Shown: piece by piece, positions 1-64,000 of the stretch
Position numbering within the stretch: position 1 is the stretch's first letter
How the letters are laid out: every line of letters starts with the position of its first letter
Position numbers and translations under genes: made by a program
Source of the DNA: Bacteroidota bacterium
Lineage (GTDB): Bacteria; Bacteroidota; Bacteroidia; UBA8524
Assembly (NCBI GenBank): GCA_008933805.1
Contig: WBUH01000004.1
Coordinates: 124,001 to 188,000, forward strand
Direction of reading: 5' to 3'
DNA: 64,000 nucleotides
Notes under the pieces: generated by a model
What the model was told of the DNA's origin: nothing
The model's database searches: none
Seen by the model: the letters and a program-made list of their open reading frames with translations, nothing else

Positions 1-926
1 GATACCAGTGAGCGGTCGCCGGCTATAATGGTTGGGGTAGCAAACGTTAAACGAGGGTTTTCCATACCACCGAAGGGGAAGCTCGGAGGCAGCACTATTA
101 CATCGTATTTGCCCCAAGCATAAGGGCCGTATAGTTCGCCCGCGCTATTAATCATCTTTTCAAGGTCTACAAACTCCCACGCGCTTTTTTCAATCATTTC
201 AGGCTCGGCATAAACGCCGCAATCTTTGCCCAAACTTCTGTATTCAAAATTGCCGATGGTTATCGCCATCAAATAGCTGGGAATGGCTTGCGGCATCTTA
301 AAGTTATACACACCGTCGGTATGCAAAGTGGTGTCGTTTTCGGCGCTCATCAATACCATCAGTTTGGGGTCGGTTTTGATGGTAGCACTGTAGGTAAATT
401 TCACTCCGGGGCCGTCTTGCAAGGGTATCCAAGTACGTGCCAAGATGGCCTGCGATTGGCTAAACAAAAACGGATGTTTTTTGCCGCTGGTTTGTGAAGG
501 TGCAAGCCACTGCAATGCTTCAGCGTTGGGGCTGGTGGTGTAATATACTTTTACCTTTTGGGTAGTGGGTGTAATGGCTACTTTTAGGCTCTGACCTAAA
601 TGTATATCGGGTTGGCCTAATTCGTATTTGGTTTCGGCACCGTCTTGCTCAACCTTTTTAATGGTAAGGTCTTTGGTGTCTAACCAAAGTTCACTGCTAC
701 CGGTTTTATTCTCCAAAGTAAGTTCTGCAAAACCGTCTAATGTTTTTGTGGAAAAGTCAGCCGTAAGGTTCAGATGTAAGTGTTTCACGGCTACATCATT
801 AGGTTTTGCGTATGAATGAGGATCTTTTAAAATCATGGTCTGGTTTTTGTTTTTATTGTTTTGCGAAGGTTTACAATAAGCTAACGTAAGCGACGTTATG
901 ATAAGAATTATTGTTTGTTTTCTCAT
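1..926 (-). CDS. M1-family metallopeptidase (leukotriene A4 hydrolase-like aminopeptidase), lipoprotein, 3' end outside the window
   Basis: An open frame runs on the minus strand from ATG at 926 to the window edge, about 308 residues. The N-terminus MRKQTIILIITSLTLAYC is a lipoprotein signal with a Cys at position 18, so the protein is probably membrane-anchored in the envelope. It continues with the beta-rich N-terminal domain of M1 aminopeptidases (ADFSTKTLDGFAELTLEN) and reaches the family's exopeptidase motif, here GGMENPRLTF, close to position 30 of the window. The zinc ligands HExxH lie beyond the edge and cannot be checked. GGMENP is the form typical of the leukotriene A4 hydrolase/cold-active aminopeptidase branch. 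Role inferred: removal of N-terminal residues from peptides. Confidence 0.9.
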   Translation of the reverse strand, partial: MRKQTIILIITSLTLAYCKPSQNNKNKNQTMILKDPHSYAKPNDVAVKHLHLNLTADFSTKTLDGFAELTLENKTGSSELWLDTKDLTIKKVEQDGAETKYELGQPDIHLGQSLKVAITPTTQKVKVYYTTSPNAEALQWLAPSQTSGKKHPFLFSQSQAILARTWIPLQDGPGVKFTYSATIKTDPKLMVLMSAENDTTLHTDGVYNFKMPQAIPSYLMAITIGNFEYRSLGKDCGVYAEPEMIEKSAWEFVDLEKMINSAGELYGPYAWGKYDVIVLPPSFPFGGMENPRLTFATPTIIAGDRSLV

Positions 927-1103
927 TGTTCTAAAGCCCAAATATGGTGAAAAAAACACATAAGGAACTGACAGTGGAATATTATTTTGACAAACCCCTA
1001 TTTCAAAAGGATGAATTATTTGCCGAAAAAACTAAATTTGCCAACTTTTAATAAAAACAGTAATAGCTTAAGGATCTTAATGTTTACTACTTTACTCCGC
1101 AAT

Positions 1104-1829
1104 ATGCCAAACGTTAAGGCAATTGCATGGCTGGTGGCTTTTGTAACTATTCCCGTTGCTTCAGCATTGGCTCAGCCCGATGACACTGAACAACAGGATA
1201 CCCAGAGTTACGATTACTACGACGAAAACATAGACGGTGCAGGTGATATGCCGGGCATGAACAGTACTGACGGCTCAGAAGACGAGCCCAAGAAACCTGA
1301 AAAAAAGCCTTATGTACGCATTGTGATGCCGGTTGACTCGATTACTGAGCTGATTACTTATGACAGTATTATTGAGCAAACTGATTCTTACTACGACTCG
1401 TTGTATTTGCGCGCCAAACGCTGGATAACCGCTAAATGGCATGCTGATAAAAAACAAAAAGAGTTGGCAAAAGTATTTACTGACGATGTGTTGTATGAGA
1501 AGTTTAAGGTGAAAGTGAAACTTCCGATGCGTGTACGCTACAACAAGTTTTCATCAAACGAGTACGGGCAAGTTGAGTTTACGCTTACCATGCGATTTAA
1601 GGATGGGAAGTATAAGTACCATGTAAGCAACATGACACACTTGCTGCCTGAAACATCAGACAAGAAGGACATCAATTATGTGTACCTTGAGTTCTACATG
1701 AAATCAGAAAAGAACGTGGTAAACTACGACCGTTATTTGAGGGCTGCCGATGCGGCGGTGCGCAAAATGGTGGTAGATATGACCAAGGCAATGCGTGAAC
1801 CTGTTGAGGTTGACGAGGACGATTGGTAG
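1104..1829 (+). CDS. secreted protein with DUF4468-like (TBP-like fold) domain
   Basis: From ATG 1104 the product is 241 residues with a signal peptide (MPNVKAIAWLVAFVTIPVASALAQ region). An acidic, low-complexity linker rich in D, E, P and K follows (to about residue 65), and then a conserved domain: VDSITELITYDSIIEQTDSY, an YLRAKRWITAKWH helix, and alternating strands with VEFTLTMRFKDGKYKYHVSN. The pattern 'short strand, RAKxW helix, LTxxFKDGKYKY' matches the DUF4468 family common in Bacteroidota; function unknown. The frame is open upstream to a TTG at 987 and an ATG at 1011, but those starts would bury the signal sequence, so 1104 is preferred. A palindromic terminator follows directly. 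Confidence 0.7.
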   Translation: MPNVKAIAWLVAFVTIPVASALAQPDDTEQQDTQSYDYYDENIDGAGDMPGMNSTDGSEDEPKKPEKKPYVRIVMPVDSITELITYDSIIEQTDSYYDSLYLRAKRWITAKWHADKKQKELAKVFTDDVLYEKFKVKVKLPMRVRYNKFSSNEYGQVEFTLTMRFKDGKYKYHVSNMTHLLPETSDKKDINYVYLEFYMKSEKNVVNYDRYLRAADAAVRKMVVDMTKAMREPVEVDEDDW

Positions 1830-1850
1830 GATTTACCCAAACGATATAAC

Positions 1851-1878
1851 AAAAAAAGCGGCCTTGGCCGCTTTTTTT
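1851..1878. terminator. bidirectional intrinsic terminator
   Basis: A perfect inverted repeat with a 13-bp stem (seven A, then GCGGCC) and a 2-base TT loop, ending in seven T. The A and T runs on both sides let it serve the plus-strand gene ending at 1829 and the minus-strand gene ending at 1905. Confidence 0.9.
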
Positions 1879-1904
1879 GTTTATTGTCTCAATCCCGACG
1901 AAAC

Positions 1905-2855
1905 TTATTCGGTTTCTTCTCCCGTAGCGGGGCTAACAGGTGTAATAGCAGGTGGAGTAATGAAGCTCTTGTCTTTAGGCAATACGATGGTGTATGCCTT
2001 TTTCGCCTTGTTCTTAAGGTAGGGTTTGCGCAACCAAGGGTTAAGCAGTTTAAGTACTTTGTAGTTTATACCCTGACTAATGGCATATTGGGCAAGATTA
2101 TCCACTGCACTGTCAAGGGTAACGGTGTATGTTTCAATAGTAGGATAATACTCTGCACTATCAATCACAAAACCGTATTTAGCGGGGTTGCTGTAAATTT
2201 CTTTAATCGCTAATATTCTAAACAAGTAGCGTGATGTTTCTTTGTTAAGCAACAAATCATAATAGCTGCCCACGCCCTGCTTTTTAATAGCGTTATCTAC
2301 GCCGTTCTCGCCCATGTTATAAGCGGCAGCGGCTAGCGTCCAGTTGCCCAGTTTTTCTTTATTGTCTTTCAGGTACTTGCAGGCCGCTTCAGTAGCCTTT
2401 TCAAGGTGGTAGCGTTCATCTACCTCTTCATTTATCTCTAATCCGTAGCGCTTTCCGGTGCTTTCTAAAAATTGCCAGAAACCTTCCGCCTTTGCGGGCG
2501 AAACCACATTATCCAAGCCGCTTTCAGCAACCGCAAGGTATTTAAAATCGTCAGGCAAGCCATTTTTCTTCATTACCGCTTCCATTACAGGGAAAAACCG
2601 CTTCGTCTTTTTCAAAGCAAACAAGGTTTGCGAGTGATAAAATGTATTTATCATCAACTCACGGTCAAAACGTTCGCGCACATCAAAATCCTTCATGGGC
2701 ACATTTTCTCCTGCAAACAAAAGTTTCTCAGGCAATGCGGGTGCTTTAATGCTCTCAGGCTTGTTAACCGTCTTCTCAGGTTGGTCAAAAGCAAGCAAGG
2801 CTACCACGGTAATGGCAATCACAGCCCCTGTAATTATAAATACTGACTTTTTCAT
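1905..2855 (-). CDS. lytic transglycosylase (SLT domain, MltD-like)
   Basis: A 316-residue protein from ATG 2855, chosen because it places MKKSVFIITGAVIAITVVAL at the very N-terminus as a signal or membrane anchor. The SLT/lysozyme-like domain follows: KYLAVAESGLDN contains the expected catalytic Glu, AEGFWQFLESTGKRYGL is the second family block, and LAAAAYNMGENGVDNAIKKQ is the AYN block. The C-terminal part (ETYTVTLDSAVDNLAQYAIS, then ILLNPWL-like residues) resembles a LysM-like region, but without clear repeats. Predicted to cleave the glycan strands of peptidoglycan in the periplasm. It is convergent with the upstream gene across a shared terminator. Confidence 0.88.
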   Translation of the reverse strand: MKKSVFIITGAVIAITVVALLAFDQPEKTVNKPESIKAPALPEKLLFAGENVPMKDFDVRERFDRELMINTFYHSQTLFALKKTKRFFPVMEAVMKKNGLPDDFKYLAVAESGLDNVVSPAKAEGFWQFLESTGKRYGLEINEEVDERYHLEKATEAACKYLKDNKEKLGNWTLAAAAYNMGENGVDNAIKKQGVGSYYDLLLNKETSRYLFRILAIKEIYSNPAKYGFVIDSAEYYPTIETYTVTLDSAVDNLAQYAISQGINYKVLKLLNPWLRKPYLKNKAKKAYTIVLPKDKSFITPPAITPVSPATGEETE

Positions 2856-2980
2856 ACTATACATATAACGCTTTACAAAGGTACTTAGCGTTTTGTTGTA
2901 TAGCATTACCATACATTTTTTATTGTAGCGATATTTTTATGGCTTTATAAGTGTAATATTGCCATTAACCACAATTCGTA

Positions 2981-3886
2981 GTGATAGAGACTAAGTTTTT
3001 TTCACAATACATGCTGCCCGCCACCCTCGCTTTCATCATGGTGGGCATGGGGCTATCACTTACCCGTCGCGATTTCTTAAACATTATTAAAAACCCTAAA
3101 GGGCTTGGTATTGGCTTGTTAGCTCAAATGCTTTTGCTGCCTGCATTGGCATTTTTAATCACGTTAATTATTCCCGGTCTTAGCCCTGAGTTAAAAGTAG
3201 GTATTGTGTTGCTGGCGGCCTGCCCCGGCGGTGCTACCTCAAACCTTGTAAACTATCTTATTAATAGTAACCTTGCCTTGTCGGTTTCTATTACCACGGT
3301 TAATAGTTTCCTCACTCAGTTTACCATTCCTATTTTGGTGAGTTTGGCGTTGGGTGCCTATATGAATCAAGACGCATCTATCCACCTGCCTTTTTGGGAA
3401 ACACTGATACAGATTTTATTGATTACGGTGATACCCGCAGCGATTGGGATTTACATTCGCAGACGTTGGGCTCGTTTTGCCGATAAAGTACGTAAGCCCT
3501 TAAAATACATTATGACTGCACTATTGGCAGTGGCAATGGTGGGTGCTATTTTCCTTGAAAACAACGAAAACATTAATATTCCTATCCGTGATTATTGGAG
3601 AGTGGTGCCTCTTACGTTGCTGCTAAATGTGGGCGGTATGATAGGTTCCTTCTACACTGCTAAATACTTTAAACTGGACTTGAAAAGCCAAGCTACTATA
3701 TCGGTAGAAGTGGGTTTACAAAACACCGCGTTGGCTATTGCCGTTGCTACAGGGCCTTATATGTTAAACAACCCTGCTATTGCAATCCCTGCTGCTGTGT
3801 ATGCGTTGTTTTCGTTCTTTACCACCGCTGCCTTTGGTTTGCTCGTGAGCCGCAGCGAATCTAAGGAGATTAAGTCCGTACAATAA
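2981..3886 (+). CDS. bile acid:sodium symporter (BASS) family transporter
   Basis: 301 residues read from a GTG at 2981 (GTGATAGAGACT). An ATG 10 codons downstream is possible, but the GTG form gives the fuller first helix. About nine hydrophobic helices are visible. LLAACPGGATSNLVNYLINS is the characteristic BASS block (CPGG-SN), followed by LSVSITTVNSFLTQFTIPIL, and later VEVGLQNTALAIAVATG, the second substrate/sodium-site block. Members carry organic anions together with sodium; the substrate cannot be told from sequence. It stands alone and ends in its own terminator. Confidence 0.9.
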   Translation: MIETKFFSQYMLPATLAFIMVGMGLSLTRRDFLNIIKNPKGLGIGLLAQMLLLPALAFLITLIIPGLSPELKVGIVLLAACPGGATSNLVNYLINSNLALSVSITTVNSFLTQFTIPILVSLALGAYMNQDASIHLPFWETLIQILLITVIPAAIGIYIRRRWARFADKVRKPLKYIMTALLAVAMVGAIFLENNENINIPIRDYWRVVPLTLLLNVGGMIGSFYTAKYFKLDLKSQATISVEVGLQNTALAIAVATGPYMLNNPAIAIPAAVYALFSFFTTAAFGLLVSRSESKEIKSVQ

Positions 3887-3888
3887 AA

Positions 3889-3915
3889 AACGCCGCAAGG
3901 CAAGCTTGCGACGTT
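3889..3915 (+). terminator. hairpin terminator after the BASS gene
   Basis: Inverted repeat AACGCCGCAAG / CTTGCGACGTT with one mismatch and a 5-base loop, preceded by a run of six A. The T-run is weak (TTCTT), so it may work better for the minus-strand icd transcript that ends at 3940, for which the A run becomes T. Confidence 0.6.
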
Positions 3916-3939
3916 CTTACATTATATTTTCTAACTTTC

Positions 3940-5403
3940 TTATTGTCCTTGTGCCAAGCTAAAACCGCGTACATCACCAATGTTTATTAGCATTTCGGTA
4001 GATGTAACGAAGTAAATGCTTGCTACTTTGGCAGCAATATCAAACACTTCTTGTTGAGTAACTACTGACCCATCCGCCTTAGCAATACGGGCACAATAGT
4101 GGTCTACACACTCGGTTAGTACTGAGCCTGTAGGCCATACTTGCGTTCCCCTGTTCGAGATGGTTTGCAACTCAAAACCAGCAGGCACAATAGGCTGTAG
4201 TTTAGCCGCAATAGCATCCGCTTGTTCGTTGCTCTCAAAAAAGTAATCAGCACCTACTAAGGTAGTTTCTGCTTTTTTAGGGCTTTCCATCATTGGGCGT
4301 GCTGCGGGGTAAGCAGGTTTTTGCCAAGTATAGTCGATAGCAGGTGATTTACGTGGGGTTGTGTTTGCAGGCACTTTGCCCAAGTTTTCAATAATGGCGC
4401 CTGCAAATCCTGTTGTGTTTACCGATGGGATTGATTTATCACCAAAATCTCCGGTATGTACGCCGGTTTCAAGGGTGTAAAGCAATGAGTTTTCAATACT
4501 GTCAGCTTCAGCGTAGAAACCTAAGTGACGCAACATCATAATACCGCTTAGTAGCAATGATGTTGGGTTGGCTATGTTTTTACCTGCAATATCAGGAGCA
4601 GTGCCGTGCACCGCTTCAAATATCGAGATACGCTCGCCGATGTTGGCCGAAGGGGCAAAGCCCAAACCACCCACCAAGCCGGCACACAAATCAGATACTA
4701 TATCACCTTGCAGGTTGGTAAGCACCACCACTTCGTAATCGTTGGGGCGTACTACCAGTTTCATGCACAGGTCATCAATAATCACATCTTTTGCTTCAAT
4801 ATCCGGATAGTCTTTAGCTACCTCGTAAAAGGTTTCCAAAAACATACCGTCGGTTACTTTCATAATGTTTGCCTTGTGGCCGCAAACTACGCTCTTGTTT
4901 CCATTGCGACGAGCCAATTCAAAGGCAAAACGGTGCACTTGCGCGCTACCGGGGCGGGTAATAAAACGGCGGCAAAGAGCCACATCGTGTGTATTCAAAT
5001 GCTCAATACCACCATAAGTACCTTCAATGTTCTCACGGATAATGGTAATATCAATCGGAATACCTGCTTTTGAGTAAACAGTCTCAACCCCGTTAAGTGT
5101 TTGAAAACGGCGGTTGTTGGCAAACGTACTCCACTTTTTACGTGCAGTAACGTTAATACTCTTCATTCCTTTGCCCTTAGGAGTTTCCATGGGGCCTTTA
5201 AACAAAATACCGTTGCTTTCAATGCTGCGTTCGGCTTCAGGGGTCATACCGGCATTAAAGCCTTTCAAAAAAACGTCTTTGCCCATCTCTACATACTCAT
5301 AATCAATATCCACTTTCGCGGCGTTGAATATGGAAAGTACGGCATCCATTATTTCGGGCCCTATGCCATCGCCCTTTGCTACTGAAATTTTATATTTTGC
5401 CAT
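3940..5403 (-). CDS. icd: isocitrate dehydrogenase (NADP-dependent, Thermus-type long form)
   Basis: 487 residues of the isocitrate/isopropylmalate dehydrogenase family. The N-terminal nucleotide-fold start GDGIGPEIM, the substrate-loop IRENIEGTYGG, the metal-ligand block NLQGDIVSDLCAGLVGGLG and the cofactor region FEAVHGTAPDIAGKNIANP are all intact. The length and the extra C-terminal domain after about residue 340 (ending EMLINIGDVRGFSLAQGQ) match the about 480-500-residue Thermus-like NADP-ICDH rather than the shorter E. coli enzyme or IMDH. It converts isocitrate to 2-oxoglutarate in the TCA cycle; citrate synthase lies at 45.9 kb. A possible -7 element (TACCTTCG on the minus strand, 5443-5436) precedes it. 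Confidence 0.9.
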   Translation of the reverse strand: MAKYKISVAKGDGIGPEIMDAVLSIFNAAKVDIDYEYVEMGKDVFLKGFNAGMTPEAERSIESNGILFKGPMETPKGKGMKSINVTARKKWSTFANNRRFQTLNGVETVYSKAGIPIDITIIRENIEGTYGGIEHLNTHDVALCRRFITRPGSAQVHRFAFELARRNGNKSVVCGHKANIMKVTDGMFLETFYEVAKDYPDIEAKDVIIDDLCMKLVVRPNDYEVVVLTNLQGDIVSDLCAGLVGGLGFAPSANIGERISIFEAVHGTAPDIAGKNIANPTSLLLSGIMMLRHLGFYAEADSIENSLLYTLETGVHTGDFGDKSIPSVNTTGFAGAIIENLGKVPANTTPRKSPAIDYTWQKPAYPAARPMMESPKKAETTLVGADYFFESNEQADAIAAKLQPIVPAGFELQTISNRGTQVWPTGSVLTECVDHYCARIAKADGSVVTQQEVFDIAAKVASIYFVTSTEMLINIGDVRGFSLAQGQ

Positions 5404-5524
5404 TATCTACCTTATCTATAATTTTTATACGGGCGCGAAGGTAACAAGGCTGCGTTAATTATGCCACCCCGAAAGCGTATTTAACCGCAAACTTGTAAAC
5501 GCTTTTTCTTATACTTGAAGTGAG

Positions 5525-6148
5525 ATGAAAGAATTGAGGCAATTGATACAAAAGGGTGAAAACGAAACCCTTGATTTTAAACAGGAAATTAGCAGCGCCT
5601 CAAAAATTGCCAAAACCATTGTTTCGTTTGCTAACCGCAAAGGAGGCCGGCTGCTGATAGGAATACGCGACAACAAAAGCATAGCCGGGGTGCGTACGGA
5701 AGATGAGAAGTACATGCTTACCCTTGCCAGCGATTTTTATTGTAAACCACCTATTGAGTTGGTGATAAACGAATGGGAGCTTGACGGCAAGGTGGTGTTG
5801 GAGGCCATTGTACCCGAAGGACCTGATAAACCTTATTATGCCAAAGACGATGACGGAAAGTGGTGGGTTTACGTGCGTGTTAAGGACCAAAGCCTATTGG
5901 CCAGCAAAATTGTGGTTGATGTTTTGAAACGTGAAGCCGCACAAAAAGATACCCTGATTCAAATTACCAGTAAGGAGCAGGCATTGCTGGATTATCTCGC
6001 CAAAAACCACAAAATAACGCTGAAGCAGTACTGCAAATTGATAAACATATCGCGGTGGAGGGCCAGTAAAATTTTGGTGACTCTTATTTCTGCGGGCATC
6101 ATCCGCTCACACAATACTGAAAAGATAGAATTCTATACACTTAGTTAA
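5525..6148 (+). CDS. AlbA_2 / Schlafen-like putative DNA-binding protein
   Basis: 207 residues. The N-terminal half, with GENETLDFKQEIS, KIAKTIVSFANRKGGRLLIGI and RDNKSIAGV, is the AlbA_2 (divergent AAA-4/Schlafen) domain. The usual pattern 'E...lEFK, ia.AFANt.GG.l.iGv.d.g.i.G' is fully recognisable. The C-terminal 60 residues (ALLDYLAKNHKITLKQYCKL, then ISRWRASKILVTLISAGIIR) form a winged-helix-like DNA-binding segment. Family members are mostly uncharacterised regulators or nucleic-acid binding proteins. It stands as a single gene; no partner is visible. Confidence 0.8.
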   Translation: MKELRQLIQKGENETLDFKQEISSASKIAKTIVSFANRKGGRLLIGIRDNKSIAGVRTEDEKYMLTLASDFYCKPPIELVINEWELDGKVVLEAIVPEGPDKPYYAKDDDGKWWVYVRVKDQSLLASKIVVDVLKREAAQKDTLIQITSKEQALLDYLAKNHKITLKQYCKLINISRWRASKILVTLISAGIIRSHNTEKIEFYTLS

Positions 6149-6196
6149 AATTTAATTGCTGACTATCAATAAGTTTCACGCTTATTTCTTTTTTTT

Positions 6197-6210
6197 GGAA
6201 TGATTGTTCC
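6197..6210. promoter_or_regulatory. operator O1 for the SDR gene (GGAATGATTGTTCC)
   Basis: A 14-bp near-palindrome of the form GGAAyGATnrTTCC. It sits directly at the -33 element (TTTG, 6194-6197) of the SDR promoter. Two more copies occur at 6231 and 7027, each on a promoter. It is probably bound by the TetR-family protein encoded at 7090. Confidence 0.75.
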
Positions 6211-6221
6211 GTTTATCCGCA

Positions 6222-6229
6222 TACATTTG
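6222..6229 (+). promoter_or_regulatory. -7 promoter element TACATTTG of the SDR gene
   Basis: It matches the Bacteroidota -7 consensus TAnnTTTG, with a -33 TTTG at 6194-6197 (24-bp spacing). It lies between operators O1 and O2, so a bound repressor would block it from both sides. Confidence 0.7.
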
Positions 6230-6230
6230 C

Positions 6231-6244
6231 GGAACGATTATTCC
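6231..6244. promoter_or_regulatory. operator O2 for the SDR gene (GGAACGATTATTCC)
   Basis: Second copy of the GGAAyGATnrTTCC palindrome, 34 bp from O1 (about three helical turns), covering the expected transcription start and ending 11 bp before the ATG at 6256. Confidence 0.75.
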
Positions 6245-6255
6245 AAAATAACAAA

Positions 6256-7008
6256 ATGACTGATTTAACTAACAAAATAGCAGTTGTTACCGGTGGTAAC
6301 AGCGGCATTGGGTATGCTACCGCCCAACAACTTATTAAAGACGGAGCCAAAGTGATAATAACAGGCCGTAACCCAAAAGCCGTTGAAGAAGCTGCAAATG
6401 AATTAGGACACGGGACACTGGGTATTGTTTCTGACCAAGCCAGCTTAACAGATACAGATGCATTGGTGAAAAAAGTTACCGATACCTACGGCAAAGTAGA
6501 TGTGTTATTTATAAATGCCGGTGTTGCTACGTTTGCCCCGCTTGAGCATTTAAGCGAAGCCACTTATGACACCATTATGAACATAAACCTTAAAGGTGCT
6601 GTATTTACTTTGCAACGCTTTTTACCCTTGTTGCAAGAAGGTTCTTCAGTAATTTTCTTATCATCTGTAAATGCATACACTGGTATGGCAAATACAATGG
6701 CCTATGCAGCCAGCAAAGCTGGTCTAAACTCTGTAATGCGCACAGCTGCGGTTGAATTAGCACCAAAAGGAATTCGTGTAAATGCGGTATGCCCCGGTCC
6801 GGTTAAAACTCCGATTTTTGATAAAACCGGCATGCCACAAGAAGCTATGTACTCATTCGAAGAAGCTGTGACCCAAAAAATAGCTTTAAAAAGGTTTGGC
6901 GAATCAGGAGAGGTGGCAAAACTTGTTTCTTTCCTTAGTGGTCCTGCCTCAAGTTTTATTACCGGCTCAGAGTACACCATTGATGGTGGTTTAATGCTTA
7001 AAGGCTAA
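6256..7008 (+). CDS. SDR-family oxidoreductase
   Basis: 250 residues of a classical short-chain dehydrogenase. The cofactor motif TGGNSGIG is at residues 12-19, the NAG motif is in FINAGVATF, and the catalytic Ser is in FLSSVNAYTG, with Tyr150 and Lys154 in YAASK. The family C-terminus ITGSEYTIDGGLMLKG is present. An NAD(P)H-dependent carbonyl/alcohol interconversion is expected; the substrate is unknown. Two operator copies frame its promoter, and the TetR-family gene follows 81 bp downstream on the same strand, so it is probably the main target of that repressor. Induced SDR/TetR pairs often handle reactive aldehydes or xenobiotics, but that is inference here. Confidence 0.92.
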   Translation: MTDLTNKIAVVTGGNSGIGYATAQQLIKDGAKVIITGRNPKAVEEAANELGHGTLGIVSDQASLTDTDALVKKVTDTYGKVDVLFINAGVATFAPLEHLSEATYDTIMNINLKGAVFTLQRFLPLLQEGSSVIFLSSVNAYTGMANTMAYAASKAGLNSVMRTAAVELAPKGIRVNAVCPGPVKTPIFDKTGMPQEAMYSFEEAVTQKIALKRFGESGEVAKLVSFLSGPASSFITGSEYTIDGGLMLKG

Positions 7009-7026
7009 AAAAATTTACCTCAATTT

Positions 7027-7040
7027 GGAACGATAGTTCC
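7027..7040. promoter_or_regulatory. operator O3 for the tetR gene (GGAACGATAGTTCC)
   Basis: Third copy of the palindrome. It starts at the last base of the -33 TTTG (7024-7027) and ends 8 bp before the -7 element (7049), i.e. inside the core-promoter spacer. This placement implies autorepression of the TetR gene. Confidence 0.78.
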
Positions 7041-7048
7041 GTTTTTTG

Positions 7049-7056
7049 TAGCTTTG
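7049..7056 (+). promoter_or_regulatory. -7 promoter element TAGCTTTG of the tetR gene
   Basis: Exact TAnnTTTG match with a -33 TTTG at 7024-7027 (21-bp spacer). The ATG of the regulator is at 7090. Confidence 0.72.
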
Positions 7057-7089
7057 CAGTTGATATAAACGGCAAGGCTACAATTATTT

Positions 7090-7674
7090 ATGGCACGTAA
7101 CAAAGAGTTTAACCAAGAAGAGACATTGCAAAAAGCAATGACTATTTTTTGGGTGAAGGGCTACAGTGCCACCTCAATGCAAGATTTGGTAGACGGGTTG
7201 GGCATTAGCCGCTCAAGTATGTACGATACCTACGGTGATAAAGATACCTTGTTTTATGCCGCGCTGGAAAATTACGCAAAGCGTGAGATTGATGTTTTAT
7301 CAAACATTTTCGACACGGCAAAATCTCCGTTACAAGCCATACAAAATCTTTTCAGCGGTATTGTAACTGAAAGCATATCGGATACCATGCACAAAGGTTG
7401 CTTTATTGTGAATGCGATAGGTGAATTGCCGGTGTGCAATGCCAAAGTGAAAACTCTTGTAAACGGCACGTTGGAAACAATGACAGAAACTGTTGCCGAC
7501 ATGATAGCCGCCGGACAAAAAGCCGGGGAAATAAGTACCCGCCACACCCCTGCCCAATGGGCGGCATTTATTACCAACACAATAACCGGGCTACGCGTAG
7601 CGGCACGGGGCGGAGCTGATGTAAAAATCCTCACCGATATTGCAGCCGTTGCATTATCAGCACTTAAGGTGTAA
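7090..7674 (+). CDS. TetR/AcrR-family transcriptional repressor
   Basis: 194 residues. The N-terminal DNA-binding domain has the TetR helix-turn-helix (ATSMQDLVDGLGISRSSMYD, then TYGDKDTLF) at about residues 26-54. The C-terminal ligand domain (residues 70-190) contains HKGCFIVNAIGE, a block shared with the TetR branch that often regulates an adjacent reductase or efflux gene. It is preceded by its own operator-bearing promoter and by the SDR gene. Regulation inferred: it represses both the SDR gene and itself through GGAAyGATnrTTCC sites and is released by an unknown small molecule. Confidence 0.92.
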   Translation: MARNKEFNQEETLQKAMTIFWVKGYSATSMQDLVDGLGISRSSMYDTYGDKDTLFYAALENYAKREIDVLSNIFDTAKSPLQAIQNLFSGIVTESISDTMHKGCFIVNAIGELPVCNAKVKTLVNGTLETMTETVADMIAAGQKAGEISTRHTPAQWAAFITNTITGLRVAARGGADVKILTDIAAVALSALKV

Positions 7675-7738
7675 GCCGCCTTGCATTCAGCCTCTTAATA
7701 CAATTGTTAATCAAATTTTCTTAACGTTTAAGAATGAT

Positions 7739-7746
7739 TACCTTTG
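7739..7746 (+). promoter_or_regulatory. -7 promoter element TACCTTTG of purQ
   Basis: TAnnTTTG match 18 bp before the ATG at 7765. It also decides the purQ start: the in-frame ATG-like codon at 7744 lies inside this element, so the transcript would begin after it. Confidence 0.65.
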
Positions 7747-7764
7747 CACAAAATCTCCCCGTTA

Positions 7765-8463
7765 ATGAAATTTGGTGTTGTAATATTCCCAGGGTCTAAC
7801 TGTGACCAAGATTTAATACAAACTTTAAAAAAAGTTACCCAACAAGAAGTTGTTGAGCTTTGGCACAAGGATACCGATTTGCAAGGTTGCGATATGGTGT
7901 TCCTTCCCGGAGGCTTTTCGTATGGTGATTACCTGCGAAGCGGTGCTATTGCAAAGCTATCACCCATTATGAACAGCGTGATTGAGTTTGCAAACAACGG
8001 TGGTTATGTAATGGGTATTTGCAACGGTTTCCAGATTTTATGCGAAAGCGGACTATTGCCCGGCGCATTGTTGCACAACTCAAGCCGTAAATTCATCTGC
8101 TCAAACGTTTACATTAAGCCTGAAGCCGATACTGCTTTAACAGCAGGTTTGGATAAAAACAAAGCGCTTAAAATACCAATTGCTCACGGCGAGGGTAATT
8201 ACTATGCGGATGAAGAAACTATTAAAAGTTTGACCGAAAACGGTCAGATACTTTTTAGGTATTGTGATGAAGCCGGAAACGTAACCGCAGAGGCTAACCC
8301 CAATGGCGCATTACACAACATTGCAGGTATAACCAACAAAACCAAAAACGTATTTGGTATGATGCCCCACCCTGAGCGTGCGGCAGCCGATGAGTTATAC
8401 AATACCGACGGATTGGCAATGTTTACCAATCTGTTAAAAATAGCAGTACCTGCGGCAGTATAA
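7765..8463 (+). CDS. purQ: phosphoribosylformylglycinamidine synthase subunit I (glutamine amidotransferase)
   Basis: 232 residues from ATG 7765, giving the family N-terminus MKFGVVIFPGSNCDQD. The class-I glutamine amidotransferase triad is visible: nucleophile Cys in MGICNGFQIL and the His-Glu pair in MMPHPERA. PGGFSYGDYLRSG is the oxyanion-region block. It supplies ammonia from glutamine for the FGAR to FGAM step of purine synthesis, as the small subunit that works with separate PurL and PurS proteins; neither is encoded here. The start at 7744 is rejected because it overlaps the promoter. Confidence 0.93.
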   Translation: MKFGVVIFPGSNCDQDLIQTLKKVTQQEVVELWHKDTDLQGCDMVFLPGGFSYGDYLRSGAIAKLSPIMNSVIEFANNGGYVMGICNGFQILCESGLLPGALLHNSSRKFICSNVYIKPEADTALTAGLDKNKALKIPIAHGEGNYYADEETIKSLTENGQILFRYCDEAGNVTAEANPNGALHNIAGITNKTKNVFGMMPHPERAAADELYNTDGLAMFTNLLKIAVPAAV

Positions 8464-8547
8464 AATACATACGCAGGGCAACCATTGCTATAAAGGCTCT
8501 TTGTACGTCAACAAAATTTGCTACTTTAGCCGCTTATATTCATTCTG

Positions 8548-9147
8548 ATGATAGCTTTTATAAAAGGAAGGGTAGCTTTTATGTCGCCAACTATGGTGGT
8601 GATAGAAACTAGCGGTGGTGTTGGCTATGAGGCTCAAATCTCCTTATATACATTTCAAAAAATCAAAGACGAGGAAAACGTTCGTCTGCTCACTCACCTT
8701 TCGATAAAAGAAGACAGCCATACCATTTTTGGCTTTTTCGATGAAGGAGAAAGGTCACTTTTTCGTAATTTAATTTCTGTAAACGGCGTAGGCCCCTCAA
8801 CAGCACGGATGATACTTTCGTCGTTAACTCCGGGCGATTTAAACCACGCAATATTAACGGGAGATATCACGTTACTTAAAGCGGTAAAGGGTATTGGCCC
8901 TAAAACTGCCCAACGCTTAGTACTTGAGTTGCAGGATAAAGTGAAAAAAGGTGAGAGTACAGGCATTGAAATGCATACCGCAGGCAGCGGCACGCAAAGC
9001 ACAGCAAGGCAAGAGGCAATTAGCGCACTGCTTATGCTGGGCTTTAACAGGGCCAACGTTGAGAAGGTGGTGAAGAAAGTTGTGGATGATGCGAAGGGAG
9101 ATATTGAAGTAGAACAGATTATAAAAATTGCATTAAAAAACTTATAG
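8548..9147 (+). CDS. ruvA: Holliday junction DNA helicase subunit RuvA
   Basis: 199 residues, the standard length. The N-terminal OB fold (MIAFIKGRVAFMSPTMVVIE) is followed by two helix-hairpin-helix motifs (SVNGVGPSTARMILS and AVKGIGPKTAQRLVLEL), then a flexible linker, and a C-terminal three-helix domain (ARQEAISALLMLGFNRANVE) that contacts RuvB. It binds four-way junctions during recombination repair. ruvA directly upstream of sprA is an arrangement known from other Bacteroidota such as Flavobacterium. A weak -7-like TACTTTAG precedes it. Confidence 0.95.
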   Translation: MIAFIKGRVAFMSPTMVVIETSGGVGYEAQISLYTFQKIKDEENVRLLTHLSIKEDSHTIFGFFDEGERSLFRNLISVNGVGPSTARMILSSLTPGDLNHAILTGDITLLKAVKGIGPKTAQRLVLELQDKVKKGESTGIEMHTAGSGTQSTARQEAISALLMLGFNRANVEKVVKKVVDDAKGDIEVEQIIKIALKNL

Positions 9148-9242
9148 TTGTAACTACAAAAAATAATAGCCTATCGGAGATAACTTTACTTTTGGAAACT
9201 AACCAAAGCTAAACTGAGGAAAGTAAGTAAGAAACTGTTTTA

Positions 9243-12200
9243 ATGGGTTCGCCAAAAAATGTTGCTTTATTTGTGGTGTTGGGCTTCGTATTGCCCATAC
9301 TAGCCATAACTGTGCCCGATGCAAACCGCATATGGTTTGCAGGCGGAGAATATATTGATGCTGACAGCACCAAGAAAAAAGGGGGGCCGGGCGACAGCAC
9401 GGCCGGAGACAGTTCTAAACTGAAATACCCTATAAAGGATAAAAAGAACTTTGAAGATAAAGAGCCGAACGGACTTGATTTGCAAGACCCTTCTAACATT
9501 AAAAAAGAAGTGGTGTACGACTCGGCAACGGGACAGTACGTTGAGAAACAAACCATCGGCGGCGATGACTACAGGCTTCCTGAAACAAAAGACCTTGAGC
9601 AATATCTTGAAGAACGCCGCAAAAAAGAGAATCAAGACTATTTCCGCCAACGCTCAAAAGCCCAAAACTACGTACAAAGCAACGGTAACATTTTTGATAA
9701 ACTAAAAACCGGCCCTAAGATTATTGACCGTTTGTTTGGCAGCGGTTTGGTGGATTTGAGACCACAAGGTTCTGCCGAGATTATTTTCGGGTGGAACTTT
9801 AACGTGGTGCGTAACCCCGCATTTACCGTACGTCAGCAACGCAACGGGCAGTTTGATTTCCGCCAGAAAATACAGTTTAACTTAACAGGAACTATCGGCG
9901 ATCGTTTTAAAACTAATTGGCGCTACGATACCGAAGCCACCTTTGATTTTGATAACCAGATAAACCTTAACTGGGAAGGTAAAGAAGACGACATTATTAA
10001 AAACGTGCAGTTGGGTAACGTGAGCTTACCGCTTAACAGCAGTTTGATACAAGGCGGACAAAGTTTGTTTGGTGCTAAGTTGCAAATGCAGTTTGGCCGT
10101 TTGATGGTAACTACCATATTTACCCAACAACGCGGACAGACTACTGAAACTGAGGTAACAGGCGGCGCACAAGTAACCAATTTTGACATACAGGCTGATA
10201 ACTACGACGTAAACCGTCACTATTTTTTGAGCCAGTATTTTGCCAACAACTACGACCAATGGTGCAGCACCCCTGCATTTATTAATTCGCCTATACTAAT
10301 TACTAACGTTGAGGTGTGGGTTACCAACCGTACCGGTGTTTTTGAAAACACACGCGATGTATTAGGTTTTATGGATTTAGGTGAAGCTACCCCGTACAAC
10401 AACCAGTGGCTAAACCCTACCGCATCCATTAACCCTGATAACACATCAAATACATTGTACAGCACCATGCAGTTGCCGGCCAATGCGGCTGCCAGAGAAA
10501 GCAACGACGCGGTAAGCCATTTGCGCCAAACCATGGGTTTGAATCCAATACAGGATTTTCAGTTGTTGAACAACGCAAGGCAATTGGGTACTAATGAGTT
10601 TACGTTTAACCCCCGTTTGGGTTATATCTCTCTGAACCAACAGTTGAATAACGATGAGATACTTTCGGTAGCGTTTGAATATACCATGAACGGGCAAGTG
10701 TACAGGGTGGGTGAATTTGCCCGTCAGATACAATCGCCGGACCCTAACCAACCAAAAGTGTTGATGTTGAAAATGCTGAAAGGTAGTACCATTACTACCA
10801 ACCTGCCCATTTGGGATTTGATGATGAAAAACATCTACTCATTGGGTGCTTTCAGTGTTAAAAAAGACCAGTTTAAACTAAACGTAATCTACGCCGATGA
10901 CCCTACCGGTGCTGATTTGAACTATATCCCCGTATTGAAAGATGAGCCCAATTTTGCTACAGCTACACCGCTTATTTCAATACTTAACTGTGACAGGGTG
11001 AACCAGCAAAATGAGCCAACCCCTGATGGTATTTTCGACTTTCTTGACGGTATAACGATAAACGTAGCAACAGGCCGCATTATATTCCCCGTAAGGGAGC
11101 CCTTCGGGCGGTACTTGCGAACGAAGTTCACTCAACAGAAAAACGCCGATTATTATGCCTTTGATGCCTTGTACGACTCTACCAAATGGTTGGCACAACA
11201 AGAGGTGTTAAAAAACAAATTCTTCCTTCGCGGAAGTTATCAAGGCTCATCCAACTCCGAAATTTCACTGAATGCCATCAACGTACCCAAAGGGTCGGTG
11301 CGGGTAACCGCCAACGGTACCCTACTTACTGAAGGTACGGATTATATCGTTGATTATACTGTTGGTCGTGTTAAAATATTAAATACAGGTATCCTTAACT
11401 CGGGTGCGGTAATCAAAGTAACTTCTGAAAACAACAACCTTTTCAGCATACAGCAAAAAACCCTGATGGGTGCCCGCTTTGATTACAAAATTGATAAAGA
11501 CTTTATTGTAGGTGGTACGGTAATGCACTTGTACGAACGTCCCATCACCCCTAAAGTAAACATTGGTGAAGAACCTTTGCTTAATACCATTGTGGGTGTT
11601 GACGGTACAATACGCCGTGAATCACGCGGTTTGACCCGTTTAATTGACCGTTTACCATTTATTAGTACTAAAGAGCCTTCAAACTTTCAGTTTAGTTTTG
11701 AAGGGGCTAAATTATTCCCTCACGACCCTAAAACCATCGGACAACGCGGTACTGCTTTTATAGATGACTTTGAAGCCAGCGAAACTCCGTTTGATTTGCG
11801 CTTAGGTACCGGTTGGTTTATTGCCAGTACACCCGAAGGCCAACCCGATTTGTTCCCCGAAACACAATCATCTTCAAACTCACTTGAGTTTGGACGAAAC
11901 CGTGCCCGCTTGGCTTGGTACTCTTTGGATAACATTTTCCTTAGTGAGCTTACCACCATTAGCCCTCCTACCCCATCCAACCTGCGCGATGCTACTATAA
12001 TGTCAAACCATTATACAAGGCAGGTAAACCAAACCGAGGTATTCCCCAACCGTCAACTGCAACAAGGAGTACCTTCCAACTTGCCTACGTTTGACCTTGC
12101 CTACTATCCATATAAACCCGGCCCTTATAACTACTCTGTATCGAACCTGAATGCACAAGGCGAAATGGCCAACCCCAAAAACAGCTGGGGGGGTATTATG

Positions 12201-15200
12201 CGTCGTATCGACCAGAACGACTTTGAGGCTGCCAACATTGATTATGTAGAGATTTGGATGATGGACCCTTTCCTAACAGGGTCAAACGGAACCATACAAG
12301 ACGGTAAGTTTAACTCGAACAACCTTTCGGGTGGTTCGCTATACTTAAATCTTGGTTCAGTATCAGAAGATGTGTTGCGCGATACCCGTAAGAGTTTTGA
12401 AAACGGACTACCCAAACCCAATACCCCGCTCCCGTTGATTGATACTACAGCGTGGGCTATTGTTCCCAACGTTCCTGCCATTAACAATGCCTTTGATGCC
12501 GACCCTGATGTGCGTGATGTACAAGACGTGGGGCTAGACGGTATGACCGATGCAACTGAACGTGTAATATATGCATTGTATTTAGATAGTATGCGTACCG
12601 TGCACGGTGCTTCATCAGCCGCATATCTAAACGCTCTTGAAGACCCTGCTCGTGATAATTATAAATTCCATAGCAGCGGTTCTTTTGATGCCCAAAGCTT
12701 GGGTATTTTGCAACGTCACCAGCAAATAAACGGCCAAGAAGGTAACTCAAAACCTGCTACGTTCAGGCCTGACGGTTATCCTGTAACCCGCACCAACCAA
12801 CCCGACGACGAGGATATTAACCGCGATTTCAGCTTAAACATTACTGAAGAATACTACCAGTATAAAGTTGATTTGAAACCCGGCTCATTGGTGGTGGGTA
12901 AAAACTATGTGACCGATAGCGCATCTGTACCTGTAACATTAGCCAACGGACAAGTAGAGCAGGTAACCTGGTACCAATTGCGTATTCCTATTAACTCTTA
13001 CAGCCGCAAAGTGGGCAATATCAGCGATTTTAAATCCATCCGTTTTGCGCGTTTATTTCTTAAAGATTTTGACCAACCCGTTGTATTGCGTTTTGCACAA
13101 ATGCAACTGGTACGTGCCGATTGGAGGCGTTATACCAAGCCGCTTAGCGTAGGTGTGCCAAACCCTCCCGGTTCGCCCGGAGATAACACCACCTTCTCGG
13201 TATCTACTGTAAATATTGAAGAAAACGGTACCCGTGTACCTGTAAACTATGTATTACCTCCCGGTTTCTTCCGTGAGTTGGATGTGACTACTCCTAACAA
13301 CGTACAACAAAACGAGCAGTCGCTATCGGTACGTTTTTGTAACCTGAAAGACGGAGATGCCCGCGGAGTATTTAAAACCACCCGTTTTGATATTCGTAAC
13401 TACAAACGCTTACGCATGTTTGTGCATGCTGAAGGTGAAGACAATAACCTTAGAAACGGTGATGTAAAGGCCTTTATACGTTTGGGTACTGACCTTGAAA
13501 ATAACTATTACGAATATGAATTGCCTTTGCTGGTAACACCTAATAACAGCCGTGATGCCCAACAGGTATGGCCCAGCGAAAACGAAATAAATATTGCCCT
13601 TGAAGAGTTTTATCTGGCCAAACAATTGCGCGAAAATGCTAAAGCCCCGCTAACACAGGATTTTGTGTATGATATGGGCGGCGGTAAGCGTATTACCCTA
13701 AAAGGTTTGCCTGATATGAGCAACGTGCGGGTAATTATGATGGGTGTGCGCAACCCTTTGAAAAATGATAACCCCGGCGCGGATGACGGTTTAGAAAAAT
13801 GTGGTGAGATTTGGTTTAACGAATTGCGTGTGGTTGAATTTAACAACCAAGGCGGTGAAGCAGCTACTGCAAGGTTAGTAACCAAACTGGCCGATTTAGG
13901 TACCTTTACCATATCGGGTAACTACCAATCAATAGGTTGGGGTGGTATTGATAAGAAGTTGAACGACCGTAGCCTGAACGAGATTTTCTTGTACGATATG
14001 CAAACCTCGTTGGAGTTGGGTAAATTCTTCCCCGCCAAGTGGGGTATTACTGTTCCCTTCTTTATGCAACGCGGCGAGCAGTTTATCCGCCCTAAATACA
14101 ACCCGCTAAACCCTGATATTCTTTTAAGCACTACCCTGCGTACTGCACAAACCGAAGAGCAAAAACAAGAGATTTTAAATGCCGCTGAGGATTACACCTC
14201 AAGGCGCAGCTATAACTTTACCAACGTGCGCAAAAACCGCACGGGCGGAGGTACTGCCAAACTGTGGGACATTGAAAACATTAACGGTAGTTTCTCGTTC
14301 CAAGAAATATTCAGGCGCAACCAGCAAATTGCTGCCAGCTTGCAACGTACTTGGCGCGGTAGTGTAGGTTACACTTTTGCTACAGCAGCTAAAAGCATTG
14401 AACCCTTTAAGAAAATTAAAGGCGGTAAATACATGCAATTGGTGCGTGATTTTAACTTCACCCTTTACCCGCAAAGTTTCTCGGTAAGGGCGGATGTTGA
14501 CCGTTATTATGCACGTTTGATAAACCGTAACAACGACGGCCCGTTGACTATCGTGCCCATTTTGTACGATAAGAACTTTACCATGAACCGCGTGTATGAT
14601 ATGCGGTGGGATTTGACAAAATCATTGAAAATTGATTACCAGTCTACCGCCAATGCGCGTATTGATGAACCTGTGGGCCGTATTGATAAGAACGAAGACC
14701 CCAGCAAGGTGGATACGATTCAAAACAATTTAATTGGCTTGGGGCGTACTACTAACTTTACCCAAGTAACCAACGTAAACTATACGCTTCCGCTTGCTAA
14801 ATTGCCTTTAACAGACTGGATTACTGCAAGTACGCGTTATAGTGCTAACTATGGTTGGACGACCGCCCCTCCTGCTACATCGTTTTTGGGTAATACCATT
14901 CAAAACTCACAAAACTACTCGTACACCGCGCAGTTTAATATGATGAACTTGTATAACAAGTTCCCCGCTTTGAGACGTATCAACCAAAACCAGCCTAAAC
15001 AATCAAAGGCTGAGCAAAAAACCGATACGGAAGAAGAAGAGGGTGAAGGCGAAGACAAAGACAAGAAAAAGAAGAAAAAGAAAAAAGAGGAATCTCCCCT
15101 TTCAGGCTTTGGTACTGCTGTAGCCAAAACGTTGATGATGCTTAAAAATGCATCGGTTAACTATACTTCTACCAAAGGTACTACGCTGCCCGGTTTCAGG

Positions 15201-16457
15201 CACACGCCTTTGTATGCCGGTAATGATGCCGAACGCAATGCACCCGGTTGGGATTTTGTATTCGGTAGCCAAGACCCTGAAGTACGCTACCGCATGGCAC
15301 GCGAAGGATTTTTGAGTATTGATACCCAACAAAACCAATACTTTATACAAACCAGCAAACAAGAGTTTAGCGCTAATGCTACCTTAGAACCTATAAAAGA
15401 TTTTAGGGTTGAATTACGTTTTATACGCAGCCATACCCAAAACATGCAGAGTGTATTTAGGTATGATGAGGCTAGCGATGGTTTCCGCGATTACGGTTTC
15501 CAAGAACAGGGAAGTTTCCAAGTAGGTATCTCAACCTTGCGTACTGCATTAGAGAAGAAGTTTATTAATACCAGCTCGCCTTCGTTTGACCAGATGTTGA
15601 ACAACCGATTTATTATTGCTCAACGTCTTGCCAATGAAAACCCCCGTTCTAAAGGAACATCGCAAACCGGTTTCCCCGAAGGGTACACCAATAAAAATCA
15701 AGACGTGTTGATTTCGTCGTTCTTGTCTGCTTACACCGGCAAAAACGCATCCGACCAAAACCTTGACTTGTTCCCTAAAATGCCGTTCCCTTCTATCCGT
15801 GTTAACTACAATGGTTTAAGCCGATTGAAAGCCGTGAAGAAGTTTGCCAGCAGCATTACTCTTTCATCATCATACAGCTCTACTTACAGTGTACCCCAAT
15901 ACACTACCTTGCTAAGCCGTACTGATAGTGTGAACCCGCTTGACAGTAACTTCTATCCTAAATACGAAATACGTTCGGTAACCATTAACGAAAGCTTTAA
16001 CCCGCTGATTCGTATCGACATTAACTTTATCAATAACGTTACTGCCAATTTTGAATACAAATCATCGCGCACACTGGCTCTTTCGCTATCTAACTATAGC
16101 TTGAGCGAAACCCGCAACGTTGAGTTTGTAATTGGTTTGGGTTACCGTGCTAAAGAGATTTACCTGCCGTTTAAAATAGGTGGCCGCAAACCATTCCTTA
16201 AAAATGATTTGAACATCCGTATTGATTTCTCAATCCGTGATGTGGCTACTATGCGTCGCGACTTACAAAACCTTGTTACCACACCCACACAAGGCCAACG
16301 CATCTTGGCTATTAAACCACAAATTGATTATATGCTGAACGAGAAGCTGAACCTACGCTTCTACTACGACCGTCGTGTTACCACCCCTGCTACTTCAAAC
16401 GCCTTCCCAACGGCTATTACGCAAGGGGGTATATCACTACGTTATACACTGCAATAG
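9243..16457 (+). CDS. sprA: cell-surface protein SprA, outer-membrane translocon of the type IX secretion system
   Basis: 2404 residues, almost exactly the length of Flavobacterium SprA. It has an N-terminal signal/hydrophobic segment (NVALFVVLGFVLPILAI), a charged linker to about residue 150, and then a very long sequence of beta-strands with the family blocks RLFGSGLVDLRPQGSAEI, FGWNFNVVRNP and YARLINRNN-type barrel strands up to the aromatic C-terminus GGISLRYTLQ. SprA forms the giant single-polypeptide barrel through which type IX cargo and gliding adhesins leave the cell. An unusual acidic-then-basic tract (EEEEGEGEDKD then about ten Lys) lies at about residues 1925-1952. Follows ruvA by 95 bp. 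Confidence 0.96.
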   Translation: MGSPKNVALFVVLGFVLPILAITVPDANRIWFAGGEYIDADSTKKKGGPGDSTAGDSSKLKYPIKDKKNFEDKEPNGLDLQDPSNIKKEVVYDSATGQYVEKQTIGGDDYRLPETKDLEQYLEERRKKENQDYFRQRSKAQNYVQSNGNIFDKLKTGPKIIDRLFGSGLVDLRPQGSAEIIFGWNFNVVRNPAFTVRQQRNGQFDFRQKIQFNLTGTIGDRFKTNWRYDTEATFDFDNQINLNWEGKEDDIIKNVQLGNVSLPLNSSLIQGGQSLFGAKLQMQFGRLMVTTIFTQQRGQTTETEVTGGAQVTNFDIQADNYDVNRHYFLSQYFANNYDQWCSTPAFINSPILITNVEVWVTNRTGVFENTRDVLGFMDLGEATPYNNQWLNPTASINPDNTSNTLYSTMQLPANAAARESNDAVSHLRQTMGLNPIQDFQLLNNARQLGTNEFTFNPRLGYISLNQQLNNDEILSVAFEYTMNGQVYRVGEFARQIQSPDPNQPKVLMLKMLKGSTITTNLPIWDLMMKNIYSLGAFSVKKDQFKLNVIYADDPTGADLNYIPVLKDEPNFATATPLISILNCDRVNQQNEPTPDGIFDFLDGITINVATGRIIFPVREPFGRYLRTKFTQQKNADYYAFDALYDSTKWLAQQEVLKNKFFLRGSYQGSSNSEISLNAINVPKGSVRVTANGTLLTEGTDYIVDYTVGRVKILNTGILNSGAVIKVTSENNNLFSIQQKTLMGARFDYKIDKDFIVGGTVMHLYERPITPKVNIGEEPLLNTIVGVDGTIRRESRGLTRLIDRLPFISTKEPSNFQFSFEGAKLFPHDPKTIGQRGTAFIDDFEASETPFDLRLGTGWFIASTPEGQPDLFPETQSSSNSLEFGRNRARLAWYSLDNIFLSELTTISPPTPSNLRDATIMSNHYTRQVNQTEVFPNRQLQQGVPSNLPTFDLAYYPYKPGPYNYSVSNLNAQGEMANPKNSWGGIMRRIDQNDFEAANIDYVEIWMMDPFLTGSNGTIQDGKFNSNNLSGGSLYLNLGSVSEDVLRDTRKSFENGLPKPNTPLPLIDTTAWAIVPNVPAINNAFDADPDVRDVQDVGLDGMTDATERVIYALYLDSMRTVHGASSAAYLNALEDPARDNYKFHSSGSFDAQSLGILQRHQQINGQEGNSKPATFRPDGYPVTRTNQPDDEDINRDFSLNITEEYYQYKVDLKPGSLVVGKNYVTDSASVPVTLANGQVEQVTWYQLRIPINSYSRKVGNISDFKSIRFARLFLKDFDQPVVLRFAQMQLVRADWRRYTKPLSVGVPNPPGSPGDNTTFSVSTVNIEENGTRVPVNYVLPPGFFRELDVTTPNNVQQNEQSLSVRFCNLKDGDARGVFKTTRFDIRNYKRLRMFVHAEGEDNNLRNGDVKAFIRLGTDLENNYYEYELPLLVTPNNSRDAQQVWPSENEINIALEEFYLAKQLRENAKAPLTQDFVYDMGGGKRITLKGLPDMSNVRVIMMGVRNPLKNDNPGADDGLEKCGEIWFNELRVVEFNNQGGEAATARLVTKLADLGTFTISGNYQSIGWGGIDKKLNDRSLNEIFLYDMQTSLELGKFFPAKWGITVPFFMQRGEQFIRPKYNPLNPDILLSTTLRTAQTEEQKQEILNAAEDYTSRRSYNFTNVRKNRTGGGTAKLWDIENINGSFSFQEIFRRNQQIAASLQRTWRGSVGYTFATAAKSIEPFKKIKGGKYMQLVRDFNFTLYPQSFSVRADVDRYYARLINRNNDGPLTIVPILYDKNFTMNRVYDMRWDLTKSLKIDYQSTANARIDEPVGRIDKNEDPSKVDTIQNNLIGLGRTTNFTQVTNVNYTLPLAKLPLTDWITASTRYSANYGWTTAPPATSFLGNTIQNSQNYSYTAQFNMMNLYNKFPALRRINQNQPKQSKAEQKTDTEEEEGEGEDKDKKKKKKKKEESPLSGFGTAVAKTLMMLKNASVNYTSTKGTTLPGFRHTPLYAGNDAERNAPGWDFVFGSQDPEVRYRMAREGFLSIDTQQNQYFIQTSKQEFSANATLEPIKDFRVELRFIRSHTQNMQSVFRYDEASDGFRDYGFQEQGSFQVGISTLRTALEKKFINTSSPSFDQMLNNRFIIAQRLANENPRSKGTSQTGFPEGYTNKNQDVLISSFLSAYTGKNASDQNLDLFPKMPFPSIRVNYNGLSRLKAVKKFASSITLSSSYSSTYSVPQYTTLLSRTDSVNPLDSNFYPKYEIRSVTINESFNPLIRIDINFINNVTANFEYKSSRTLALSLSNYSLSETRNVEFVIGLGYRAKEIYLPFKIGGRKPFLKNDLNIRIDFSIRDVATMRRDLQNLVTTPTQGQRILAIKPQIDYMLNEKLNLRFYYDRRVTTPATSNAFPTAITQGGISLRYTLQ

Positions 16458-16464
16458 TTCTAAT

Positions 16465-16488
16465 GCGTCGGGTGTAAAAGCCCGACGC
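16465..16488. terminator. palindrome between sprA and the convergent lytTR gene
   Basis: Hairpin with arms GCGTCGGG / CCCGACGC around an A/T-rich centre (TGTAAAAG). It belongs to the same style of intergenic palindromes seen at 21.7 and 61.4 kb. Its position between two convergent stops suggests a terminator role, although there is no long T-run. Confidence 0.5.
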
Positions 16489-16514
16489 TATATTTCACAA
16501 CTTTTAATGATGGA

Positions 16515-17288
16515 TTACCCCAACCACTTTTTAAACAAAGGGGATTTCTCGCGGCTGATATCGGTTTCGGGGTATAGCGTTGTTTTCAGCTTCACGTGCA
16601 GTTTTCCTGTGTAATCTGCACGGTAATTTTCAATCACATTAATATTTACAATCACCTGCCTGTTTGCCCTAAAAAAAACCTGCGGGTCTAGCTCGGCTTC
16701 AATTTCATCAAGGCTGTTATAATGGTCGGGAATATAGCGTTCTCCGTCTTGCGTATAAATAAACACCAACTCGTCGCGGGCAAACAACGCAATTTGGTCG
16801 GTGTTTACAGGCATCAACGTGTTTTTATAATGCACTATAAACCGCTCTTTGTGCTTTGGATTGGGTGCTGGGTAAATTTGCTGCACAAGGGCTTGCAACT
16901 GAGCCTGAAGCGGGGAAGCATTACCATTTAGTAAGTACACTTTACGGTATTTTTCAACGGCACGTTTCAACTCGTCTTCATCTATCGGTTTCAGTAAATA
17001 ATCAACGCTGTTTACTTTAAATGCACGTATGGCATACTCGTTATAAGCGGTGGTAAATATTACAGGGCATTGCAGTCCTGTTTTGTCAAATATCTCAAAA
17101 CTGGTGCCGTCGCTTAGCTGTATGTCCATAAACACCAAATCGGGAGTCGGGTTGGTGTTAAACCATTCTACAGAAGCCTTCAGACTATGTAACGTAGCCA
17201 ATATTTCTATATCAGGGCAGCAATGCGCCAACATTTTATTAAGGTCGGCGGCTATTAATTTTTCATCTTCAACAATTACGGCTTTCAT
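16515..17288 (-). CDS. LytTR-family response regulator
   Basis: 257 residues. The receiver domain (1-120) has the acidic pair EDE near the N-terminus, the phospho-acceptor Asp in LVFMDIQLSDG, and the Lys in YLLKPIDEDEL. The C-terminal LytTR DNA-binding domain (about 150-257) shows the family pattern DELVFIYTQDGERYIPDHY, NSLDEIEAELDPQVFFRANR and VNINVIE. It is the last gene of a five-gene minus-strand operon and overlaps the kinase gene by 4 bp (ATGA), typical of translational coupling. Probably activated by that kinase to control envelope or export genes, perhaps its own operon. Confidence 0.93.
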   Translation of the reverse strand: MKAVIVEDEKLIAADLNKMLAHCCPDIEILATLHSLKASVEWFNTNPTPDLVFMDIQLSDGTSFEIFDKTGLQCPVIFTTAYNEYAIRAFKVNSVDYLLKPIDEDELKRAVEKYRKVYLLNGNASPLQAQLQALVQQIYPAPNPKHKERFIVHYKNTLMPVNTDQIALFARDELVFIYTQDGERYIPDHYNSLDEIEAELDPQVFFRANRQVIVNINVIENYRADYTGKLHVKLKTTLYPETDISREKSPLFKKWLG

Positions 17289-18328
17289 GCGGCTATCAAT
17301 GGAATTTTAACGGTAAACACTTGGGGCGAGCTTTCAATAATAGCTTCCCTGCCGGTGGTGTAGTAATACAGGTCGCGCAGGTTGTCCAACCCCTTTTTGT
17401 TGCTCCCTTCCACACGGGTTTTGGGTTGGTGGTTGTTTTGCACTACCAAATATCCGTTTTGGGTATATATCTCAATTTTTAAGGGGCTGTCTTCGTAAGT
17501 AATGTTGTGCTTTATGGCGTTCTCAACCAATATCTGCAAAGTAACCGGTATAATGCGGTAGTGCGCCTCATCAGGTTCGGGATACTGCATTTTTACCTCA
17601 AGTCCATTACCAAAACGTGTTTGTAGTAACGATATGTAGTGTTCCACAAAATCGATTTCGGTTTCTAAGGGCACATATTCCGTCTGGTTGTTCTCAAGCA
17701 GGTAGCGGTAAACCTTTGATAACTGCTTCAAGAATTTTGAAGCCAGTTCGGGATTTTCAAATATCAGGCTGTTAAGAGACGACAAACTGTTGAACAAGAA
17801 ATGAGGGTTCAGCTGGTTTTTAAGGTTCTCAAAATTTGCCTGTGATTTTTCTTTTTCGAGCATAGACTGTTGTAAGAGTGATTTTTTCCATTCGTTAAAA
17901 AAATGGAAGCCGACAATTGCCGAGTTAGCTGCAATGTTTATAAGCAGGTACACGACCAATCCTGAGAAAATGACTTCGCGGGTAAGGGGAATCTCTTTAA
18001 AAATGGGGACTATAAACAATCCTAACACTACTAAGAAACCATAAAAAAATATCTGGCCGATAACAAACTGAACAACTATACGGCGCATAATACCTTTTGA
18101 ATACGGTACTTTACGGTTTAAGAAACTGTTTATTTTTTCTAGGCCGTGCCAAATAAAGGAGATGACTATAAGGCTTAGGAAAAAGCTTTGTACATGACCG
18201 GCTCTGGTAAATAAATCCGAGAAAAACACCATACGCACTATCAGGCCGATGAAGGCCAACGATAATATGATGCCTGTACGGTGCATTGCCCGTGAATACA
18301 TAAGCGGATATTTTCTACACTTACTCAT
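17285..18328 (-). CDS. LytS/YehU-type sensor histidine kinase
   Basis: 347 residues from ATG 18328. Four hydrophobic helices (residues 10-140) form the sensor. The His_kinase block LNPHFLFNSLSSLNSLIFEN carries the phospho-acceptor His, followed by a coiled segment and an ATP-binding domain with ILVENAIKHNI (N box) and KKGLDNLRDLYYY. This is the short LytS-like kinase type that pairs with LytTR regulators and has no periplasmic domain. It overlaps the ABC ATPase gene by 8 bp and the regulator by 4 bp. The embedding in an exporter operon suggests it senses the state of the exporter or the membrane. Confidence 0.92.
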   Translation of the reverse strand: MSKCRKYPLMYSRAMHRTGIILSLAFIGLIVRMVFFSDLFTRAGHVQSFFLSLIVISFIWHGLEKINSFLNRKVPYSKGIMRRIVVQFVIGQIFFYGFLVVLGLFIVPIFKEIPLTREVIFSGLVVYLLINIAANSAIVGFHFFNEWKKSLLQQSMLEKEKSQANFENLKNQLNPHFLFNSLSSLNSLIFENPELASKFLKQLSKVYRYLLENNQTEYVPLETEIDFVEHYISLLQTRFGNGLEVKMQYPEPDEAHYRIIPVTLQILVENAIKHNITYEDSPLKIEIYTQNGYLVVQNNHQPKTRVEGSNKKGLDNLRDLYYYTTGREAIIESSPQVFTVKIPLIAA

Positions 18329-19010
18329 CAAAAAAGTTTTTATCTATTATCTCGCCGTCTTGCATTACAATAATACGATCAGAGTTTTTTGCAAACCCCT
18401 TATCGTGGGTAACTGCCACAATAGTTTGGTTATACTCTACCGTTAGTTGTTTAAATATATCAAAAACTATTTGCGTGTTTTTAGTATCAAGGTTTCCGGT
18501 GGGCTCATCGCCCATTATTAGTAAAGGGTCGTTAATCAGCGCACGGGCAATGGCCACCCGTTGTTGCTGTCCTCCGGAAAGTTTTGAGGTAGCTTTTAAT
18601 GCTTGGTCTTGCATACCAAGTATGCTCAGTTTTTCATAGGCACGTTCGCGTATTTCTTCGCGACTGTATTTACCCAATTTAAGCGCAGGCATCATTACGT
18701 TATCCAAGCAACTGAACTCAGGCAACAGGAAGTGAAACTGGAACACAAACCCTATCTTTTCGTTGCGTAAGTGAGCCAACTGGTTTTGGGTTTTGCCTGT
18801 TGCGGTTACACCGTCAATCATCAATGAACCTTCATAGTCAGTATCCATTGTTGAAAGCACGTATAACAAGGTTGATTTACCACAGCCTGATTTTCCTACC
18901 AAACTAAGAAACTCGCCCTTATTCACCTCAAAGTTTATATTGTTAAGCACCTTAAACTTTTGCGGCTCGTAAAAGTACTTGGTTATATTTTCTGCCTTTA
19001 ACGCTATCAT
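18321..19010 (-). CDS. ABC transporter ATPase (MacB/LolD-like)
   Basis: 229 residues, a stand-alone nucleotide-binding protein. Walker A is GKSGCGKSTLL, the signature LSGGQQQRVAIARAL, Walker B LLIMGDEPTGNLD, and the H-loop VAVTHD. The length and the DEPTGNLD form place it in the MacB/LolD/FtsE class, which pairs with FtsX-fold permeases. Between it and the permease gene are 123 bp that hold an imperfect hairpin (CCCCTCCTT near 19034 and AAGGAGGGG near 19070), which may tune expression within the operon. Confidence 0.93.
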   Translation of the reverse strand: MIALKAENITKYFYEPQKFKVLNNINFEVNKGEFLSLVGKSGCGKSTLLYVLSTMDTDYEGSLMIDGVTATGKTQNQLAHLRNEKIGFVFQFHFLLPEFSCLDNVMMPALKLGKYSREEIRERAYEKLSILGMQDQALKATSKLSGGQQQRVAIARALINDPLLIMGDEPTGNLDTKNTQIVFDIFKQLTVEYNQTIVAVTHDKGFAKNSDRIIVMQDGEIIDKNFFDE

Positions 19011-19133
19011 TTGTTTTAATTATTACACCTCCCCTTGCCCCTCCTTATTCCCAGCACATATCCTCACAAGGAGGGGAACCACCGCGCCAGCCATTTGCAC
19101 ATTTGCATATTTACACACCTGCACATTAATTGC

Positions 19134-20396
19134 TTATCCTCTCAAAATCCTTACAGGGTCTATTTTTGCAGCTTTTCGTGAAGGGAACCATCCTGCAAAA
19201 AAGGTAGTGAGTATACCAAAGGCTATTCCAAAGGCATAGTGTTTCACCTCAAAGGCCACCGGAAAATGATCCATTGCTAAAAACTCACCTCCATCAAACG
19301 GTAACGAGTTTAAGAATTTGCTCACGACAAACCCAATCACCAACCCGAGTAATGCCCCGCTAATACCTATTATTACTGCTTGCGACATAAAAATGCTTAC
19401 CACATCTTTACCTGCAAACCCTGTAGCTTTTAGTATGGCTATGTCTTTCATCTTCTCGTTAATAGTCATACTCATAATGTTGTAAATACCGAAACCTGCC
19501 ACAATCAGCAGCGTGGTTACAACAACAATGGTAAGTGCATTACGTATCACAAAGCTCACTAATATGGTAGCGTTGGCAGTTTCCCAATCCTCGGCAGTAT
19601 ATCCAAAACTGCTTGCATATTGGGGTGCAAAACTCTTAGCTTGGTTAATGTCTTTTAGTTTCAGGTTAATATCAGTAATGTAGCTGCTGCTTTGTCCCAG
19701 TATTTTTTGCACGGTTTGTAAGGTGGCATAGCTGCGGCTATTATCTATTGCCCCTACCCCGTAGGAAAATGTACCTGCTATGATTAGGGTAAGCGTTCCG
19801 CCCAAAGGGGTAGAAACGATTACTTTATCGCCCTTCTTAACGTTCAGTTTTTTTGCCAACCCAATGCCCATCAAAATGGCATCGCTACCGGCCAGCAAGT
19901 CTTCAATTTCGCCGCTGCGCATTTTGGGTTTGAGGTCAAACATCCTGTCTTCGGCCAAAATATCAACTCCCGTAAGTATGCCGTTTAGCTGGGTAGGACC
20001 GTAGTTATAAAACACCTGCGAACTAACCGTGGGCGACACAGCCAATACTTCGGGCTGCTTTTTTAACTGTTCGGCCACGTGCAAGCCGTTTTTTAGTTTT
20101 GGTAACTCGTTTTTTGGGCGAGGGCTGTGTATCACCGTCAGGTGGTTAGGATTGTTATAATATTTATCGGTAATGGTAGTTTTGGCCAGCTCCACATCGT
20201 TGTATAACCGTATATGAGCCGTAGAAGTAAGCGTAGTTTCTGAAAGGAAGTCGTTTATCCCCGTCATAAAACTAATCATGATGATAAACATGGCAATACC
20301 GAAGGTTACCCCCAAAATAGCCACGATGGTGGTTTTTTTGCGCGATACCAGGTGTGTGGTAGCAATGTGTATGGGCAGGTAGGGCAAAATTTTCAT
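19134..20396 (-). CDS. ABC transporter permease (FtsX/MacB fold)
   Basis: 420 residues. One N-terminal helix (VAILGVTFGIAMFIIMISF) is followed by a large periplasmic domain (about 50-270) and three C-terminal helices (TLLIVAGFGIYNIMSMTINE, IIGISGALLGLVIGFVV, and AFGIAFGILTTFFAGWFPSR). The sequence ends in PSRKAAKIDPVRILRG, the classic MacB_PCD/FtsX terminus. It lies 9 bp after the adaptor gene. With the adaptor and ATPase it should form a mechanotransmission-type exporter that moves a substrate across the outer membrane with an outer-membrane channel not encoded here. Confidence 0.92.
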   Translation of the reverse strand: MKILPYLPIHIATTHLVSRKKTTIVAILGVTFGIAMFIIMISFMTGINDFLSETTLTSTAHIRLYNDVELAKTTITDKYYNNPNHLTVIHSPRPKNELPKLKNGLHVAEQLKKQPEVLAVSPTVSSQVFYNYGPTQLNGILTGVDILAEDRMFDLKPKMRSGEIEDLLAGSDAILMGIGLAKKLNVKKGDKVIVSTPLGGTLTLIIAGTFSYGVGAIDNSRSYATLQTVQKILGQSSSYITDINLKLKDINQAKSFAPQYASSFGYTAEDWETANATILVSFVIRNALTIVVVTTLLIVAGFGIYNIMSMTINEKMKDIAILKATGFAGKDVVSIFMSQAVIIGISGALLGLVIGFVVSKFLNSLPFDGGEFLAMDHFPVAFEVKHYAFGIAFGILTTFFAGWFPSRKAAKIDPVRILRG

Positions 20397-20404
20397 AACT
20401 AGCC

Positions 20405-21505
20405 TTACTTGGTTATTATTTGAGTATTGGCATCTACACCACCTGTTACCTCAATGTATTCAAAGTTTTCAATGCCTTTTTGCACTTTTACTTTCTTATC
20501 ACCATCCGCCGTTTTAACCAATACGGTATCACCGGGCATCATTACGCTTTTGGGCAAGCACAACACGTTTTTCTTTTCTTGTATAATGATGTTTGCTTCA
20601 ATGTTAGTTCCTGAGAAAATGGCGGGCAATGTTTCAATCATTGCAGCATCTACCCTAAAGGCAAAGTCTTTCTTATTCATGGCAGGATAAATGCGGGTTA
20701 CTTTAGCCTTAAATATCTTCTCGCCGTATGCTTCAATTTGCACCAACACCTGCTGCCCGATTTTTATCTTTTCTATATCGCTCTCGTCAACACTCATTTT
20801 CAGTACCACATTTTCAGCATCGCCGATAATGGCTATTGCTTCGCTGCGACGCACAACCTCGCCTTTCTCTTTCAGCAAATCATACACGCGTCCCTTCGTT
20901 CCGCTTTTTACCAAGTAATTCGCTACGTCATCTTGCGTTATCTTATACTGGCTTTGGGCATTTTGTAAGGTTACGTACAGTTGCGCACGTAAGTTTTCAA
21001 TCCGTTGTTTGGTGGCTTTGTAATCGTTTTGAGAGTTGATATAGGTTAACTCCGCCTTTTCAAAATCAGACTTTTTAATTGCATTCTCATTATATAGACG
21101 TTTGTAGCGCACATAGTTAGTGCTATCAATCTGCAAACGGCTTTTCAGGGTGTTCAGTTGTGTTTTCAGTTCTTGCAAGGCAGGTGAGTTTTCTCCATAG
21201 TTTTGCTGGGCGGTCTTGTATATCTCTTCTGCTGAATATAAGCGGGCTTCGGTAGCATTGCCATCTACCCTCAACAACGGTTGTGAAGTGCCTATGGTAT
21301 CCCCTTCGGCTACAAATATTTCAGCAATGGTGCCATCGGCCAACGAATACAGTATAAATTGGTTTTGGGGTTCAAGTACTCCGCTGGCATATACCACTTC
21401 GGTAATATCTTTTGATTGGGGAGTAACCGTGTTTACTTTTTTCTTGCAAGAGATGGCAACCAGTAGCAGCGACGATAACAGAAAAACTATAGGGGTTAGT
21501 TTCAT
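20405..21505 (-). CDS. efflux periplasmic adaptor lipoprotein (MacA/HlyD family)
   Basis: 366 residues beginning MKLTPIVFLLSSLLLVAISC, a lipoprotein signal with Cys20. The biotinyl-lipoyl half-motifs (TIAEIFVAEGDTIGTSQPLL and GRVYDLLKEKGEVVRRSEAI) flank a long coiled-coil hairpin (about residues 95-190, KTAQQNYGENSPALQELKTQ onwards). A beta-barrel domain and membrane-proximal domain follow (SDIEKIKIGQQVLVQIEAYG). It is the first gene of the operon adaptor-permease-ATPase-kinase-regulator. It bridges the inner-membrane permease to an outer-membrane channel. Confidence 0.92.
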   Translation of the reverse strand: MKLTPIVFLLSSLLLVAISCKKKVNTVTPQSKDITEVVYASGVLEPQNQFILYSLADGTIAEIFVAEGDTIGTSQPLLRVDGNATEARLYSAEEIYKTAQQNYGENSPALQELKTQLNTLKSRLQIDSTNYVRYKRLYNENAIKKSDFEKAELTYINSQNDYKATKQRIENLRAQLYVTLQNAQSQYKITQDDVANYLVKSGTKGRVYDLLKEKGEVVRRSEAIAIIGDAENVVLKMSVDESDIEKIKIGQQVLVQIEAYGEKIFKAKVTRIYPAMNKKDFAFRVDAAMIETLPAIFSGTNIEANIIIQEKKNVLCLPKSVMMPGDTVLVKTADGDKKVKVQKGIENFEYIEVTGGVDANTQIITK

Positions 21506-21722
21506 AGTATATACAAGATAACTTATTTATATGGCAACAAAGGTCGTAAACCCCTAAAAGAATGCACGTTTTGATATTTCGACCCGTAAAAATGAGCGGA
21601 TGAAACGTACCGTAACCAAAATTAGGCGGTTATTTCTGCCTCGTGGTGTATGCAACATCGGTCTTGGTGCATCGGGCTTGGTACATCGGGTATAAAACCC
21701 GATGCTATTGAGCGTTGGCAGA

Positions 21723-21808
21723 GTCCCGAAGGGTTTAAAACCCTTCGGGACAATACCTCCAAAAGCGGCGGGCTTCATGCCCGTCGGGATATGTAAGACG
21801 GATGTAAA
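21723..21808. repeat. direct repeat unit 1 (two hairpins)
   Basis: It contains a 29-bp perfect palindrome (arms GTCCCGAAGGGTTT, one central A) and the hairpin CGGCGGGC..GCCCGTCG, ending GACGGATGTAAA. It is repeated as a diverged copy at 21896-21982; the 29-bp palindrome is identical in both. Confidence 0.85.
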
Positions 21809-21895
21809 ACCGGGCGTTATTGATAAGGTTACCAATTAATTTACGAGGGATAATTGCTGACCCTGAATATAAAATTCAGGGCTTTTGACCAAAAC

Positions 21896-21982
21896 GTCCC
21901 GAAGGGTTTAAAACCCTTCGGGACAAACCCCTCCAAAAGCGACGGGCTTTATGCCCGTCGGAATACGGAAGGCGGATGTAAA
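21896..21982. repeat. direct repeat unit 2 (two hairpins)
   Basis: Diverged copy of unit 1 at 21723. The first palindrome is identical; the second hairpin differs at a few bases (GACGGGC..GCCCGTC) but stays paired. The 87-bp spacing between units contains a further hairpin, CCCTGAAT..ATTCAGGG (21861-21881). Confidence 0.85.
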
Positions 21983-21998
21983 TTGACGTTGCTCGCTA

Positions 21999-22096
21999 CG
22001 GCAGGTTAAAACCTGCCGCTTTTGAAATTACCCCCTGCAACGGACTTAAGTCCGTTGCAGGGGGTAATTGTAACAGGATGGGCTTTCAAACCCGTC
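21999..22096. repeat. three-hairpin composite element, copy E
   Basis: Hairpin 1 is CGGCAGGTTAAAACCTGCCG (21999-22018). Hairpin 2 is a perfect 44-bp palindrome at 22026-22069 with ends AATTACC/GGTAATT, variable arm CCCTGCAAC matched by GTTGCAGGG, and core GGACTTAAGTCC. Hairpin 3 is the imperfect GATGGGCTTTCAAACCCGTC (about 22077-22096), reached through TAACAG. Same plan and order as the copy at 52267. It lies 60 bp upstream of the RNA ligase gene. Confidence 0.88.
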
Positions 22097-22155
22097 TCTT
22101 TTAAATCGCACAATCACCGGATTTTGATACCCTGTGCGTATTTTAGCACCTGTTT

Positions 22156-23178
22156 ATGATGTTTGAGATTTCACTGTTAAACGAAATGATGGCCGACGGC
22201 TTTGTGGTGCGCCAAAACCACCCGCAGGCCGATTTGTTTATTTACAATTACTCGCAAAAGGCGCAGTATGACAGGGTATGGAACGAGGTAACCCTAAATT
22301 GCAGGGGATTAATAATGGACAGCAATATGAATGTGATAGCCCGTCCGTTCCCGAAGTTTTTTAATTTAGGAGAGCAAGAAAACCAGCACATCCCCAATGA
22401 ACCGTTTGAGGTTTATGAAAAAATGGACGGCTCGTTGGGTATTTTGTATTGGCACAATAATCAACCGTTTATTGCTACGCGCGGGTCGTTTACCAGCGAC
22501 CAATCAGTGAAGGCCAATGCCATTTTGCAAGCCAAGTACGGCCATGTGTTAACCAACCTTTCTCCCGCAAAAACCTATTTGTTTGAGATTATTTACCCCG
22601 AAAACCGTATTGTGGTGGATTATGGCTCCACCGAAGATTTGGTGCTGCTATCCGTGGTTGATAATGCAACGGGTAAAGAAGATACGTTAGAAGACATTGG
22701 CTTCCCTGTGGTGAAACGATACGATGGGGTAAACGATATCAGCCAATTACAATCGCTTGAAGAAAACAACCGCGAAGGCTTTGTAATACGCTTTGCAAGC
22801 GGCTTGCGCTATAAGGTAAAGTTTAAGGAGTATGTGCGCATACACCGCATTATTACTCAAGTTTCTAACATTAGTATTTGGGAATACCTACGGGCGGGCA
22901 ATGAATTAGATGAATTGCTTGACCGCGTACCCGACGAGTTTTACAGTTGGGTTAGAAAAACCAATACCGATTTGCTGAATGCCTATGCTGAAATTGAAAA
23001 CAGGGCAAAGGCAGAGTTTAAAGATTTGGGCGATCGTAAAGAGACGGCTTTGTATTTTCAGCAATGCACGTATCCGGCTATATTGTTTAATATGCTGGAT
23101 AAACGGGATTACAGCGATGCGATATGGAAAATGTTACGCCCAACGTTTTCAAAACCCTTTAGTAATATTGAAGAATAG
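22156..23178 (+). CDS. T4 Rnl1-like RNA ligase
   Basis: 340 residues of an ATP-dependent RNA ligase. NCRGLIMD (about 48-55) is the block preceding motif I in the T4 Rnl1 group. Motif I is YEKMDGSLG with the adenylated Lys89. Motif III is YLFEIIYPENRIVVDYG, motif IV EGFVIRF (about 207), and motif V KVKFKEYVRIH (about 221). All nucleotidyltransferase motifs are intact. Rnl1 enzymes join 3'-OH and 5'-phosphate RNA ends, classically cleaved tRNA anticodon loops. Its stop codon touches the ATG of the kinase-phosphatase gene, so the two are co-translated. The second ATG (22159) is an equally possible start. Confidence 0.92.
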   Translation: MMFEISLLNEMMADGFVVRQNHPQADLFIYNYSQKAQYDRVWNEVTLNCRGLIMDSNMNVIARPFPKFFNLGEQENQHIPNEPFEVYEKMDGSLGILYWHNNQPFIATRGSFTSDQSVKANAILQAKYGHVLTNLSPAKTYLFEIIYPENRIVVDYGSTEDLVLLSVVDNATGKEDTLEDIGFPVVKRYDGVNDISQLQSLEENNREGFVIRFASGLRYKVKFKEYVRIHRIITQVSNISIWEYLRAGNELDELLDRVPDEFYSWVRKTNTDLLNAYAEIENRAKAEFKDLGDRKETALYFQQCTYPAILFNMLDKRDYSDAIWKMLRPTFSKPFSNIEE

Positions 23179-24051
23179 ATGAAGAAAGTGATATTGATGC
23201 GGGGACTGCCTGCCAGTGGCAAATCAACGTATGCCAAGCAACTGGTGGATGAAAACCCCAATGTGTATAAACGTATTAACCGCGATGATTTACGGATGAT
23301 GTTTGATAACGGTTACACCAGCAGAGGTAACGAAAAGTTTGTGAAGAAGGTGCGTGATATGTTGATTGTAAAAGCCCTTGAAGAAGGCAAAAGCGTAGTG
23401 GTGGATGATACCAACCTATCTGAGCGAAATTTTAGCCGCATCAGCCAATTGGTAGAGGAGTTTAACAAACAACACAATGATACGGTAACGGTTGAGGTAA
23501 AAGAGTTTGATACGCCTTTGCACGAGTGCATTGCTCGTGATGCCCAACGCGAAAAGCCCGTTGGCGAGCGCGTAATACGTGATATGCACCGTCAATTTTA
23601 TGACGATGGTGTACGCTATGCCCAACAAGATGAAACATTACCCAAAGCTATTATTTGCGACCTTGACGGTACGCTTGCTTTGCTAAACGGGCGCGACCCT
23701 TTTAATGCAGAGGGTTGCGAAAAAGATTTGCTTAATGTGCCTGTAGCCAACACGCTAAAAATATACCGGCAATTAGGGTATAAAGTGTTGTTGTTTTCAG
23801 GTCGAAAGCAGATGCATCAGCCCAATACACAACGATGGTTGGCGCAGCACAATATACCGTATGATTTATTGGTGTTGAGAAAAGATGAAGACAACCGCAA
23901 GGATGCTATTATAAAACGTGAGATTTTTGATGCACACGTACAGGGTAAGTACTTTATTGAGTTTGTGCTTGACGACCGCAACCAAGTGGTGAATATGTGG
24001 CGCGATGAACTGAAACTACCTTGCTTTCAGGTGTATTACGGTGATTTTTAA
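23179..24051 (+). CDS. T4 PseT-like polynucleotide 5'-kinase / 3'-phosphatase
   Basis: 290 residues with both T4 Pnkp halves in the phage order. N-terminal kinase: P-loop GLPASGKST (9-17), NRDDLR (34-39, catalytic Asp and Arg region), and VVDDTNLSERN. C-terminal HAD phosphatase: CDLDGT at 160-165 with the nucleophile Asp161 and Asp163, LLFSGRK as motif II, and VLDDRNQVVNMW as the final acidic motif. The similarity to T4 PseT continues to the last residues (ending YGDF). It converts 3'-phosphate/2',3'-cyclic and 5'-OH breaks into ligatable 3'-OH/5'-phosphate ends for the upstream ligase. The start follows the ligase stop without a gap. Confidence 0.93.
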   Translation: MKKVILMRGLPASGKSTYAKQLVDENPNVYKRINRDDLRMMFDNGYTSRGNEKFVKKVRDMLIVKALEEGKSVVVDDTNLSERNFSRISQLVEEFNKQHNDTVTVEVKEFDTPLHECIARDAQREKPVGERVIRDMHRQFYDDGVRYAQQDETLPKAIICDLDGTLALLNGRDPFNAEGCEKDLLNVPVANTLKIYRQLGYKVLLFSGRKQMHQPNTQRWLAQHNIPYDLLVLRKDEDNRKDAIIKREIFDAHVQGKYFIEFVLDDRNQVVNMWRDELKLPCFQVYYGDF

Positions 24052-24084
24052 CCCATCCGCTGTTTACACAAGGCACACGTTTAC

Positions 24085-24195
24085 TTAAAACGTAGGGCAG
24101 TTGCAACCGCCGCCTTTGCTTGATTTGCAAGAGGTAACTGAGGCAACACAAAAGGCCAAAAGAAGCAGTATCAGTACTTTTTTAAGGGTTTTCAT
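24085..24195 (-). CDS. 36-residue lipoprotein, conserved-looking, unknown function
   Basis: A short frame on the minus strand from ATG 24195 to TAA 24085. It starts MKTLKKVLILLLLAFCVASV, continues TSCKSSKGGG and ends CNCPTF. A basic start, a leucine-rich core and the lipobox VTSC make a complete lipoprotein signal; the mature part is only 14 residues with a CxC motif and glycines. Such tiny Cys-ended lipoproteins recur in Bacteroidota genomes. It is convergent with the kinase-phosphatase gene, with about 30 bp between the stops. No function can be given. Confidence 0.65.
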   Translation of the reverse strand: MKTLKKVLILLLLAFCVASVTSCKSSKGGGCNCPTF

Positions 24196-24301
24196 CGGGT
24201 GTATAACGTTTTGGGCAGCACTTACATTGTGCCTCAACAAAAATAATAATCCTGCGCAGGCAATGTGCTAAATTAACGGTTACTTTGCGCAAAATTATAC
24301 A

Positions 24302-24949
24302 ATGGAATATATTAAGTTTCTGATTGACTTTATCCTTCACCTTGACGAGAAACTGTTGTTGATTATACAGGAGTACGGTAACTGGACGTATGGTATCTTA
24401 TTCGCCATCATATTTGTTGAAACCGGGCTGATTGTAATGCCTTTCCTTCCCGGCGACTCATTATTATTTGCTGCCGGAGCTTTTGCAGCAGCAGGTACAT
24501 TAAACCTGTATTATATCCTTGGATTATTATTTGTTGCAGCCTTTTTGGGCGATACGGTAAACTATTGGGTAGGCCGCTATATTGGCGTGGGAGCTACCAA
24601 AATCAAACTGTTTGGACGAAACCTTGTGAAACCTGAACATTTGGATAAAACCCATGCTTTTTATGAAAAATACGGGCCTAAAACCATCATTATTGCCCGT
24701 TTTGTGCCCATAGTGCGCACCTTTGCCCCTTTTGTGGCAGGTGTGGGCAGCATGACCTATCCTAAATTTATTACGTATAATATTGCCGGAGCTGCCCTTT
24801 GGGTAGTAGGCGTAACCTTGCTGGGCTATATTTTTGGCCAAACCCCTTGGGTACAAAATAATTTTGAAACGGTTATTTTTGGTATTATCTTTATTTCGTT
24901 GGTGCCTATAATTATTGAGTTTGTGCGCCACCGATTTTCAAAAAAATAA
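24302..24949 (+). CDS. DedA-family membrane protein (VTT domain)
   Basis: 215 residues with hydrophobic segments typical of DedA: GILFAIIFVETGLIVMPFLP, GDSLLFAAGAFAAAG, LGLLFVAAFLGDTVNYWVGR and the diagnostic ARFVPIVRTFAPFVAGVGSM, then two C-terminal helices. DedA proteins are proposed phospholipid or undecaprenyl-phosphate flippases and support membrane proton-motive force. A -7-like TTACTTTG at 24280-24287 gives a leader of only a few bases. aroE starts 3 bp after its stop, so the two are cotranscribed. Confidence 0.92.
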   Translation: MEYIKFLIDFILHLDEKLLLIIQEYGNWTYGILFAIIFVETGLIVMPFLPGDSLLFAAGAFAAAGTLNLYYILGLLFVAAFLGDTVNYWVGRYIGVGATKIKLFGRNLVKPEHLDKTHAFYEKYGPKTIIIARFVPIVRTFAPFVAGVGSMTYPKFITYNIAGAALWVVGVTLLGYIFGQTPWVQNNFETVIFGIIFISLVPIIIEFVRHRFSKK

Positions 24950-24952
24950 GCT

Positions 24953-25702
24953 ATGCAATTGGGGTTGATTGGTTATCCGCTGGGGCATTCATTGTCGCCG
25001 CAGATTTTTGAGGGCTTTTTTCAAGAAGCCGGTATAAAAGGAAGTTATAAACTTTATCCGCTTGAAAATATTACAGTGCTGCGTGATTGGCTAAAAACCC
25101 AACGAAACTTGTCAGGCTTTAACGTTACCATTCCCCACAAAAAGACGATAATTCCATTTTTAGACAGCATTTCTCCCGAAGCGAAAGCCATCGGTTCAGT
25201 AAACACGGTTAAGGTTACCCGTACCGATAATTCGCTGCACCTTTACGGGCATAATACCGATAACTTTGGTTTCAGAACAACGTTAGAAGAGTTTTTAGGC
25301 GGTTACCTGCCTAAAAAAGCACTGGTGCTGGGTACAGGCGGTACTTCAAACACTGTAGCCTATGTGCTTGAGCAACTAGGTATTGCTTGCGTAAAGGTAT
25401 CGAGGCAGGTGAATAACGAAGCCCCGCTAACGTACGAGGACATCTCTAACCATACGCTTAAAAGCTATGAGTTGATTGTAAATACTACTCCTTTGGGTAT
25501 GTATCCCGCTATAAAAACATTTCCGCACATTCCCTACGAGGCATTAACCCCAAAACATTATTTGTACGATTTGGTGTATAACCCGGTTGATACACTGTTT
25601 TTACAAAAGGGTCGTGAATTCGGGGCTAATACTTGCAACGGGGTTGCCATGCTGCAATTGCAGGCAAGAAAATCGTGGGAAATTTGGAATAGGGCTGACT
25701 AA
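24953..25702 (+). CDS. aroE: shikimate dehydrogenase
   Basis: 249 residues, slightly short for the family (about 270). The N-terminal shikimate-binding block GLIGYPLGHSLSPQIFEGFF carries the Ser-x-Ser contacts; FNVTIPHKKTI holds the catalytic Lys; GHNTDNFGF carries the conserved Asp; LGTGGTSNTVAYVL is the NADP-binding loop; and GVAMLQLQARKSWEIW closes the fold. It reduces 3-dehydroshikimate to shikimate in aromatic amino acid synthesis. It follows the DedA gene by 3 bp and ends in a strong terminator. Confidence 0.94.
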   Translation: MQLGLIGYPLGHSLSPQIFEGFFQEAGIKGSYKLYPLENITVLRDWLKTQRNLSGFNVTIPHKKTIIPFLDSISPEAKAIGSVNTVKVTRTDNSLHLYGHNTDNFGFRTTLEEFLGGYLPKKALVLGTGGTSNTVAYVLEQLGIACVKVSRQVNNEAPLTYEDISNHTLKSYELIVNTTPLGMYPAIKTFPHIPYEALTPKHYLYDLVYNPVDTLFLQKGREFGANTCNGVAMLQLQARKSWEIWNRAD

Positions 25703-25721
25703 CCTTTTCCATAAACCTTAT

Positions 25722-25759
25722 AAACCAAAACGCCCGATGATTATCGGGCGTTTTGGTTT
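25722..25759. terminator. bidirectional intrinsic terminator after aroE
   Basis: Perfect 17-bp stem (AAACCAAAACGCCCGAT and its complement) with a 4-base loop, followed by T-runs. A-rich on the left and T-rich on the right, so it can also stop the convergent transcript ending at 25784. Confidence 0.92.
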
Positions 25760-25783
25760 TTATGTAGCGCAGTAAAATCTTTC

Positions 25784-26467
25784 TTATTGAAGCTCAAACT
25801 TCACACGCAATTCGTAGTTAATTGTTACCATAATATCCGTAGTACCTGCCTCAGCCATTAGTTTTGAGAACATCATTTTCTGTAAATCCATCATCTCATC
25901 TAAGCTGCCCCCCTGCGTTTTTATTGGTGTATCAATTATAGCCAACACTTTACCCACGGTAACTCCCATTGTTTTTGCCATTTTTTCAGCTTTTGTTTTT
26001 GCATTTTGCAATGCCATTAATGAAGCCTCTTCCATGTATTGGGCTTGTTTGCTGGTAGCAACGCTTTTAAGTTTGTTTGTAACCAACATTGAGTCTAAGC
26101 CTCTTTTCACATCGTTATAGCTGGCAACACTACCCAATTGTAACGTAAATTTTTTAGACCCTTTGCTGCTGAATGCCTTTCCAAAAAGTTCACTCGATTG
26201 GTCAGCCGTCAACATTTTAAGATCAATCTTTTTAGCTGTAAGCATTTTCTTAACAGCAGCTTCGGCGTTATCATTCAAAACCGTTGATTCTTCTGTAGTA
26301 TAATCTACCTCTTCCCTCAATTCTAATTCAACAACAATCAAATCGGGTTCAACTTTCATTTCAGCCGCGCCTGTTACTTCAATAAAACGTGTCTCGCTTG
26401 TTTTTTGAGCGATTGCCTGTGTAATAATCAGCAATGAAACAAATAATGTGGTGGTGAATTTTCTCAT
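25784..26467 (-). CDS. SIMPL domain-containing periplasmic protein (DUF541)
   Basis: 227 residues. A signal peptide (MRKFTTTLFVSLLIITQAIAQ) precedes the SIMPL/DUF541 domain: ETRFIEVTGAAEMKVEPDLI is the standard opening (G.a...v.PD.a), ASLMALQNAKTKAEKMAKTM the central helix, and VTINYELRVKFELQ the closing strand. Family members are periplasmic or outer-membrane oligomers of unclear role (oxidative-stress protection is reported for some). It lies 26 bp after the AI-2E-family gene on the same strand, a probable operon. Confidence 0.85.
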   Translation of the reverse strand: MRKFTTTLFVSLLIITQAIAQKTSETRFIEVTGAAEMKVEPDLIVVELELREEVDYTTEESTVLNDNAEAAVKKMLTAKKIDLKMLTADQSSELFGKAFSSKGSKKFTLQLGSVASYNDVKRGLDSMLVTNKLKSVATSKQAQYMEEASLMALQNAKTKAEKMAKTMGVTVGKVLAIIDTPIKTQGGSLDEMMDLQKMMFSKLMAEAGTTDIMVTINYELRVKFELQ

Positions 26468-26493
26468 CTTTAATCTATTTATACATTTAAATT

Positions 26494-27522
26494 TTAGTCT
26501 TCAATCGTACGCTGTTTCTGCAAAAACTCATCGTTGTAGATACGCAACAGCAAAATAAACATGGATACCAGCAAAGGGCCGAAAATCAGCCCTATGAAGC
26601 CGAACAAACTTACCCCTATTATCACCCCGAACATGGTTACCAACGGGTGAACATCGGCCATGCGTTTTTGCAGTACCAGGCGGAAAACATTATCGATATT
26701 AATAATCACTACTGCTCCAAAAATCCAAAGGGTAATGCCCTGCCACTCTTGGCCGTTAAAATACAGGTATAAGCTAAGCGGAAACCACACAATAGTGCTT
26801 CCAATAACGGGCAGCATGGATGCAAAAGCGGTAACGGCGCCCCACAGCAAAGGGTCGGGCACGCCTAAAAATAAGTAGGCAAAAAACGCAAAAACAGCCT
26901 GTATAATAGCCAGCAACGGAATACCGATAGCGTTTGAAAGCACCATGCTGTATATTTCATTCCCTATTTTAATTACGTTTTCATCCTTCAACGGTACATA
27001 TTCATACAACCAACGCTCCATATTGCGCCCCCCCGTAAGCATAAAATACAGGATAAAATACATAAGCGCCACAATCAACAGTGTATCAAACGTAGCCATT
27101 AAAATATTGGGCACTACATTGCCCAGCATTGCTGGCAATTGCTCTAGGTTTTTACTGCTCAGTATATCTGTCCCCAACAATTCGTTCACTTCTGTAACCA
27201 CCACCTGAATTTTTGCCATCCATTCAGCAGGGTTGCTCAACAACACCATCAACTTATCGTATAACAGCTTTAGCAACACACCAGTGGGCAATAGGATAAT
27301 AACAAACGAAAGTGCCATTATCAACAATGCCGACAGGGTTTTATTCCACCGCTTTCTCAGCGAAAGATGAAACATTAACCCCCTAAACAGTACGTAAAAA
27401 GTAACCGCCCCCAGCAAGGCAGTTAAGAAGGGATAAACCTTCCAAAAAATCAGTAAACCCATTGCTACTATGATTATCAGAAAGAAGGTTTGCCGCATCC
27501 GGCCGCTGTCTAAGTTTGCCAT
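26494..27522 (-). CDS. AI-2E family transporter (PerM-like)
   Basis: 342 residues from ATG 27522. The open frame extends 55 codons further upstream but that part has no membrane character and runs into the divergent promoter, so it is excluded. About eight helices are visible. The family block PLLAIIQAVFAFFAYLFLGVPDPLLWGAV is present, as are LPVIGSTIVWFP and the terminal FGFIGLIFGPLLVSMFILLL. The family includes TqsA and sodium/proton antiporters, so an autoinducer substrate cannot be assumed. Divergent from the holin-like gene at 27650. Confidence 0.9.
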   Translation of the reverse strand: MANLDSGRMRQTFFLIIIVAMGLLIFWKVYPFLTALLGAVTFYVLFRGLMFHLSLRKRWNKTLSALLIMALSFVIILLPTGVLLKLLYDKLMVLLSNPAEWMAKIQVVVTEVNELLGTDILSSKNLEQLPAMLGNVVPNILMATFDTLLIVALMYFILYFMLTGGRNMERWLYEYVPLKDENVIKIGNEIYSMVLSNAIGIPLLAIIQAVFAFFAYLFLGVPDPLLWGAVTAFASMLPVIGSTIVWFPLSLYLYFNGQEWQGITLWIFGAVVIINIDNVFRLVLQKRMADVHPLVTMFGVIIGVSLFGFIGLIFGPLLVSMFILLLRIYNDEFLQKQRTIED

Positions 27523-27649
27523 AATAGTGTTCTTGGGTTGATTCGTCAGTAAAAATAAATATAAAGCAACATACACAAGCCGTCCATTTAAAAATAGTGG
27601 TATTTTTGAGTAAACCGATGTGCAGGCACTACCTGCAGCCAATACCCTT

Positions 27650-28027
27650 ATGGAAGATAATTTTAAAGACTTTTTTACCCAAACCAAACAGGTGGTAAAA
27701 AGCTATGCTGAAAAGCGCCTTGAACTACTGCGATTGCAAACCTCACTAAAAACCTCACAGGCGTTGGGTTTGTTCTTTTCGCTATTCATTGTATTTTTTA
27801 TCCTGCTGTTTGTAATTGTGTTTGCCGGTATGTGGTTTTCGTTCTGGCTGGCTGAAAAAACAGGCAGCTATGCCACGGGTTTCGGCATCAGCACTGGCAT
27901 TCTTGCCCTTTTGTTTTTGCTGGCTTTGGTGTTGCGCAAGCCACTAATACAAACGCCTGTGGCCAATATTGTAGCCCGCGAAATAGCCAACGACGAAGAT
28001 GATTTTGACGAGGAGGAAGAACTTTAA
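27650..28027 (+). CDS. holin-III / YqjE-like membrane protein
   Basis: 125 residues from ATG 27650 (MEDNFKDFF). An amphipathic N-terminal helix (QVVKSYAEKRLELLRLQTS) is followed by two membrane helices (LFFSLFIVFFILLFVIVFAG and TGFGISTGILALLFLLALVL) and a very acidic tail (DEDDFDEEEEL). This matches the 'phage holin family / Actinobacteriophage holin III' (YqjE-like) group, which in cellular genomes is a stress-related membrane protein rather than a phage holin. First of three close genes on the plus strand. Confidence 0.72.
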   Translation: MEDNFKDFFTQTKQVVKSYAEKRLELLRLQTSLKTSQALGLFFSLFIVFFILLFVIVFAGMWFSFWLAEKTGSYATGFGISTGILALLFLLALVLRKPLIQTPVANIVAREIANDEDDFDEEEEL

Positions 28028-28038
28028 TTGTAACTGTT

Positions 28039-28437
28039 ATGGCAAAACGTATTAAGAATATAGCCCAACTGCAACAACGCATTAATAAAGCCAAGCTTGA
28101 ATGCCGCACTATGGAAACCGAACTTGATAAACGGCTGGATTATTTGCAGGATAATTACATAGGTATGGCCGCCAACTCAGCCATATACGGGTTTATTAAA
28201 TCGCCCAAAAGTTTTGGTATTGCTAAAGATGTACTTACCGGAATTTGGAAAGCGGATAACATAAAAGAGTTTATAAAGAAAACGGCATTGCGGTTATTAC
28301 ACGCGGTTGCAGTACGCTTGGGTTTTAAAATTGTACGCGATTTTGCAGAGGGGAAAACCGGAGCAACTGAACCGCCCCCCGCTGCCGAAGAACAACCTGC
28401 CTCCAAAACCCGAAAAACAAAACAAACCAAAGAATAA
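28039..28437 (+). CDS. hypothetical protein, partner of the YqjE-like gene
   Basis: 132 residues, 11 bp after the previous gene. The N-terminal part is a charged helix (KNIAQLQQRINKAKLECRTM), the middle contains an amphipathic segment (FIKKTALRLLHAVAVRLGF), and the C-terminal 25 residues are P/A/K-rich (TEPPPAAEEQPASKTRKTK). The position after a YqjE-like gene and the helix-rich form recall YqjD/ElaB-type ribosome or membrane-associated proteins, but no motif confirms it. Function unknown. Confidence 0.6.
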   Translation: MAKRIKNIAQLQQRINKAKLECRTMETELDKRLDYLQDNYIGMAANSAIYGFIKSPKSFGIAKDVLTGIWKADNIKEFIKKTALRLLHAVAVRLGFKIVRDFAEGKTGATEPPPAAEEQPASKTRKTKQTKE

Positions 28438-28463
28438 CACGTTATTTGCTTGAAAAAACTACT

Positions 28464-28808
28464 ATGGGACTTGTTGAAGATTTTAACGACTACCGCACCC
28501 GCATGAACGAAGAGATTTTGGGTGCTGATAACTTGGTACTTAAGCGTCTTTTTAATTTAGATACACAAACATACGCCGAAGGCGCATTGCCTGTAGCCAC
28601 CAAAGAAATGCTGGGCTTAGTAGCCAGCATGGTGCTGCGTTGTGATGATTGTGTGAAATATCATTTAGGTAAATGTTATGAATTGGGCATTACCAAGGCT
28701 CAGATATATGAAGTGTTTGCCGTTGCAAACATTGTAGGCGGAACCATTGTGATACCTCACACCCGCCGTGCCGCTGAGTATTGGAGCGAATTAGAAAAAA
28801 CCACCTGA
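28464..28808 (+). CDS. carboxymuconolactone decarboxylase / AhpD-like protein
   Basis: 114 residues from ATG 28464 (MGLVEDFNDYRTRMNE); a start 18 bp upstream is possible. The CMD-domain core is clear: ATKEMLGLVASMVLRCDDCV followed by KYHLGKCYELG, giving the redox CxxC plus downstream His of AhpD-type alkylhydroperoxidases, then VANIVGGTIVIPHTRRA. It probably works as a small peroxide-reducing or thiol-redox protein in the cytoplasm. It sits 26 bp after the hypothetical gene. Confidence 0.88.
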   Translation: MGLVEDFNDYRTRMNEEILGADNLVLKRLFNLDTQTYAEGALPVATKEMLGLVASMVLRCDDCVKYHLGKCYELGITKAQIYEVFAVANIVGGTIVIPHTRRAAEYWSELEKTT

Positions 28809-28821
28809 AAACGTTTATTAA

Positions 28822-28849
28822 CCTGCTCTTTATCTGCTTATTGAGCAGG
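28822..28849 (+). terminator. weak hairpin after the AhpD-like gene
   Basis: Arms CCTGCTC (28822-28828) and GAGCAGG (28843-28849) with a 14-base loop. The following bases are only moderately T-rich. It could end the three-gene transcript; low confidence. Confidence 0.35.
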
Positions 28850-28875
28850 GTATTATATCTATGCAAAAAATAATA

Positions 28876-28883
28876 TAGTTTTG
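28876..28883 (+). promoter_or_regulatory. -7 promoter element TAGTTTTG
   Basis: TAnnTTTG match 21 bp before the ATG at 28905, giving a leader of roughly 15 bases for the type IX cargo gene. Confidence 0.6.
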
Positions 28884-28904
28884 TTTATCACTCAAACCAC
28901 TTGT

Positions 28905-30062
28905 ATGAAAAAAATTTACTTGTTATTCGCTTTCGCTTTAGGAACAGCTACCCTTACAACGGCTCAAATCAGCCTTACCCCAAGCAATTTCCCCACCATA
29001 CCATCGGCCACCTATCAGTATACCGATTCGGGCACTGTGCCAGCGCTTAATACCGCTACCGGCAGCCTGTGGGATTTGGGCAGCGTGCAAAAGCGCGGCG
29101 GACGCAGGCAGGTAACATACACCCCTGTAAGCAATCACCCTGTGTTTACTGCTGCAACAGAACGCAGCGAAGAGTGGTCATACTTTGGCCCTTTGCCCGT
29201 ACGCCAGCAAATTTACCTGCAAAAAACCAACAGCGGTATCGATGCCTTGGGTATCGGCTACGAGAAGCAAACCATCAGCTTAGGATTTATTACAGGACTA
29301 AACACCGACTCGGTTACCTTCCCTGCTCAAACGTTTGCGTTTACCCTACCGTATACTGAAATCAGTTTCCCACTCCAAAACACAAAATCGTGGGTGGCAC
29401 AATCAAAAGCACACACCACTTTCAACATGAATATTTCGTTGCTGGGCTTTAACAACACCCCTTGTTATTTTGATAATTACTTTGATGCCTCGCACGAGGT
29501 AATAAGCTACGGTACCTGCCGTGTACCGTCAAAAGGTCAACCGGGTACTACGTATGATGCTTTGTTACTTAAATCAGAAACTTTGCGCGTAGATAGCTTT
29601 TATATCAGCGGTTTGCCTGCCGACCCATTTTTATTAGCCGCTATGGGGGTTAATCAAGGCGACTCGGTGCATACTTACCAATACCGCATTTTCCGTGAAA
29701 ATGCCGGAATGCAACAGCTTGCCATTATTGAGTTTGAAGACGACTCATATACTACTGTAAAACGTGCTGAATACTCTGCCGAGTTTGATATGGTGTCTAT
29801 CGGTGATATTGTGATTGACAACGGATTGATGGTGTATCCCAACCCAGTGGCCGGAAATACTGTATATGTTCAAGTACCTGACGGTTTTGGCAGTGCAACA
29901 TTTACCCTTACCGATATAAACGGACGTACTATACCTGCTCAAGCACAAAATACAGGCGCAGGCTATACACTTACCACTAATAACCCACTTGCCACAGGCG
30001 TTTACCAATTAACCGCCCAAGGCACAACAAATACTGCTACAATAAAGTTAGTAGTTAAATAA
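28905..30062 (+). CDS. secreted protein with type IX (Por) C-terminal sorting domain
   Basis: 385 residues from ATG 28905. The signal peptide is MKKIYLLFAFALGTATLTTA. The body (20-300) is beta-rich with no recognised catalytic motif. The last about 80 residues are a canonical T9SS type A sorting domain: GLMVYPNPVAGNTVYVQVPD (the YPNP block), then ATFTLTDINGRTI, and the closing GVYQLTA...IKLVVK. It should cross the outer membrane through the SprA translocon encoded at 9.2 kb and be anchored or released at the surface. A good promoter precedes it; it does not share an operon with a known partner. Confidence 0.88.
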   Translation: MKKIYLLFAFALGTATLTTAQISLTPSNFPTIPSATYQYTDSGTVPALNTATGSLWDLGSVQKRGGRRQVTYTPVSNHPVFTAATERSEEWSYFGPLPVRQQIYLQKTNSGIDALGIGYEKQTISLGFITGLNTDSVTFPAQTFAFTLPYTEISFPLQNTKSWVAQSKAHTTFNMNISLLGFNNTPCYFDNYFDASHEVISYGTCRVPSKGQPGTTYDALLLKSETLRVDSFYISGLPADPFLLAAMGVNQGDSVHTYQYRIFRENAGMQQLAIIEFEDDSYTTVKRAEYSAEFDMVSIGDIVIDNGLMVYPNPVAGNTVYVQVPDGFGSATFTLTDINGRTIPAQAQNTGAGYTLTTNNPLATGVYQLTAQGTTNTATIKLVVK

Positions 30063-30068
30063 CTTTTG

Positions 30069-31922
30069 ATGAAACAACTCCTTTTTGCACTTCTTGCCTT
30101 TTCATGTATCCGATTATCAGCACAAAAACAGGTATTGGATGTAGAAAATAATAACGATTACAGCAGTTTTGCAGCACTTGACAGTGCTTACCTTTCGCAG
30201 TTTTCTTTGTTTTTTACAGGAGAAGACCACCGTTACCTGAAGTCGAACTCGCAGCTTGAACTAAAGATGTTTAAACACCTGCACAAAACCGCAGGGGTAC
30301 GCGTGTTCATGATGGAGTTCGGCTACTCGCTGGGGTATGTTGCAAACAAGTATGTGCAAACGGGAGACAGCAATGTGCTTGAACTCTTAGACAAGCACAC
30401 CTTTGACGAGTATTTTGCTCTTTTTAAGGGATTGAGGGATTTTTACGACTCGTTGCCCGAAAACGAAAAGTTTTCATTGGCCTCTGTTGATTTGGAGCGC
30501 GAGCCTGTATATCCTGTAAAAATGCTAGAATCGTTGATGCCGGATAATATAGCTCCGCACGATTCAATAAAGCTGCACATTGATGCGCTGAAAGCCATCT
30601 CTGAATACCACGATTACGAATCAGAACAAAACAAAGAAGAGGAAGAGGGCGAGGAGTACGACTATATTGAAACGGTGAAACCCGGCAGCGATTCTGCCTA
30701 CACCAAGGTGTATGTAAATACACGCCTCACTGTGGAGTTTGTAATAGAAAACTACAAAAAGCACAAAGAGAAATACCAAGCGTATTTGGGCAGCAACTTT
30801 GATTTGTTTGAAGCCGAGATAAAAAACATTGAAGACTATTTTGTGTACGATTCATACGAGGGTGCCGCACACCAATACATCTACCGTGAGAACTACATGG
30901 AACAAAATGTAAAACGGTTGGTGGCTCAAAATCCCGGAACAAAAATCTTTGGCCAGTTTGGTCGCTGCCACACCCAACGCAGCCGCGAGAAAGAAGATTG
31001 CAGCTATTTTTACTTCAACTCATTGGCTACACGACTAAATACTTCAGTAGGAAGCCCGTTTGAAGGTAAAGTGTTTTCGTGCGCCATCTTCTACCCTGCT
31101 ATGTTTGATTTTATGGATGATAACGTAGCCATTAATGCCGGACTTGACAGTTTGATAAACAATACGGAGTTGAACACCATAGCTCTTACTGTTTTAGATA
31201 AAGACGACACCACGTTTGCACAACTTTCAAAGCGTTTTAATGCGATAATCATCAACTATAACGAGAACGATGAGAATAGTGCTGAAACCATAGAAGAAAC
31301 GATGGACATTTCAAGCCTGTTTGACCCCAACAACAAAGAACGTATGATGGTTTTAGGCACCGTAGGTGCAAAAGGGATGAACATAGCTAACATCAACAAC
31401 CGCCTGAACACTGATTTCAACCCTTCGGTACAGTTCTACGGTTTTGAGTTTAACTTCTCCAAAAACCGCAGTTACTCGCTAATTAACCGTTTCACTTGGT
31501 TTTCAACCGGTACCCGCGATATAAATGATTCGGCATCTATAGCACTTTCAGGCTTTTCAATCAACTTTATGTATGGCGGTGATTTGATTAAAAGCAACAA
31601 CGTTGATTTTATTCTTTCAGCCGGATACGGTTACGAACGCTGGGAAATGCAAACCACCGAGCACCATACCGATGAAAGCCGCAAGGATGTTTTTGGTAGT
31701 GATAGAACTTCTACCTACGTAAATCCGGGTATGTACCTGAATGCTGCCGCCGATTTTCGCGTACACAAAGGAGGCTTTACATTTGGGGTGTATTGCGGCT
31801 ACCAGCTTGATTTATCCAACCAAAAATGGAGAACAGCGGGCAAAATAAACGGCGATACCCCAAAGTTCTCACTAAGCAGTTATACAGTGGGTGCTAACAT
31901 TGGGTTTAATATCCCCTTATAA
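30069..31922 (+). CDS. erythromycin-esterase/ChaN-like domain fused to an outer-membrane beta-barrel (putative)
   Basis: 617 residues from ATG 30069. A signal peptide (MKQLLFALLAFSCIRLSA) leads into a domain (25-350) whose blocks FFTGEDHRYLKSNSQLELKM and VFMMEFGYSLGYVANKYV, and the later IFGQFGRCHTQR, resemble the Glu/His-based EreA-TIKI-ChaN superfamily (pattern GE.H, .E.g). An acidic insert (EQNKEEEEGEEYDYIE) lies at about 186-200. From about 430 the sequence alternates in beta-strands with aromatic ends (VQFYGFEFNF, FSINFMYGGDL, YTVGANIGFNIPL), as in an 8-10-strand barrel. The catalytic assignment is tentative. It follows the sorting-domain gene by 6 bp. Confidence 0.6.
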   Translation: MKQLLFALLAFSCIRLSAQKQVLDVENNNDYSSFAALDSAYLSQFSLFFTGEDHRYLKSNSQLELKMFKHLHKTAGVRVFMMEFGYSLGYVANKYVQTGDSNVLELLDKHTFDEYFALFKGLRDFYDSLPENEKFSLASVDLEREPVYPVKMLESLMPDNIAPHDSIKLHIDALKAISEYHDYESEQNKEEEEGEEYDYIETVKPGSDSAYTKVYVNTRLTVEFVIENYKKHKEKYQAYLGSNFDLFEAEIKNIEDYFVYDSYEGAAHQYIYRENYMEQNVKRLVAQNPGTKIFGQFGRCHTQRSREKEDCSYFYFNSLATRLNTSVGSPFEGKVFSCAIFYPAMFDFMDDNVAINAGLDSLINNTELNTIALTVLDKDDTTFAQLSKRFNAIIINYNENDENSAETIEETMDISSLFDPNNKERMMVLGTVGAKGMNIANINNRLNTDFNPSVQFYGFEFNFSKNRSYSLINRFTWFSTGTRDINDSASIALSGFSINFMYGGDLIKSNNVDFILSAGYGYERWEMQTTEHHTDESRKDVFGSDRTSTYVNPGMYLNAAADFRVHKGGFTFGVYCGYQLDLSNQKWRTAGKINGDTPKFSLSSYTVGANIGFNIPL

Positions 31923-31973
31923 AAATCAACCCTTTTCACTCAATATTATTCAAACTTGTTTTAATTTGGCATC

Positions 31974-32744
31974 ATGGTAAAAGTTATCACCTATAACGTA
32001 AACGGTATCCGCTCTGCGGTAGATAAAACGCTTCCCGAATGGTTGCGCCAGCAAAATGCTGATATCGTTTGTTTTCAGGAAATTAAAGCGGATATGACTA
32101 AAATACCCACCGCCATTTTCGACGAGTTGGGCTATAAACATTACTGGTACCCTGCTGAAAAGAAAGGGTATAGCGGGGTGGCTATTCTTAGCAAAACCGA
32201 GCCTAAAAACGTGGTGTACGGTTGCGGCAATGAGCAGTACGATAGCGAAGGCCGTGTAATACGTGCCGATTACGACGGATACTCTGTATTGTGTGCTTAC
32301 CACCCAAGCGGAACGAGTGGAGAAGATCGCCAAGCCTTTAAAATGCTGTGGTTGGAATACTTTTTACGCCATGTGAACGATTTGCGCAAAGAAATACCCA
32401 ACCTTATTTTGGTGGGCGATTATAACATTTGCCGTGAGCCTATTGATATACACGACCCTGTGGGCAACAAAAACAGCAGCGGCTTTTTGCCCGAAGAGCG
32501 TGAGTGGTTTGCCCGCTTTTTAAATCACGGGTATGTGGATACTTTCCGCCATGCAAATGGTGAAATACCCCACCAATATACCTGGTGGAGTTTTAGGGCC
32601 AATGCAAGAGCCAATAACAAAGGCTGGCGCATTGATTATGTGATTGCGAACGATGAGTTGAAAGCAAAGGTGGTAGAATCTAAAATACTGCCCGATGCCA
32701 GACACAGCGACCACTGCCCCATGTACACCGTGTTTGATTTGTAG
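31974..32744 (+). CDS. xth: exodeoxyribonuclease III / AP endonuclease
   Basis: 256 residues of the EEP nuclease family. The N-terminal active-site block ITYNVNGIRSA, the metal-binding Glu in VCFQEIKAD, LVGDYNICREPIDIHDP with catalytic Asp and Asn, and the C-terminal GWRIDYVIAND and RHSDHCPMY (final Asp-His) are all intact. It removes abasic sites and 3'-blocking groups during base excision repair and has 3'-5' exonuclease activity. Stands alone. Confidence 0.94.
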   Translation: MVKVITYNVNGIRSAVDKTLPEWLRQQNADIVCFQEIKADMTKIPTAIFDELGYKHYWYPAEKKGYSGVAILSKTEPKNVVYGCGNEQYDSEGRVIRADYDGYSVLCAYHPSGTSGEDRQAFKMLWLEYFLRHVNDLRKEIPNLILVGDYNICREPIDIHDPVGNKNSSGFLPEEREWFARFLNHGYVDTFRHANGEIPHQYTWWSFRANARANNKGWRIDYVIANDELKAKVVESKILPDARHSDHCPMYTVFDL

Positions 32745-33148
32745 TAATCCTAATCTGTCCTTTTGGCCGTAGGGAAGAATCTTATTACGAATGTGTGAGC
32801 AAGACGGGATAGGGTGATTCGCTATCGTTCAGCATGACTGCAAACCGTCATTGCGAGGTCTCCCGAAGCAATCCCAACCCATCTATACGAACGGATTGCT
32901 TCAAAACCCAAAAGCGGTTTTTCGCAATGACGATAGTCGTATTAGCTCGATGGTTTAGAGCTTTACGACACCCCCTTGTGTTCCCCCTTATTATGGGGAA
33001 GCAACCGCACAAGTCCATTAAGCGGCCTATTTTTAGCAAAAAGTCCCCTATTTGTCCTTCTGACCGCAGGGAAGAACCTTATTACGAATGTGCGAACAGA
33101 GTAAGAGATTTGAATGCTGTTTCTGCTTTCACAGCATGGAATAAATTG
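32745..33148. repeat. 404-bp gene-free region with reverse copies of the 58-kb repeat and a long hairpin
   Basis: No gene is supported. Bases 32755-32835 and 32930-33095 match, in reverse complement and with divergence, sections of the 284-bp tandem repeat at 58091 (for example CCTTCTGACCGCAGGGAAGA and CACCCCCTTGTGTTCCCCCT). Inserted between them is the stem-loop at 32849-32931. A frame at 32834-33166 is translated repeat. Confidence 0.75.
32849..32931. repeat. long stem-loop of the CGTCATTGCGAGG type
   Basis: Outer arms CGTCATTGCGA and TCGCAATGACG; inner arms GAAGCAATCC and GGATTGCTTC; a loop of about 18 bases. This is the widespread bacterial intergenic repeat type whose ends read CGTCATTGCGAGG...GAAGCAATCC. 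MITE- or REP-like, non-coding. Confidence 0.75.
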
Positions 33149-33403
33149 TTACATCTCCATAATTGAAAGGTAATTGTCTAGTTCTTCATCCGATGAAAAC
33201 TCTTTAAGCATACTACAGCTTTTATTCGCGAGAAAAGAGAACAAATCCAATATGTTCTCAAAAAGCCTAAAATGTAACCCCTCAAAGTTATAGACATAGA
33301 GAATTTTTTTATTACTAGTCTTTTCATTGCTTGAAACAAGTATGGTCTCAACCGTCTTGTTTGGGCGCAAATAATCTACTTCAATCGCCTTGAACGTGTT
33401 CAT
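33149..33403 (-). CDS. small hypothetical protein coupled to the HNH nuclease
   Basis: 84 residues (starting MNTFKAIEVDYLRPNKTVET) with no recognised motif. A beta-rich N-terminal half (ILYVYNFEGLHFRLFENILD) is followed by an acidic helical tail (EFSSDEELDNYLSIMEM). Its ATG overlaps the stop of the nuclease gene by 4 bp, so expression is coupled. The size, acidity and position would fit an accessory or immunity/antidote protein, but this is only inference. The DNA here is visibly more A/T-rich than the flanking genes. Confidence 0.6.
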   Translation of the reverse strand: MNTFKAIEVDYLRPNKTVETILVSSNEKTSNKKILYVYNFEGLHFRLFENILDLFSFLANKSCSMLKEFSSDEELDNYLSIMEM

Positions 33404-34164
33404 CTAATAAAAATGTGGTTATTATGATACTCCAAGAACTCACTTGCTGGCAAAAACCGGTTGGGTAAGATTATTTCCTTACCATCAAAATTCTTTACTA
33501 AACTTACTACCGAAGGCTCTTTCTCAAAGTCATTAATATATTTTGATACTTTGATCTTATAATCATTTGTAATTGTTAGCAACCCTTTGTCAAAAGCCTT
33601 ATCGTGCAAAGCATTAAGGCAAATACCGTTAGTTGGGTGCAACCTGTTGGCTTTATCTTTTGCCCAAGGTACAATATGGCTTGCTACCAATAGTTCAGGA
33701 ATATTAAGTCCAGTAATGGCACAACGGGTATTATATGAAACAAGTATTGTATCTCTAAAAAACTGTTGGTTTATCCGTGTTTTAACAAGTGTTTCTCTTT
33801 CTTTTCCTTCTGGTAAGTTCTTTATGTCAACTCCTGCAATTACTTCTAAAGAAGTATTCCTGTATTTTGCTATAATTTCTTCTGCATCAATACCCAGCCT
33901 ATCCCAATCATTATAATACTCATTCCAAACCTCTTCGTCCAGTTTGCTGGTGTTAGTTAACCCTACTATACCTTTTTCTTTTAACGCTGGATCAAAGCTC
34001 CCAAAATTTCCAATTTTCATTTTTAGGGAGTTCGCGCTTCTACCCATTATCTGTGAGCCTTCCACTATCAACGGATGACTTGAAACCGCTTTGCTAAAGG
34101 GTACTTTACAGTAATAGTACAAGGCTACTATTGTTTGTTGCTTTGTCCACCTTTCAATTGCCAT
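33400..34164 (-). CDS. HNH endonuclease (HNH_2-type)
   Basis: 254 residues from ATG 34164, giving the family start MAIERWTKQQTIVALYYYC; an ATG 39 bp upstream is possible. The N-terminal 120 residues (SHPLIVEGSQIMGRSANSLK, then GNFGSFDPALKEKGIVGLTN) are the conserved module found before this HNH domain. The C-terminal domain reads RCAITGLNIPELLVASHIVP with the first His, then TNGICLNALHDKAFDKGLL with Asn and the second His. Such solitary HNH proteins are frequent in defence-associated loci; no methylase is nearby. Coupled to the small gene at 33149. Confidence 0.85.
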   Translation of the reverse strand: MAIERWTKQQTIVALYYYCKVPFSKAVSSHPLIVEGSQIMGRSANSLKMKIGNFGSFDPALKEKGIVGLTNTSKLDEEVWNEYYNDWDRLGIDAEEIIAKYRNTSLEVIAGVDIKNLPEGKERETLVKTRINQQFFRDTILVSYNTRCAITGLNIPELLVASHIVPWAKDKANRLHPTNGICLNALHDKAFDKGLLTITNDYKIKVSKYINDFEKEPSVVSLVKNFDGKEIILPNRFLPASEFLEYHNNHIFIR

Positions 34165-34240
34165 ATCTTGTTTGAAGAACTGTAAATATACATTTCTTTC
34201 CAATCTCCAACCCCACCGTTTAATCCTGCGTTCTGTTTGT

Positions 34241-34248
34241 TAACTTTG
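34241..34248 (+). promoter_or_regulatory. -7 promoter element TAACTTTG
   Basis: TAnnTTTG match ending only 7 bp before the ATG at 34256. With the usual 5-7 bp from this element to the start of transcription, the mRNA would be leaderless or nearly so. Confidence 0.65.
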
Positions 34249-34255
34249 CGCTCCG

Positions 34256-35272
34256 ATGAAGAAGATTAAAACCAGTTTGATTGTCCTTTCGATATTGTTG
34301 GTGGCGGCTATTATTACCCTGCCGCTGATTGAATATTTTAAAAAACCGAAGCTTACTGAGCGCAAGGATTTTGCTATTGAAAATATTGCCGACATTGACA
34401 GTATTTTTTTAGTGAACCGTGCAGGCGAAAATACTTTGCTGCGTAAGCAAGCCGACGGACGCTGGACGGTAAACAACCAGTTTAATGCTGCGCCTGACAA
34501 GATTGAACGTTTGCTGAAAACCATGAACAAGCTGGAGGCAAAAAACCCTGTGGCCCAAACCGCACAACAACGCATTGTAAATGATTTGGCGGTGAGCGGT
34601 ATAAAGGTGCAAGCCTTTATGAAAAACGGCGATACCAAAACCTATTACGTGGGCGGCCAAACGGCTGATGAGATGGGTACGTTTATGTATATGGACGGAT
34701 CGACCATACCGTTTGTGGTGCACATACCGGGCTTTAGGGGCTACCTTACCCCCCGCTACAGCGTGAACCCCTTGGACTGGCGCGATAAAGCCATTTTTGC
34801 TACTCCTATTGATAAATTGGCCGCGGTGCAGGTTACTTACCCTGATACTGCGCAAAAATCATTTCAATTAGTGAAGGATGCTGCCAACAATTTTACAGTG
34901 AAACAAAACGGTGCGGCGGCTGCTGCTACTAAGCAAGAGTTTGCCAAGTTGTACGCTGCCCAGTTTAACAATATAACATTTGAGGCGTATTTGAGCGGCT
35001 ACTCGAAGAGCTTTGTTGACTCGTTGCAGCAAGCCAAGCCTAAGGCTATAGTGGCCATTACCCGCAACGACGGAAGTACTGCAACTTTGCGCGTTTTTTA
35101 CAAGCCTGTAACTTCTGACACTAAATCGTTGTATGACGACAAAGGCAATGTGCTGGTGTATGACAGTGATAATTACTTTGCGCTGATAGACGGCAGCCCT
35201 GAGTTAATTACCGTGCAGGATTATATTTTCAGGCACGTATTTAAAAGCTATAAAGACTTTGTGAAGCAATAA
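34256..35272 (+). CDS. DUF4340 domain-containing protein
   Basis: 338 residues. A single N-terminal membrane helix (SLIVLSILLVAAIITLPLIE) is followed by a periplasmic beta-rich region starting DFAIENIADIDSIFL, with RWTVNNQFNAAPDKIERLLK, the DUF4340 signature region (W.vn....A....v..ll..l..l). Function unknown; DUF4340 proteins are often linked to gliding or ABC-2 systems, none of which adjoin it here. Preceded by a very close promoter and followed by a strong terminator. Confidence 0.78.
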   Translation: MKKIKTSLIVLSILLVAAIITLPLIEYFKKPKLTERKDFAIENIADIDSIFLVNRAGENTLLRKQADGRWTVNNQFNAAPDKIERLLKTMNKLEAKNPVAQTAQQRIVNDLAVSGIKVQAFMKNGDTKTYYVGGQTADEMGTFMYMDGSTIPFVVHIPGFRGYLTPRYSVNPLDWRDKAIFATPIDKLAAVQVTYPDTAQKSFQLVKDAANNFTVKQNGAAAAATKQEFAKLYAAQFNNITFEAYLSGYSKSFVDSLQQAKPKAIVAITRNDGSTATLRVFYKPVTSDTKSLYDDKGNVLVYDSDNYFALIDGSPELITVQDYIFRHVFKSYKDFVKQ

Positions 35273-35300
35273 AAAAGGGGCGTTAAGCCCCTTTTTTATT
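35268..35300. terminator. bidirectional intrinsic terminator
   Basis: 14-bp stem (AATAAAAAAGGGGC and complement), 5-base loop GTTAA, flanked by A and T runs. Serves the convergent genes ending at 35272 and 35321. Confidence 0.92.
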
Positions 35301-35320
35301 ATACGTTCTTGGTAAGAAGT

Positions 35321-36085
35321 TTATTTAACCGTTACCATTTCAAAGTTCAACACTTTACCTGATGGCGAGAATAAGCCAACAGTGTAAGTTCCTTTTTCAG
35401 TTAGTGAAAGGTCGTAGTAAAAAGCACTCCAATCGGGTTCACAAGTCAATTCAATAACTTCAGATTCACCACCGCCTGATTTGGTTACTTTCAATGTAAA
35501 TGAGCTTGATTTCAAGCCGGCTTCGTGGCTTATTAATACTACTACTTTGGCGGCACCTTTGTTTAGTTTAAATTCTTTGCGGGCATTTATAGGGTTACCC
35601 TCTTCATTTACAGAATCGCAGAAGGTGATTTTAAACCCTTTGGCGTGTGCCTCGTCAATTTCGTCAACAACGGCTTCTTCTTCGGCAGCAACTAACTCAA
35701 GGTTACCCACAGCAAGATTCTTTTTGGCTGCGTTTTTAATAATTATCCTGTAATTGCCGGTTGACATAAAGTTTAAACCAAACAATACCCAGCTCTTTTT
35801 CTCTTCAATATCAACTACGTACTCTTCAAACTCCTCATAAGCACCGGCATCGTTTTTCTTTTCAATAGAAACTACCAATTGAGCATCGGTAATCACTTTT
35901 TTGTTGTTGGTGTACAACACATTAATTGCACCACCTTCAGTAGCAGAAATTGCCCAAACGTCAGCAGCACCAATAGGTTCGCCGGCTTCACTGGCATCTT
36001 CAACAAAATACACTTTGTTTTGGGCTATTGCCACGGTGACAGCCATAAACAAAACAAATAATAGACTAAGTTTTTTTAGGTTCAT
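35321..36085 (-). CDS. secreted protein with two tandem homologous domains, unknown function
   Basis: 254 residues with a signal peptide (MNLKKLSLLFVLFMAVTVAIA). The mature part is two repeats of about 105 residues. VYFVEDASEAGEPIGAADVW matches ITFCDSVNEEGNPINARKEF; both are followed by a V/I-rich strand, a long charged segment, an aromatic strand (SWVLFGLNFMSTGNYRI versus AFYYDLSLTEKGTYTVGLF) and a closing NLELV/NFEMV. An acidic linker (AAEEEAVVDEIDEAHA) separates them. The repeats look like immunoglobulin-like or jelly-roll domains. No family recognised. Confidence 0.75.
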   Translation of the reverse strand: MNLKKLSLLFVLFMAVTVAIAQNKVYFVEDASEAGEPIGAADVWAISATEGGAINVLYTNNKKVITDAQLVVSIEKKNDAGAYEEFEEYVVDIEEKKSWVLFGLNFMSTGNYRIIIKNAAKKNLAVGNLELVAAEEEAVVDEIDEAHAKGFKITFCDSVNEEGNPINARKEFKLNKGAAKVVVLISHEAGLKSSSFTLKVTKSGGGESEVIELTCEPDWSAFYYDLSLTEKGTYTVGLFSPSGKVLNFEMVTVK

Positions 36086-36131
36086 GTAAGTTGGTTTTTG
36101 TTTTTTCTCAAAAATATAAAACCCTTACCAC

Positions 36132-38183
36132 TTAATAGTTAAGAAGCCACTCAATTTTTTCGGCCACTTTATCGGCGTTGGGCAATATTTCCTTTTCAAG
36201 CCCCATGTTTAGCGGTATGGCAGGAATATTTGCCGTGCCCAACGTTTGCACCGGAGCATCTAATTGCTGGAAACAATGATTGCTAATGCGGCCTGCGATG
36301 GCTTCGGCAAACGAGTTGCGCAGCGTTTCTTCGGTAAGTACCAATACTTTGCCGTGGCGTTTGGTAGCCTCAAAAATGGCTTCGTCGTCGCAAGGGTTCA
36401 ACGTACGTAAGTCAAGTATCTCAATCTGTCCTGCGAATTTTTTAGCCGCTAACATGGCCCAATACACACCCATGCCGTAGGTAACAACCGCAACGCTTTC
36501 GCCGTTTTCTTGCATTTCAGCATCGGCGTGCTGCACTATACGGGCTTTGCCCAAGGGTATTACATAATCTTCAGAAGGTTCGGGGGTTTTGGCAGCTTCG
36601 GTACCGGGCATTTTGCTCCAGTAAATCCCTTTGTGCTCAAATACTACTACTGGGTTAGGGTCGTAGTAAGCTGCTTTCAAAAGACCTTTCATATCGGCAG
36701 CATTGCTGGGATATACTATTTTAATGCCTTTTATCTGCAAGATGCTCGATTCTACCGTGCCTGAGTGGTAAGGGCCGCCGCCGCCGTAAGCACCCGTAGG
36801 AATACGAATAACAGCACTTACGGGGTATTTACCCATAGTAAGATAGCATGATTTTGAAAGCTCGGTTACCAATTGGTTTACTCCCGGCCATATATAATCG
36901 GCAAATTGTATTTCAACAATAGGCTTCACCCCTACTGCGCTCATACCCGCGGTTGAACCTACGATATAGGCTTCTTGTATCGGGGTGTTAAATACACGGT
37001 TGTCACCGTATTTACCTGCTAAGGTGGCTGCTTCGCGGAATACACCGCCCAACCTGCGCCCCACATCTTGTCCGTAAAAAATGGCTTCGGGGTGGTTGCG
37101 CAAAATCTCGTCCATAGCAAACAAGGCGGCATCAACCATTATCACAGGGTCTTTTCCTGCGGGGCTGCGCTCGCCTTTTTCCTCGGTAATGGGCGTAGGT
37201 GCAAATTCATGCATCAACGCTGTTGAGGGGTCAGGGTCGGGTGAATTTACAGCGCGGTCAAACTCGGCAGTAATATAGGTGCGGGCATTTTCCAGCTTTT
37301 CATCCAATGATGCTTCGCTTTCGCCCAACTCAATCAATAATTTTCTAAGACGTGGAAATGGGTCGATGCTGGTGTGCTTGGCCATATCCTCGTCCGTACG
37401 GTACCATTCTTTACGTACACCTGATGTGTGGTGACCCAACAACGGCACTTTTACGTGCACTAACAAAGGTTTACGTTTTGTGCGCACATACTCAATGGCT
37501 TTACCCATTTGCTCGTAGCACTCCACAAAATCGCTGCCATCAATACGTTGACGTTTCAAGCCCTTAAACCCTGCGGCATATTCGTAGGCATCCATGGCGC
37601 GCATTTCATCGCCGCTGGCAGAGATACCCCAATCGTTATCTTGTACTAAATATAAAATCGGCAAATCAGCCAATACCGCCATTTGGAAGGCTTCGGCTAC
37701 TTCGCCTTCTGTTACAGAACCATCTCCCAATGAGCAAAGCACCACCGGTTTCTCAATGCTTTGTAACAAGTTTTGCTTCTCAAGGTATTGCACCCCGTGC
37801 GCCATCCCTGTTGCAGGTATAGCCTGCATACCCGTAGCACTGCTTTGGTGCGGCATTTTGGGCATATTAGGGCGGTTTAGTGATGGGTGTGCATAGTAGG
37901 TACGGCCGCCTGAAAAGGGGTCTTCGGCTTTGGCCAACAGTTGTAGCATTAGCTCGTAGGGAGTCATACCCATACCCAATAACATACTTTCATCACGGTA
38001 ATAAGGTGCTGCGTAGTCGTGGGGTTTAAGCTGCATCCCTGCGGCAAGTTGTATCGCTTCGTGTCCTTTTGAAGTTGAATGTACGTATTTGCAAATCTGG
38101 CGGTTGGCATCGTAGGTCTCAGCCATAGCGCGGGCATTGCACATCATTTCAAAAGCACGGAGCAGTATATCTTTGGTTACCAT
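36132..38183 (-). CDS. 2-oxoacid dehydrogenase E1 component, fused alpha-beta chains
   Basis: 683 residues from ATG 38183. The N-terminal half is E1-alpha: thiamine-diphosphate motif GDGSVTEGEVAEAFQMAVLA ending in QDNDWGIS, plus YYRDESMLLGMG. From about residue 345 the E1-beta half follows: ALFAMDEILRNHPEAIFYGQ, DVGRRLGGVFREAATLAGKY, EIQFADYIWPGVNQLV, and the C-terminal transketolase-like domain. Fused E1 chains of about 650-700 residues are common in Bacteroidota. They decarboxylate a 2-oxoacid (branched-chain 2-oxoacids most likely) and hand the acyl group to E2 lipoyl; E2 and E3 are not in the window. Confidence 0.9.
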   Translation of the reverse strand: MVTKDILLRAFEMMCNARAMAETYDANRQICKYVHSTSKGHEAIQLAAGMQLKPHDYAAPYYRDESMLLGMGMTPYELMLQLLAKAEDPFSGGRTYYAHPSLNRPNMPKMPHQSSATGMQAIPATGMAHGVQYLEKQNLLQSIEKPVVLCSLGDGSVTEGEVAEAFQMAVLADLPILYLVQDNDWGISASGDEMRAMDAYEYAAGFKGLKRQRIDGSDFVECYEQMGKAIEYVRTKRKPLLVHVKVPLLGHHTSGVRKEWYRTDEDMAKHTSIDPFPRLRKLLIELGESEASLDEKLENARTYITAEFDRAVNSPDPDPSTALMHEFAPTPITEEKGERSPAGKDPVIMVDAALFAMDEILRNHPEAIFYGQDVGRRLGGVFREAATLAGKYGDNRVFNTPIQEAYIVGSTAGMSAVGVKPIVEIQFADYIWPGVNQLVTELSKSCYLTMGKYPVSAVIRIPTGAYGGGGPYHSGTVESSILQIKGIKIVYPSNAADMKGLLKAAYYDPNPVVVFEHKGIYWSKMPGTEAAKTPEPSEDYVIPLGKARIVQHADAEMQENGESVAVVTYGMGVYWAMLAAKKFAGQIEILDLRTLNPCDDEAIFEATKRHGKVLVLTEETLRNSFAEAIAGRISNHCFQQLDAPVQTLGTANIPAIPLNMGLEKEILPNADKVAEKIEWLLNY

Positions 38184-38538
38184 TAGGCGAAAAAAAAGAA
38201 AGCGCAATGTTAGTAAAAAATGGGGGGGATTGCGAATGTTTACCTCGTGTATTATTTGAATGGCCTTTTTGTTTTTTAAAGAGACGGTTGCAATGCTGCT
38301 TTACACAATGGCACAGGGGCTTTGGATTACTATATTAACCCTCCCTGATAACTTATTAGCTTGGCATTTTAACAGGATTGAAATCCTGTTCTGATAAGAT
38401 TACCTTTTAGGGGCGGACTTAAGTCCGCTCCTAAAAGGTAATTGCCAAAGCGGTGGATTTCAATCCGCCGAAAAGCCCCCGATAACACAACTCCCAACAT
38501 CCCAATAGTCGCCTTCCCTTACAAGCGAAGGCGTAATT
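38184..38538. repeat. 355-bp gene-free region holding composite element A
   Basis: The left 185 bp are A/T-rich and show no gene, RNA or clear terminator. The right part is the three-hairpin element at 38371-38470. A frame at 38442-38735 begins inside the element (translating as PKRWISIRRKA) and then runs antisense to the next gene, so it is not real. Confidence 0.8.
38371..38470. repeat. three-hairpin composite element, copy A
   Basis: Orientation is reversed relative to copies B and E. Hairpin 3 is AACAGGATTGAAATCCTGTT (38371-38390). The linker CTGATAAG leads to hairpin 2, a 42-bp palindrome at 38400-38441, ends TTACC/GGTAA, variable arm TTTTAGGGGC, core GGACTTAAGTCC, with one G-T wobble. 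The linker TTGCCAAAG leads to hairpin 1, CGGTGGATTTCAATCCGCCG (38451-38470), also with one wobble pair. Linkers and hairpins 1 and 3 match copy B; the middle arm does not, yet pairs with itself. Confidence 0.92.
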
Positions 38539-39312
38539 TTAGTACTTCTCCTCTACACCCAGTGCAAAAAGAGCATAATCATACTTTACGGGGTCGGCAG
38601 GGTCAAGCCTGCGTAATTGCTCCGTTAGTTCTACGGCAGCTTGCCAATCGGCGGCAGTTCGTTTCAAAATCCCTAATCCTATCGCCACCCTGTGCACGTG
38701 GGTATCTAACGGGCATACCAGTTGTGCGGGGCTAATTTTTTTCCAAATGCCAAAATCAACCCCCATGCCATCATTCCGTACCATCCAGCGCAAAAACATA
38801 TTCAGCCGTTTGCACGCTGATTTTTTTGCGGGCGTGGCCACGTGCTTCATGGTGCGCTGCGGGTAATAAGGCAAACTGAAAAACACCTTGTTGAACCCTA
38901 TCAATGCTTTTTCGGTAGAGTTATCATCGGCAGTCATGTGTTGCGCAAAGGCATCCTCAAGGCTATTGTGGTTTCGGTAGTATTGAGTGAAGAACTCAAT
39001 AAAATAGAGTAGGTCAGTATCGTTAAAAGTGCGGTGTACAAACCCCTCAAAACGCGTCCGTTCATGCTCGTGATGGTTAAGCAAAAAATCGTGGGGGGCA
39101 TTGTCCATCCAACCCATTAGTTTTTTACAATTGGCAATAATGGTGGTTCGCTGCCCCCATGCCAGTGTAGCCGCAAAAAAAGCAGCCACCTCAATGTCCT
39201 GTTTTTTTGTAAACAAATGCGGTATACAAACAGGGTCGTTTTCAATAAACGCAGGGCGGTTGTATTGGGCAACTTTGGTATCTAAAAAATCTTTCAGCTT
39301 TTGGTTTACCAA
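38539..39312 (-). CDS. TIGR02757 family protein (DUF2400)
   Basis: 257 residues. Recognised by the family blocks NDPVCIPHLFTKKQDIEVAA, FFAATLAWGQRTTIIANCKK, FVHRTFNDTDLLYFIEFF and the closing PLDTHVHRVAIGLGIL...DPVKYDYALFALGV. The family has a helix-hairpin-helix-GPD-like fold, including a conserved DTHVHR, but no proven activity; a DNA glycosylase-related role is a guess. Its start overlaps the PrsW gene by 7 bp, so the two are co-translated. Confidence 0.88.
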   Translation of the reverse strand: MVNQKLKDFLDTKVAQYNRPAFIENDPVCIPHLFTKKQDIEVAAFFAATLAWGQRTTIIANCKKLMGWMDNAPHDFLLNHHEHERTRFEGFVHRTFNDTDLLYFIEFFTQYYRNHNSLEDAFAQHMTADDNSTEKALIGFNKVFFSLPYYPQRTMKHVATPAKKSACKRLNMFLRWMVRNDGMGVDFGIWKKISPAQLVCPLDTHVHRVAIGLGILKRTAADWQAAVELTEQLRRLDPADPVKYDYALFALGVEEKY

Positions 39313-40004
39313 GGCAAGGCTTTTTTAAACGGCGACCCGTTTTGGTGAATACGGATGGCCCTGAATGATAAAAACAAAGCAACTACCAACGATACCATAG
39401 CACCTATGGCAAGGTTGGGGTAATTATTAAGCATGAGTAGAAAATCGTAGGTGCCGTGAAAAAACACCGCCCCAAGCAATCCCAACAAAATATATCCTGT
39501 ACGGAAATCGGGCTTAAACTTGGCCATGCCCACAAAGTAACCCATAATTACGGCAAACGATGCGTGAGCAGGAACAGCGGTAAGCATTCGCAGCAGTGCA
39601 GTAGCATAATTACCTGTGCCTTCCATAAAAACATACAGTACGTTTTCAAGCGTGGCAAAGCCCATGCTAATCATTACGGCATACGTAATTCCGTCGAAAG
39701 GCTCATCAAAAAAAGGTTTCCGGTAAAAACGGCGTAAGAAAATAAACTTGGCTCCTTCTTCGGCAAAGGCCACCGTTACAAACGCATACAAAAATGTATC
39801 AGTAACACTGCTGCCGCCATCCAAAAAGGGAACTTTGGACAAACTTACCGACGCTATAACGGCAGGAATTGTGCTAACAATTCCCAATACAAATGCCCAC
39901 ACCAATTGGCGAAAAGGCTCGCGGTCGTACCTGTCCTTCAAATAAACAAACAAGGCGATGGCAATACCCGGACCAATGGTGAGTGCCAATAGCAAAATAT
40001 CCAT
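39306..40004 (-). CDS. PrsW-family intramembrane metalloprotease
   Basis: 232 residues from ATG 40004 (MDILLLALTIGPGIAIALFV); the longer frame upstream is not membrane-like and is excluded. Multiple helices are seen, with the family motifs FVTVAFAEEGAKFIFLRRFY (EExxK), FDGITYAVMISMGFATLENV (the E..N site), AHASFAVIMGYFVG (His) and VFFHGTYDFLLM (H...D). PrsW proteases cut membrane-bound anti-sigma factors in other bacteria; the substrate here is unknown. Overlaps TIGR02757 by 7 bp. Confidence 0.92.
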   Translation of the reverse strand: MDILLLALTIGPGIAIALFVYLKDRYDREPFRQLVWAFVLGIVSTIPAVIASVSLSKVPFLDGGSSVTDTFLYAFVTVAFAEEGAKFIFLRRFYRKPFFDEPFDGITYAVMISMGFATLENVLYVFMEGTGNYATALLRMLTAVPAHASFAVIMGYFVGMAKFKPDFRTGYILLGLLGAVFFHGTYDFLLMLNNYPNLAIGAMVSLVVALFLSFRAIRIHQNGSPFKKALPW

Positions 40005-40182
40005 TTGTGCTGCAAGATACCAAAAAACCGATAACAGGCGGCAAGCCTTATGTTGTCGCCATTTGCCTGTTTTGCACACAGATTGCAAAAATATATTTGC
40101 AACATTGGGCAATTGATAAAAAAGTAGTGTTATTTTGCAGGTTCTTAAAATACGTGGGCACTTTTACAGCAGAGATTTTTGG

Positions 40183-41205
40183 ATGAACCCTTTTAGCTTT
40201 TTAACGCAAGAATTAGCCATAGACCTGGGTACCGCAAATACCCTGATTATTACCAGAGATAAGGTAGTAGTTGACGAACCGTCGATAATAGCAGTACATC
40301 GCGGCTCCGGTCAGGTGGTGGCTATTGGCAACCAAGCCATGCAAATGCACGGCAAAACCCACGAAGACATTAAAACTATCCGACCGCTAAAAGACGGTGT
40401 AATTGCCGACTTTAACGCTGCTGAGCAGATGATACGCGGGATGATAAAAATGATAAACCCCGGCCGTAAACTTTTTACCCCCAACCTTCGCATGGTTATT
40501 TGTATCCCTTCAGGTATTACTGAGGTGGAAAAACGTGCTGTAAAAGACAGTGCTGAGCGTGCAGGCGGTAAAGAGGTGTACATGATACACGAGCCAATGG
40601 CTGCTGCAATTGGTATCGGTATAGATGTATCAGAGCCGATGGGTAACATGATTATTGATATTGGCGGAGGTACTACCGAAATTGCGGTAATTGCCTTGGG
40701 CGGTATTGTGTGCGACCAAAGTATACGTGTGGCAGGTGATGAATTTACTGCCGATATTATGGATTATATGCGTCGCCAACACAACCTGTTGGTAGGTGAG
40801 CGTACTGCTGAACGTATGAAAATTGAAGTAGGCAGTGCTTTGAGCGAATTGGAAAACCCACCCGAAGATTTTGCGGTTAACGGCCGTGACTTGATGACGG
40901 GTATTCCTAAGCAGATAAAAGTTAACTACTCTGAGATTGCTTTGGCGTTGGATAAATCCATCTCAAAAATTGAAGAAGCTATTTTGAGGGCGTTGGAATT
41001 AACCCCGCCTGAACTTTCAGCCGATATTTTCCAAACAGGTTTATACCTAACCGGCGGCGGGGCGTTGCTTCGCGGCTTGGACAAACGTATTGCAGCGAAA
41101 ACAAAGCTACCTGTGTATGTTGCTGATGATCCGCTTAGGGCGGTAGTTAGGGGCACCGGTATTGCCTTGAAAAACGTTGACACATTTAAGTTTTTAATGA
41201 CTTGA
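40183..41205 (+). CDS. mreB: rod shape-determining protein MreB
   Basis: 340 residues from ATG 40183. The start is set by the family N-terminus FLTQELAIDLGTANTLI. Actin-fold motifs are complete: phosphate 1 (AIDLGTANT), connect 1 and phosphate 2 (MIIDIGGGTTEIAVIALGGI), and the adenosine region (LYLTGGGALLRGLDKRIA). It polymerises on the inner face of the membrane and guides lateral wall synthesis. First gene of the cluster mreB-mreC-mreD-mrdA-rodA; mreC follows by 22 bp. Confidence 0.96.
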   Translation: MNPFSFLTQELAIDLGTANTLIITRDKVVVDEPSIIAVHRGSGQVVAIGNQAMQMHGKTHEDIKTIRPLKDGVIADFNAAEQMIRGMIKMINPGRKLFTPNLRMVICIPSGITEVEKRAVKDSAERAGGKEVYMIHEPMAAAIGIGIDVSEPMGNMIIDIGGGTTEIAVIALGGIVCDQSIRVAGDEFTADIMDYMRRQHNLLVGERTAERMKIEVGSALSELENPPEDFAVNGRDLMTGIPKQIKVNYSEIALALDKSISKIEEAILRALELTPPELSADIFQTGLYLTGGGALLRGLDKRIAAKTKLPVYVADDPLRAVVRGTGIALKNVDTFKFLMT

Positions 41206-41227
41206 TGAAAGGGGGTAGGATAGTACC

Positions 41228-42064
41228 ATGCGCAACCTGCTGCTGTTTATAGCCCGCTACCATTTGTTTTTCATTTTCTTACTGCTACAAGGTATTTCGC
41301 TTTTTCTTATCGTACAGCAAAACTATTATCAACGTGCTGTATTTGTAAACACTTCTAACCAAGTTACAGGCCAGTTTTACCAACGGGTAAGTGATGTAAA
41401 GGAGTATTTTAGCCTGCGCACCGTAAACGATGCCCTTGCTGCTGAAAATGCCCGCCTGCGCGCACAGTTAAAAGAATCTCAATACGTAGATACCAGTAAA
41501 TTCGGGATAAAAGAAGACACTACCCTGCATCAAAAGTACACCTACATTGATGCCGACGTAATACGTAACACCGTAAACTTTAAAAACAACTACTTAACCC
41601 TTAACAGGGGTAGCAAGCACGGTGTAATTGAAGGGATGGGTGTGATAAGCAGCGAAGGCGTAGCCGGTACTGTTTACAAAGTATCAACAAACTTTTGCAC
41701 GGTAATTTCGTTATTAAATACAAATACTCGCATCCCACCCAAAATAGAAGGCAACGATTATTTTGGTACCCTTACGTGGGATGGTAAAGACCCCCGTTTT
41801 GCTTCGTTGGAACAAATAAACATGCACGTGCCTGTGAAAGAAGGGCAACGTGTGGTTACTAGCAACTACAGCAAGATTTATCCTGAGAATATTCCCATTG
41901 GTACTATTGAAACTAAGTACGTGCCACCGGGTGAAAACTTTTATAAAATTAAGGTTCGCCTGTTCACTAATTTTGAAACATTACGCAAGGTGTATATTGT
42001 GAAAAACCTATTACAGGCAGAGCAAGACACTTTGGAAAGAAGGAGCGACATTGACCCCAGGTAG
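41228..42064 (+). CDS. mreC: rod shape-determining protein MreC
   Basis: 278 residues. One N-terminal membrane helix (HLFFIFLLLQGISLFLIVQQ-like) precedes a coiled coil (AALAAENARLRAQLKES region) and two small beta domains. The family blocks are NFKNNYLTLNRGSKHGVIEG, MGVISSEGVAGTVYKVS, and VVTSNYSKIYPENIPIGTI. The periplasmic part links MreB to PBP2. Its 3' end overlaps mreD by 14 bp. Confidence 0.94.
   Translation: MRNLLLFIARYHLFFIFLLLQGISLFLIVQQNYYQRAVFVNTSNQVTGQFYQRVSDVKEYFSLRTVNDALAAENARLRAQLKESQYVDTSKFGIKEDTTLHQKYTYIDADVIRNTVNFKNNYLTLNRGSKHGVIEGMGVISSEGVAGTVYKVSTNFCTVISLLNTNTRIPPKIEGNDYFGTLTWDGKDPRFASLEQINMHVPVKEGQRVVTSNYSKIYPENIPIGTIETKYVPPGENFYKIKVRLFTNFETLRKVYIVKNLLQAEQDTLERRSDIDPR
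42041..42045 (+). promoter_or_regulatory. Shine-Dalgarno AGGAG deciding the mreD TTG start
   Basis: AGGAG with 5 bases to TTG 42051, inside the end of mreC. Strong ribosome-binding sites are uncommon in this window, which supports the non-ATG start. Confidence 0.6.
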
Positions 42065-42575
42065 TATAATACGGTACACATTAATGTTTATAATGCTGTT
42101 GCTATTGCAAACAGTGGTTATAGACCCTATAAACCTTGGTGCATACGCCACACCTGTGTTGTATGTGCTGTTTATAATGTTGTGGCCTACCAATGTGAAA
42201 CCGTGGGTTACTTTGGTTGTTTGTTTTGCAGCCGGTCAAATAGCCGATATTTTTTCGGCAACGGGCGGCATACATTCATTTACTATGGTATTAACGGCCT
42301 TGGTGCGTTATTATATACAACCGCTTTTTGTTAGCAAAGACGAGGCTGAAAAAGCCTACGAACCCAACCTGTTTAATTTGGGCTACCGTTTATTTTTCTT
42401 TTATGCACTTAGCCTCACACTAACGTACCACATCGTTTTCAGCTTTTTGGAAAAATTCTCGTTTCATTACTTTTTTTCCACCCTCGCCACAGCCATCATC
42501 AGCACACTACTATCCGTAGTGATGATATTTTTAATTCAGTTACTATTTTATAGGATAAGGCCAGAAGAGGTATGA
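42051..42575 (+). CDS. mreD: rod shape-determining protein MreD (TTG start)
   Basis: 174 residues, mostly hydrophobic: five to six helices such as TLMFIMLLLLQTVVIDPINL and YATPVLYVLFIMLWP. Weakly conserved as usual for MreD; identity rests on size, topology and location between mreC and PBP2. The start is taken as TTG 42051 because AGGAG at 42041-42045 is a good Shine-Dalgarno 5 bases before it, a rare feature in this genome; the alternative ATG is at 42084. The stop overlaps the next ATG (ATGA). Confidence 0.88.
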   Translation: MTPGSIIRYTLMFIMLLLLQTVVIDPINLGAYATPVLYVLFIMLWPTNVKPWVTLVVCFAAGQIADIFSATGGIHSFTMVLTALVRYYIQPLFVSKDEAEKAYEPNLFNLGYRLFFFYALSLTLTYHIVFSFLEKFSFHYFFSTLATAIISTLLSVVMIFLIQLLFYRIRPEEV

Positions 42576-44413
42576 CATTATCAGAAAACCGCCACTTCTT
42601 GTACTATGTCATTTTTGGCATAGTAGGGTTGTCTATTGCTATACGTTTATTTTATCTCCAAGTAATTGATAAAAGCTACGAAGAGCTTGCCCGCGATATA
42701 TCACGCCGTGAAATTGTTCAGTTTCCGCCACGCGGTCTTATTTATGACCGTAACGGGGTGTTGCTGGTATATAACGATGTGATTTATGATTTGATGGTAG
42801 TGCCCAGGCAGGTGAAGGATTTGGATACTGCTGCCTTTTGCGACCTGCTGAAAATTACCCGCGAGCAGTTTGTGGAAAAGATGAAGAAAGCCATTATTAT
42901 GAATGGCGACCGTCGTTCATCAGTGTTTGAGAAACAAATCTCACCCAAGGCATACGCATCGTTTCAAGAAAAACTATTCAACTTTACGGGCTTTTTTATT
43001 GAGGTACGTACCGACCGTAAATACAATACGCACAGCATGGCGCACGTGCTGGGTAATACGGGCGAGGTTTCTGAAAAAAGGATTGAGCAATCGAACGGGT
43101 ATTACCGACAAGGCGAATTTGTGGGACTGAACGGTATTGAGCGCTCGTACGAAGAGTTATTGCGCGGTACCAAAGGTGTACGCAATATGATGGTGGACGT
43201 TTGGGGACGTGAAATAGGCCCTTATGGCGGCGGTGCCTTAGATACCGTGCCTGCCAGCGGAACCAACTTGTATGTAACCTTAGATGCCGAGTTACAGGCA
43301 TTGGGCGAAAAACTGCTGCAAAACAAAGTAGGCAGTGTGGTAGCCATTGAACCTTCAACAGGTGATATTTTGGCATTGGTAAGTAGCCCCGGCTATGACC
43401 CCAATGAATTTATAGGACGTGAACGCGGAAATAATTACATGAAGTTGCTGCGCGACCCTATGAAGCCGCTGTTTAACCGTCCGCTTAACGCCCCCTACCC
43501 TCCCGGTTCGGTATTTAAAATCATCGAATCGCTGATAGGTCAGCAAGAGGGGACACTAACCCCAGAAACTATGTATGGTTGCGGAGGCGGTTACCGCGTG
43601 GGTAATCATACCGTAAAATGTAGTCACCGTCACTATTCACCGTTGGATTTGCGCGGTGCAATAGAACAAAGCTGTAACCCCTATTACTGTCACGTATTCA
43701 GGGCCATTATGGACCAAAAGAAATTTAAAAGTACTGCCGAAGCTTACGATAATTGGTACAAACACATGCAGTCTTTCGGGGTGGGTACACAGCTGGGAAT
43801 TGACCTTTACGGTGAATCGAAAGGAATACTTTATCCCTATACCTACTTTGATAAGTTGTACGGTAAAAACTCGTGGCGCAGTACCAACGTAATCTCACTA
43901 TCCATCGGTCAGGGCGAGGTAGGTATTACCCCATTGCAAATGGCAAATGTTGTAGCAATTGTGGCTAACAGGGGCTACTTTATCACCCCCCATATTCTAA
44001 AATATATAGGCGACGAGAAGAAAATACCCGACCAGTTTACTAAACGTAGGTATGCATCGGTAGATACTCAATACTATGAAACCGTGGTAGAAGGGATGGC
44101 TCGCGTGGTAAATAACGGTACGGCGCGTATTGCGCAAATAAAAGACATACAAGTGTGCGGTAAAACAGGTACGGCCCAAAACCCGCATGGCGATGACCAC
44201 TCAGTATTTATTGGGTTTGCACCCATGTATAACCCAAAAATTGCAATAGCAGTAGTGGTAGAAAACGGTGGTTTTGGTGCACGCTGGGCAGCTCCTATTG
44301 CCAGTTTGATGATGGAGTATTACCTGAGCAAACACGCCCCGACCACCCGACCCGATTTGCAAAAACGGATGGAAGAAGGAAACCTTATAAACAAACTGCC
44401 CAATGTCCAATAA
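42572..44413 (+). CDS. mrdA: penicillin-binding protein 2 (peptidoglycan transpeptidase)
   Basis: 613 residues. An N-terminal anchor (FLYYVIFGIVGLSIAIRLFY) precedes the pedestal domain (FPPRGLIYDRNGVLLVYN; NTHSMAHVLGNTGEVSEKRI) and the transpeptidase domain with the catalytic SxxK (PPGSVFKI), the SxN (QSCNPYYC) and KTG (VCGKTGTAQN) triads. It crosslinks elongating side-wall peptidoglycan together with RodA. The ATG overlaps the mreD stop and the 3' end overlaps rodA by 11 bp. Confidence 0.95.
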   Translation: MTLSENRHFLYYVIFGIVGLSIAIRLFYLQVIDKSYEELARDISRREIVQFPPRGLIYDRNGVLLVYNDVIYDLMVVPRQVKDLDTAAFCDLLKITREQFVEKMKKAIIMNGDRRSSVFEKQISPKAYASFQEKLFNFTGFFIEVRTDRKYNTHSMAHVLGNTGEVSEKRIEQSNGYYRQGEFVGLNGIERSYEELLRGTKGVRNMMVDVWGREIGPYGGGALDTVPASGTNLYVTLDAELQALGEKLLQNKVGSVVAIEPSTGDILALVSSPGYDPNEFIGRERGNNYMKLLRDPMKPLFNRPLNAPYPPGSVFKIIESLIGQQEGTLTPETMYGCGGGYRVGNHTVKCSHRHYSPLDLRGAIEQSCNPYYCHVFRAIMDQKKFKSTAEAYDNWYKHMQSFGVGTQLGIDLYGESKGILYPYTYFDKLYGKNSWRSTNVISLSIGQGEVGITPLQMANVVAIVANRGYFITPHILKYIGDEKKIPDQFTKRRYASVDTQYYETVVEGMARVVNNGTARIAQIKDIQVCGKTGTAQNPHGDDHSVFIGFAPMYNPKIAIAVVVENGGFGARWAAPIASLMMEYYLSKHAPTTRPDLQKRMEEGNLINKLPNVQ

Positions 44414-45695
44414 CGAAGAACGGATAATACGCTCAGGCACGTTTGACTGGCTTACTATTTTCATTTACCTGATAATGGTAGGATGGGGGTTTCTTGCTAT
44501 TTATTCTGCCGATTTTGATACCAACAGCCCTAGCATTTTCTCACTAAGTCATAGCTATGGCCGCCAGATAATATGGATTGGTGTATCGTTGGTAATTGCA
44601 TTGGTAATATTACTGCTCGACCACCGCATCTATCCTGCCTTTGGCTACATTATATACGGCATTGTCATACTCTCGCTCGTCTCCGTGTTCTTCCTTGTTA
44701 CAAAGCGTGTTGGGGGCGGTCTTTCGTGGTTCGAGATTGGTTCATTCAAATTTCAACCCTCAGAGTTTGCCAAGTTTGCGACAGCCCTTGCCCTTGCTAA
44801 ATACCTAAGCGGGTACGGCATCAGCTTTAAAGACACTAAAACACAGCTTATTTGCTTTGGTATTGTGTTACTGCCCATGGCTTTGGTATTGCTGCAAAAC
44901 GATACCGGTAGCGCATTGGTATTTACGGCCTTTTTCCTTGCCCTGTTCCGCGAAGGACTTTCTGGCATTTGGCTGTTTAGCGCATTGTATGCAGGTATAC
45001 TGTTTTTAGCCTCAATATTGGTTGAAGATATTAATATCATTCTGCTAACCCTTACTGCCATTGCGGTACTTATATTCTTGCTGGTTCGTAAAAACCGTTC
45101 CGCTGTTTTTATACTGGTAGCTGTATGGGTGTTATCGTGCGGGTTTTCGTACAGTGTTGACTATTTGTATAACAATGTATTAAAAGACCACCAGCGCCAG
45201 CGTATTGAAGTAATGCTGGGTCGCGTAGACGACATTAAAGGCGTGGGGTATAACGTGTACCACAGTAAGGTAGCTATTGGTTCGGGCGGTATTTACGGCA
45301 AGGGTTTTTTACAAGGTACCCAAACCCGCTTGCGCTATGTGCCTGAACAAAACACCGATTTTATTTTTTGTACCATTGGCGAGGAGTACGGTTTTGTAGG
45401 CTCGTTTGGACTGGTAATACTGTTTGTGAGCCTGCTGATACGGATTGTACAAATTGCAGAGCGGCAACGCAGCCGTTTCAACCGAGTGTACGCCTATGGG
45501 GTAGCTTCGGTAATATTTTTGCACTTCACCATCAATCTATCAATGACGGTGGGGCTGTTTCCCGTAGTAGGTATTCCCTTACCGTTTTTCAGCTACGGGG
45601 GTTCATCGCTGTTAAGCTTTACCATTATGCTGTTTATACTGATACGATTGGACGCAAACCGCACCAATGAAGTGAAGAGAGCTTTTGAGATATAA
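44403..45695 (+). CDS. rodA: rod shape-determining protein RodA (SEDS glycosyltransferase)
   Basis: 430 residues with about ten helices. SEDS-family blocks: GGGLSWFEIGSFKFQPSEFA, LLQNDTGSALVFTAFF, the loop with VPEQNTDFIFCTIGEEYGF (carrying the catalytic Asp region), and the C-terminal VGLFPVVGIPLPFFSYGGSS with its conserved S-x-GG-S. It polymerises lipid II into glycan strands at the elongasome with PBP2. Last gene of the rod-shape cluster; no clear terminator follows. Confidence 0.95.
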   Translation: MSNNEERIIRSGTFDWLTIFIYLIMVGWGFLAIYSADFDTNSPSIFSLSHSYGRQIIWIGVSLVIALVILLLDHRIYPAFGYIIYGIVILSLVSVFFLVTKRVGGGLSWFEIGSFKFQPSEFAKFATALALAKYLSGYGISFKDTKTQLICFGIVLLPMALVLLQNDTGSALVFTAFFLALFREGLSGIWLFSALYAGILFLASILVEDINIILLTLTAIAVLIFLLVRKNRSAVFILVAVWVLSCGFSYSVDYLYNNVLKDHQRQRIEVMLGRVDDIKGVGYNVYHSKVAIGSGGIYGKGFLQGTQTRLRYVPEQNTDFIFCTIGEEYGFVGSFGLVILFVSLLIRIVQIAERQRSRFNRVYAYGVASVIFLHFTINLSMTVGLFPVVGIPLPFFSYGGSSLLSFTIMLFILIRLDANRTNEVKRAFEI

Positions 45696-45787
45696 CGGCA
45701 TGATTTTCTGCATAAAAAATTTTAGAAAAAAACGCAGTTTCTAATAAAATTTTAATGTTGTAACAGGCAATCATTGCGAACAAATGT

Positions 45788-45795
45788 TAACTTTG
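45788..45795 (+). promoter_or_regulatory. -7 promoter element TAACTTTG of gltA
   Basis: TAnnTTTG match 60 bp before the gltA ATG, in the 160-bp gap after rodA. No ideal -33 is seen at the normal distance. Confidence 0.55.
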
Positions 45796-45855
45796 GCACG
45801 TTTAACAGGTAGGTATTCGAAAATTTAAACTTATAATACTTTTTCAAGGTAATTT

Positions 45856-47178
45856 ATGGACAAACTGAAAGAGAAGTTCGCTTCTATCGCGCTTCCGATG
45901 GCACAGGAAGTGAAAGAATTGATAAAAACACACGGGGACGTGGTGTTGGGTTCGTACACAGTGGAGAATGTGTACGGAGGTATGAAAGGTATGATTGGAC
46001 TAGTAACTGAAACCTCGTTACTGGATGCAGAAGAAGGTATCCGATTCCGTGGTTATTCAATTCCTGAGTTGCGCGAAAAACTTCCGAAAGCCCCCGGCGG
46101 TTCAGAGCCATTGCCTGAAGGTTTGTTTTATTTGATGCTTACCGGTGAGTTGCCTTCGCAAGAAGATGTAACTTTTATTTCGAAACAATTAGAAGAGCGT
46201 GCAGAAGTTCCTGCACACGTATACAAAACCCTTGATGCGTTGCCTTTAACCACGCATCCTATGACGCAGCTAACCATTGGTATTATGGCTATGCAAACCG
46301 AAAGCGTGTTTGCTGCTGCTTATGAAAAGGGCATGAACAAAAAAGACTATTGGGATTATACCTACGAAGATTCGTTGAACCTGATAGCTCGTTTGCCTCG
46401 CGTAGCTTCTTACATTTACCGCCGCACCTACAAAAACAATGAGCACATTGCTCCATTGCAAGGTATGGACTGGGGTGCAAACTTTGCACACATGCTGGGC
46501 TTGGGCGATAGCGCGCCTATTAAAGCGTTGATGCGTTTGTACCTAACTATTCATGCCGACCATGAAGGTGGTAACGTATCAGCACATACTACCCATTTGG
46601 TGGGCTCAGCACTTAGCGACCCTTACCTTTCTTTGGCAGCTGCCATGAACGGTCTTGCTGGTCCTTTGCACGGCTTGGCTAACCAAGAGGTAATTAAGTG
46701 GATTTTTGAAATGGTAGAAGAGTTGGGTACCAGCAAACCTACCAAAGAGCAAATTGCCGCTTACGTAAACAAAACCCTTAAAGAAGGTAAAGTAGTGCCC
46801 GGATACGGACACGCTGTGTTGCGCAAAACCGACCCTCGCTTTACTGCACAGGCTGATTTTGCTAAACGCCACAATATTGATGACGACTTTGTAAACATCG
46901 TATGGAATGTGTACGAAGTAGTACCTCCAATTTTGGAAAACCTTGGTAAGGTGAAAAACCCTTGGCCAAACGTTGATGCCCATAGCGGTGCCCTTTTGGT
47001 GCATTTCGGCATGAAGGAGTACGATTTTTACACCGTAATGTTTGGCGTATCACGTGCTTTGGGTGTATTGGCTCAATTGATTTGGGACCGCGCCTTAGCT
47101 CATCCAATAGAGCGTCCAAAATCGGTAACTACCGAGTGGATGAAAGAAAAGGTGAAAGCCTCTCTTGCAAAAGGATAA
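45856..47178 (+). CDS. gltA: citrate synthase (eukaryote-like type)
   Basis: 440 residues. The active-site blocks are all present: HADHEGGNVSAHTTHLVGSA (first His), GLAGPLHGLANQEV, PGYGHAVLRKTDPRF (second His), and the Asp block NVDAHSGALLVHFGM. The order and wording (GLVTETSLLDAEEGIRFRGY, HPMTQ) follow the mitochondrial-like citrate synthase found in many Bacteroidota, not the allosteric E. coli form. It condenses acetyl-CoA and oxaloacetate at the entry of the TCA cycle. Monocistronic, with its own promoter and terminator. Confidence 0.95.
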   Translation: MDKLKEKFASIALPMAQEVKELIKTHGDVVLGSYTVENVYGGMKGMIGLVTETSLLDAEEGIRFRGYSIPELREKLPKAPGGSEPLPEGLFYLMLTGELPSQEDVTFISKQLEERAEVPAHVYKTLDALPLTTHPMTQLTIGIMAMQTESVFAAAYEKGMNKKDYWDYTYEDSLNLIARLPRVASYIYRRTYKNNEHIAPLQGMDWGANFAHMLGLGDSAPIKALMRLYLTIHADHEGGNVSAHTTHLVGSALSDPYLSLAAAMNGLAGPLHGLANQEVIKWIFEMVEELGTSKPTKEQIAAYVNKTLKEGKVVPGYGHAVLRKTDPRFTAQADFAKRHNIDDDFVNIVWNVYEVVPPILENLGKVKNPWPNVDAHSGALLVHFGMKEYDFYTVMFGVSRALGVLAQLIWDRALAHPIERPKSVTTEWMKEKVKASLAKG

Positions 47179-47202
47179 TCATTCCTAAAATTATTGATAT
47201 AC

Positions 47203-47232
47203 AAAGAGCCCCGTTTGGGGCTTTTTTGTTTT
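47203..47232 (+). terminator. intrinsic terminator of gltA
   Basis: Stem AGCCCC / GGGGCT with loop GTTT, preceded by AAAG and followed by TTTTTGTTTT. Strong rho-independent form. Confidence 0.9.
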
Positions 47233-47263
47233 GTATCGGGGTTGAAAAACCGTTCGGGATTAA

Positions 47264-47334
47264 ATTACAACGCGAAGCGGGACTTAAGTCCCGCTTCGCG
47301 TTGTAATCTCAATAGCAACAGATTTCAATCTGTT
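47264..47334. repeat. composite hairpin element, copy D (hairpins 2 and 3)
   Basis: Hairpin 2 is a perfect 44-bp palindrome at 47264-47307 with ends ATTAC/GTAAT, variable arm AACGCGAAGCG matched by CGCTTCGCGTT, and core GGACTTAAGTCC. The linker CTCAATAGC leads to hairpin 3, AACAGATTTCAATCTGTT (47317-47334). A degenerate remnant of hairpin 1 (CGGGGTTG..CGTTCGGG) may lie at 47237-47258. It sits between convergent genes just after the gltA terminator. Confidence 0.9.
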
Positions 47335-47348
47335 CTGCAAAAACACTC

Positions 47349-48788
47349 TTATTTCTTCCTAAACAAATACACCTCGTAATTATGGCCGCCCAATGTAGTA
47401 AAAGGGTTTTTGGGTGTAATTTGGTGTATCAGTTCGTAATCAGGATTACCTTTAATATCTGCCAGCGGATATTGACATTCATTAGGGCCAAAGTGCATAT
47501 CATATACAATCAGGCTGCCCTGCGGTACCTCGTTGCTGCGTTTGGCATCGTGCAAATATGCCCTTTGGTTAGGGTCAAACGGGTCTACATCAAAAGCAAG
47601 CGCCGCTGTAGGGGCAAAATAATACACCTTATTCCCTTCTTTATAATACTTGCTTTGTTTGTACCAATTACCTGCATCGTACAATACGGTCTCCTCAGGC
47701 CCCAGCATTATGGGCAGCTTATAATTATTAATAGGATACTGCACCACATAAAACAAAATGGTAGCAACAATGGCCAATCGTAGGTTTATATTAGCCACAA
47801 AGGGCTTGTAAATAGATTCTACACCGCGTGTGCTTATTAATGCCAGCAAAGGCAAAATGCTGCCGAATACACGGCCCAGTCCTGCCGAGCCCTGTATACC
47901 GTAGTACCAAACAATACTGTGGGCAAAAAAGAAGGCCAAAGCCAGTGTAAGTATCAGCAGCCAATATTTTAACGTTGGCTCTGCATTAGTTATCCCTGTA
48001 GTTTTTGATGCCCTGTTGAGACGGAAAAACAGCGACAAGAACCCGATAATAAACAACCACTTTTGCGGCTCACCAATAATGTAGCGGTATGCATCAGCAT
48101 AGTGCCAAAAGTAATTACTGCGCCCATACACTCCGTCTTTGCCCGAGTAGGGGTTTTGGCTAAACACCCAAAGCAAATCGTGGTAATGGTAAAAATATCC
48201 TATCAGGCTATACACCACCAACCCCGCACCCAAAAACAAAAACGGGATAAACTTGCGCTGGGTTAGGAAAAATATTCCCACCAGCGGCAGCAGTATAAAA
48301 CCTTCAGTACGGGCAAAGGGCAGCAACGAGAATATAATTGCCGACGCATAGTATTTATCAGCCACTAAGAAATAAATACCCGCAGCCAATACCATACTAA
48401 AAGTAACCTCGGTAAGGGCTGAGTTTAGCTCTAAAAAATATAGCGGGGCAAACAACAGCAAAACCACTGATGCCACAGCCGTTTTCAGCCCCAAGCGGTC
48501 GGCGGTTTTGTAGGTAAACCACGCCGTTACCATACCCGCAAGGCAGTTGTATATCTTGGCTCCCGTAAAGCCCCATTGGGCAAAGGGTGATAGCAGTAAG
48601 GTGTGTAAAGGTTTACCCCAATGGTCTAAAAAATTTTCGGGGTGAATAAACGCATAGCGGGCAATCAGGTAATGCTGAAAACTGTCTTCGCCGCCCTCAG
48701 TACCTGTGGAAATAGACACCAGCCATGCAAAAGCACCGAACAGCAATGCCAGTGCTACTAATACGATATGATCTTGTTTTATTTGCAA
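47349..48788 (-). CDS. GT-C-fold-like integral membrane protein (putative glycosyltransferase)
   Basis: 479 residues from a TTG at 48788; the in-frame ATG at 48824 lies at the -33 position of the promoter and is rejected. About eleven helices are visible. An acidic loop after the first helix (GTEGGEDSFQHYLIARYAFI) and the DHWGKPLHTLLLSPFA loop have the character of the catalytic first loop of GT-C (GT39/ArnT-like) enzymes, and a soluble C-terminal domain follows (YDMHFGPNECQYPLADIKG). It would transfer sugars from a lipid-linked donor outside the inner membrane. No specific family is certain. Confidence 0.75.
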   Translation of the reverse strand: MQIKQDHIVLVALALLFGAFAWLVSISTGTEGGEDSFQHYLIARYAFIHPENFLDHWGKPLHTLLLSPFAQWGFTGAKIYNCLAGMVTAWFTYKTADRLGLKTAVASVVLLLFAPLYFLELNSALTEVTFSMVLAAGIYFLVADKYYASAIIFSLLPFARTEGFILLPLVGIFFLTQRKFIPFLFLGAGLVVYSLIGYFYHYHDLLWVFSQNPYSGKDGVYGRSNYFWHYADAYRYIIGEPQKWLFIIGFLSLFFRLNRASKTTGITNAEPTLKYWLLILTLALAFFFAHSIVWYYGIQGSAGLGRVFGSILPLLALISTRGVESIYKPFVANINLRLAIVATILFYVVQYPINNYKLPIMLGPEETVLYDAGNWYKQSKYYKEGNKVYYFAPTAALAFDVDPFDPNQRAYLHDAKRSNEVPQGSLIVYDMHFGPNECQYPLADIKGNPDYELIHQITPKNPFTTLGGHNYEVYLFRKK

Positions 48789-48794
48789 GCACTG

Positions 48795-48802
48795 CAAAAC
48801 TA
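48795..48802 (-). promoter_or_regulatory. promoter TTG-N19-TAGTTTTG (minus strand)
   Basis: On the minus strand TAGTTTTG (48802-48795) has a TTG 19 bp upstream (48824-48822), matching the Bacteroidota -33/-7 arrangement. The TTG start codon at 48788 lies 6 bp beyond it, so the message may be leaderless. Confidence 0.65.
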
Positions 48803-48991
48803 AGGCTTTGCCGTAAAAACACAACCCCCTGTGTTACGATGTTATACCGTTACGCTGTTATGTTGTTATTTTTGTTACGCACAGCACTAAGATTTGGACT
48901 TGAAAGGGGCAAAAAATCAAAGAACTTAGATTTAGTAATTGGAAACTGTTTCTTTTATCCCCTTCCCACTTAATCCTAAGTACGACATATT

Positions 48992-49048
48992 AACAGGGTT
49001 GAATCCTGTTCTGTTAAGATTGCCAAAGCGGCGGGTTTCAACCCGCCG
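48992..49048. repeat. composite hairpin element, copy C (lacks the central hairpin)
   Basis: Hairpin 3 (AACAGGGTTGAATCCTGTT, 48992-49010), linker CTGTTAAGATTGCCAAAG, then hairpin 1, the perfect CGGCGGGTTTCAACCCGCCG (49029-49048). Compared with copy A, the segment between AAGATT and GCCAAAG, i.e. exactly the central palindrome plus its ATTACC/GGTAAT ends, is missing. Confidence 0.88.
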
Positions 49049-49091
49049 AGAGAAAATACACCTTGATGATAAATAATTAAGGAGGATAAGA

Positions 49092-51302
49092 TTACCTGTA
49101 ATATCGGTTGTTAAATACCAACCCGTTTTGTTTTTGCTGTATAAACGGCCACCGTGCAGGGCGCACCAACAAATTATCAATGTATAAGAGTTCATTGGGC
49201 TTGGCTCCGTCTTTTAAAAGTTGTACGCGGGCTTTGCCGTTTGTGGTGGTGTAATTGTATTCTACCAGCATCCAATCGTCCATCACGGCTTGCACATGGT
49301 TAAGCACGTGCACCCGTTCAGTCCCTTTTGCCTCATCCACCAGCAGCTTCAACTGTGGTAATCCTTCGGTGCGGGCATATATCCAAAACGATACGGATAT
49401 ACTGTCGCCAAGCTCTACGGATGTTGTATCTATAAGTGTTGTGGTTTCAGTGCCCTTTATTTCCAAAGCACCCGCCCCTTCAAAAAACAGTTTAGAGGGG
49501 TGGTTTTCATAGGCTTTAAAAATAAAAGGACTTACCTCGTATTCCGTATTTCCCACAAAATCTATAATGTGCTTTGCCCTTCGTTGTATCAGCGTTTCCA
49601 GCTTTTGAGCCGTAATTTCATAAAGCCTGAAACTATCGGTTTGCACAATGGGGTGTAACTCCCGGTAAAAAGGGAGCGACACGCTATCCCGCAAAAAGTG
49701 CAGTAATAGATAGGGTTTTGTTGCTTTTTTTAGCAGCGCAGGCACTTGTGTAATCTCGTAACCCATTTCTAATTGCTGCAAGGTTTGAGTAAGCGATGTT
49801 CTGCTCATTTTCACTGCCTGCAACGGTATGCCCGTTTGCCACGATAACAGCATACTTTGCCCCACAATGGTATCAGACAAGGGGACTTTGCCAATATTCT
49901 CAGAACCTTCGTGGTAAAAGGGAATAGGTATAATGGCTTCGTATCTTTCGGGGGTAAGGTGCTGGGGTACCCACGCAAGCGGTTGGCGAGGATTGTTGAT
50001 AATACCGTGGGTGTGAATGTTGTACAATACGCCTTCTACGGCCAAAATGCCAATCATTGCCCAAGGCAACCATTGGTATCGGCTCTTTGCACGCACTTTA
50101 GTAAACACGTACACCAGCATAAAAATATTAAGCCCATAAAACACCACCCAAAGCAGGCGACCCAAACTGCGGAACTGCTTTAACAATCCTAAGTATTTTG
50201 AGATGGAAGGAATATTGAACAAAAAGGGGACAAACGCCGCATACACAAACACCATACAGGCTGCAAGCAGCAACACCCGCAAAAACTGTTGATTATAGGT
50301 AGCGATTGATGGAGTTTCCTCAGCCTCTTTTTTAGTTTTTATTTTAGAATAGATACCGTTTCCTATCGCCCACAAAACAAACAGCAACACAGGCAATCCG
50401 GCATAGGCAATGGTTTCTACCGATACTTTGCGAACGCCCAATGCCTGCTTCAGCGGTTTAAAATAATCATAATCCAGCGGCAGCAATAAGCCCTCCCAGT
50501 AGGCGGCGTATTCAACAATACCGTAAGGTTGGGTGGGGCGGTCGGTAACGGTGTCTGTCAACTTCAGCCACAAAAAATACAACCCAAAAGGCAGTACTAT
50601 TTGTATGAACAGGTGGGGAATTGCCTTTTTCAGTGTGATACCGTTTCCCTTGCTCACTAAAAACACCAACCAAACACACAGCACCAAAGCTCCCACAATT
50701 ACCAAGTAATACACGTGTATAAACAGCAATAGCAATAGGGTAAGCCCCATGGCAAGGCTAAGTGTAACAACGGGTTTCTCAAAAAACCGGTATAACCACC
50801 AAATAAACAGGGGAACTACAAAGCAATACGCAAGTGCAAAATGCCCGTCGAAACGGTCGATTTGTGGCGACATCATGCCCACGGCAACCGCAGCTGCCAC
50901 TGCAAACCATTGGTGATTGGTAAAAGCCAGAAACAGTTTATACAAGATGCCGATGGCTACCAGTAAGCCGATAAACAACAGCAGATTATTAATGCCTACG
51001 GCAACATTGCCCACAGGGGTAATGTTGTTGTTTACAAAACGGGCAGCATTGCTGATAAGGGGTTGGTTATCAGTAAACACTACGTGTTCGCCCCAAGGGT
51101 GATTCATCCCCCTGAAATGGTTGTAACTGCTATCGTACTGTACGTGCCACGCGAAGGTGTAGTAGTTTTTTATCCCATCACCACCGGGACTAAACAAATA
51201 GCTGTTAGGGCTAAAGATAAATTTACCGTAAAACAGCAGGATAACTGCACAGCCTATACCCAGTGCCCACCAAATACCGTATTTGCGGGTGGTACTATTC
51301 AT
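49092..51302 (-). CDS. large polytopic membrane protein, GT-C/YfhO-like
   Basis: 736 residues from ATG 51302 (MNSTTRKYGIWWALG). An acidic first external loop (FSPGGDGIKNYYTFAWHVQY, with HFRGMNHPWGEHVVFTDNQP) is followed by about eleven helices to residue 460 and a soluble C-terminal region with beta-rich character (about 470-736, FWIYARTEGLPQLKLLVDEA). This plan resembles bacterial GT-C membrane transferases of the YfhO/DUF6311 type. The start overlaps the end of the GT2 gene by 8 bp; both likely act in the same surface-glycan or lipid-glycosylation path. Confidence 0.72.
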   Translation of the reverse strand: MNSTTRKYGIWWALGIGCAVILLFYGKFIFSPNSYLFSPGGDGIKNYYTFAWHVQYDSSYNHFRGMNHPWGEHVVFTDNQPLISNAARFVNNNITPVGNVAVGINNLLLFIGLLVAIGILYKLFLAFTNHQWFAVAAAVAVGMMSPQIDRFDGHFALAYCFVVPLFIWWLYRFFEKPVVTLSLAMGLTLLLLLFIHVYYLVIVGALVLCVWLVFLVSKGNGITLKKAIPHLFIQIVLPFGLYFLWLKLTDTVTDRPTQPYGIVEYAAYWEGLLLPLDYDYFKPLKQALGVRKVSVETIAYAGLPVLLFVLWAIGNGIYSKIKTKKEAEETPSIATYNQQFLRVLLLAACMVFVYAAFVPFLFNIPSISKYLGLLKQFRSLGRLLWVVFYGLNIFMLVYVFTKVRAKSRYQWLPWAMIGILAVEGVLYNIHTHGIINNPRQPLAWVPQHLTPERYEAIIPIPFYHEGSENIGKVPLSDTIVGQSMLLSWQTGIPLQAVKMSRTSLTQTLQQLEMGYEITQVPALLKKATKPYLLLHFLRDSVSLPFYRELHPIVQTDSFRLYEITAQKLETLIQRRAKHIIDFVGNTEYEVSPFIFKAYENHPSKLFFEGAGALEIKGTETTTLIDTTSVELGDSISVSFWIYARTEGLPQLKLLVDEAKGTERVHVLNHVQAVMDDWMLVEYNYTTTNGKARVQLLKDGAKPNELLYIDNLLVRPARWPFIQQKQNGLVFNNRYYR

Positions 51303-52023
51303 AAGGCTGGTGACGGCGCACAATGCGCAGTATTTTTATAAAGTTCCAGAATTCGCCTGTAAGAATTTTCAGGTTCATTTTAGAGAAAACCACATCGCTG
51401 CGAAGTACCACAAACACGGGTTCCATTTTCACTGTTTTGGTTTTACTGGCAATGGCAATAAACTCCATGTCAAACAAAAACCGTTCAATGGTGGTACTCA
51501 TAAATACCTTTTTGCCGCGCTGATTGAAGCCTTTTAAACCGCATTGGGTATCGGTAATGGGTAGCCTGAATACCACTTTAAACACAAACCTCAACACCTT
51601 CGATATCCATTTACGCTTTAGCGGGGTGTTCTCGTAGTATTCGTTATCGCGGGTGCCGATGGCAATATCACTTCCCTGTTCCAAACTCTGCACAATCTTC
51701 ACCATGCTTTCGTACTCGTACGGAAAATCAATATCGGTGTACAGTATCAGCCCGTCTTCAATACCCTTTATACCTTCACGCAAGGCATATCCTTTACCGT
51801 GATTAACAGGGTAAGTGATATAGGTAACATTGGGCAGGTGTTGGTGCAGGTATTGTAATTGTGCTTCACCGATGCCGGTTGAGGAGGCGTCATTCACCAC
51901 CACTGGGTGAATCTGATAGGCGGGCAGGTATTGTTTTATATCGCTAAAATGATTGCACAATTGTACTTCCCAGCCCTCATGGGGATTGTAGCAGGGCACA
52001 ACGATATGCAGGGCTTGGGTCAT
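51295..52023 (-). CDS. family 2 glycosyltransferase (dolichol-phosphate mannosyltransferase-like)
   Basis: 242 residues of a GT-A fold. LHIVVPCYNPHEG is the nucleotide-binding opening, VVVNDASSTG the first Asp, ILYTDIDFPYE the DxD metal motif, and TDTQCGLKGFN, FLFDMEFIAIA and the terminal RIVRRHQ close the catalytic domain. The order DIDFP/DTQCGLKGF is that of polyprenyl-phosphate mannosyl/glucosyl transferases, which make the lipid-linked donor used by GT-C enzymes. It overlaps such a membrane protein gene by 8 bp, a natural donor-acceptor pair. Confidence 0.9.
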   Translation of the reverse strand: MTQALHIVVPCYNPHEGWEVQLCNHFSDIKQYLPAYQIHPVVVNDASSTGIGEAQLQYLHQHLPNVTYITYPVNHGKGYALREGIKGIEDGLILYTDIDFPYEYESMVKIVQSLEQGSDIAIGTRDNEYYENTPLKRKWISKVLRFVFKVVFRLPITDTQCGLKGFNQRGKKVFMSTTIERFLFDMEFIAIASKTKTVKMEPVFVVLRSDVVFSKMNLKILTGEFWNFIKILRIVRRHQPYE

Positions 52024-52386
52024 GTAGCGTTTGTGGCAAAAATATACAAAAAAGGGATGTAGTGTTGGAATATCGGTTAGGTATCGGGGCTTTTAGGTTA
52101 GAGTTATTTAAAAACAATTGCTGATTGAGACAAGTTGTTCAAGCTGCAAATACACGAAAACACAAAGCCATAATACTTAGTGATTTCGGGCCGTTGCAGC
52201 AAACATAACCAAGGGAGGCAACGATTTGAAAGTCGGGTTAATGTGTTATCAGATAAGGTTGCTTTTCGGCGGATTGAAATCCACCACTTTGGCAATTACC
52301 GTATTGTAGCGGACTTAAGTCCGCTACAATACGGTAATCTTAACAGAGCAGGATTTTAATCCTGTTAATAAATAAGGGGAATTTAC
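52024..52386. repeat. 363-bp gene-free region holding composite element B
   Basis: The first 240 bp contain nothing recognisable beyond A/T-rich sequence; the right third is the three-hairpin element at 52267-52364. A frame at 52104-52295 reads PKWWISIRRKA, the same translated hairpin-1 sequence seen near 38450, so it is not a gene. Confidence 0.8.
52267..52364. repeat. three-hairpin composite element, copy B
   Basis: Hairpin 1 (CGGCGGATTGAAATCCACCA, 52267-52286), linker CTTTGGC, hairpin 2 as a perfect 44-bp palindrome at 52295-52338 (ends ATTACC/GGTAAT, variable arm GTATTGTAGC, core GGACTTAAGTCC), linker CTTAACAGAG, and hairpin 3 (CAGGATTTTAATCCTG, 52349-52364). It is the reverse complement of copy A outside the variable arm. 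Confidence 0.92.
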
Positions 52387-53454
52387 CTAAAACGCTATTC
52401 CCAACTTTGTTCCCAGTTCAGTCAAGTCGTTTATTACCGCTTCGGTAAGAGGTATACCGCCGATTAGTCGGTTTGCGTACTCAAACGTTTCGGGTTCACC
52501 CGGTATTAGCACGGTTTGTCCTTCAATGGCAGGAGATGATTTAAACCGTTCAATCCAGTTTTCTATGTGTGTGTTATATTCTTCCAACGGACGGAAACCG
52601 TCAACCCGCATTGCTCCCAAAAAATGACCGATACCTTGACCGGGCATATCAGGGGCAAGAGGTAAGAAGCTGACAAACGGCGGTACCCAAGGACCGTAAT
52701 TTGCTCCCGATAAAACCGCCGAAAATATATCTACTACAGATGCAAGAGCGTACCCTTTGTGGCCGGCTTCTTCCATACTTCCTAATGGCAATAATGCGCC
52801 CCCCTTTTTCAATTCGTTAGGGTCGGTACTGGCTTGTCCGTCTTTGTCTTGCACCCATCCTTGCGGAATGCTTTTGTTCAAACGTTGAGCAATCTCCAGC
52901 TTACCGTTGGCCGCCGCCGAAGTCGCCATATCGCTCACCACAGGCGGGTATTTACCCCCCGGTATTGCAAAACACATGGGGTTAGTACCCAATAAACGTT
53001 CTTTACTATTTGTAGGGGCTACCAGCGGGCTGGCATTCGTCATGCTGATGCCCACCATGTCTTTTTCAACGGCCATTAAAGCGTGGTACGCTCCGATACC
53101 AAAGTGGTTAGAGTTTTTAACCGATACCCAACCGCTTCCTACTGCTTGTGCTTTTTCAATAGCCACCTGCATGGCAAAAGGGGCTACCACCAAACCAAGT
53201 CCGCCATCACCGTCAATAGTTGCTGTTGAAGGAGTTTGGTGTACTACCTGAATGTTGGGCGTGGCGTTAATCCTACCGGCTTCCCACAACCGCACATAGC
53301 CTGATAAACGAGCCACTCCGTGCGAATCGATGCCGCGCATATCGGCCTTTATCAAAACATCAGTCGCCAGCGTAGCGTGTGCATCGCTGCAACCCATTTT
53401 GGTAAATACGTTTTTGCAAAAATCTTCGAGGTGGTTTTTTGAGAAATTTTTCAT
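52387..53454 (-). CDS. Ldh-family (malate/L-lactate/ureidoglycolate-type) oxidoreductase
   Basis: 355 residues of the NAD(P)-dependent 'Ldh_2' family (distinct from classical LDH/MDH). MRGIDSHGVARLSGYV holds the conserved His, NSNHFGIGAYHALMA the substrate/NAD block, MTNASPLVAPTNSKERLLGT and NPMCFAIPG the signature, and DMATSAAANGKLEIA a cofactor-site block. The substrate (malate, lactate, sulfolactate, ureidoglycolate) cannot be decided. The next gene upstream on the same strand encodes a LutA-like protein, consistent with lactate or hydroxyacid use, but the gap of 52 bp leaves the operon uncertain. Confidence 0.9.
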   Translation of the reverse strand: MKNFSKNHLEDFCKNVFTKMGCSDAHATLATDVLIKADMRGIDSHGVARLSGYVRLWEAGRINATPNIQVVHQTPSTATIDGDGGLGLVVAPFAMQVAIEKAQAVGSGWVSVKNSNHFGIGAYHALMAVEKDMVGISMTNASPLVAPTNSKERLLGTNPMCFAIPGGKYPPVVSDMATSAAANGKLEIAQRLNKSIPQGWVQDKDGQASTDPNELKKGGALLPLGSMEEAGHKGYALASVVDIFSAVLSGANYGPWVPPFVSFLPLAPDMPGQGIGHFLGAMRVDGFRPLEEYNTHIENWIERFKSSPAIEGQTVLIPGEPETFEYANRLIGGIPLTEAVINDLTELGTKLGIAF

Positions 53455-53506
53455 GCGTAACAGCGTTTATACGTTAGCCTTTAGCTAAGTATCGCAGCTA
53501 AAAAGA

Positions 53507-54250
53507 CTACCCTATTGCCCTTGCCAGCAAATCTACTATATGTACAGATTTTAGGGGGAGATTTTTCTTTTTGATATAAGCATCCATGTGCATCAAGCAG
53601 CCGGGGTCGTTAGAAACGATGTACTCAGCCCCTGTTTTCAACGCATCATTTACCTTCTGCTCGGCTAACGATACTGAAATATCTTCGTGGTCGGTGGCAA
53701 AAAAACCACCAAAGCCGCAGCATTCTTCAGGGCGGGTCATTTCAATCAGCTCAATCCCTTTAATATTGTGCAACAAGGTACGCGGAGCAGTTTTAATCCC
53801 GCTTTTCAACGATTGGCAACTATCGTGGTAGCAAACTTTGGCGGCAAGGCTCAAACCCAAGTCTTCTTTTTTCAAAACATCCACAATAAACTCGCATATT
53901 TCGTGCAGGTTTTTTTGCAAGCGTTTGCAAGGGTTGTGCAGCATACTGTTGTTAAACAAGTGCGTGTACCACTGGCGCACGGCACCAACGCAAGCTCCCG
54001 AAATAGAAACCGCATGACGGTCATATTGAAACTCGCGGATAAATTTTTCGCCGATTAGTTTGGCATCATCAAAATTACCGTTGGTATAGGCAGGCATTCC
54101 GCAGCAGGTTTGTTCGGTATCATAATTCACCTTACACTCAAGGTATTCCAATACCTTCACCATATTAAACCCTGTTTCGGGGTTTAACTGGTCGATAAGG
54201 CATGGGATATGAATGTCCACCACTATTTGCTTGCCTCTCACCTGAACCAT
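53507..54250 (-). CDS. LutA/YkgE-type Fe-S cluster-binding (CCG domain) protein
   Basis: 247 residues with two cysteine-rich CCG domains: HIPCLIDQLNPETG, EQTCCGMPAYTNG, then CYHDSCQSLKSG and RPEECCGFGGFFAT, VSNDPGCLMHMD. This is the LutA part of the LutABC L-lactate oxidation complex or a heterodisulfide-reductase/GlpC-like subunit. LutB and LutC are not next to it, which is unusual; they may be elsewhere. A lactate-related role agrees with the neighbouring Ldh-family gene. Confidence 0.88.
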   Translation of the reverse strand: MVQVRGKQIVVDIHIPCLIDQLNPETGFNMVKVLEYLECKVNYDTEQTCCGMPAYTNGNFDDAKLIGEKFIREFQYDRHAVSISGACVGAVRQWYTHLFNNSMLHNPCKRLQKNLHEICEFIVDVLKKEDLGLSLAAKVCYHDSCQSLKSGIKTAPRTLLHNIKGIELIEMTRPEECCGFGGFFATDHEDISVSLAEQKVNDALKTGAEYIVSNDPGCLMHMDAYIKKKNLPLKSVHIVDLLARAIG

Positions 54251-54528
54251 CTTAGTGCAAACCTACATTTTTTTGTTGTGATGCCCTTGCCCCGCATACA
54301 ACATTTGTTAACAGGTGGTTAATAAGCTGTATTTCAATCAATGGTAAAATATGCTTCGTTTGCTATGCAGTTGTAGGGGGTTGTTCGTATTCGTTTAAGA
54401 ACGGTGATAGGTCCTCTCATCATGTTTATACGTTATTGAAGGTTTGTGCATCTTTACAAAAACCCAATAGGTAGCATATTAAAATAATCGTTTTGTAACT
54501 TTCGTTTTCTTTGATTAAACGACCTTAC

Positions 54529-55404
54529 ATGAAGAACCTTGCCAATTTTTTGTTGTTGCTTGTATTGATTTTTTCTTTGGGATGTACTTCCAAAAAGAAA
54601 CAAGCCCGATACCTCGACTATAAGAGTTTTAAAGACGGCTACGCCAAGGTAAACGACAGTTTGTATGTCGGTATTGGTGAGGTAAGCAATGCTGAATTCA
54701 ATAAATTCCTGAATTATTTGAGAAGTAGCCAACAGGCAACATTAGCGGAAATGTACAACTTTGATACTGCCCAATGGAGTGTCGGCTTGAATGTTTGGGG
54801 GCCTATGGGGAAATATTACCACAGCCACGTCGCATACAAAGACTACCCGGCTGTAAATGTAAGTTATGAAGGGGCTGTAGCATATTGCCAATGGCTTACT
54901 GATGAATACCAAAAGAACCCTAAGAGGAGGTTTAAGAAAGTTATTTTTAGATTACCCACGGAAACTGAATGGAAACAGGCTGCGCGCGGAGGGAGAGAAA
55001 ATTTTGAATTTCCTTGGGGAGGTCCATTCTTGCGGAATTCAAGAGGTAATCACTTAGCGAATTATAGAAGCATTCCGGAAAGCAGTGCAAAGGATACTGT
55101 AATTAATAATTTAGATGTGGTGATTATCAACCGTAATGTTGCAGGGAGCTTGGCAAGTGCAGTAAGCGACAATAGTATCATCACTACTCCTGTAAAAAGT
55201 TACTGGCCAAATTCATACGGACTTTACAATATGGCAGGAAATGTGAGCGAAATGCTGGCTGAAAAAGGACATACTAAAGGTGGGAACTGGCGAAGTTTAG
55301 GGTATTATTTAAGAATTGACGCTGAGGATGAATTCGGGGGAAAGCAATTAACACCTTCGCCATTGGTGGGCTTTAGAGTATTTGCAGAAATAGTTGAGAA
55401 ATAA
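54529..55404 (+). CDS. SUMF1/formylglycine-generating-enzyme-like lipoprotein (GldJ/GldK-like family)
   Basis: 291 residues from ATG 54529. The lipobox is FSLGC at the end of the signal MKNLANFLLLLVLIFSLGC. The FGE-sulfatase domain follows: VGIGEVSNAEFNKFL, YPAVNVSYEGAVAYCQWLTD, FRLPTETEWKQAARGG, YGLYNMAGNVSEML, KGGNWRS and VGFRVFAE. In Bacteroidota this fold without the enzyme's cysteines occurs in gliding/type IX lipoproteins GldJ and GldK and in many paralogues. The copper-binding Cys pair of true FGE is not seen, so an enzymatic role is unlikely. Single gene. Confidence 0.85.
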   Translation: MKNLANFLLLLVLIFSLGCTSKKKQARYLDYKSFKDGYAKVNDSLYVGIGEVSNAEFNKFLNYLRSSQQATLAEMYNFDTAQWSVGLNVWGPMGKYYHSHVAYKDYPAVNVSYEGAVAYCQWLTDEYQKNPKRRFKKVIFRLPTETEWKQAARGGRENFEFPWGGPFLRNSRGNHLANYRSIPESSAKDTVINNLDVVIINRNVAGSLASAVSDNSIITTPVKSYWPNSYGLYNMAGNVSEMLAEKGHTKGGNWRSLGYYLRIDAEDEFGGKQLTPSPLVGFRVFAEIVEK

Positions 55405-55443
55405 AAGGAATCAAAAAATCTCAAAATCAAAAATCATTAAATA

Positions 55444-56784
55444 TCAAGGGCAAACCCACAACGGGCGGCGACCGTATTTCTCAAGATTTTGCCCCATAGT
55501 TTCGGGCATGGAGTGAAAATAAAAACGGTAATGGTGGTAGGTTAGTGAGTCGTTGCCAAGCGCGGGTAATACATTTATTCTTGTATTAAACACAAACACA
55601 GTAACAGCCAATCCCAGCACAATATACATGGGCAGCATATTTCCGTCGCGTTCCCACGTTTTTATCACCCCGAAAACAAGCAACAAAATAAGGACTACGG
55701 CGGGCTGGTAGATACGGGCAATCCAATCACCACGCATTTGCCATCCCTCGTAATAGGGAGCCATGTTGTTAAACACAAATACCGTAAGCATACTCACTGC
55801 AATAGCCCAAAAGGGCAAATCAAGCACAATGCTGCGGGTCACTTTTCCCATTACAATTACCACACAAAACAGCACCGCCAAATAAAAATACGTAGCATCA
55901 AAAAAGTTACGGTACAGCAAGTAGGGTAGTTTTTTGAAATTAGCCCACAACACATCACCCGTTGCGCCCAAATACGCATTGATAATGTTGCCGTATATGT
56001 CAGTATTTCCGCTGGATTGTGGTAACGTTCTCCCGCTCAAAAACCATAGCCAAAGGGCAAGGGGTAATACCAACATCACCATTGATACCGGAATAGCGCG
56101 CCACTTTTTTTGCAGCAACAGCAACAAACCAAAAGCAGGGATAAAAAATATGTAGGTGTCGTACGCCAAAAAGCTGATACCCGCCAACAGACTATACACC
56201 GCCGTTTTACGTAAACTGCGGGTTTCCCAAACTTTATACAGCAATATGGTAAGCACCAGTGTGCAGGCGGTTATTAAAATATGCGGATAGGGCATCCCGC
56301 TCCAATACATAGTGGCGGGGTAAGCACTCAGCAACACCAGCCCCACGAAGGAGGCCGTTTTGCCCCAGCGTTTTTTGGCCCACAGGCAAAACCACACCAG
56401 TGCGGCAATATTCAGTACTATGGCTATTACAAAACCTCCCCCCGTAAAACCAAACATCTTCATAAACGGGTAGCTTACCATGTACAGCAACGGACGACGC
56501 AGTAAATATGCCCAGTTCCATTCTTCCTTCGGTTTGCCATCAATCAGTTTATAGTTAGCTATGTAGTGCTTGTGGTCGTAATTGGCAATGTAATAACAGC
56601 CCAGTTCATTAAAATCCGTATCCCCCTCAATGCTAATGTAATCCCCTTGGTCGTTTACCAAATGCGGATTGGCTAGCGTTGCCGCATAGGGAGCCAGCGT
56701 GCCGCTGCACAACCACATTTGCAGGGCAAACACCATGCAAAAAAACACCAACAGCCAAGTAAAATACCTTTTTATAAAGGGCAT
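55444..56784 (-). CDS. polytopic membrane protein, ArnT/GT-C-like
   Basis: 446 residues with about ten helices, starting MPFIKRYFTWLLVFFCMVFA. After the first helix come an acidic loop (NDQGDYISIEGDTDFNELGC) and a WNWAYLLRRPLLYMVSYPFM segment, the layout of GT-C family first loops. No diagnostic family motif is visible. It probably handles glycan or lipid-linked sugars at the inner membrane; function otherwise unknown. Divergent from gmk. Confidence 0.65.
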   Translation of the reverse strand: MPFIKRYFTWLLVFFCMVFALQMWLCSGTLAPYAATLANPHLVNDQGDYISIEGDTDFNELGCYYIANYDHKHYIANYKLIDGKPKEEWNWAYLLRRPLLYMVSYPFMKMFGFTGGGFVIAIVLNIAALVWFCLWAKKRWGKTASFVGLVLLSAYPATMYWSGMPYPHILITACTLVLTILLYKVWETRSLRKTAVYSLLAGISFLAYDTYIFFIPAFGLLLLLQKKWRAIPVSMVMLVLPLALWLWFLSGRTLPQSSGNTDIYGNIINAYLGATGDVLWANFKKLPYLLYRNFFDATYFYLAVLFCVVIVMGKVTRSIVLDLPFWAIAVSMLTVFVFNNMAPYYEGWQMRGDWIARIYQPAVVLILLLVFGVIKTWERDGNMLPMYIVLGLAVTVFVFNTRINVLPALGNDSLTYHHYRFYFHSMPETMGQNLEKYGRRPLWVCP

Positions 56785-56886
56785 GGTGCAAGTATAACTA
56801 TTTTACAGATTATGAAGTAACGCCTTATTGCAGGTGTTTACTTTAGGCCACGCAAAGGGCACTACTGTATAATGCTTAAAATGTAT

Positions 56887-56894
56887 TTACTTTG
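56887..56894 (+). promoter_or_regulatory. -7-like element TTACTTTG before gmk
   Basis: One mismatch to TAnnTTTG. It lies inside the longer gmk reading frame and downstream of both in-frame ATGs (56872 and 56881), which argues for translation from the later TTG at 56914. Confidence 0.5.
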
Positions 56895-56913
56895 CCGCGA
56901 TTTTAAATGCGTT

Positions 56914-57480
56914 TTGCAAGGTAAACTCATCATCATATCAGCCCCTTCGGGTTCAGGAAAAACCACTATTGCCAAGTATCTTCTGGCACAAATGCCTGTG
57001 CTCGAGTTTTCAATATCGGCCACTACACGTTCAAAACGTCCGGGCGAAGAACACGGTAAAGATTATTATTTTATCTCAGTAGATGAATTTAATACCCGTG
57101 TGGCAAACGGCGAATTTGTAGAACACGAAGAAGTGTACGAAGGTGTTTTTTACGGCACATTGAAAAGCGAAGTGGAGCGGATATGGGCCAAAGGCCATCA
57201 CGTGGTGTTTGATGTGGATGTGGTAGGAGCTAAAAATTTGAAGCAGATGTACGGCGATAAGGCTCTGCTGATGTTTATTACTCTGCCAGATTTTGAAACC
57301 CTCGAAAACCGCCTGCGCAGCCGCAGTACCGAAACTGCCGAACAGCTGGATATGCGACTTGGCAAAGCCCGCCACGAGCTTGAGTATGAAAAATACGCGG
57401 ATGTGCGGCTGATTAATGATGTGCTGGAAAATGCCCAACAACGGGCACAGCAAATAGTAACCCGGTTTATCCAATCTTAA
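56914..57480 (+). CDS. gmk: guanylate kinase (TTG start)
   Basis: 188 residues from TTG 56914, giving the family N-terminus (M)QGKLIIISAPSGSGKTTIAK with P-loop SAPSGSGKTT. SISATTRSKRPGEEHGKDYY is the GMP-binding block, FVEHEEVYEGVFYGTLKSEV the second, and DVDVVGAKNLKQ the catalytic core. The frame extends upstream to ATGs at 56872 and 56881, but that addition (YLLCRDFKC) is foreign to the family and contains a promoter element. It phosphorylates GMP to GDP. nadD follows by 11 bp, an arrangement seen in other Bacteroidota. Confidence 0.93.
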   Translation: MQGKLIIISAPSGSGKTTIAKYLLAQMPVLEFSISATTRSKRPGEEHGKDYYFISVDEFNTRVANGEFVEHEEVYEGVFYGTLKSEVERIWAKGHHVVFDVDVVGAKNLKQMYGDKALLMFITLPDFETLENRLRSRSTETAEQLDMRLGKARHELEYEKYADVRLINDVLENAQQRAQQIVTRFIQS

Positions 57481-57491
57481 CCCCTGCCCCC

Positions 57492-58076
57492 TTGAATATA
57501 GGACTGTTTTTTGGCTCGTTTAATCCCATACACATTGGGCATCTTATCATAGCCAATTATATGCGCCACTTTGGGCGGTTGGATGAAGTGTGGTTTATTG
57601 TATCGCCCCAAAACCCTTTTAAAACCCACAGCGATTTATTGCCCCAACAGCAACGCCTGCAAATGGTGAAACTGGCCATTGGCAACAAAGGATATTTAAA
57701 AGCCAGCGATGTTGAGTTTGGCTTGCCCCTCCCCTCGTACACGGTTGATACATTGCGCCATTTGCGCAGCAGTAATCCGCAGCACGTTTTTAAAATAATT
57801 ATGGGGAGCGATAACCTTGCTTCGTTTAATAAGTGGAAGGATTTTAAGGAGATTTTAGCACACCACCAATTACTGGTGTACCATCGTTTCGGGTATCGGA
57901 GCGACGAAATGGAAAAGCATCCTAACATTATTTTTTACGATGCTCCGGTGTTGCATATATCAGCTACATACGTCCGTGATTTAATAGGCCAAAAAGCCCC
58001 TATCGGGTATCTTGTTACCCCGGAGGTAGAAGAATACATTGCAGCTAATAAATGTTTTGAAGCGGGCAATGCCTAG
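57492..58076 (+). CDS. nadD: nicotinate-nucleotide adenylyltransferase (TTG start)
   Basis: 194 residues read from TTG 57492. GLFFGSFNPIHIGHLIIANY contains the nucleotidyltransferase HxGH motif; PLPSYTVDTLRHL, IIMGSDNLASFNKWKDFKEI and HISATYVRDLIGQ (the ISSTxxR-like motif) complete the family. No in-frame ATG would keep the first motif complete, so TTG is needed. It makes nicotinate adenine dinucleotide in NAD synthesis. Co-transcribed with gmk. Confidence 0.94.
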   Translation: MNIGLFFGSFNPIHIGHLIIANYMRHFGRLDEVWFIVSPQNPFKTHSDLLPQQQRLQMVKLAIGNKGYLKASDVEFGLPLPSYTVDTLRHLRSSNPQHVFKIIMGSDNLASFNKWKDFKEILAHHQLLVYHRFGYRSDEMEKHPNIIFYDAPVLHISATYVRDLIGQKAPIGYLVTPEVEEYIAANKCFEAGNA

Positions 58077-58090
58077 GGGAACAGACCACC

Positions 58091-58374
58091 GCGCTCCTTC
58101 GGCAGGCCCAGGATGGCAACCGTACTAATACGACTATCGTCGTGCGGAAGTCCCCTTTTAGGGGATTTAGGGGTCGGGTTTGCTGTCATGCTGAACGATA
58201 GTGAAGCATCTTATCACCCCTTATTAACAAATTTGCGATAAGGTTCTCCCCTGCGGTCAGAATGACAACAGTGGTTAATTCTTTCCCAAAAACATACTGC
58301 TGTAATGGTCTTGTGCGGCTGATTCCCACTAGTAAGGGGGAACACAAGGGGGTGTCGGAAAGCTTTAACCCATC
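58091..58374. repeat. 284-bp repeat, copy 1
   Basis: Complete copy from GCGCTCCTTCGG to the next GCGCTCC. It shares long exact runs with copy 2, such as the stretch from AATTCTTTCCCAAAAACA to ACTAGTAAGGGGGAACACAA. Confidence 0.9.
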
Positions 58375-58657
58375 GCGCTCCTCCGGCGGGCTTTAGATGG
58401 CAACCGCACTAATACGACTATGTCGTGCGAAAGTTCCCTTTTTGGGGGTTTAGGGGTCGGGGTTGCTGTCATGCTGAACGATAGTGAAGCATCTTCGCTC
58501 ACTCTGTTAACACATTTGTAAGAAGGTTCTTCCCTGCGGTCAGAATGACAACCGTGGTTAATTCTTTCCCAAAAACATACTGCTGTAATGAACTTGTGCG
58601 GCTGATTCCCACTAGTAAGGGGGAACACAAGGGGGTGTCGGAAAGCTTTAACCCTCC
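58375..58657. repeat. 284-bp repeat, copy 2
   Basis: Complete copy, diverged from copy 1 mainly in the first 120 bp and in the loop after GAAGCATCTT. Confidence 0.9.
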
Positions 58658-58840
58658 GCGCTCCTTCGGCAGGCTCAGGACGGTAACCGCACTAATACGA
58701 CTATCGTCGTGCGGAAGTCCCCTTTTAGGGGATTTAGGGTTCAGGTTTGCTGTAATGCTGAACGATAGTGAAGCATCTTGTTTCATCCTTTTTACATACT
58801 TGCGATAAGATTCTTCCCTGCGGTCAGAAGGGCAAGCGGA
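58658..58840. repeat. 284-bp repeat, copy 3 (truncated)
   Basis: Matches the first about 180 bp of the unit (to CTGCGGTCAGAAGGGC) and lacks the AATTCTTTCCC... tail. It abuts the 3' end of the Sua5/YciO gene. Confidence 0.88.
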
Positions 58841-58844
58841 TGCA

Positions 58845-59459
58845 CTAAATTTCAACAATCCCTTTTCCTTGGCGTATAATTTCGGGTACTTCACCCGTAC
58901 AGTCTATCACCGTTGAGGGTTGATTGCCTCCCGCCCCACCGTCAATTACCACATCGGTAATCTTTTCATACACCCCATAAATTTCTTCGGGCTCGGTTAA
59001 ATATTCCTGAATCTCGTCTTCGCTATGTATCGACGATGAAACCATCGGATGTCCCAGTTTTTCAATAATAGCCTGGCAAATAGCATTATCAGGCACCCGG
59101 ATACCCACCGTTTTTTTGTTGGTCTTAAAAATTTTAGGCACATTGCTGTTGGCCTTTAAAATAAAGGTATAAGGACCGGGCAGTACCCTTTTCATCAGCT
59201 TAAAGGTAGGCGTGCCTATGGGCGTGGTAAATTCTGATAAATTGCCCAAATCTTTACAAATGAGCGAAAGGTTGGCCTTCTCGGGTTTTTTGCCTAAAAC
59301 ACGGCAAACCCTTTCAATAGCGCGGTTATTAAAGGCATCGCAGCCCAAAGCATAAATACTATCGGTGGGGAAAACAACAATCCCCCCTTTAGCAATTACC
59401 TCCACTACTTTTTCAATTAATCGGTCTTGGGGGTTATCGGGGTGAATTTCAAGAAGCAT
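58845..59459 (-). CDS. Sua5/YciO/YrdC-family protein (L-threonylcarbamoyladenylate synthase-like)
   Basis: 204 residues of a single YrdC domain. GGIVVFPTDSIYALGCDAFN is the family opening (P.DT.YgLg; here PTDSIYALG), LSLICKDLGNLSEF, VLPGPYTFILKA and GIRVPDNAICQAII follow, and PMVSSSIHSEDE is the ATP/threonine site (S.N in true TsaC is changed to SSIHS). Members make threonylcarbamoyl-AMP for the tRNA t6A modification, but the YciO branch may not. The shape of the key motifs fits the YciO side better. Confidence 0.88.
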   Translation of the reverse strand: MLLEIHPDNPQDRLIEKVVEVIAKGGIVVFPTDSIYALGCDAFNNRAIERVCRVLGKKPEKANLSLICKDLGNLSEFTTPIGTPTFKLMKRVLPGPYTFILKANSNVPKIFKTNKKTVGIRVPDNAICQAIIEKLGHPMVSSSIHSEDEIQEYLTEPEEIYGVYEKITDVVIDGGAGGNQPSTVIDCTGEVPEIIRQGKGIVEI

Positions 59460-59694
59460 ACTACAAAGTTCGGTAAAAAACAGCCAATAAACAGGGGTTA
59501 AGAAACCGGTAATAAAGCCTGTTATTTATGCCTGAAAAAGTAAGTTCGTGTCATAATCAACACTACTTTGTGTAAAATAAAAGGTGCTATATAACAACAT
59601 TTAGGAAACCTGAGCTCCCGAATATTAAAAATTATAGGTATGATTTACACTATTTTAGCCCCAATTAAGTACTTTCGCAGTTAACATACCTTAC

Positions 59695-60075
59695 ATGGCA
59701 AAAAAGTTACTTGCTGTAGATGACGAAAAGTCGATACTGATGATTCTGAACCACGTTTTCGGAAAAAAATACGAGGTGGTGCAGAAAACCAATGCAAAGG
59801 ATGCACTTGAGTGGATGCAGCAGGGTAATATTCCCGACGTAATTATAGCTGATATGAATATGCCTGAAATGAGCGGTTTGGACTTTATACACCAAATACG
59901 TTCAAGCGGCTTTTTCAGAGAAATTCCGTTGGTAATGCTTTCAGGTAACGAGAGTACCGCTGATAAAATAAAATGCTTGAAAGCGGGTGCCGACGATTAT
60001 ATGGTGAAGCCTTTTAATCCCGAAGAATTAGAAGCCCGCATAGAAAATATTTTCCGTAGGATAAAGAATGACTAA
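59695..60075 (+). CDS. single-domain response regulator (CheY-like)
   Basis: 126 residues, receiver domain only: acidic pocket LAVDDEKS, phospho-acceptor Asp in DVIIADMNMPEMSG (about 53), Ser in VMLSGNES and Lys in DYMVKPFNPEELE. No output domain is present, so it must act through a protein partner. Its stop overlaps the next gene, a receiver-fused sugar transferase, by 8 bp, which makes that enzyme the obvious candidate. The cognate kinase is not in the window. Confidence 0.93.
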   Translation: MAKKLLAVDDEKSILMILNHVFGKKYEVVQKTNAKDALEWMQQGNIPDVIIADMNMPEMSGLDFIHQIRSSGFFREIPLVMLSGNESTADKIKCLKAGADDYMVKPFNPEELEARIENIFRRIKND

Positions 60076-61252
60076 GCCCGACGTGAATACTCTACCCCGT
60101 ATTGCCCTTATTCATCCCGACCTTGCTTATGCCGAAAATATGGTGGAGCGGTTTAAGGATAAATACGAGATAGCCATTTTTAAAAACGGGTTTACCTTTT
60201 TTGAGTGGCTTACCCCTGCCGAAAAGTTTGGTTTGCTGTTGGCCTATGGTCCTGTAAACGGCCCCAACACTGCCGGCTTGCAAATGCAGCTTAGGGCTTC
60301 ACACCAACTTACCAATGTACCGATGGCAGTAGTGGTTGACAAAATCAACTCTACAGTTCGCAAAGAGGCTTTAGAGGCAGGAATTGCCGAGCTTTTTGAT
60401 ACAAAAACTACTGACGATGAGTTTGCCCTGCGTGCGGATTACTTAATTGCCAACCCGCCGATAGCCCCCGGAAAAGAGAAAAAACTCCCTGCAATACCAG
60501 AATATTCAATGCCTTGGAACAAAAGGGCGTTTGATATTTTCTTCTCTTCGTTAGCATTATTAATGCTTTCGCCGTTGTTTTTACTAGTTGCCCTTGCGGT
60601 GCGATTAGAATCTAAAGGCCCTGTGTTTTATTACTCGCTAAGGGTGGGTACAGGTTATAATATTTTCAGGTTTTACAAATTCCGCAGTATGTACACCAAT
60701 GCAGATGCGCGACTTAAGGACTTGAAACACCTGAACCAATATCAAAACAAACCCGAAGCAGAACAAAAAGAAAGCAGCGCTCCCCAAAAACAGGTAGCTG
60801 ATAAAGAAAAACTACTGTTGTATGCCGATAACAAGGTAATGACAGAGGACGAGTATAAGCAGTACCGCCTGCAAAAAGACGGCAGCACGTTTATTAAGAT
60901 TAAAGACGACCCCCGCGTAACTAAAGTGGGTAAGTTTATACGCAATACCAGTATTGATGAACTGCCCCAGTTGTGGAACGTGCTAAAAGGCGATATGAGT
61001 ATTGTGGGCAACCGTCCGCTACCCATGTATGAGGCTGAGAAGCTGACTACCGACCGCTTTGCACTGCGTTTTATGGCTCCTGCGGGTATTACAGGACTTT
61101 GGCAGGTGACCAAACGCGGTAAAAAAGGCGAAATGAGCGAAGAAGAGCGCATTGGCCTTGATAACGACTATGCCCGCAACTACTCGCTATGGTTTGATAT
61201 CAAACTGATACTAAAAACCATCCCCGCTCTTTTCCAAAAAGAGAACGTATAG
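60068..61252 (+). CDS. sugar transferase (PglC/WcaJ-type) with N-terminal receiver-like domain
   Basis: 394 residues. Residues 1-135 look like a degenerate receiver: PRIALIHPDLAYAENMVERF, a LLLAYGPVNG strand where the phospho-acceptor Asp should be, and MAVVVDKINSTVRKEALEAG. From 150 on it is a polyprenyl-phosphate sugar-1-phosphate transferase: KRAFDIFFSSLALLMLSPLF (membrane helix), FYKFRSMYTNAD, a linker insert of about 45 residues (228-272), then KDDPRVTKVGKFIRNTSIDE, LPQLWNVLKGDMSIVGNRPL and GITGLWQVTKRG. VGNRP replaces the usual VGPRP. It starts exopolysaccharide or O-glycan synthesis at the inner membrane. Confidence 0.88.
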   Translation: MTKPDVNTLPRIALIHPDLAYAENMVERFKDKYEIAIFKNGFTFFEWLTPAEKFGLLLAYGPVNGPNTAGLQMQLRASHQLTNVPMAVVVDKINSTVRKEALEAGIAELFDTKTTDDEFALRADYLIANPPIAPGKEKKLPAIPEYSMPWNKRAFDIFFSSLALLMLSPLFLLVALAVRLESKGPVFYYSLRVGTGYNIFRFYKFRSMYTNADARLKDLKHLNQYQNKPEAEQKESSAPQKQVADKEKLLLYADNKVMTEDEYKQYRLQKDGSTFIKIKDDPRVTKVGKFIRNTSIDELPQLWNVLKGDMSIVGNRPLPMYEAEKLTTDRFALRFMAPAGITGLWQVTKRGKKGEMSEEERIGLDNDYARNYSLWFDIKLILKTIPALFQKENV

Positions 61253-61473
61253 TCCACCTGTCTTGAGCTTGCCGAAAGAAGCTTGCCGAAAGGCTCATCG
61301 GGAATAAATCCTAACCCGCCATCCTTCGACAGGCTCAGGACATTAACAGCCGCACAGATAACGCAACAGTTATCAAAAACCATTCGTCGTTCAACGGGCA
61401 GTGCGTGGCTTCTCTCCTTGAGTAAGGAGGGACAGAGGGAGGTTTGATATATTATCGGGAATAAATCCCGATG
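61253..61473. repeat. gene-free region with dispersed repeat fragments
   Basis: It holds CCTTCGACAGGCTCAGGACA (61323-61342), a widespread intergenic repeat fragment related to CCTTCGGCAGGCTCAGGAC at 58663, and a 19-bp palindrome with arms ATCGGGA/TCCCGAT at 61454-61472 just after the WYL gene's stop. The palindrome may act as a terminator. Confidence 0.6.
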
Positions 61474-62502
61474 CTATTGGGCGGTTCTTACTTCATATAA
61501 CCCAACTGCCTTTCCCAACTTGTTTTTAATCCGTTGCTGAAACCTTCGTGGTGATAGCACCTTCATCCGTTCGCCAAAGCCCAGTATTTCGCGCTCCAGC
61601 TCAAAATTCATCACCACATTAATAGTAATATAAATACCTTCCTCATCTTGTCGCCTCACCTCTTGTGAGGGATGCAGGGGTTTGGTAATCACATACGGTG
61701 CGTTATCCTTATCCACCCACAGTTCAATAAGCTGCGGCCGGTCTTGCAATGTTTTAGTTACGCCAATCACATCGTCAAAAAACGTGTGCGGGTTAAAGGC
61801 AGCTTCCACAAAAGGCTCGCCGGGCATCTCACTAAATCCAACAATGCGGTCAAGTGCCAACAGTGTAGTAGTGGTTTCCTTATGGTCTTTACGTCTGCCC
61901 AATAAAAACCAGCGGTTGCGGTACTCCTTCAATAAATACGGATACAGCACCAATACCGTAGGCTGTGTTTTCTTAAACGATTGGTAAGTAATCAATAACG
62001 GTTTTTTACTCACCAATGCCCTGTGCAAAGGGTCAATATGCTCCAGCCCCTTCAACAATTCATTCTTCTCAAAATCAATGTACGATACCCCCTTGTGTTG
62101 CTGTTTATAAATCTTGTCCTCCAAGCGGCTCACCATTTCGGTAAGCTCATCAAAATAGCTAAAGCCCTTAAACTGTTTCAATACCCCCACTACTTCCGTC
62201 AGCGTGTCCACATCCTGTTTACTCAGCGGGTTGCTGGTAATGCTGTAATTGCGGTCGTCGTAGCTGTAAAACTTCTTATCCTGCACCACAATGGGTGCAT
62301 TGTAGCCCAACTTATCACTGCGCATATTCTGCAAATCAAGCTGCACCGTGCGGCGGCTCACGCCTTGCGTAATGCCCTCGTACTCGTACAATGCATTTGC
62401 ACAGGCTTCCACAAGGTCGTCAAGCGTCCATTTTCTAAAGCGGTTTCGCAGGCATTGGTCGATGGTTTTATAGCGCAAAAGTGCCAGTTTGTTTAAAGGC
62501 AT
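61474..62502 (-). CDS. WYL-domain transcriptional regulator, divergent from the Ro protein
   Basis: 342 residues. The N-terminal winged helix (KLALLRYKTIDQCLRNRFRK, WTLDDLVEACANALYEYEGI, then GVSRRTVQLDLQNMRSDKLG) reads as a DeoR-like HTH. The WYL domain (about 160-235) has LLITYQSFKKTQPTVLVLYP, and YRNRWFLLGRRKDHKE with WFL in place of WYL, plus the terminal WCX region (ELEREILGFGERMKVLSPRR). WYL proteins sense nucleic-acid ligands or nucleotides and control DNA-damage, CRISPR and RNA-repair loci. Two mirrored operators in the 227-bp gap to the Ro gene suggest it controls both genes. Confidence 0.9.
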   Translation of the reverse strand: MPLNKLALLRYKTIDQCLRNRFRKWTLDDLVEACANALYEYEGITQGVSRRTVQLDLQNMRSDKLGYNAPIVVQDKKFYSYDDRNYSITSNPLSKQDVDTLTEVVGVLKQFKGFSYFDELTEMVSRLEDKIYKQQHKGVSYIDFEKNELLKGLEHIDPLHRALVSKKPLLITYQSFKKTQPTVLVLYPYLLKEYRNRWFLLGRRKDHKETTTTLLALDRIVGFSEMPGEPFVEAAFNPHTFFDDVIGVTKTLQDRPQLIELWVDKDNAPYVITKPLHPSQEVRRQDEEGIYITINVVMNFELEREILGFGERMKVLSPRRFQQRIKNKLGKAVGLYEVRTAQ

Positions 62503-62527
62503 GGTTAAAAACGGGGTTATTTACATC

Positions 62528-62535
62528 CAAAACTA
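62528..62535 (-). promoter_or_regulatory. -7 promoter element TAGTTTTG of the WYL gene
   Basis: Minus-strand TAnnTTTG match. Operator 1 lies 5 bp upstream of it, inside the expected -33/-7 spacer. Confidence 0.6.
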
Positions 62536-62540
62536 CAAAA

Positions 62541-62565
62541 TACTACGCAATGTATTTGCGTACTT
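62541..62565. promoter_or_regulatory. operator 1 of the WYL-Ro intergenic region
   Basis: 25 bp: TACTACGCA-N7-TGCGTACTT, an inverted repeat with 7-bp perfect arms (TACGCAA/TTGCGTA). The reverse complement of operator 2 aligns with it over all 25 bp, with both half-sites conserved and the 7-bp centre different. Confidence 0.72.
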
Positions 62566-62641
62566 CTTCAATTTTCATTTATCATTTAACATTTATTTCA
62601 ATGATATTAAGTAAGTTAAGTAAATATTTATAAAATACTTT

Positions 62642-62666
62642 AACTGCGCAATTCGGCTGCGTAGTA
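62642..62666. promoter_or_regulatory. operator 2 of the WYL-Ro intergenic region
   Basis: 25 bp: AACTGCGCA-N7-TGCGTAGTA, in opposite orientation to operator 1. The TACTACGCA half faces the Ro promoter, just as in operator 1 it faces the WYL promoter. 76 bp separate the two. Confidence 0.72.
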
Positions 62667-62672
62667 CGTCCC

Positions 62673-62680
62673 AACCTTTG
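62673..62680 (+). promoter_or_regulatory. -7-like element AACCTTTG of the Ro gene
   Basis: One mismatch to TAnnTTTG, 6 bp after operator 2 and 49 bp before the Ro ATG. The leader carries a strong Shine-Dalgarno AAAGGAGG (62713-62720). Confidence 0.45.
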
Positions 62681-62712
62681 TATCAGCAAAACAGCTAAAA
62701 AGAATTAAAACA

Positions 62713-62720
62713 AAAGGAGG
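62713..62720 (+). promoter_or_regulatory. strong Shine-Dalgarno AAAGGAGG of the Ro gene
   Basis: AAAGGAGG with 9 bases to ATG 62730. It is the strongest ribosome-binding site seen in the window and fixes the start. High translation on induction would fit a stress-response protein. Confidence 0.75.
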
Positions 62721-62729
62721 ACACAAAAC

Positions 62730-64000
62730 ATGCGTTTCAACATCTTTAAAAAAGAAAACCCAACAGTAAAGGCCATCAAGCCTACTGTGAACCATGAAAA
62801 CGCACCTGCGTATACACTTACCCCTGAGGTGGAGTTGTATACTGCCGTAGCAACTGCCGGACTTAGCGATAATTTTTACGAAAAGGCCGGTAACAAGCTG
62901 GAGCGTATTCAATCGCTTATTGCAAAAAACAACCCTGAGTTTGTGGCAAAACTGGCGGTTTATACCCGTACCAAAATGCACTTACGAAGCGTGCCCCTTG
63001 TATTGGCGGTTGAGTTGGCAAAAACCAACAACGGTAACGGTTTGGTAAGTAAAACGGTGAACGGTGTGGTGCAACGTGCGGATGAAATTGCCGAGTTGCT
63101 TGCCTACTACCAAATGGCCAACACCCGTACCGGGGCTAAAAAACTGAACCGTTTATCAAAACAGGTGCAAAAAGGTTTGGCAATGGCATTTAACAAGTTT
63201 GATGAATACCAATTTGCCAAATATAACCGGGCTGCCGAAGTGAAACTACGCGATGCGCTGTTTCTTGTGCACCCAAAAGCTGCCAACGAAGAACAACAAG
63301 CGGTATTTACCAAAATTGCCAACGATACGTTGCAAACGCCCTATACATGGGAAACTGAATTATCAGCCCTTGGCCAAAAGAAGTTTGAAAGCCCTGTTGT
63401 GAAAGCAGCCGTTTTCAAAGTAAAGTGGGAAGAATTGATAGCGAGCAATAAAATGGGCTACATGGCTACTATGCGTAACCTGCGCAATATGTTAGAGGCA
63501 AATGTATCAATGGTACACCTTGAAAAAGTAGCTGCTTATTTAAGTAACGAAAAGGCTGTGGCCAATTCAAAACAGTTGCCCTTCCGTTTCTTGGCGGCCT
63601 ACCGTGAGTTGAAGGAGTTGAATTATAAAGGCGTGAGCATTTTGTTGGATGCACTTGAAGACGCTGTAACCGCAAGTGCGGCAAACATAGCGGGTTTTGA
63701 TAGCAATACCAGCGTAGTTATAGCCTGCGACGTTTCAGGCTCGATGCAAAAAGCAGTATCGGCCAAAAGCAAAATAATGTTGTACGACGTGGGTTTGATG
63801 CTGGGTATGTTGTTGCAATCGCGTTGTAAAAATGTGGTGAGCGGTATGTTTGGCGACCGTTGGAAGATAATAAATATGCCTAAGCGCAATGTGTTATCAA
63901 ACGTGAACGAATACTATCGTCGCGAAGGCGAAGTGGGTTACTCGACCAATGGTTATTTGGTAATTGACGACCTGATACGCCGCAACGAGATAGTGGACAA
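62730..64000 (+). CDS. rsr: Ro60/Rsr-family RNA-binding protein (TROVE + vWA), 3' end outside the window
   Basis: 423 residues visible from ATG 62730. Residues about 20-325 are a helical-repeat TROVE domain (YTLTPEVELYTAVATAGLSD, FVAKLAVYTRTKMHLRSVPL, the WEELIASNKMGYMATMRNLR block and LPFRFLAAYRELKELNYKGV). The vWA domain follows with the MIDAS DVSGSM (Asp334) and the Thr in EVGYSTNGY. Full Ro proteins have about 500-540 residues, so the C-terminus is off the edge. Ro rings bind misfolded RNA ends and Y RNAs and, with PNPase, degrade structured RNA. Upstream: strong Shine-Dalgarno, operator 2 and a divergent WYL regulator. Confidence 0.93.
   Translation, partial: MRFNIFKKENPTVKAIKPTVNHENAPAYTLTPEVELYTAVATAGLSDNFYEKAGNKLERIQSLIAKNNPEFVAKLAVYTRTKMHLRSVPLVLAVELAKTNNGNGLVSKTVNGVVQRADEIAELLAYYQMANTRTGAKKLNRLSKQVQKGLAMAFNKFDEYQFAKYNRAAEVKLRDALFLVHPKAANEEQQAVFTKIANDTLQTPYTWETELSALGQKKFESPVVKAAVFKVKWEELIASNKMGYMATMRNLRNMLEANVSMVHLEKVAAYLSNEKAVANSKQLPFRFLAAYRELKELNYKGVSILLDALEDAVTASAANIAGFDSNTSVVIACDVSGSMQKAVSAKSKIMLYDVGLMLGMLLQSRCKNVVSGMFGDRWKIINMPKRNVLSNVNEYYRREGEVGYSTNGYLVIDDLIRRNEIVD

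Follow-up and report, generated by a model that had tools for sequence, protein, structure and literature searches.

A lone response regulator paired with a pseudo-receiver phosphoglycosyl transferase in Bacteroidota, and its possible control of polysaccharide initiation by protein contact

The regulator and transferase genes

The window analyzed here is a stretch of 64,000 nucleotides from a Bacteroidota bacterium (contig WBUH01000004.1). Its last 5 kb contain a two-gene unit on the + strand, in which the gene for a single-domain response regulator (59695-60075) is followed by that for a monotopic phosphoglycosyl transferase (PGT) with an N-terminal pseudo-receiver (60068-61252). The coordinates, the strand and the 8-bp gene overlap (60068-60075, + strand) reported in the initial annotation are borne out by the sequence; the PGT start lies inside the 3' end of the regulator gene, which suggests translational coupling of the two. 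Both flanking genes are on the opposite strand and unrelated, encoding an L-threonylcarbamoyladenylate synthase upstream and an unassigned protein of 342 aa downstream. Within the window, no kinase or polysaccharide genes adjoin the pair, which stands alone there; we count this against the contact mechanism discussed below. A promoter scan found 3 elements, no more than the 3.4 expected from shuffles, and 4 terminator-like elements were found compared to 2.1 expected. An anti-phage role of the pair was rejected, since PADLOC gave no match. Elsewhere in the window an open frame of 2404 residues is located at 9243-16454 (+).

The regulator is a CheY-like protein of 126 aa with an OmpR/PhoB-type receiver (PF00072, E 6.2e-28; 59695-60075, +), and NCBIfam matches it best to the receiver portion of PhoB. 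All residues for phosphorylation are present, as had been noted earlier: the acidic pair D9/D10, the phospho-acceptor D53 (codon 59851-59853, +; an aspartate in 152 of the 156 partner regulators), S83 and K105. That the regulator can be phosphorylated is supported by these residues. It consists of the receiver only, and a reading as transcription factor was rejected because Pfam detects no output domain.

The PGT has 394 aa and matches PF02397 over residues 152-389 (E 2.4e-61; 206.8 bits against a Pfam cut-off of 27). Its catalytic domain, residues 150-394 (60515-61249, +), has PglC (PDB 8e37) as best structural match. We mapped onto it the list of monotopic PGT features (re-entrant helix with D-x12-P, Asp-Glu dyad, Lys, two Arg) given in PMC12802240. 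The re-entrant helix (150-181) with D156-x12-P169, K204, R292, the D297-E298 dyad and R316 do not vary among the 79 aligned relatives, and the enzyme is therefore expected to be catalytically active; a broken or truncated gene is ruled out by the open frame together with these residues. Catalytic fold and residues are common to PglC, which has neither an N-terminal receiver-like domain nor the insert described below. Assignment to the large monotopic PGTs (the class of WbaP, WcaJ and EpsZ) was rejected, since the AlphaFold model contains neither a four-helix transmembrane bundle nor a cytoplasmic DUF. Residues 1-149 of that model form one (beta-alpha)5 domain plus linker, and the full-length Foldseek match to WbaP reaches a TM of only 0.37.

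The insert of about 45 residues reported for the catalytic domain is real and comprises 49 residues (226-274; 60743-60889, +). It is located between NQY and FIKIKDDPR, on the way from the KFRSM/NQY region to the catalytic dyad. Among 178 relatives, 121 have an insert with a CxxC...C...C motif, 43 a long insert without it and 14 almost none. The window PGT is one of the 43, the motif having been lost in its lineage. The four-cysteine motif, placed in the active-site loop, resembles a small zinc site and may bind metal.

A receiver fold without its phosphorylation site

A Pfam search returned no match on residues 1-150 of the PGT, and PF00072 does not match the N-terminus of the window protein at E<0.1. 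AlphaFold (79 sequences) nevertheless predicts a complete (beta-alpha)5 fold at residues 11-128 (60098-60451, +) with a block pLDDT of 90-98, in the order E11-15, H19-28, E34-38, H41-47, E56-60, H69-77, E86-89, H95-104, E108-110 and H116-128. In a Foldseek search receivers follow directly after PglC and WbaP, with PhoB 1zes at a TMt of 0.85 and an rmsd of 2.4 over 119 columns. PF00072 at E<0.1 matches 34 of the 79 aligned proteins, 11 of which have no N-terminal domain (best E 1.5e-15). A profile of the partner regulators matches 133 of 160 N-termini at E<=1e-3 (160 sequences), among them that of the window PGT (E 8.7e-8, Z=160). The N-terminal domain of the PGT is a receiver by descent. A structure prediction lacking a receiver fold had been named as evidence against the initial reading; since AlphaFold gives the (beta-alpha)5 fold and Foldseek finds receivers, this objection falls.

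The absence of the acceptor aspartate, also claimed before, is confirmed by alignment, which places Tyr60 at this position. In addition, the beta1 pair contains no acid and Thr112 takes the place of the lysine; the domain is thus a pseudo-receiver or aspartate-less receiver. The acceptor position varies among 156 relatives (Glu in 35, Gln in 33, Tyr in 21, Asp in 20, Asn in 17 and another residue in the remainder), and the phosphorylation triad is kept in 151 of 156 partner regulators but in only 1 of 156 pseudo-receivers.

A different part of the domain has been retained. In activated OmpR/PhoB receivers, an Asp of beta5 pairs with an Arg of alpha5 across the alpha4-beta5-alpha5 interface (as stated in passages of PMC4773095 and PMC2586830); in KdpE these are Asp97 and Arg111 (PMC4773095, same passages). 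Their counterparts are D101 and R115 in the regulator and E108 (D/E) and R122 (R/K) in the pseudo-receiver, where R98 and E118 of this face are present as well. Only two of 125 pseudo-receiver positions are more conserved than 108 and 122, which rank third and fourth; the acceptor comes 41st and the position of the lysine 124th. An acid and a base occupy 108 and 122 in 139 of 156 pseudo-receivers, compared to 80 for the next best column pair of equal spacing. In a small control, none of the 12 readable among 13 other receivers of the loci has Arg at the position equivalent to 122. The loss of the phosphosite and the retention of the charge pair indicate that the pseudo-receiver gave up the chemistry of the switch but not the face for contact. 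The 17 of 156 pseudo-receivers without the charge pair count against the contact mechanism.

The retained face fits a heterodimer with the phosphorylated regulator, and also a homodimer of the PGT. Aspartate-less receivers of the RitR type likewise have a receiver fold without acceptor Asp and keep the dimer face, but carry a DNA-binding output instead of an enzyme; an adjacent partner regulator, as in the present family, was not found among the features that passages of PMC4395418 give for them.

Pairing of regulator and transferase across Bacteroidota

A profile (A1) built from 12 relatives detected members at E<=1e-40 in 65 of the 396 class genomes, at E<=1e-60 in 46 of the 392 phylum genomes and in 22 of 59, 60 of 300, 23 of 298 and 7 of 21 genomes of targeted orders. 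The loci fetched are part of the profile matches (a second copy in genome G083, for example, was left out), and before the counts were made, rows scoring <200 against the profile were removed, as were those nearly identical to another row (sharing the last 150 residues). This yielded 178 distinct PGT members, of which 160 have the N-terminal domain (330 aa or more). A single-domain regulator is encoded directly upstream of the PGT in 157 of these 160. Pairing was scored by script as a same-strand regulator of <200 aa within 600 bp (156 of 160); the four remaining rows were inspected by eye, and locus L283 was added on this basis. The gaps between the genes in the 156 relatives are mostly -8 to +20 bp. 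No such neighbour was found at 96 other PF02397 loci, some of which offer little upstream DNA. The search for the gene pair in other genomes suggested by the initial annotation was thus positive, and a chance neighbourhood was rejected on the basis of these counts. Judged by gene order, the regulator-PGT pair is a Bacteroidota-wide module. A tree of 75 of the 178 members and 12 other PGTs as outgroup, from which close copies and six rows without anchor motif were left out, places all members in one clade apart from the others (SH-aLRT 100).

Neighbours on both sides vary between families and the pair itself is constant. Of 64 loci, 50 were scanned for the protein encoded directly upstream of the regulator (50 of 62 upstream proteins); it is a receiver protein in 18, a histidine kinase in 8, a sigma-54 activator in 8 and an Hpt protein in 5. 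The protein encoded directly downstream of the PGT, scanned in 60 of 64 loci (60 of 63 downstream proteins), is a TolC-like outer membrane efflux protein in 24, a GT2 glycosyltransferase in 9 and a MatE protein in 5. The TolC/OEP-like protein following the PGT is half-size, for example in L152, L167, L174, L336 (5808-6593), L338, L339 and L340. At several loci that were read, a long hypothetical or Wzc-like protein and then an O-antigen-ligase-like protein come after it; the arrangement looks as if the TolC-like protein may replace Wza in export. In the window genome, the window PGT is the single PF02397 protein found, and a Wza/Wzc/NeuB/NeuC cluster is located on another contig than the pair. 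This cluster (L332, 522-9115) also encodes a TviB-like protein and has no PF02397 gene of its own. A WecA-like PF00953 protein is present besides MraY, which weakens the suggestion that the window PGT may be the only possible initiator of this genome.

The pairing could reflect mere co-transcription, the regulator serving as a phosphate sink or acting on another protein such as a kinase or transcription factor. The other regulators and sigma-54 activators just upstream in several families (18 and 8 of 50) would agree with shared expression, and the interaction of regulator and PGT is one that we infer. Passages of PMC10434189 report that iron limitation raises both BT0523 and BT0524 of Bacteroides thetaiotaomicron about two-fold, as would be the case if they formed a transcription unit. 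We nevertheless consider this explanation quite unlikely, since the pair stays together, with gaps mostly <20 bp, while the flanking genes change, since in one member an intact receiver is part of the PGT chain itself, and since none of the 96 control loci has such a neighbour.

The fused receiver belongs to one of the three exceptions among the 160 loci. In L238 the upstream region is off the contig end, in L203 a histidine kinase is encoded in the regulator's place, and in L241 (1498-2628, -) a PGT of the family is joined to a receiver that is intact and can apparently be phosphorylated, without a separate regulator. A deltaproteobacterial PGT (L048, 3521-4594) is also fused to a receiver.

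Eighteen of the 178 members have no N-terminal domain. Seven of these keep the regulator (in one case 482 bp off), some of the others running off the contig, and the pseudo-receiver therefore need not be the sole contact. Five such forms are rows of the tree (L213, L216, L217, L225 and L286). In L213, L217 and L225, which have no pseudo-receiver, a hybrid kinase is encoded just upstream of the regulator, an arrangement in favour of a second contact that may lie on the catalytic portion of the PGT. A clade of L218, L220 and L222, nested among paired forms, has neither pseudo-receiver nor regulator. An independent-pairs test of N-terminal domain against regulator found 1 pair only on starred branches and is underpowered.

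The regulator might accordingly touch the catalytic domain or the active-site insert, with the pseudo-receiver as a constitutive dimerisation or membrane-orientation module. The five tree rows with a regulator alone, three of them with the hybrid kinase, speak for this. So do published descriptions, since EpsW binds an EpsZ for which the relevant passages of PMC12802240 give no pseudo-receiver, and since aspartate-less receivers often retain the dimer face and may be constitutive, according to sections of PMC4395418. We rate this alternative as unlikely, because the regulator accompanies 157 of 160 members with the N-terminal domain versus 7 of 18 without it and because both are missing together in the L218/L220/L222 clade.

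The pair is also present in the gut species Bacteroides finegoldii, Parabacteroides distasonis and Phocaeicola massiliensis; the pseudo-receivers of all three have no charge pair at 108/122. The P. distasonis locus encodes, in this order, the regulator, the sugar transferase, a TolC family protein, a hypothetical protein, an O-antigen ligase and a GT2 protein; in B. finegoldii the regulator and sugar transferase are followed by GT2 and an acyltransferase. The genes around the B. finegoldii pair (trp genes, a hemerythrin protein, flavodoxin) are ordered as BT0515-BT0533 of B. thetaiotaomicron, from which we infer that BT0524-BT0523 would be the pair in this species. Among PubMed Central open-licence papers, only passing lines on BT0523-BT0524 were found to touch on the Bacteroidota pair; the portions of PMC10434189 concerned mention the two genes only as iron- and colitis-responsive. 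Three records (NZ_OY725918, NZ_OY725779 and OY725990) are labelled plasmids; NZ_OY725918 has trp and purine genes beside the pair and may be a chromosomal piece.

Possible control by contact and its relation to known systems

The initial annotation proposed that the phosphorylated regulator controls the PGT by binding the pseudo-receiver. The lone regulator would be phosphorylated on Asp53 by a histidine kinase or an Hpt protein whose gene lies elsewhere in the genome, and the alpha4-beta5-alpha5 face of the regulator would then dock on the matching face of the pseudo-receiver fused to the PGT. Docking would alter how the PGT associates or what conformation it takes, and thereby switch the transfer of sugar-1-phosphate to undecaprenyl phosphate on (or off); this transfer presumably initiates a surface polysaccharide. 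Control would be exerted by protein contact, with no transcriptional output.

We consider this contact control through the pseudo-receiver moderately likely, the comparisons supporting the proposal in part. The proposal gains from the pairing (157/160, versus 0 of 96 control loci), the signalling genes upstream and polysaccharide genes downstream at other loci, the regulator triad (151/156), the dimer face (139/156), the missing output domain, the L241 fusion that dispenses with a separate regulator, the joint loss in L218, L220 and L222 and the principle of EpsW-EpsZ as laid out in parts of PMC12802240. It is weakened by the 7 of 18 short PGTs with a regulator only and by the gut relatives without charge pair. 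Neither of two computational approaches to the contact lent it support. Mean-field DCA of 156 concatenated regulator-PGT pairs (effective number about 61 to 102) recovered some plausible contacts within the regulator; between the proteins, scores reached noise and alpha4-beta5-alpha5 was not favoured. The pair of a close relative was also modelled by read-through as one chain, from a shallow alignment with a short linker and with neither phosphate nor a second copy; the pTM was 0.43 with no confident arrangement, versus 0.69 when the PGT was modelled by itself, a result that if anything speaks against the contact.

The sign of the effect is a question separate from that of contact versus co-transcription, and it is not readable from sequence. 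The pseudo-receiver could be inhibitory by default, the unphosphorylated regulator holding the PGT and phosphorylation releasing it; a Glu or Gln in place of the acceptor, as in 68 of 156 relatives, could lock the pseudo-receiver in one state. This variant appears very unlikely to us, as EpsW~P activates (PMC12802240) and as the conserved face is that of activated OmpR/PhoB receivers (PMC2586830).

In Myxococcus xanthus, the phosphorylated lone regulator EpsW stimulates the initiating PGT EpsZ by contact (mBio 2025; portions of PMC12802240). The same portions suggest that the principle may extend beyond myxobacteria and cite receiver-PGT fusions; the survey in that paper concerns myxobacteria and its main text contains no word beginning with 'bacteroid'. 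As in EpsW-EpsZ, a lone single-domain regulator is encoded with an initiating monotopic PGT. EpsZ belongs to the large PGTs, having four transmembrane helices and a DUF on the cytoplasmic side, and these portions describe no pseudo-receiver for it, whereas the Bacteroidota PGT has neither transmembrane bundle nor DUF, carries a degenerate receiver at its N-terminus and is encoded adjacent to the regulator (157/160). By its AlphaFold model, the window PGT is not a large PGT whose DUF lacks the beta-hairpin, the type controlled in EpsW-EpsZ. Small monotopic PGTs fused to receiver domains were reported by O'Toole et al. 2021 (as cited in passages of PMC12802240). L241 and L048 resemble these, while the main Bacteroidota group combines a dead fused receiver with a live regulator next door.

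Among PubMed Central open-licence papers, we did not find this architecture described, with no transmembrane bundle, a dead receiver as candidate dock, an adjacent live regulator and a cysteine insert. In PleD of Caulobacter, a live receiver and a degenerate receiver adaptor precede a diguanylate cyclase in one chain. Here, live and dead receivers are split over two genes and the enzyme is a PGT. The family could even be a phylum-wide class of PGTs with two signals, in which a PleD-like split switch and a four-cysteine insert sensing metal or redox would both gate the commitment of undecaprenyl phosphate; this is a speculative and unlikely extension, and if it were true, BT0524-BT0523 would be its representative in gut Bacteroides.

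Contact control of the initiating enzyme, at which bacteria commit scarce undecaprenyl phosphate to a coat, has so far been described for one myxobacterial pathway. The Bacteroidota set is far larger and differently built, has a defined candidate docking domain and reaches gut commensals, in which knock-outs and phospho-site mutants are practical. If the contact mechanism is true, the initiation of a polysaccharide pathway would be tied to a kinase signal through one receiver-receiver contact, which could be tested with two purified proteins.

Follow-up and report, generated by a model that had tools for sequence, protein, structure and literature searches.

The gap between a WYL-domain regulator gene and a divergent Ro60 gene, in the 64,000-nucleotide stretch of DNA analysed here (the window), carries two operators at which the WYL protein very probably binds. 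Taken together, the computed evidence, namely the sites and their conservation, the content of the regulon, the co-variation of recognition helix and operator, the promoter geometry and a DriD-like fold, makes it quite probable that a DriD-type WYL regulator turns on RNA repair, its targets in this genome being Ro and possibly a spare tRNA-Asp gene. The features concerned are collected in Table 1.

Table 1. Features of the WYL–Ro locus (window positions unless a locus handle is given).
Feature	Position	Strand	Remarks
WYL regulator gene, 342 aa	61474..62502	-	N-terminal winged HTH, helical linker, WYL, WCX
Putative recognition-helix codons, WYL wHTH residues 50-61, RRTVQLDLQNMR	62320..62355	-	AF2 model helix 50-61
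Q54 codon of WYL	62341-62343	-	co-varies with operator sequence
Putative -7 box, WYL promoter, TAGTTTTG	62528..62535	-	TTTG starts 12 bp past operator core
Operator A, TACTACGCAATGTATTTGCGTACTT	62541..62565 (core 62544-62562, TACGCA-N7-TGCGTA)	.	WYL side; conserved upstream of WYL in relatives
Operator B, AACTGCGCAATTCGGCTGCGTAGTA	62642..62666 (core 62645-62663, TGCGCA-N7-TGCGTA)	.	Ro side; over -33 region of Ro promoter; basis: target-side geometry kept in two-operator loci
Putative -7 box, Ro promoter, AACCTTTG	62673..62680	+	TTTG starts 13 bp past operator core
Shine-Dalgarno-like AAAAGGAGG	62712..62720	+	ahead of Ro start codon
Ro60/TROVE gene, 511 aa	62730..64000, beyond window end (stop L007:4265)	+	Pfam TROVE 1.7e-31
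tRNA-Asp gene	L007:4371-4446 (outside window)		behind Ro; 47 bits; ARAGORN/Rfam

A sequence-only reading of this gap had proposed two mutually inverted 25-bp sites, each next to a promoter element and each presenting the same half-site to its promoter. The sequences and coordinates of both sites proved correct, the promoter elements are present on the strands proposed, and the half-site TGCGTAGTA is oriented toward the promoter at both operators. The core of that reading was thus right, while its account of promoter geometry and of the scope of the system turned out to be incomplete. The two sites are complementary to each other at 72% over 25 nt, and each is near-palindromic around a 7-bp centre. 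Nowhere else in the 4.3-Mb genome is TACGCA-N7-TGCGYA matched perfectly; the TRCGCA-N7-TGCGYA type is likewise found at two sites genome-wide, both of them in the WYL–Ro gap. Three further, unrelated matches appeared when the pattern was widened to YRCGCA-N7-TGCGYR, none of which (0/3) has the T/A ends on both sides. No operator was found near the single rtcB of this genome, and rtcB was therefore rejected as a trans target here.

The operator is conserved well beyond this genome. In 60 relatives, the nearest homologues share 46-65% identity with the WYL protein, and of ten such loci examined closely, nine have one or two operators upstream of the WYL gene. Among 80 further homologous WYL loci across Bacteroidota, 71 have an operator no more than 330 bp ahead of the WYL start and 74 have one within 700 bp; a recognisable operator within 330 bp is missing in nine, and 28 have two operators. 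TRCGCA-N7-TGCGYA occurs 89 times in the 23.9 kb upstream of these WYL genes, versus 20 times in 1.34 Mb of flanking sequence, and the majority of those 20 matches are themselves promoter-proximal to RNA-repair genes. Centres of other lengths (3-6 and 8-12 bp) yielded 0-1 upstream matches each in the 80 loci, and the reversed control pattern yielded none. Ro is missing in most relatives that carry the WYL gene, and the operator accompanies that gene irrespective of its divergent partner; where the WYL–Ro pair itself is kept (G044, G048, G050), so are both sites, as the sequence-only reading would require. This operator is generally absent from more remote WYL homologues, those with less than about 40% identity. 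One such homologue (37%; L050:1300-5578, the same as L021) adjoins a Cas10-type CRISPR gene and has two TGTGCA-N7-TGCACA sites upstream, in the same operator architecture.

The strongest computational case for the WYL protein itself reading the site comes from co-variation between its recognition helix and the operator. The putative recognition helix follows the pattern S-x-R-T/S/A-x-Q in nearly all WYL members. In one clade (14 rows, support 100/99), R replaces Q54 through a single change on the tree, and the loci of this clade with an operator have TGTGCA-N7-TGCACA or a near form in 12/12 cases, those at L198 and L204 being imperfect. The symmetric TGT form is found in 0/107 Q54 loci, where the operator is of the TRCGCA type. 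Residue and operator switched together just once in evolution, and all descendants that have an operator retain the change. Because Q54R and the change from TRCGCA to TGTGCA go together, the WYL protein is very probably the binder of both sites, and residue 54 versus operator position 3 offers a testable specificity code.

Promoters of Bacteroidota have a -7 box with the consensus TAnnTTTG, and the position of its TTTG relative to the operator differs between the two sides of the gap. On the target side, TTTG lies at +13/+14 from the operator in all 28 two-operator loci, in 24 of the 34 loci where a single operator faces an RNA-repair or tRNA gene, and in 17/19 secondary or trans operators. 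The target-side operator spans the -33 region, in which the TTTG box is absent, and a -33 box cannot be recognised in the Ro promoter itself. The spacing toward WYL differs from relative to relative: TTTG is at +13/+14 in 3/28 two-operator loci, and TAnnTTT commonly lies 14-18 bp past the operator, so positioned in many relatives that the half-site TTGCG can double as the -33 box of the WYL promoter (TTG-N19-TAnnTTT). These patterns modify the sequence-only reading. It had placed the sites within the spacer of each core promoter, but the target-side operator reaches beyond the spacer alone and extends over the -33 region, its distance to the -7 box being fixed. Nor are the two promoters equivalent when relatives are compared. 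Here, the Ro promoter follows the 13-bp rule, and the 12 bp on the WYL side come close to the target-side geometry; owing to this resemblance, simple autorepression is not clear here.

Where operators are paired, most are spaced by 100-103, 109-114 or 121-122 bp, and intermediate distances are almost lacking; the pair in the window is spaced by 101 bp. Nine switches between spacing classes are needed on the tree. Clustering of the pairs at a 10.5-bp phase (R 0.77) exceeds that of all jittered controls, although phylogeny lowers the independent count. This suggests that paired sites hold a fixed helical phase, as in cooperative binding or a DNA loop, and looping between them would fit such spacing.

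The WYL protein resembles DriD, a WYL activator of Caulobacter crescentus (PDB 8tp8, 8tpk, 7tzv, 9pfq, 9pfv), in fold as well as in its probable site. Pfam finds WYL (1.6e-10) and WCX (9.7e-11) domains, and the AF2 model (pLDDT 83) adds an N-terminal wHTH and, with low confidence, a linker of three helices (95-109, 117-135, 153-164), giving the wHTH – three-helix linker – WYL – WCX architecture that it has in common with DriD. DriD tops both aligners at an identity of about 14-16%: its structure 8tp8 is the best Foldseek match of the model (E 1.4e-13), and VIA aligns the C-domain with Z 15.6 over 185 residues at 3.6 A and the whole chain with Z 14.9 over 258 residues at 11 A, the latter value indicating that the domains are differently placed in the WYL model. 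DriD binds ATACGAC-N7-GTCGTAT, a target that overlaps the -35 of promoters with a poor -35 at a constant distance from the -10; the operon lying divergently to the driD gene is under its positive control (PMC12340889). The system in the window likewise has a palindrome with a 7-bp centre and a regulator gene divergent from its target; judged from the promoter sequences, it also appears to have a site over the -33 of a promoter poor in that element at constant distance from the -7. The two differ in the half-site (ATACGAC versus TRCGCA), in the targets (DNA-damage genes for DriD; RNA repair, tRNAs and Ro here) and possibly in the ligand, which is ssDNA for DriD, and, unlike DriD, the present system often has two phased operators. 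A WYL regulator elsewhere in the set (L079:10001-11737) carries a fused C-terminal PhyH (phytanoyl-CoA dioxygenase) domain, and other WYL proteins of similar length (570-581 aa; L086, L096, L100, L131, L132) may share this fusion.

In relatives, the genes divergent from WYL, identified by Pfam or, for tRNA genes, by ARAGORN/Rfam, follow one theme: among the 80 loci, RtcB occurs at 48, Ro at 22, slipin/Band-7 at 22, RlaP pairs at 15, RNA ligase and PNKP at 4-5 and at least four tRNA genes at seven. Secondary operators are found directly ahead of Ro (L079, L087, L088, L104, L107), RtcB (L079, L096, L121, L127, L132, L137, L140), RlaP (L100), a Hen1-N-domain gene (L124) and slipin (L072, L075), where the operators are again paired, with spacings of 112 and 111 bp. 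Predicted trans operators were borne out in G044, whose WYL–Ro island lies on a contig separate from those with an operator 34-44 bp ahead of the start codons of rtcB (contig C74) and of an RlaP pair (contig C19). The closed module envisaged by the sequence-only reading appears to hold in the present genome, with two sites genome-wide and none near rtcB, whereas elsewhere the regulon is not closed and takes in many more genes. In three R54 genomes, a search for trans operators gave a clear copy at the WYL locus alone. Weaker operator-like matches in G044, G022, G042 and G050 (L147-L149, L151) fell mostly inside unrelated reading frames and were left uncounted.

In the genomes checked, the tRNA genes of the WYL islands are additional to others elsewhere in the genome (11/44 in G044, about 15/51 in G449 and about 19/45 in G022). 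Dense arrays of about 10-20 tRNA genes occur in several islands (L040:7654-9402, L039:7157-8997, L064 and L119, about 13011-14577), an array flanks WYL on both sides at L063, and Myroides phaeus has six tandem tRNA-Glu(ttc) genes at about 105-bp spacing (L135, about 19926-20530). Behind Ro in the island of G050, a T4 Rnl1-type RNA ligase and a PNKP-type kinase/phosphatase are encoded (L041:9513-11540). A YrlA-like RNA in the divergent gap of L044 (7602-7708; RF02553, 51.5 bits, E 1e-8) scores below the Rfam gathering threshold, as do YrlA-like matches near WYL (L047:7562-7663, L045:6540-6643) and near the Ro genes of relatives (L039:2813-2935, L064:197-439); some YrlA-like matches come from genomes without a detected Ro gene. 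That one operator is a signature of RNA-repair genes throughout Bacteroidota, and of spare tRNAs and Y-RNA-like genes as well, points to a dedicated RNA-damage response in the phylum.

The Ro protein of the window combines its TROVE domain with a vWA-like C-terminus (vWA_Ro60 match 3.4e-4, under the cut-off of that model). A strong Shine-Dalgarno sequence precedes its gene, and the same is seen at L087, L088, L095, L099, L104 and L107; GGAGG stands ahead of 7/26 Ro genes, compared with 11/786 background ORFs and 2/231 genes from the rest of the regulon. Shine-Dalgarno sequences are normally missing in Bacteroidota (PMC6847099), and Ro translation may depend on ribosomes with a free anti-SD. 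Beside this Ro gene, no YrlA-type RNA was found at E<=5 in L007 1-8000, where a tRNA-Asp gene was the only RNA match. It is not the sole tRNA-Asp gene of the genome, since a second copy lies on contig C3 (L234). This low-scoring extra tRNA-Asp is followed, just past the window end, by a tyrosine-recombinase-like integrase gene (L007:4371-5874), and the two could possibly mark the attachment site of an integrated element.

On these grounds we propose that the WYL protein acts as a DriD-type dimeric transcription factor on the palindrome TRCGCA-N7-TGCGYA, with one operator at its own promoter and the other over the -33 region of the Ro promoter. The WYL domain would take up an RNA-damage product, a natural guess for the ligand by analogy with RtcR and from the content of the regulon. 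So loaded, the protein at the Ro promoter would recruit RNA polymerase and switch on Ro and possibly also the tRNA-Asp behind it, which may be co-transcribed with Ro; at the site of its own gene, it would autoregulate, probably negatively. In relatives, a single RNA-damage regulon under the same operator would comprise RtcB, RlaP nucleotidyltransferases, RNA ligase/PNKP and Hen1-domain genes as well as slipin, tRNA sets and YrlA-like RNAs. Counting against the proposal are the single origin of the helix-operator switch, the nine loci of 80 with no recognisable operator within 330 bp, the lack of Ro in most relatives that have the WYL gene, and a fold that repressors also possess.

Other explanations of the two sites fare less well. 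Short degenerate palindromes arise randomly, and matches to the operator with one mismatch are dispersed through the 4.3-Mb genome, but chance similarity or a dispersed repeat is ruled out for practical purposes by genome uniqueness and conservation: the only two perfect copies share one gap, and neither the 89-versus-20 enrichment, with most of the 20 close to promoters of RNA-repair genes, nor the N7 specificity fits such an origin. An operator sequence by itself does not identify its protein, so the palindromes might be bound by a separate, unlinked regulator for which the WYL gene is merely one target. We consider this improbable, given that the operator precedes WYL in 71/80 loci with any neighbour, that Q54R and the operator switch coincide with zero exceptions, and that DriD, the nearest fold, likewise binds an N7 palindrome.

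The more serious rival, possible though doubtful, is that the WYL protein represses from the -33 of Ro and of its own gene and is released upon RNA damage. BrxR and CapW, which have the same domain order and share the fold, are repressors; in Anabaena, the RHH repressor TrcR keeps a 26-tRNA operon silent, along with rtcB and a slipin gene, until translational stress sets in (PMC10272220); and the WYL promoter of many relatives may take the TTG of its -33 from the right half TTGCG. Against repression stand the target-side operator in the place of the -33 box, with no TTTG box remaining there, the near-constant distance to the -7 box (13-14 bp, 28/28), which repression does not need, and the activator DriD as the best structural match. 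Activation at the target promoter is accordingly somewhat favoured over repression, because the target-side geometry and the closest fold both match the DriD activator.

Several known systems overlap with parts of this picture. TrcR resembles it in that its regulon unites rtcB with a gene of the slipin family and with a large operon of spare tRNAs, but it is a demonstrated repressor of the unrelated ribbon-helix-helix family, acts in cyanobacteria on another operator and is not known to control Ro or RlaP (PMC10272220); no ribbon-helix-helix was found in the WYL protein by Pfam, AF2 model or Foldseek. Salmonella RtcR, the sigma-54 activator of rsr-yrl-rtcBA, controls Ro (Rsr), Y RNAs and RtcB and has been linked to damaged tRNAs (PMC7790460). 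It is a CARF-AAA+-HTH protein, whereas the 342-aa WYL protein lacks the CARF and AAA+ domains, with Pfam giving WYL and WCX alone, and would act at promoters with a Bacteroidota -7 box. BrxR and CapW share wHTH-WYL-WCX, autoregulation and inverted-repeat operators by their own promoter, but the BrxR operator, which lies downstream of the promoter, is built of 11-bp repeats around a 5-bp centre (PMC9122601), in contrast to the 7-bp centre over the -33 here, and both proteins govern phage-defence islands. The mycobacterial WYL activator SiwR activates from a 19-bp imperfect palindrome between -35 and -10 (PMC10693628); SiwR and PafBC serve genotoxic or oxidative stress genes through another motif, and PafBC is a heterodimer with sigma adaptation.

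WYL regulators, Ro, RtcB and RlaP are already known, as are rtcB-tRNA regulons under TrcR and RtcR. In the papers searched, no earlier description of a WYL-RtcB/Ro/tRNA regulon or operator in Bacteroidota was found. Burroughs and Aravind 2016 is reportedly a survey of RNA-repair gene neighbourhoods, and the WYL–RNA-repair gene linkage may have been partly described before; novelty is likely for the operator, for the specificity switch and for the promoter geometry. RNA-damage sensing beyond the RtcR and TrcR lineages is little understood, and, to our knowledge, the inducing signals identified so far for WYL proteins are linked to DNA.

Because one operator that can be searched for labels the regulon throughout Bacteroidota, its targets are predictable genome by genome; the operator also indicates reserve tRNA sets and Y-RNA-like genes as parts of the response. 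Whether there is an RNA counterpart of SOS, and whether a WYL domain senses RNA ends, become directly testable questions, and culturable genera with the system include Pedobacter, Chitinophaga, Mucilaginibacter and Dyadobacter. We regard it as an evenly balanced prospect that the system is a general RNA-damage response of Bacteroidota, the counterpart of SOS, in which a DriD-type WYL sensor of broken RNA acts through a single operator. If so, it would activate RtcB, RNA ligase with PNKP, a Hen1-domain protein and RlaP, along with the Ro/Y-RNA-like machinery, slipin and a reserve tRNA gene set, and the WYL–Ro pair of the window would be its minimal form.
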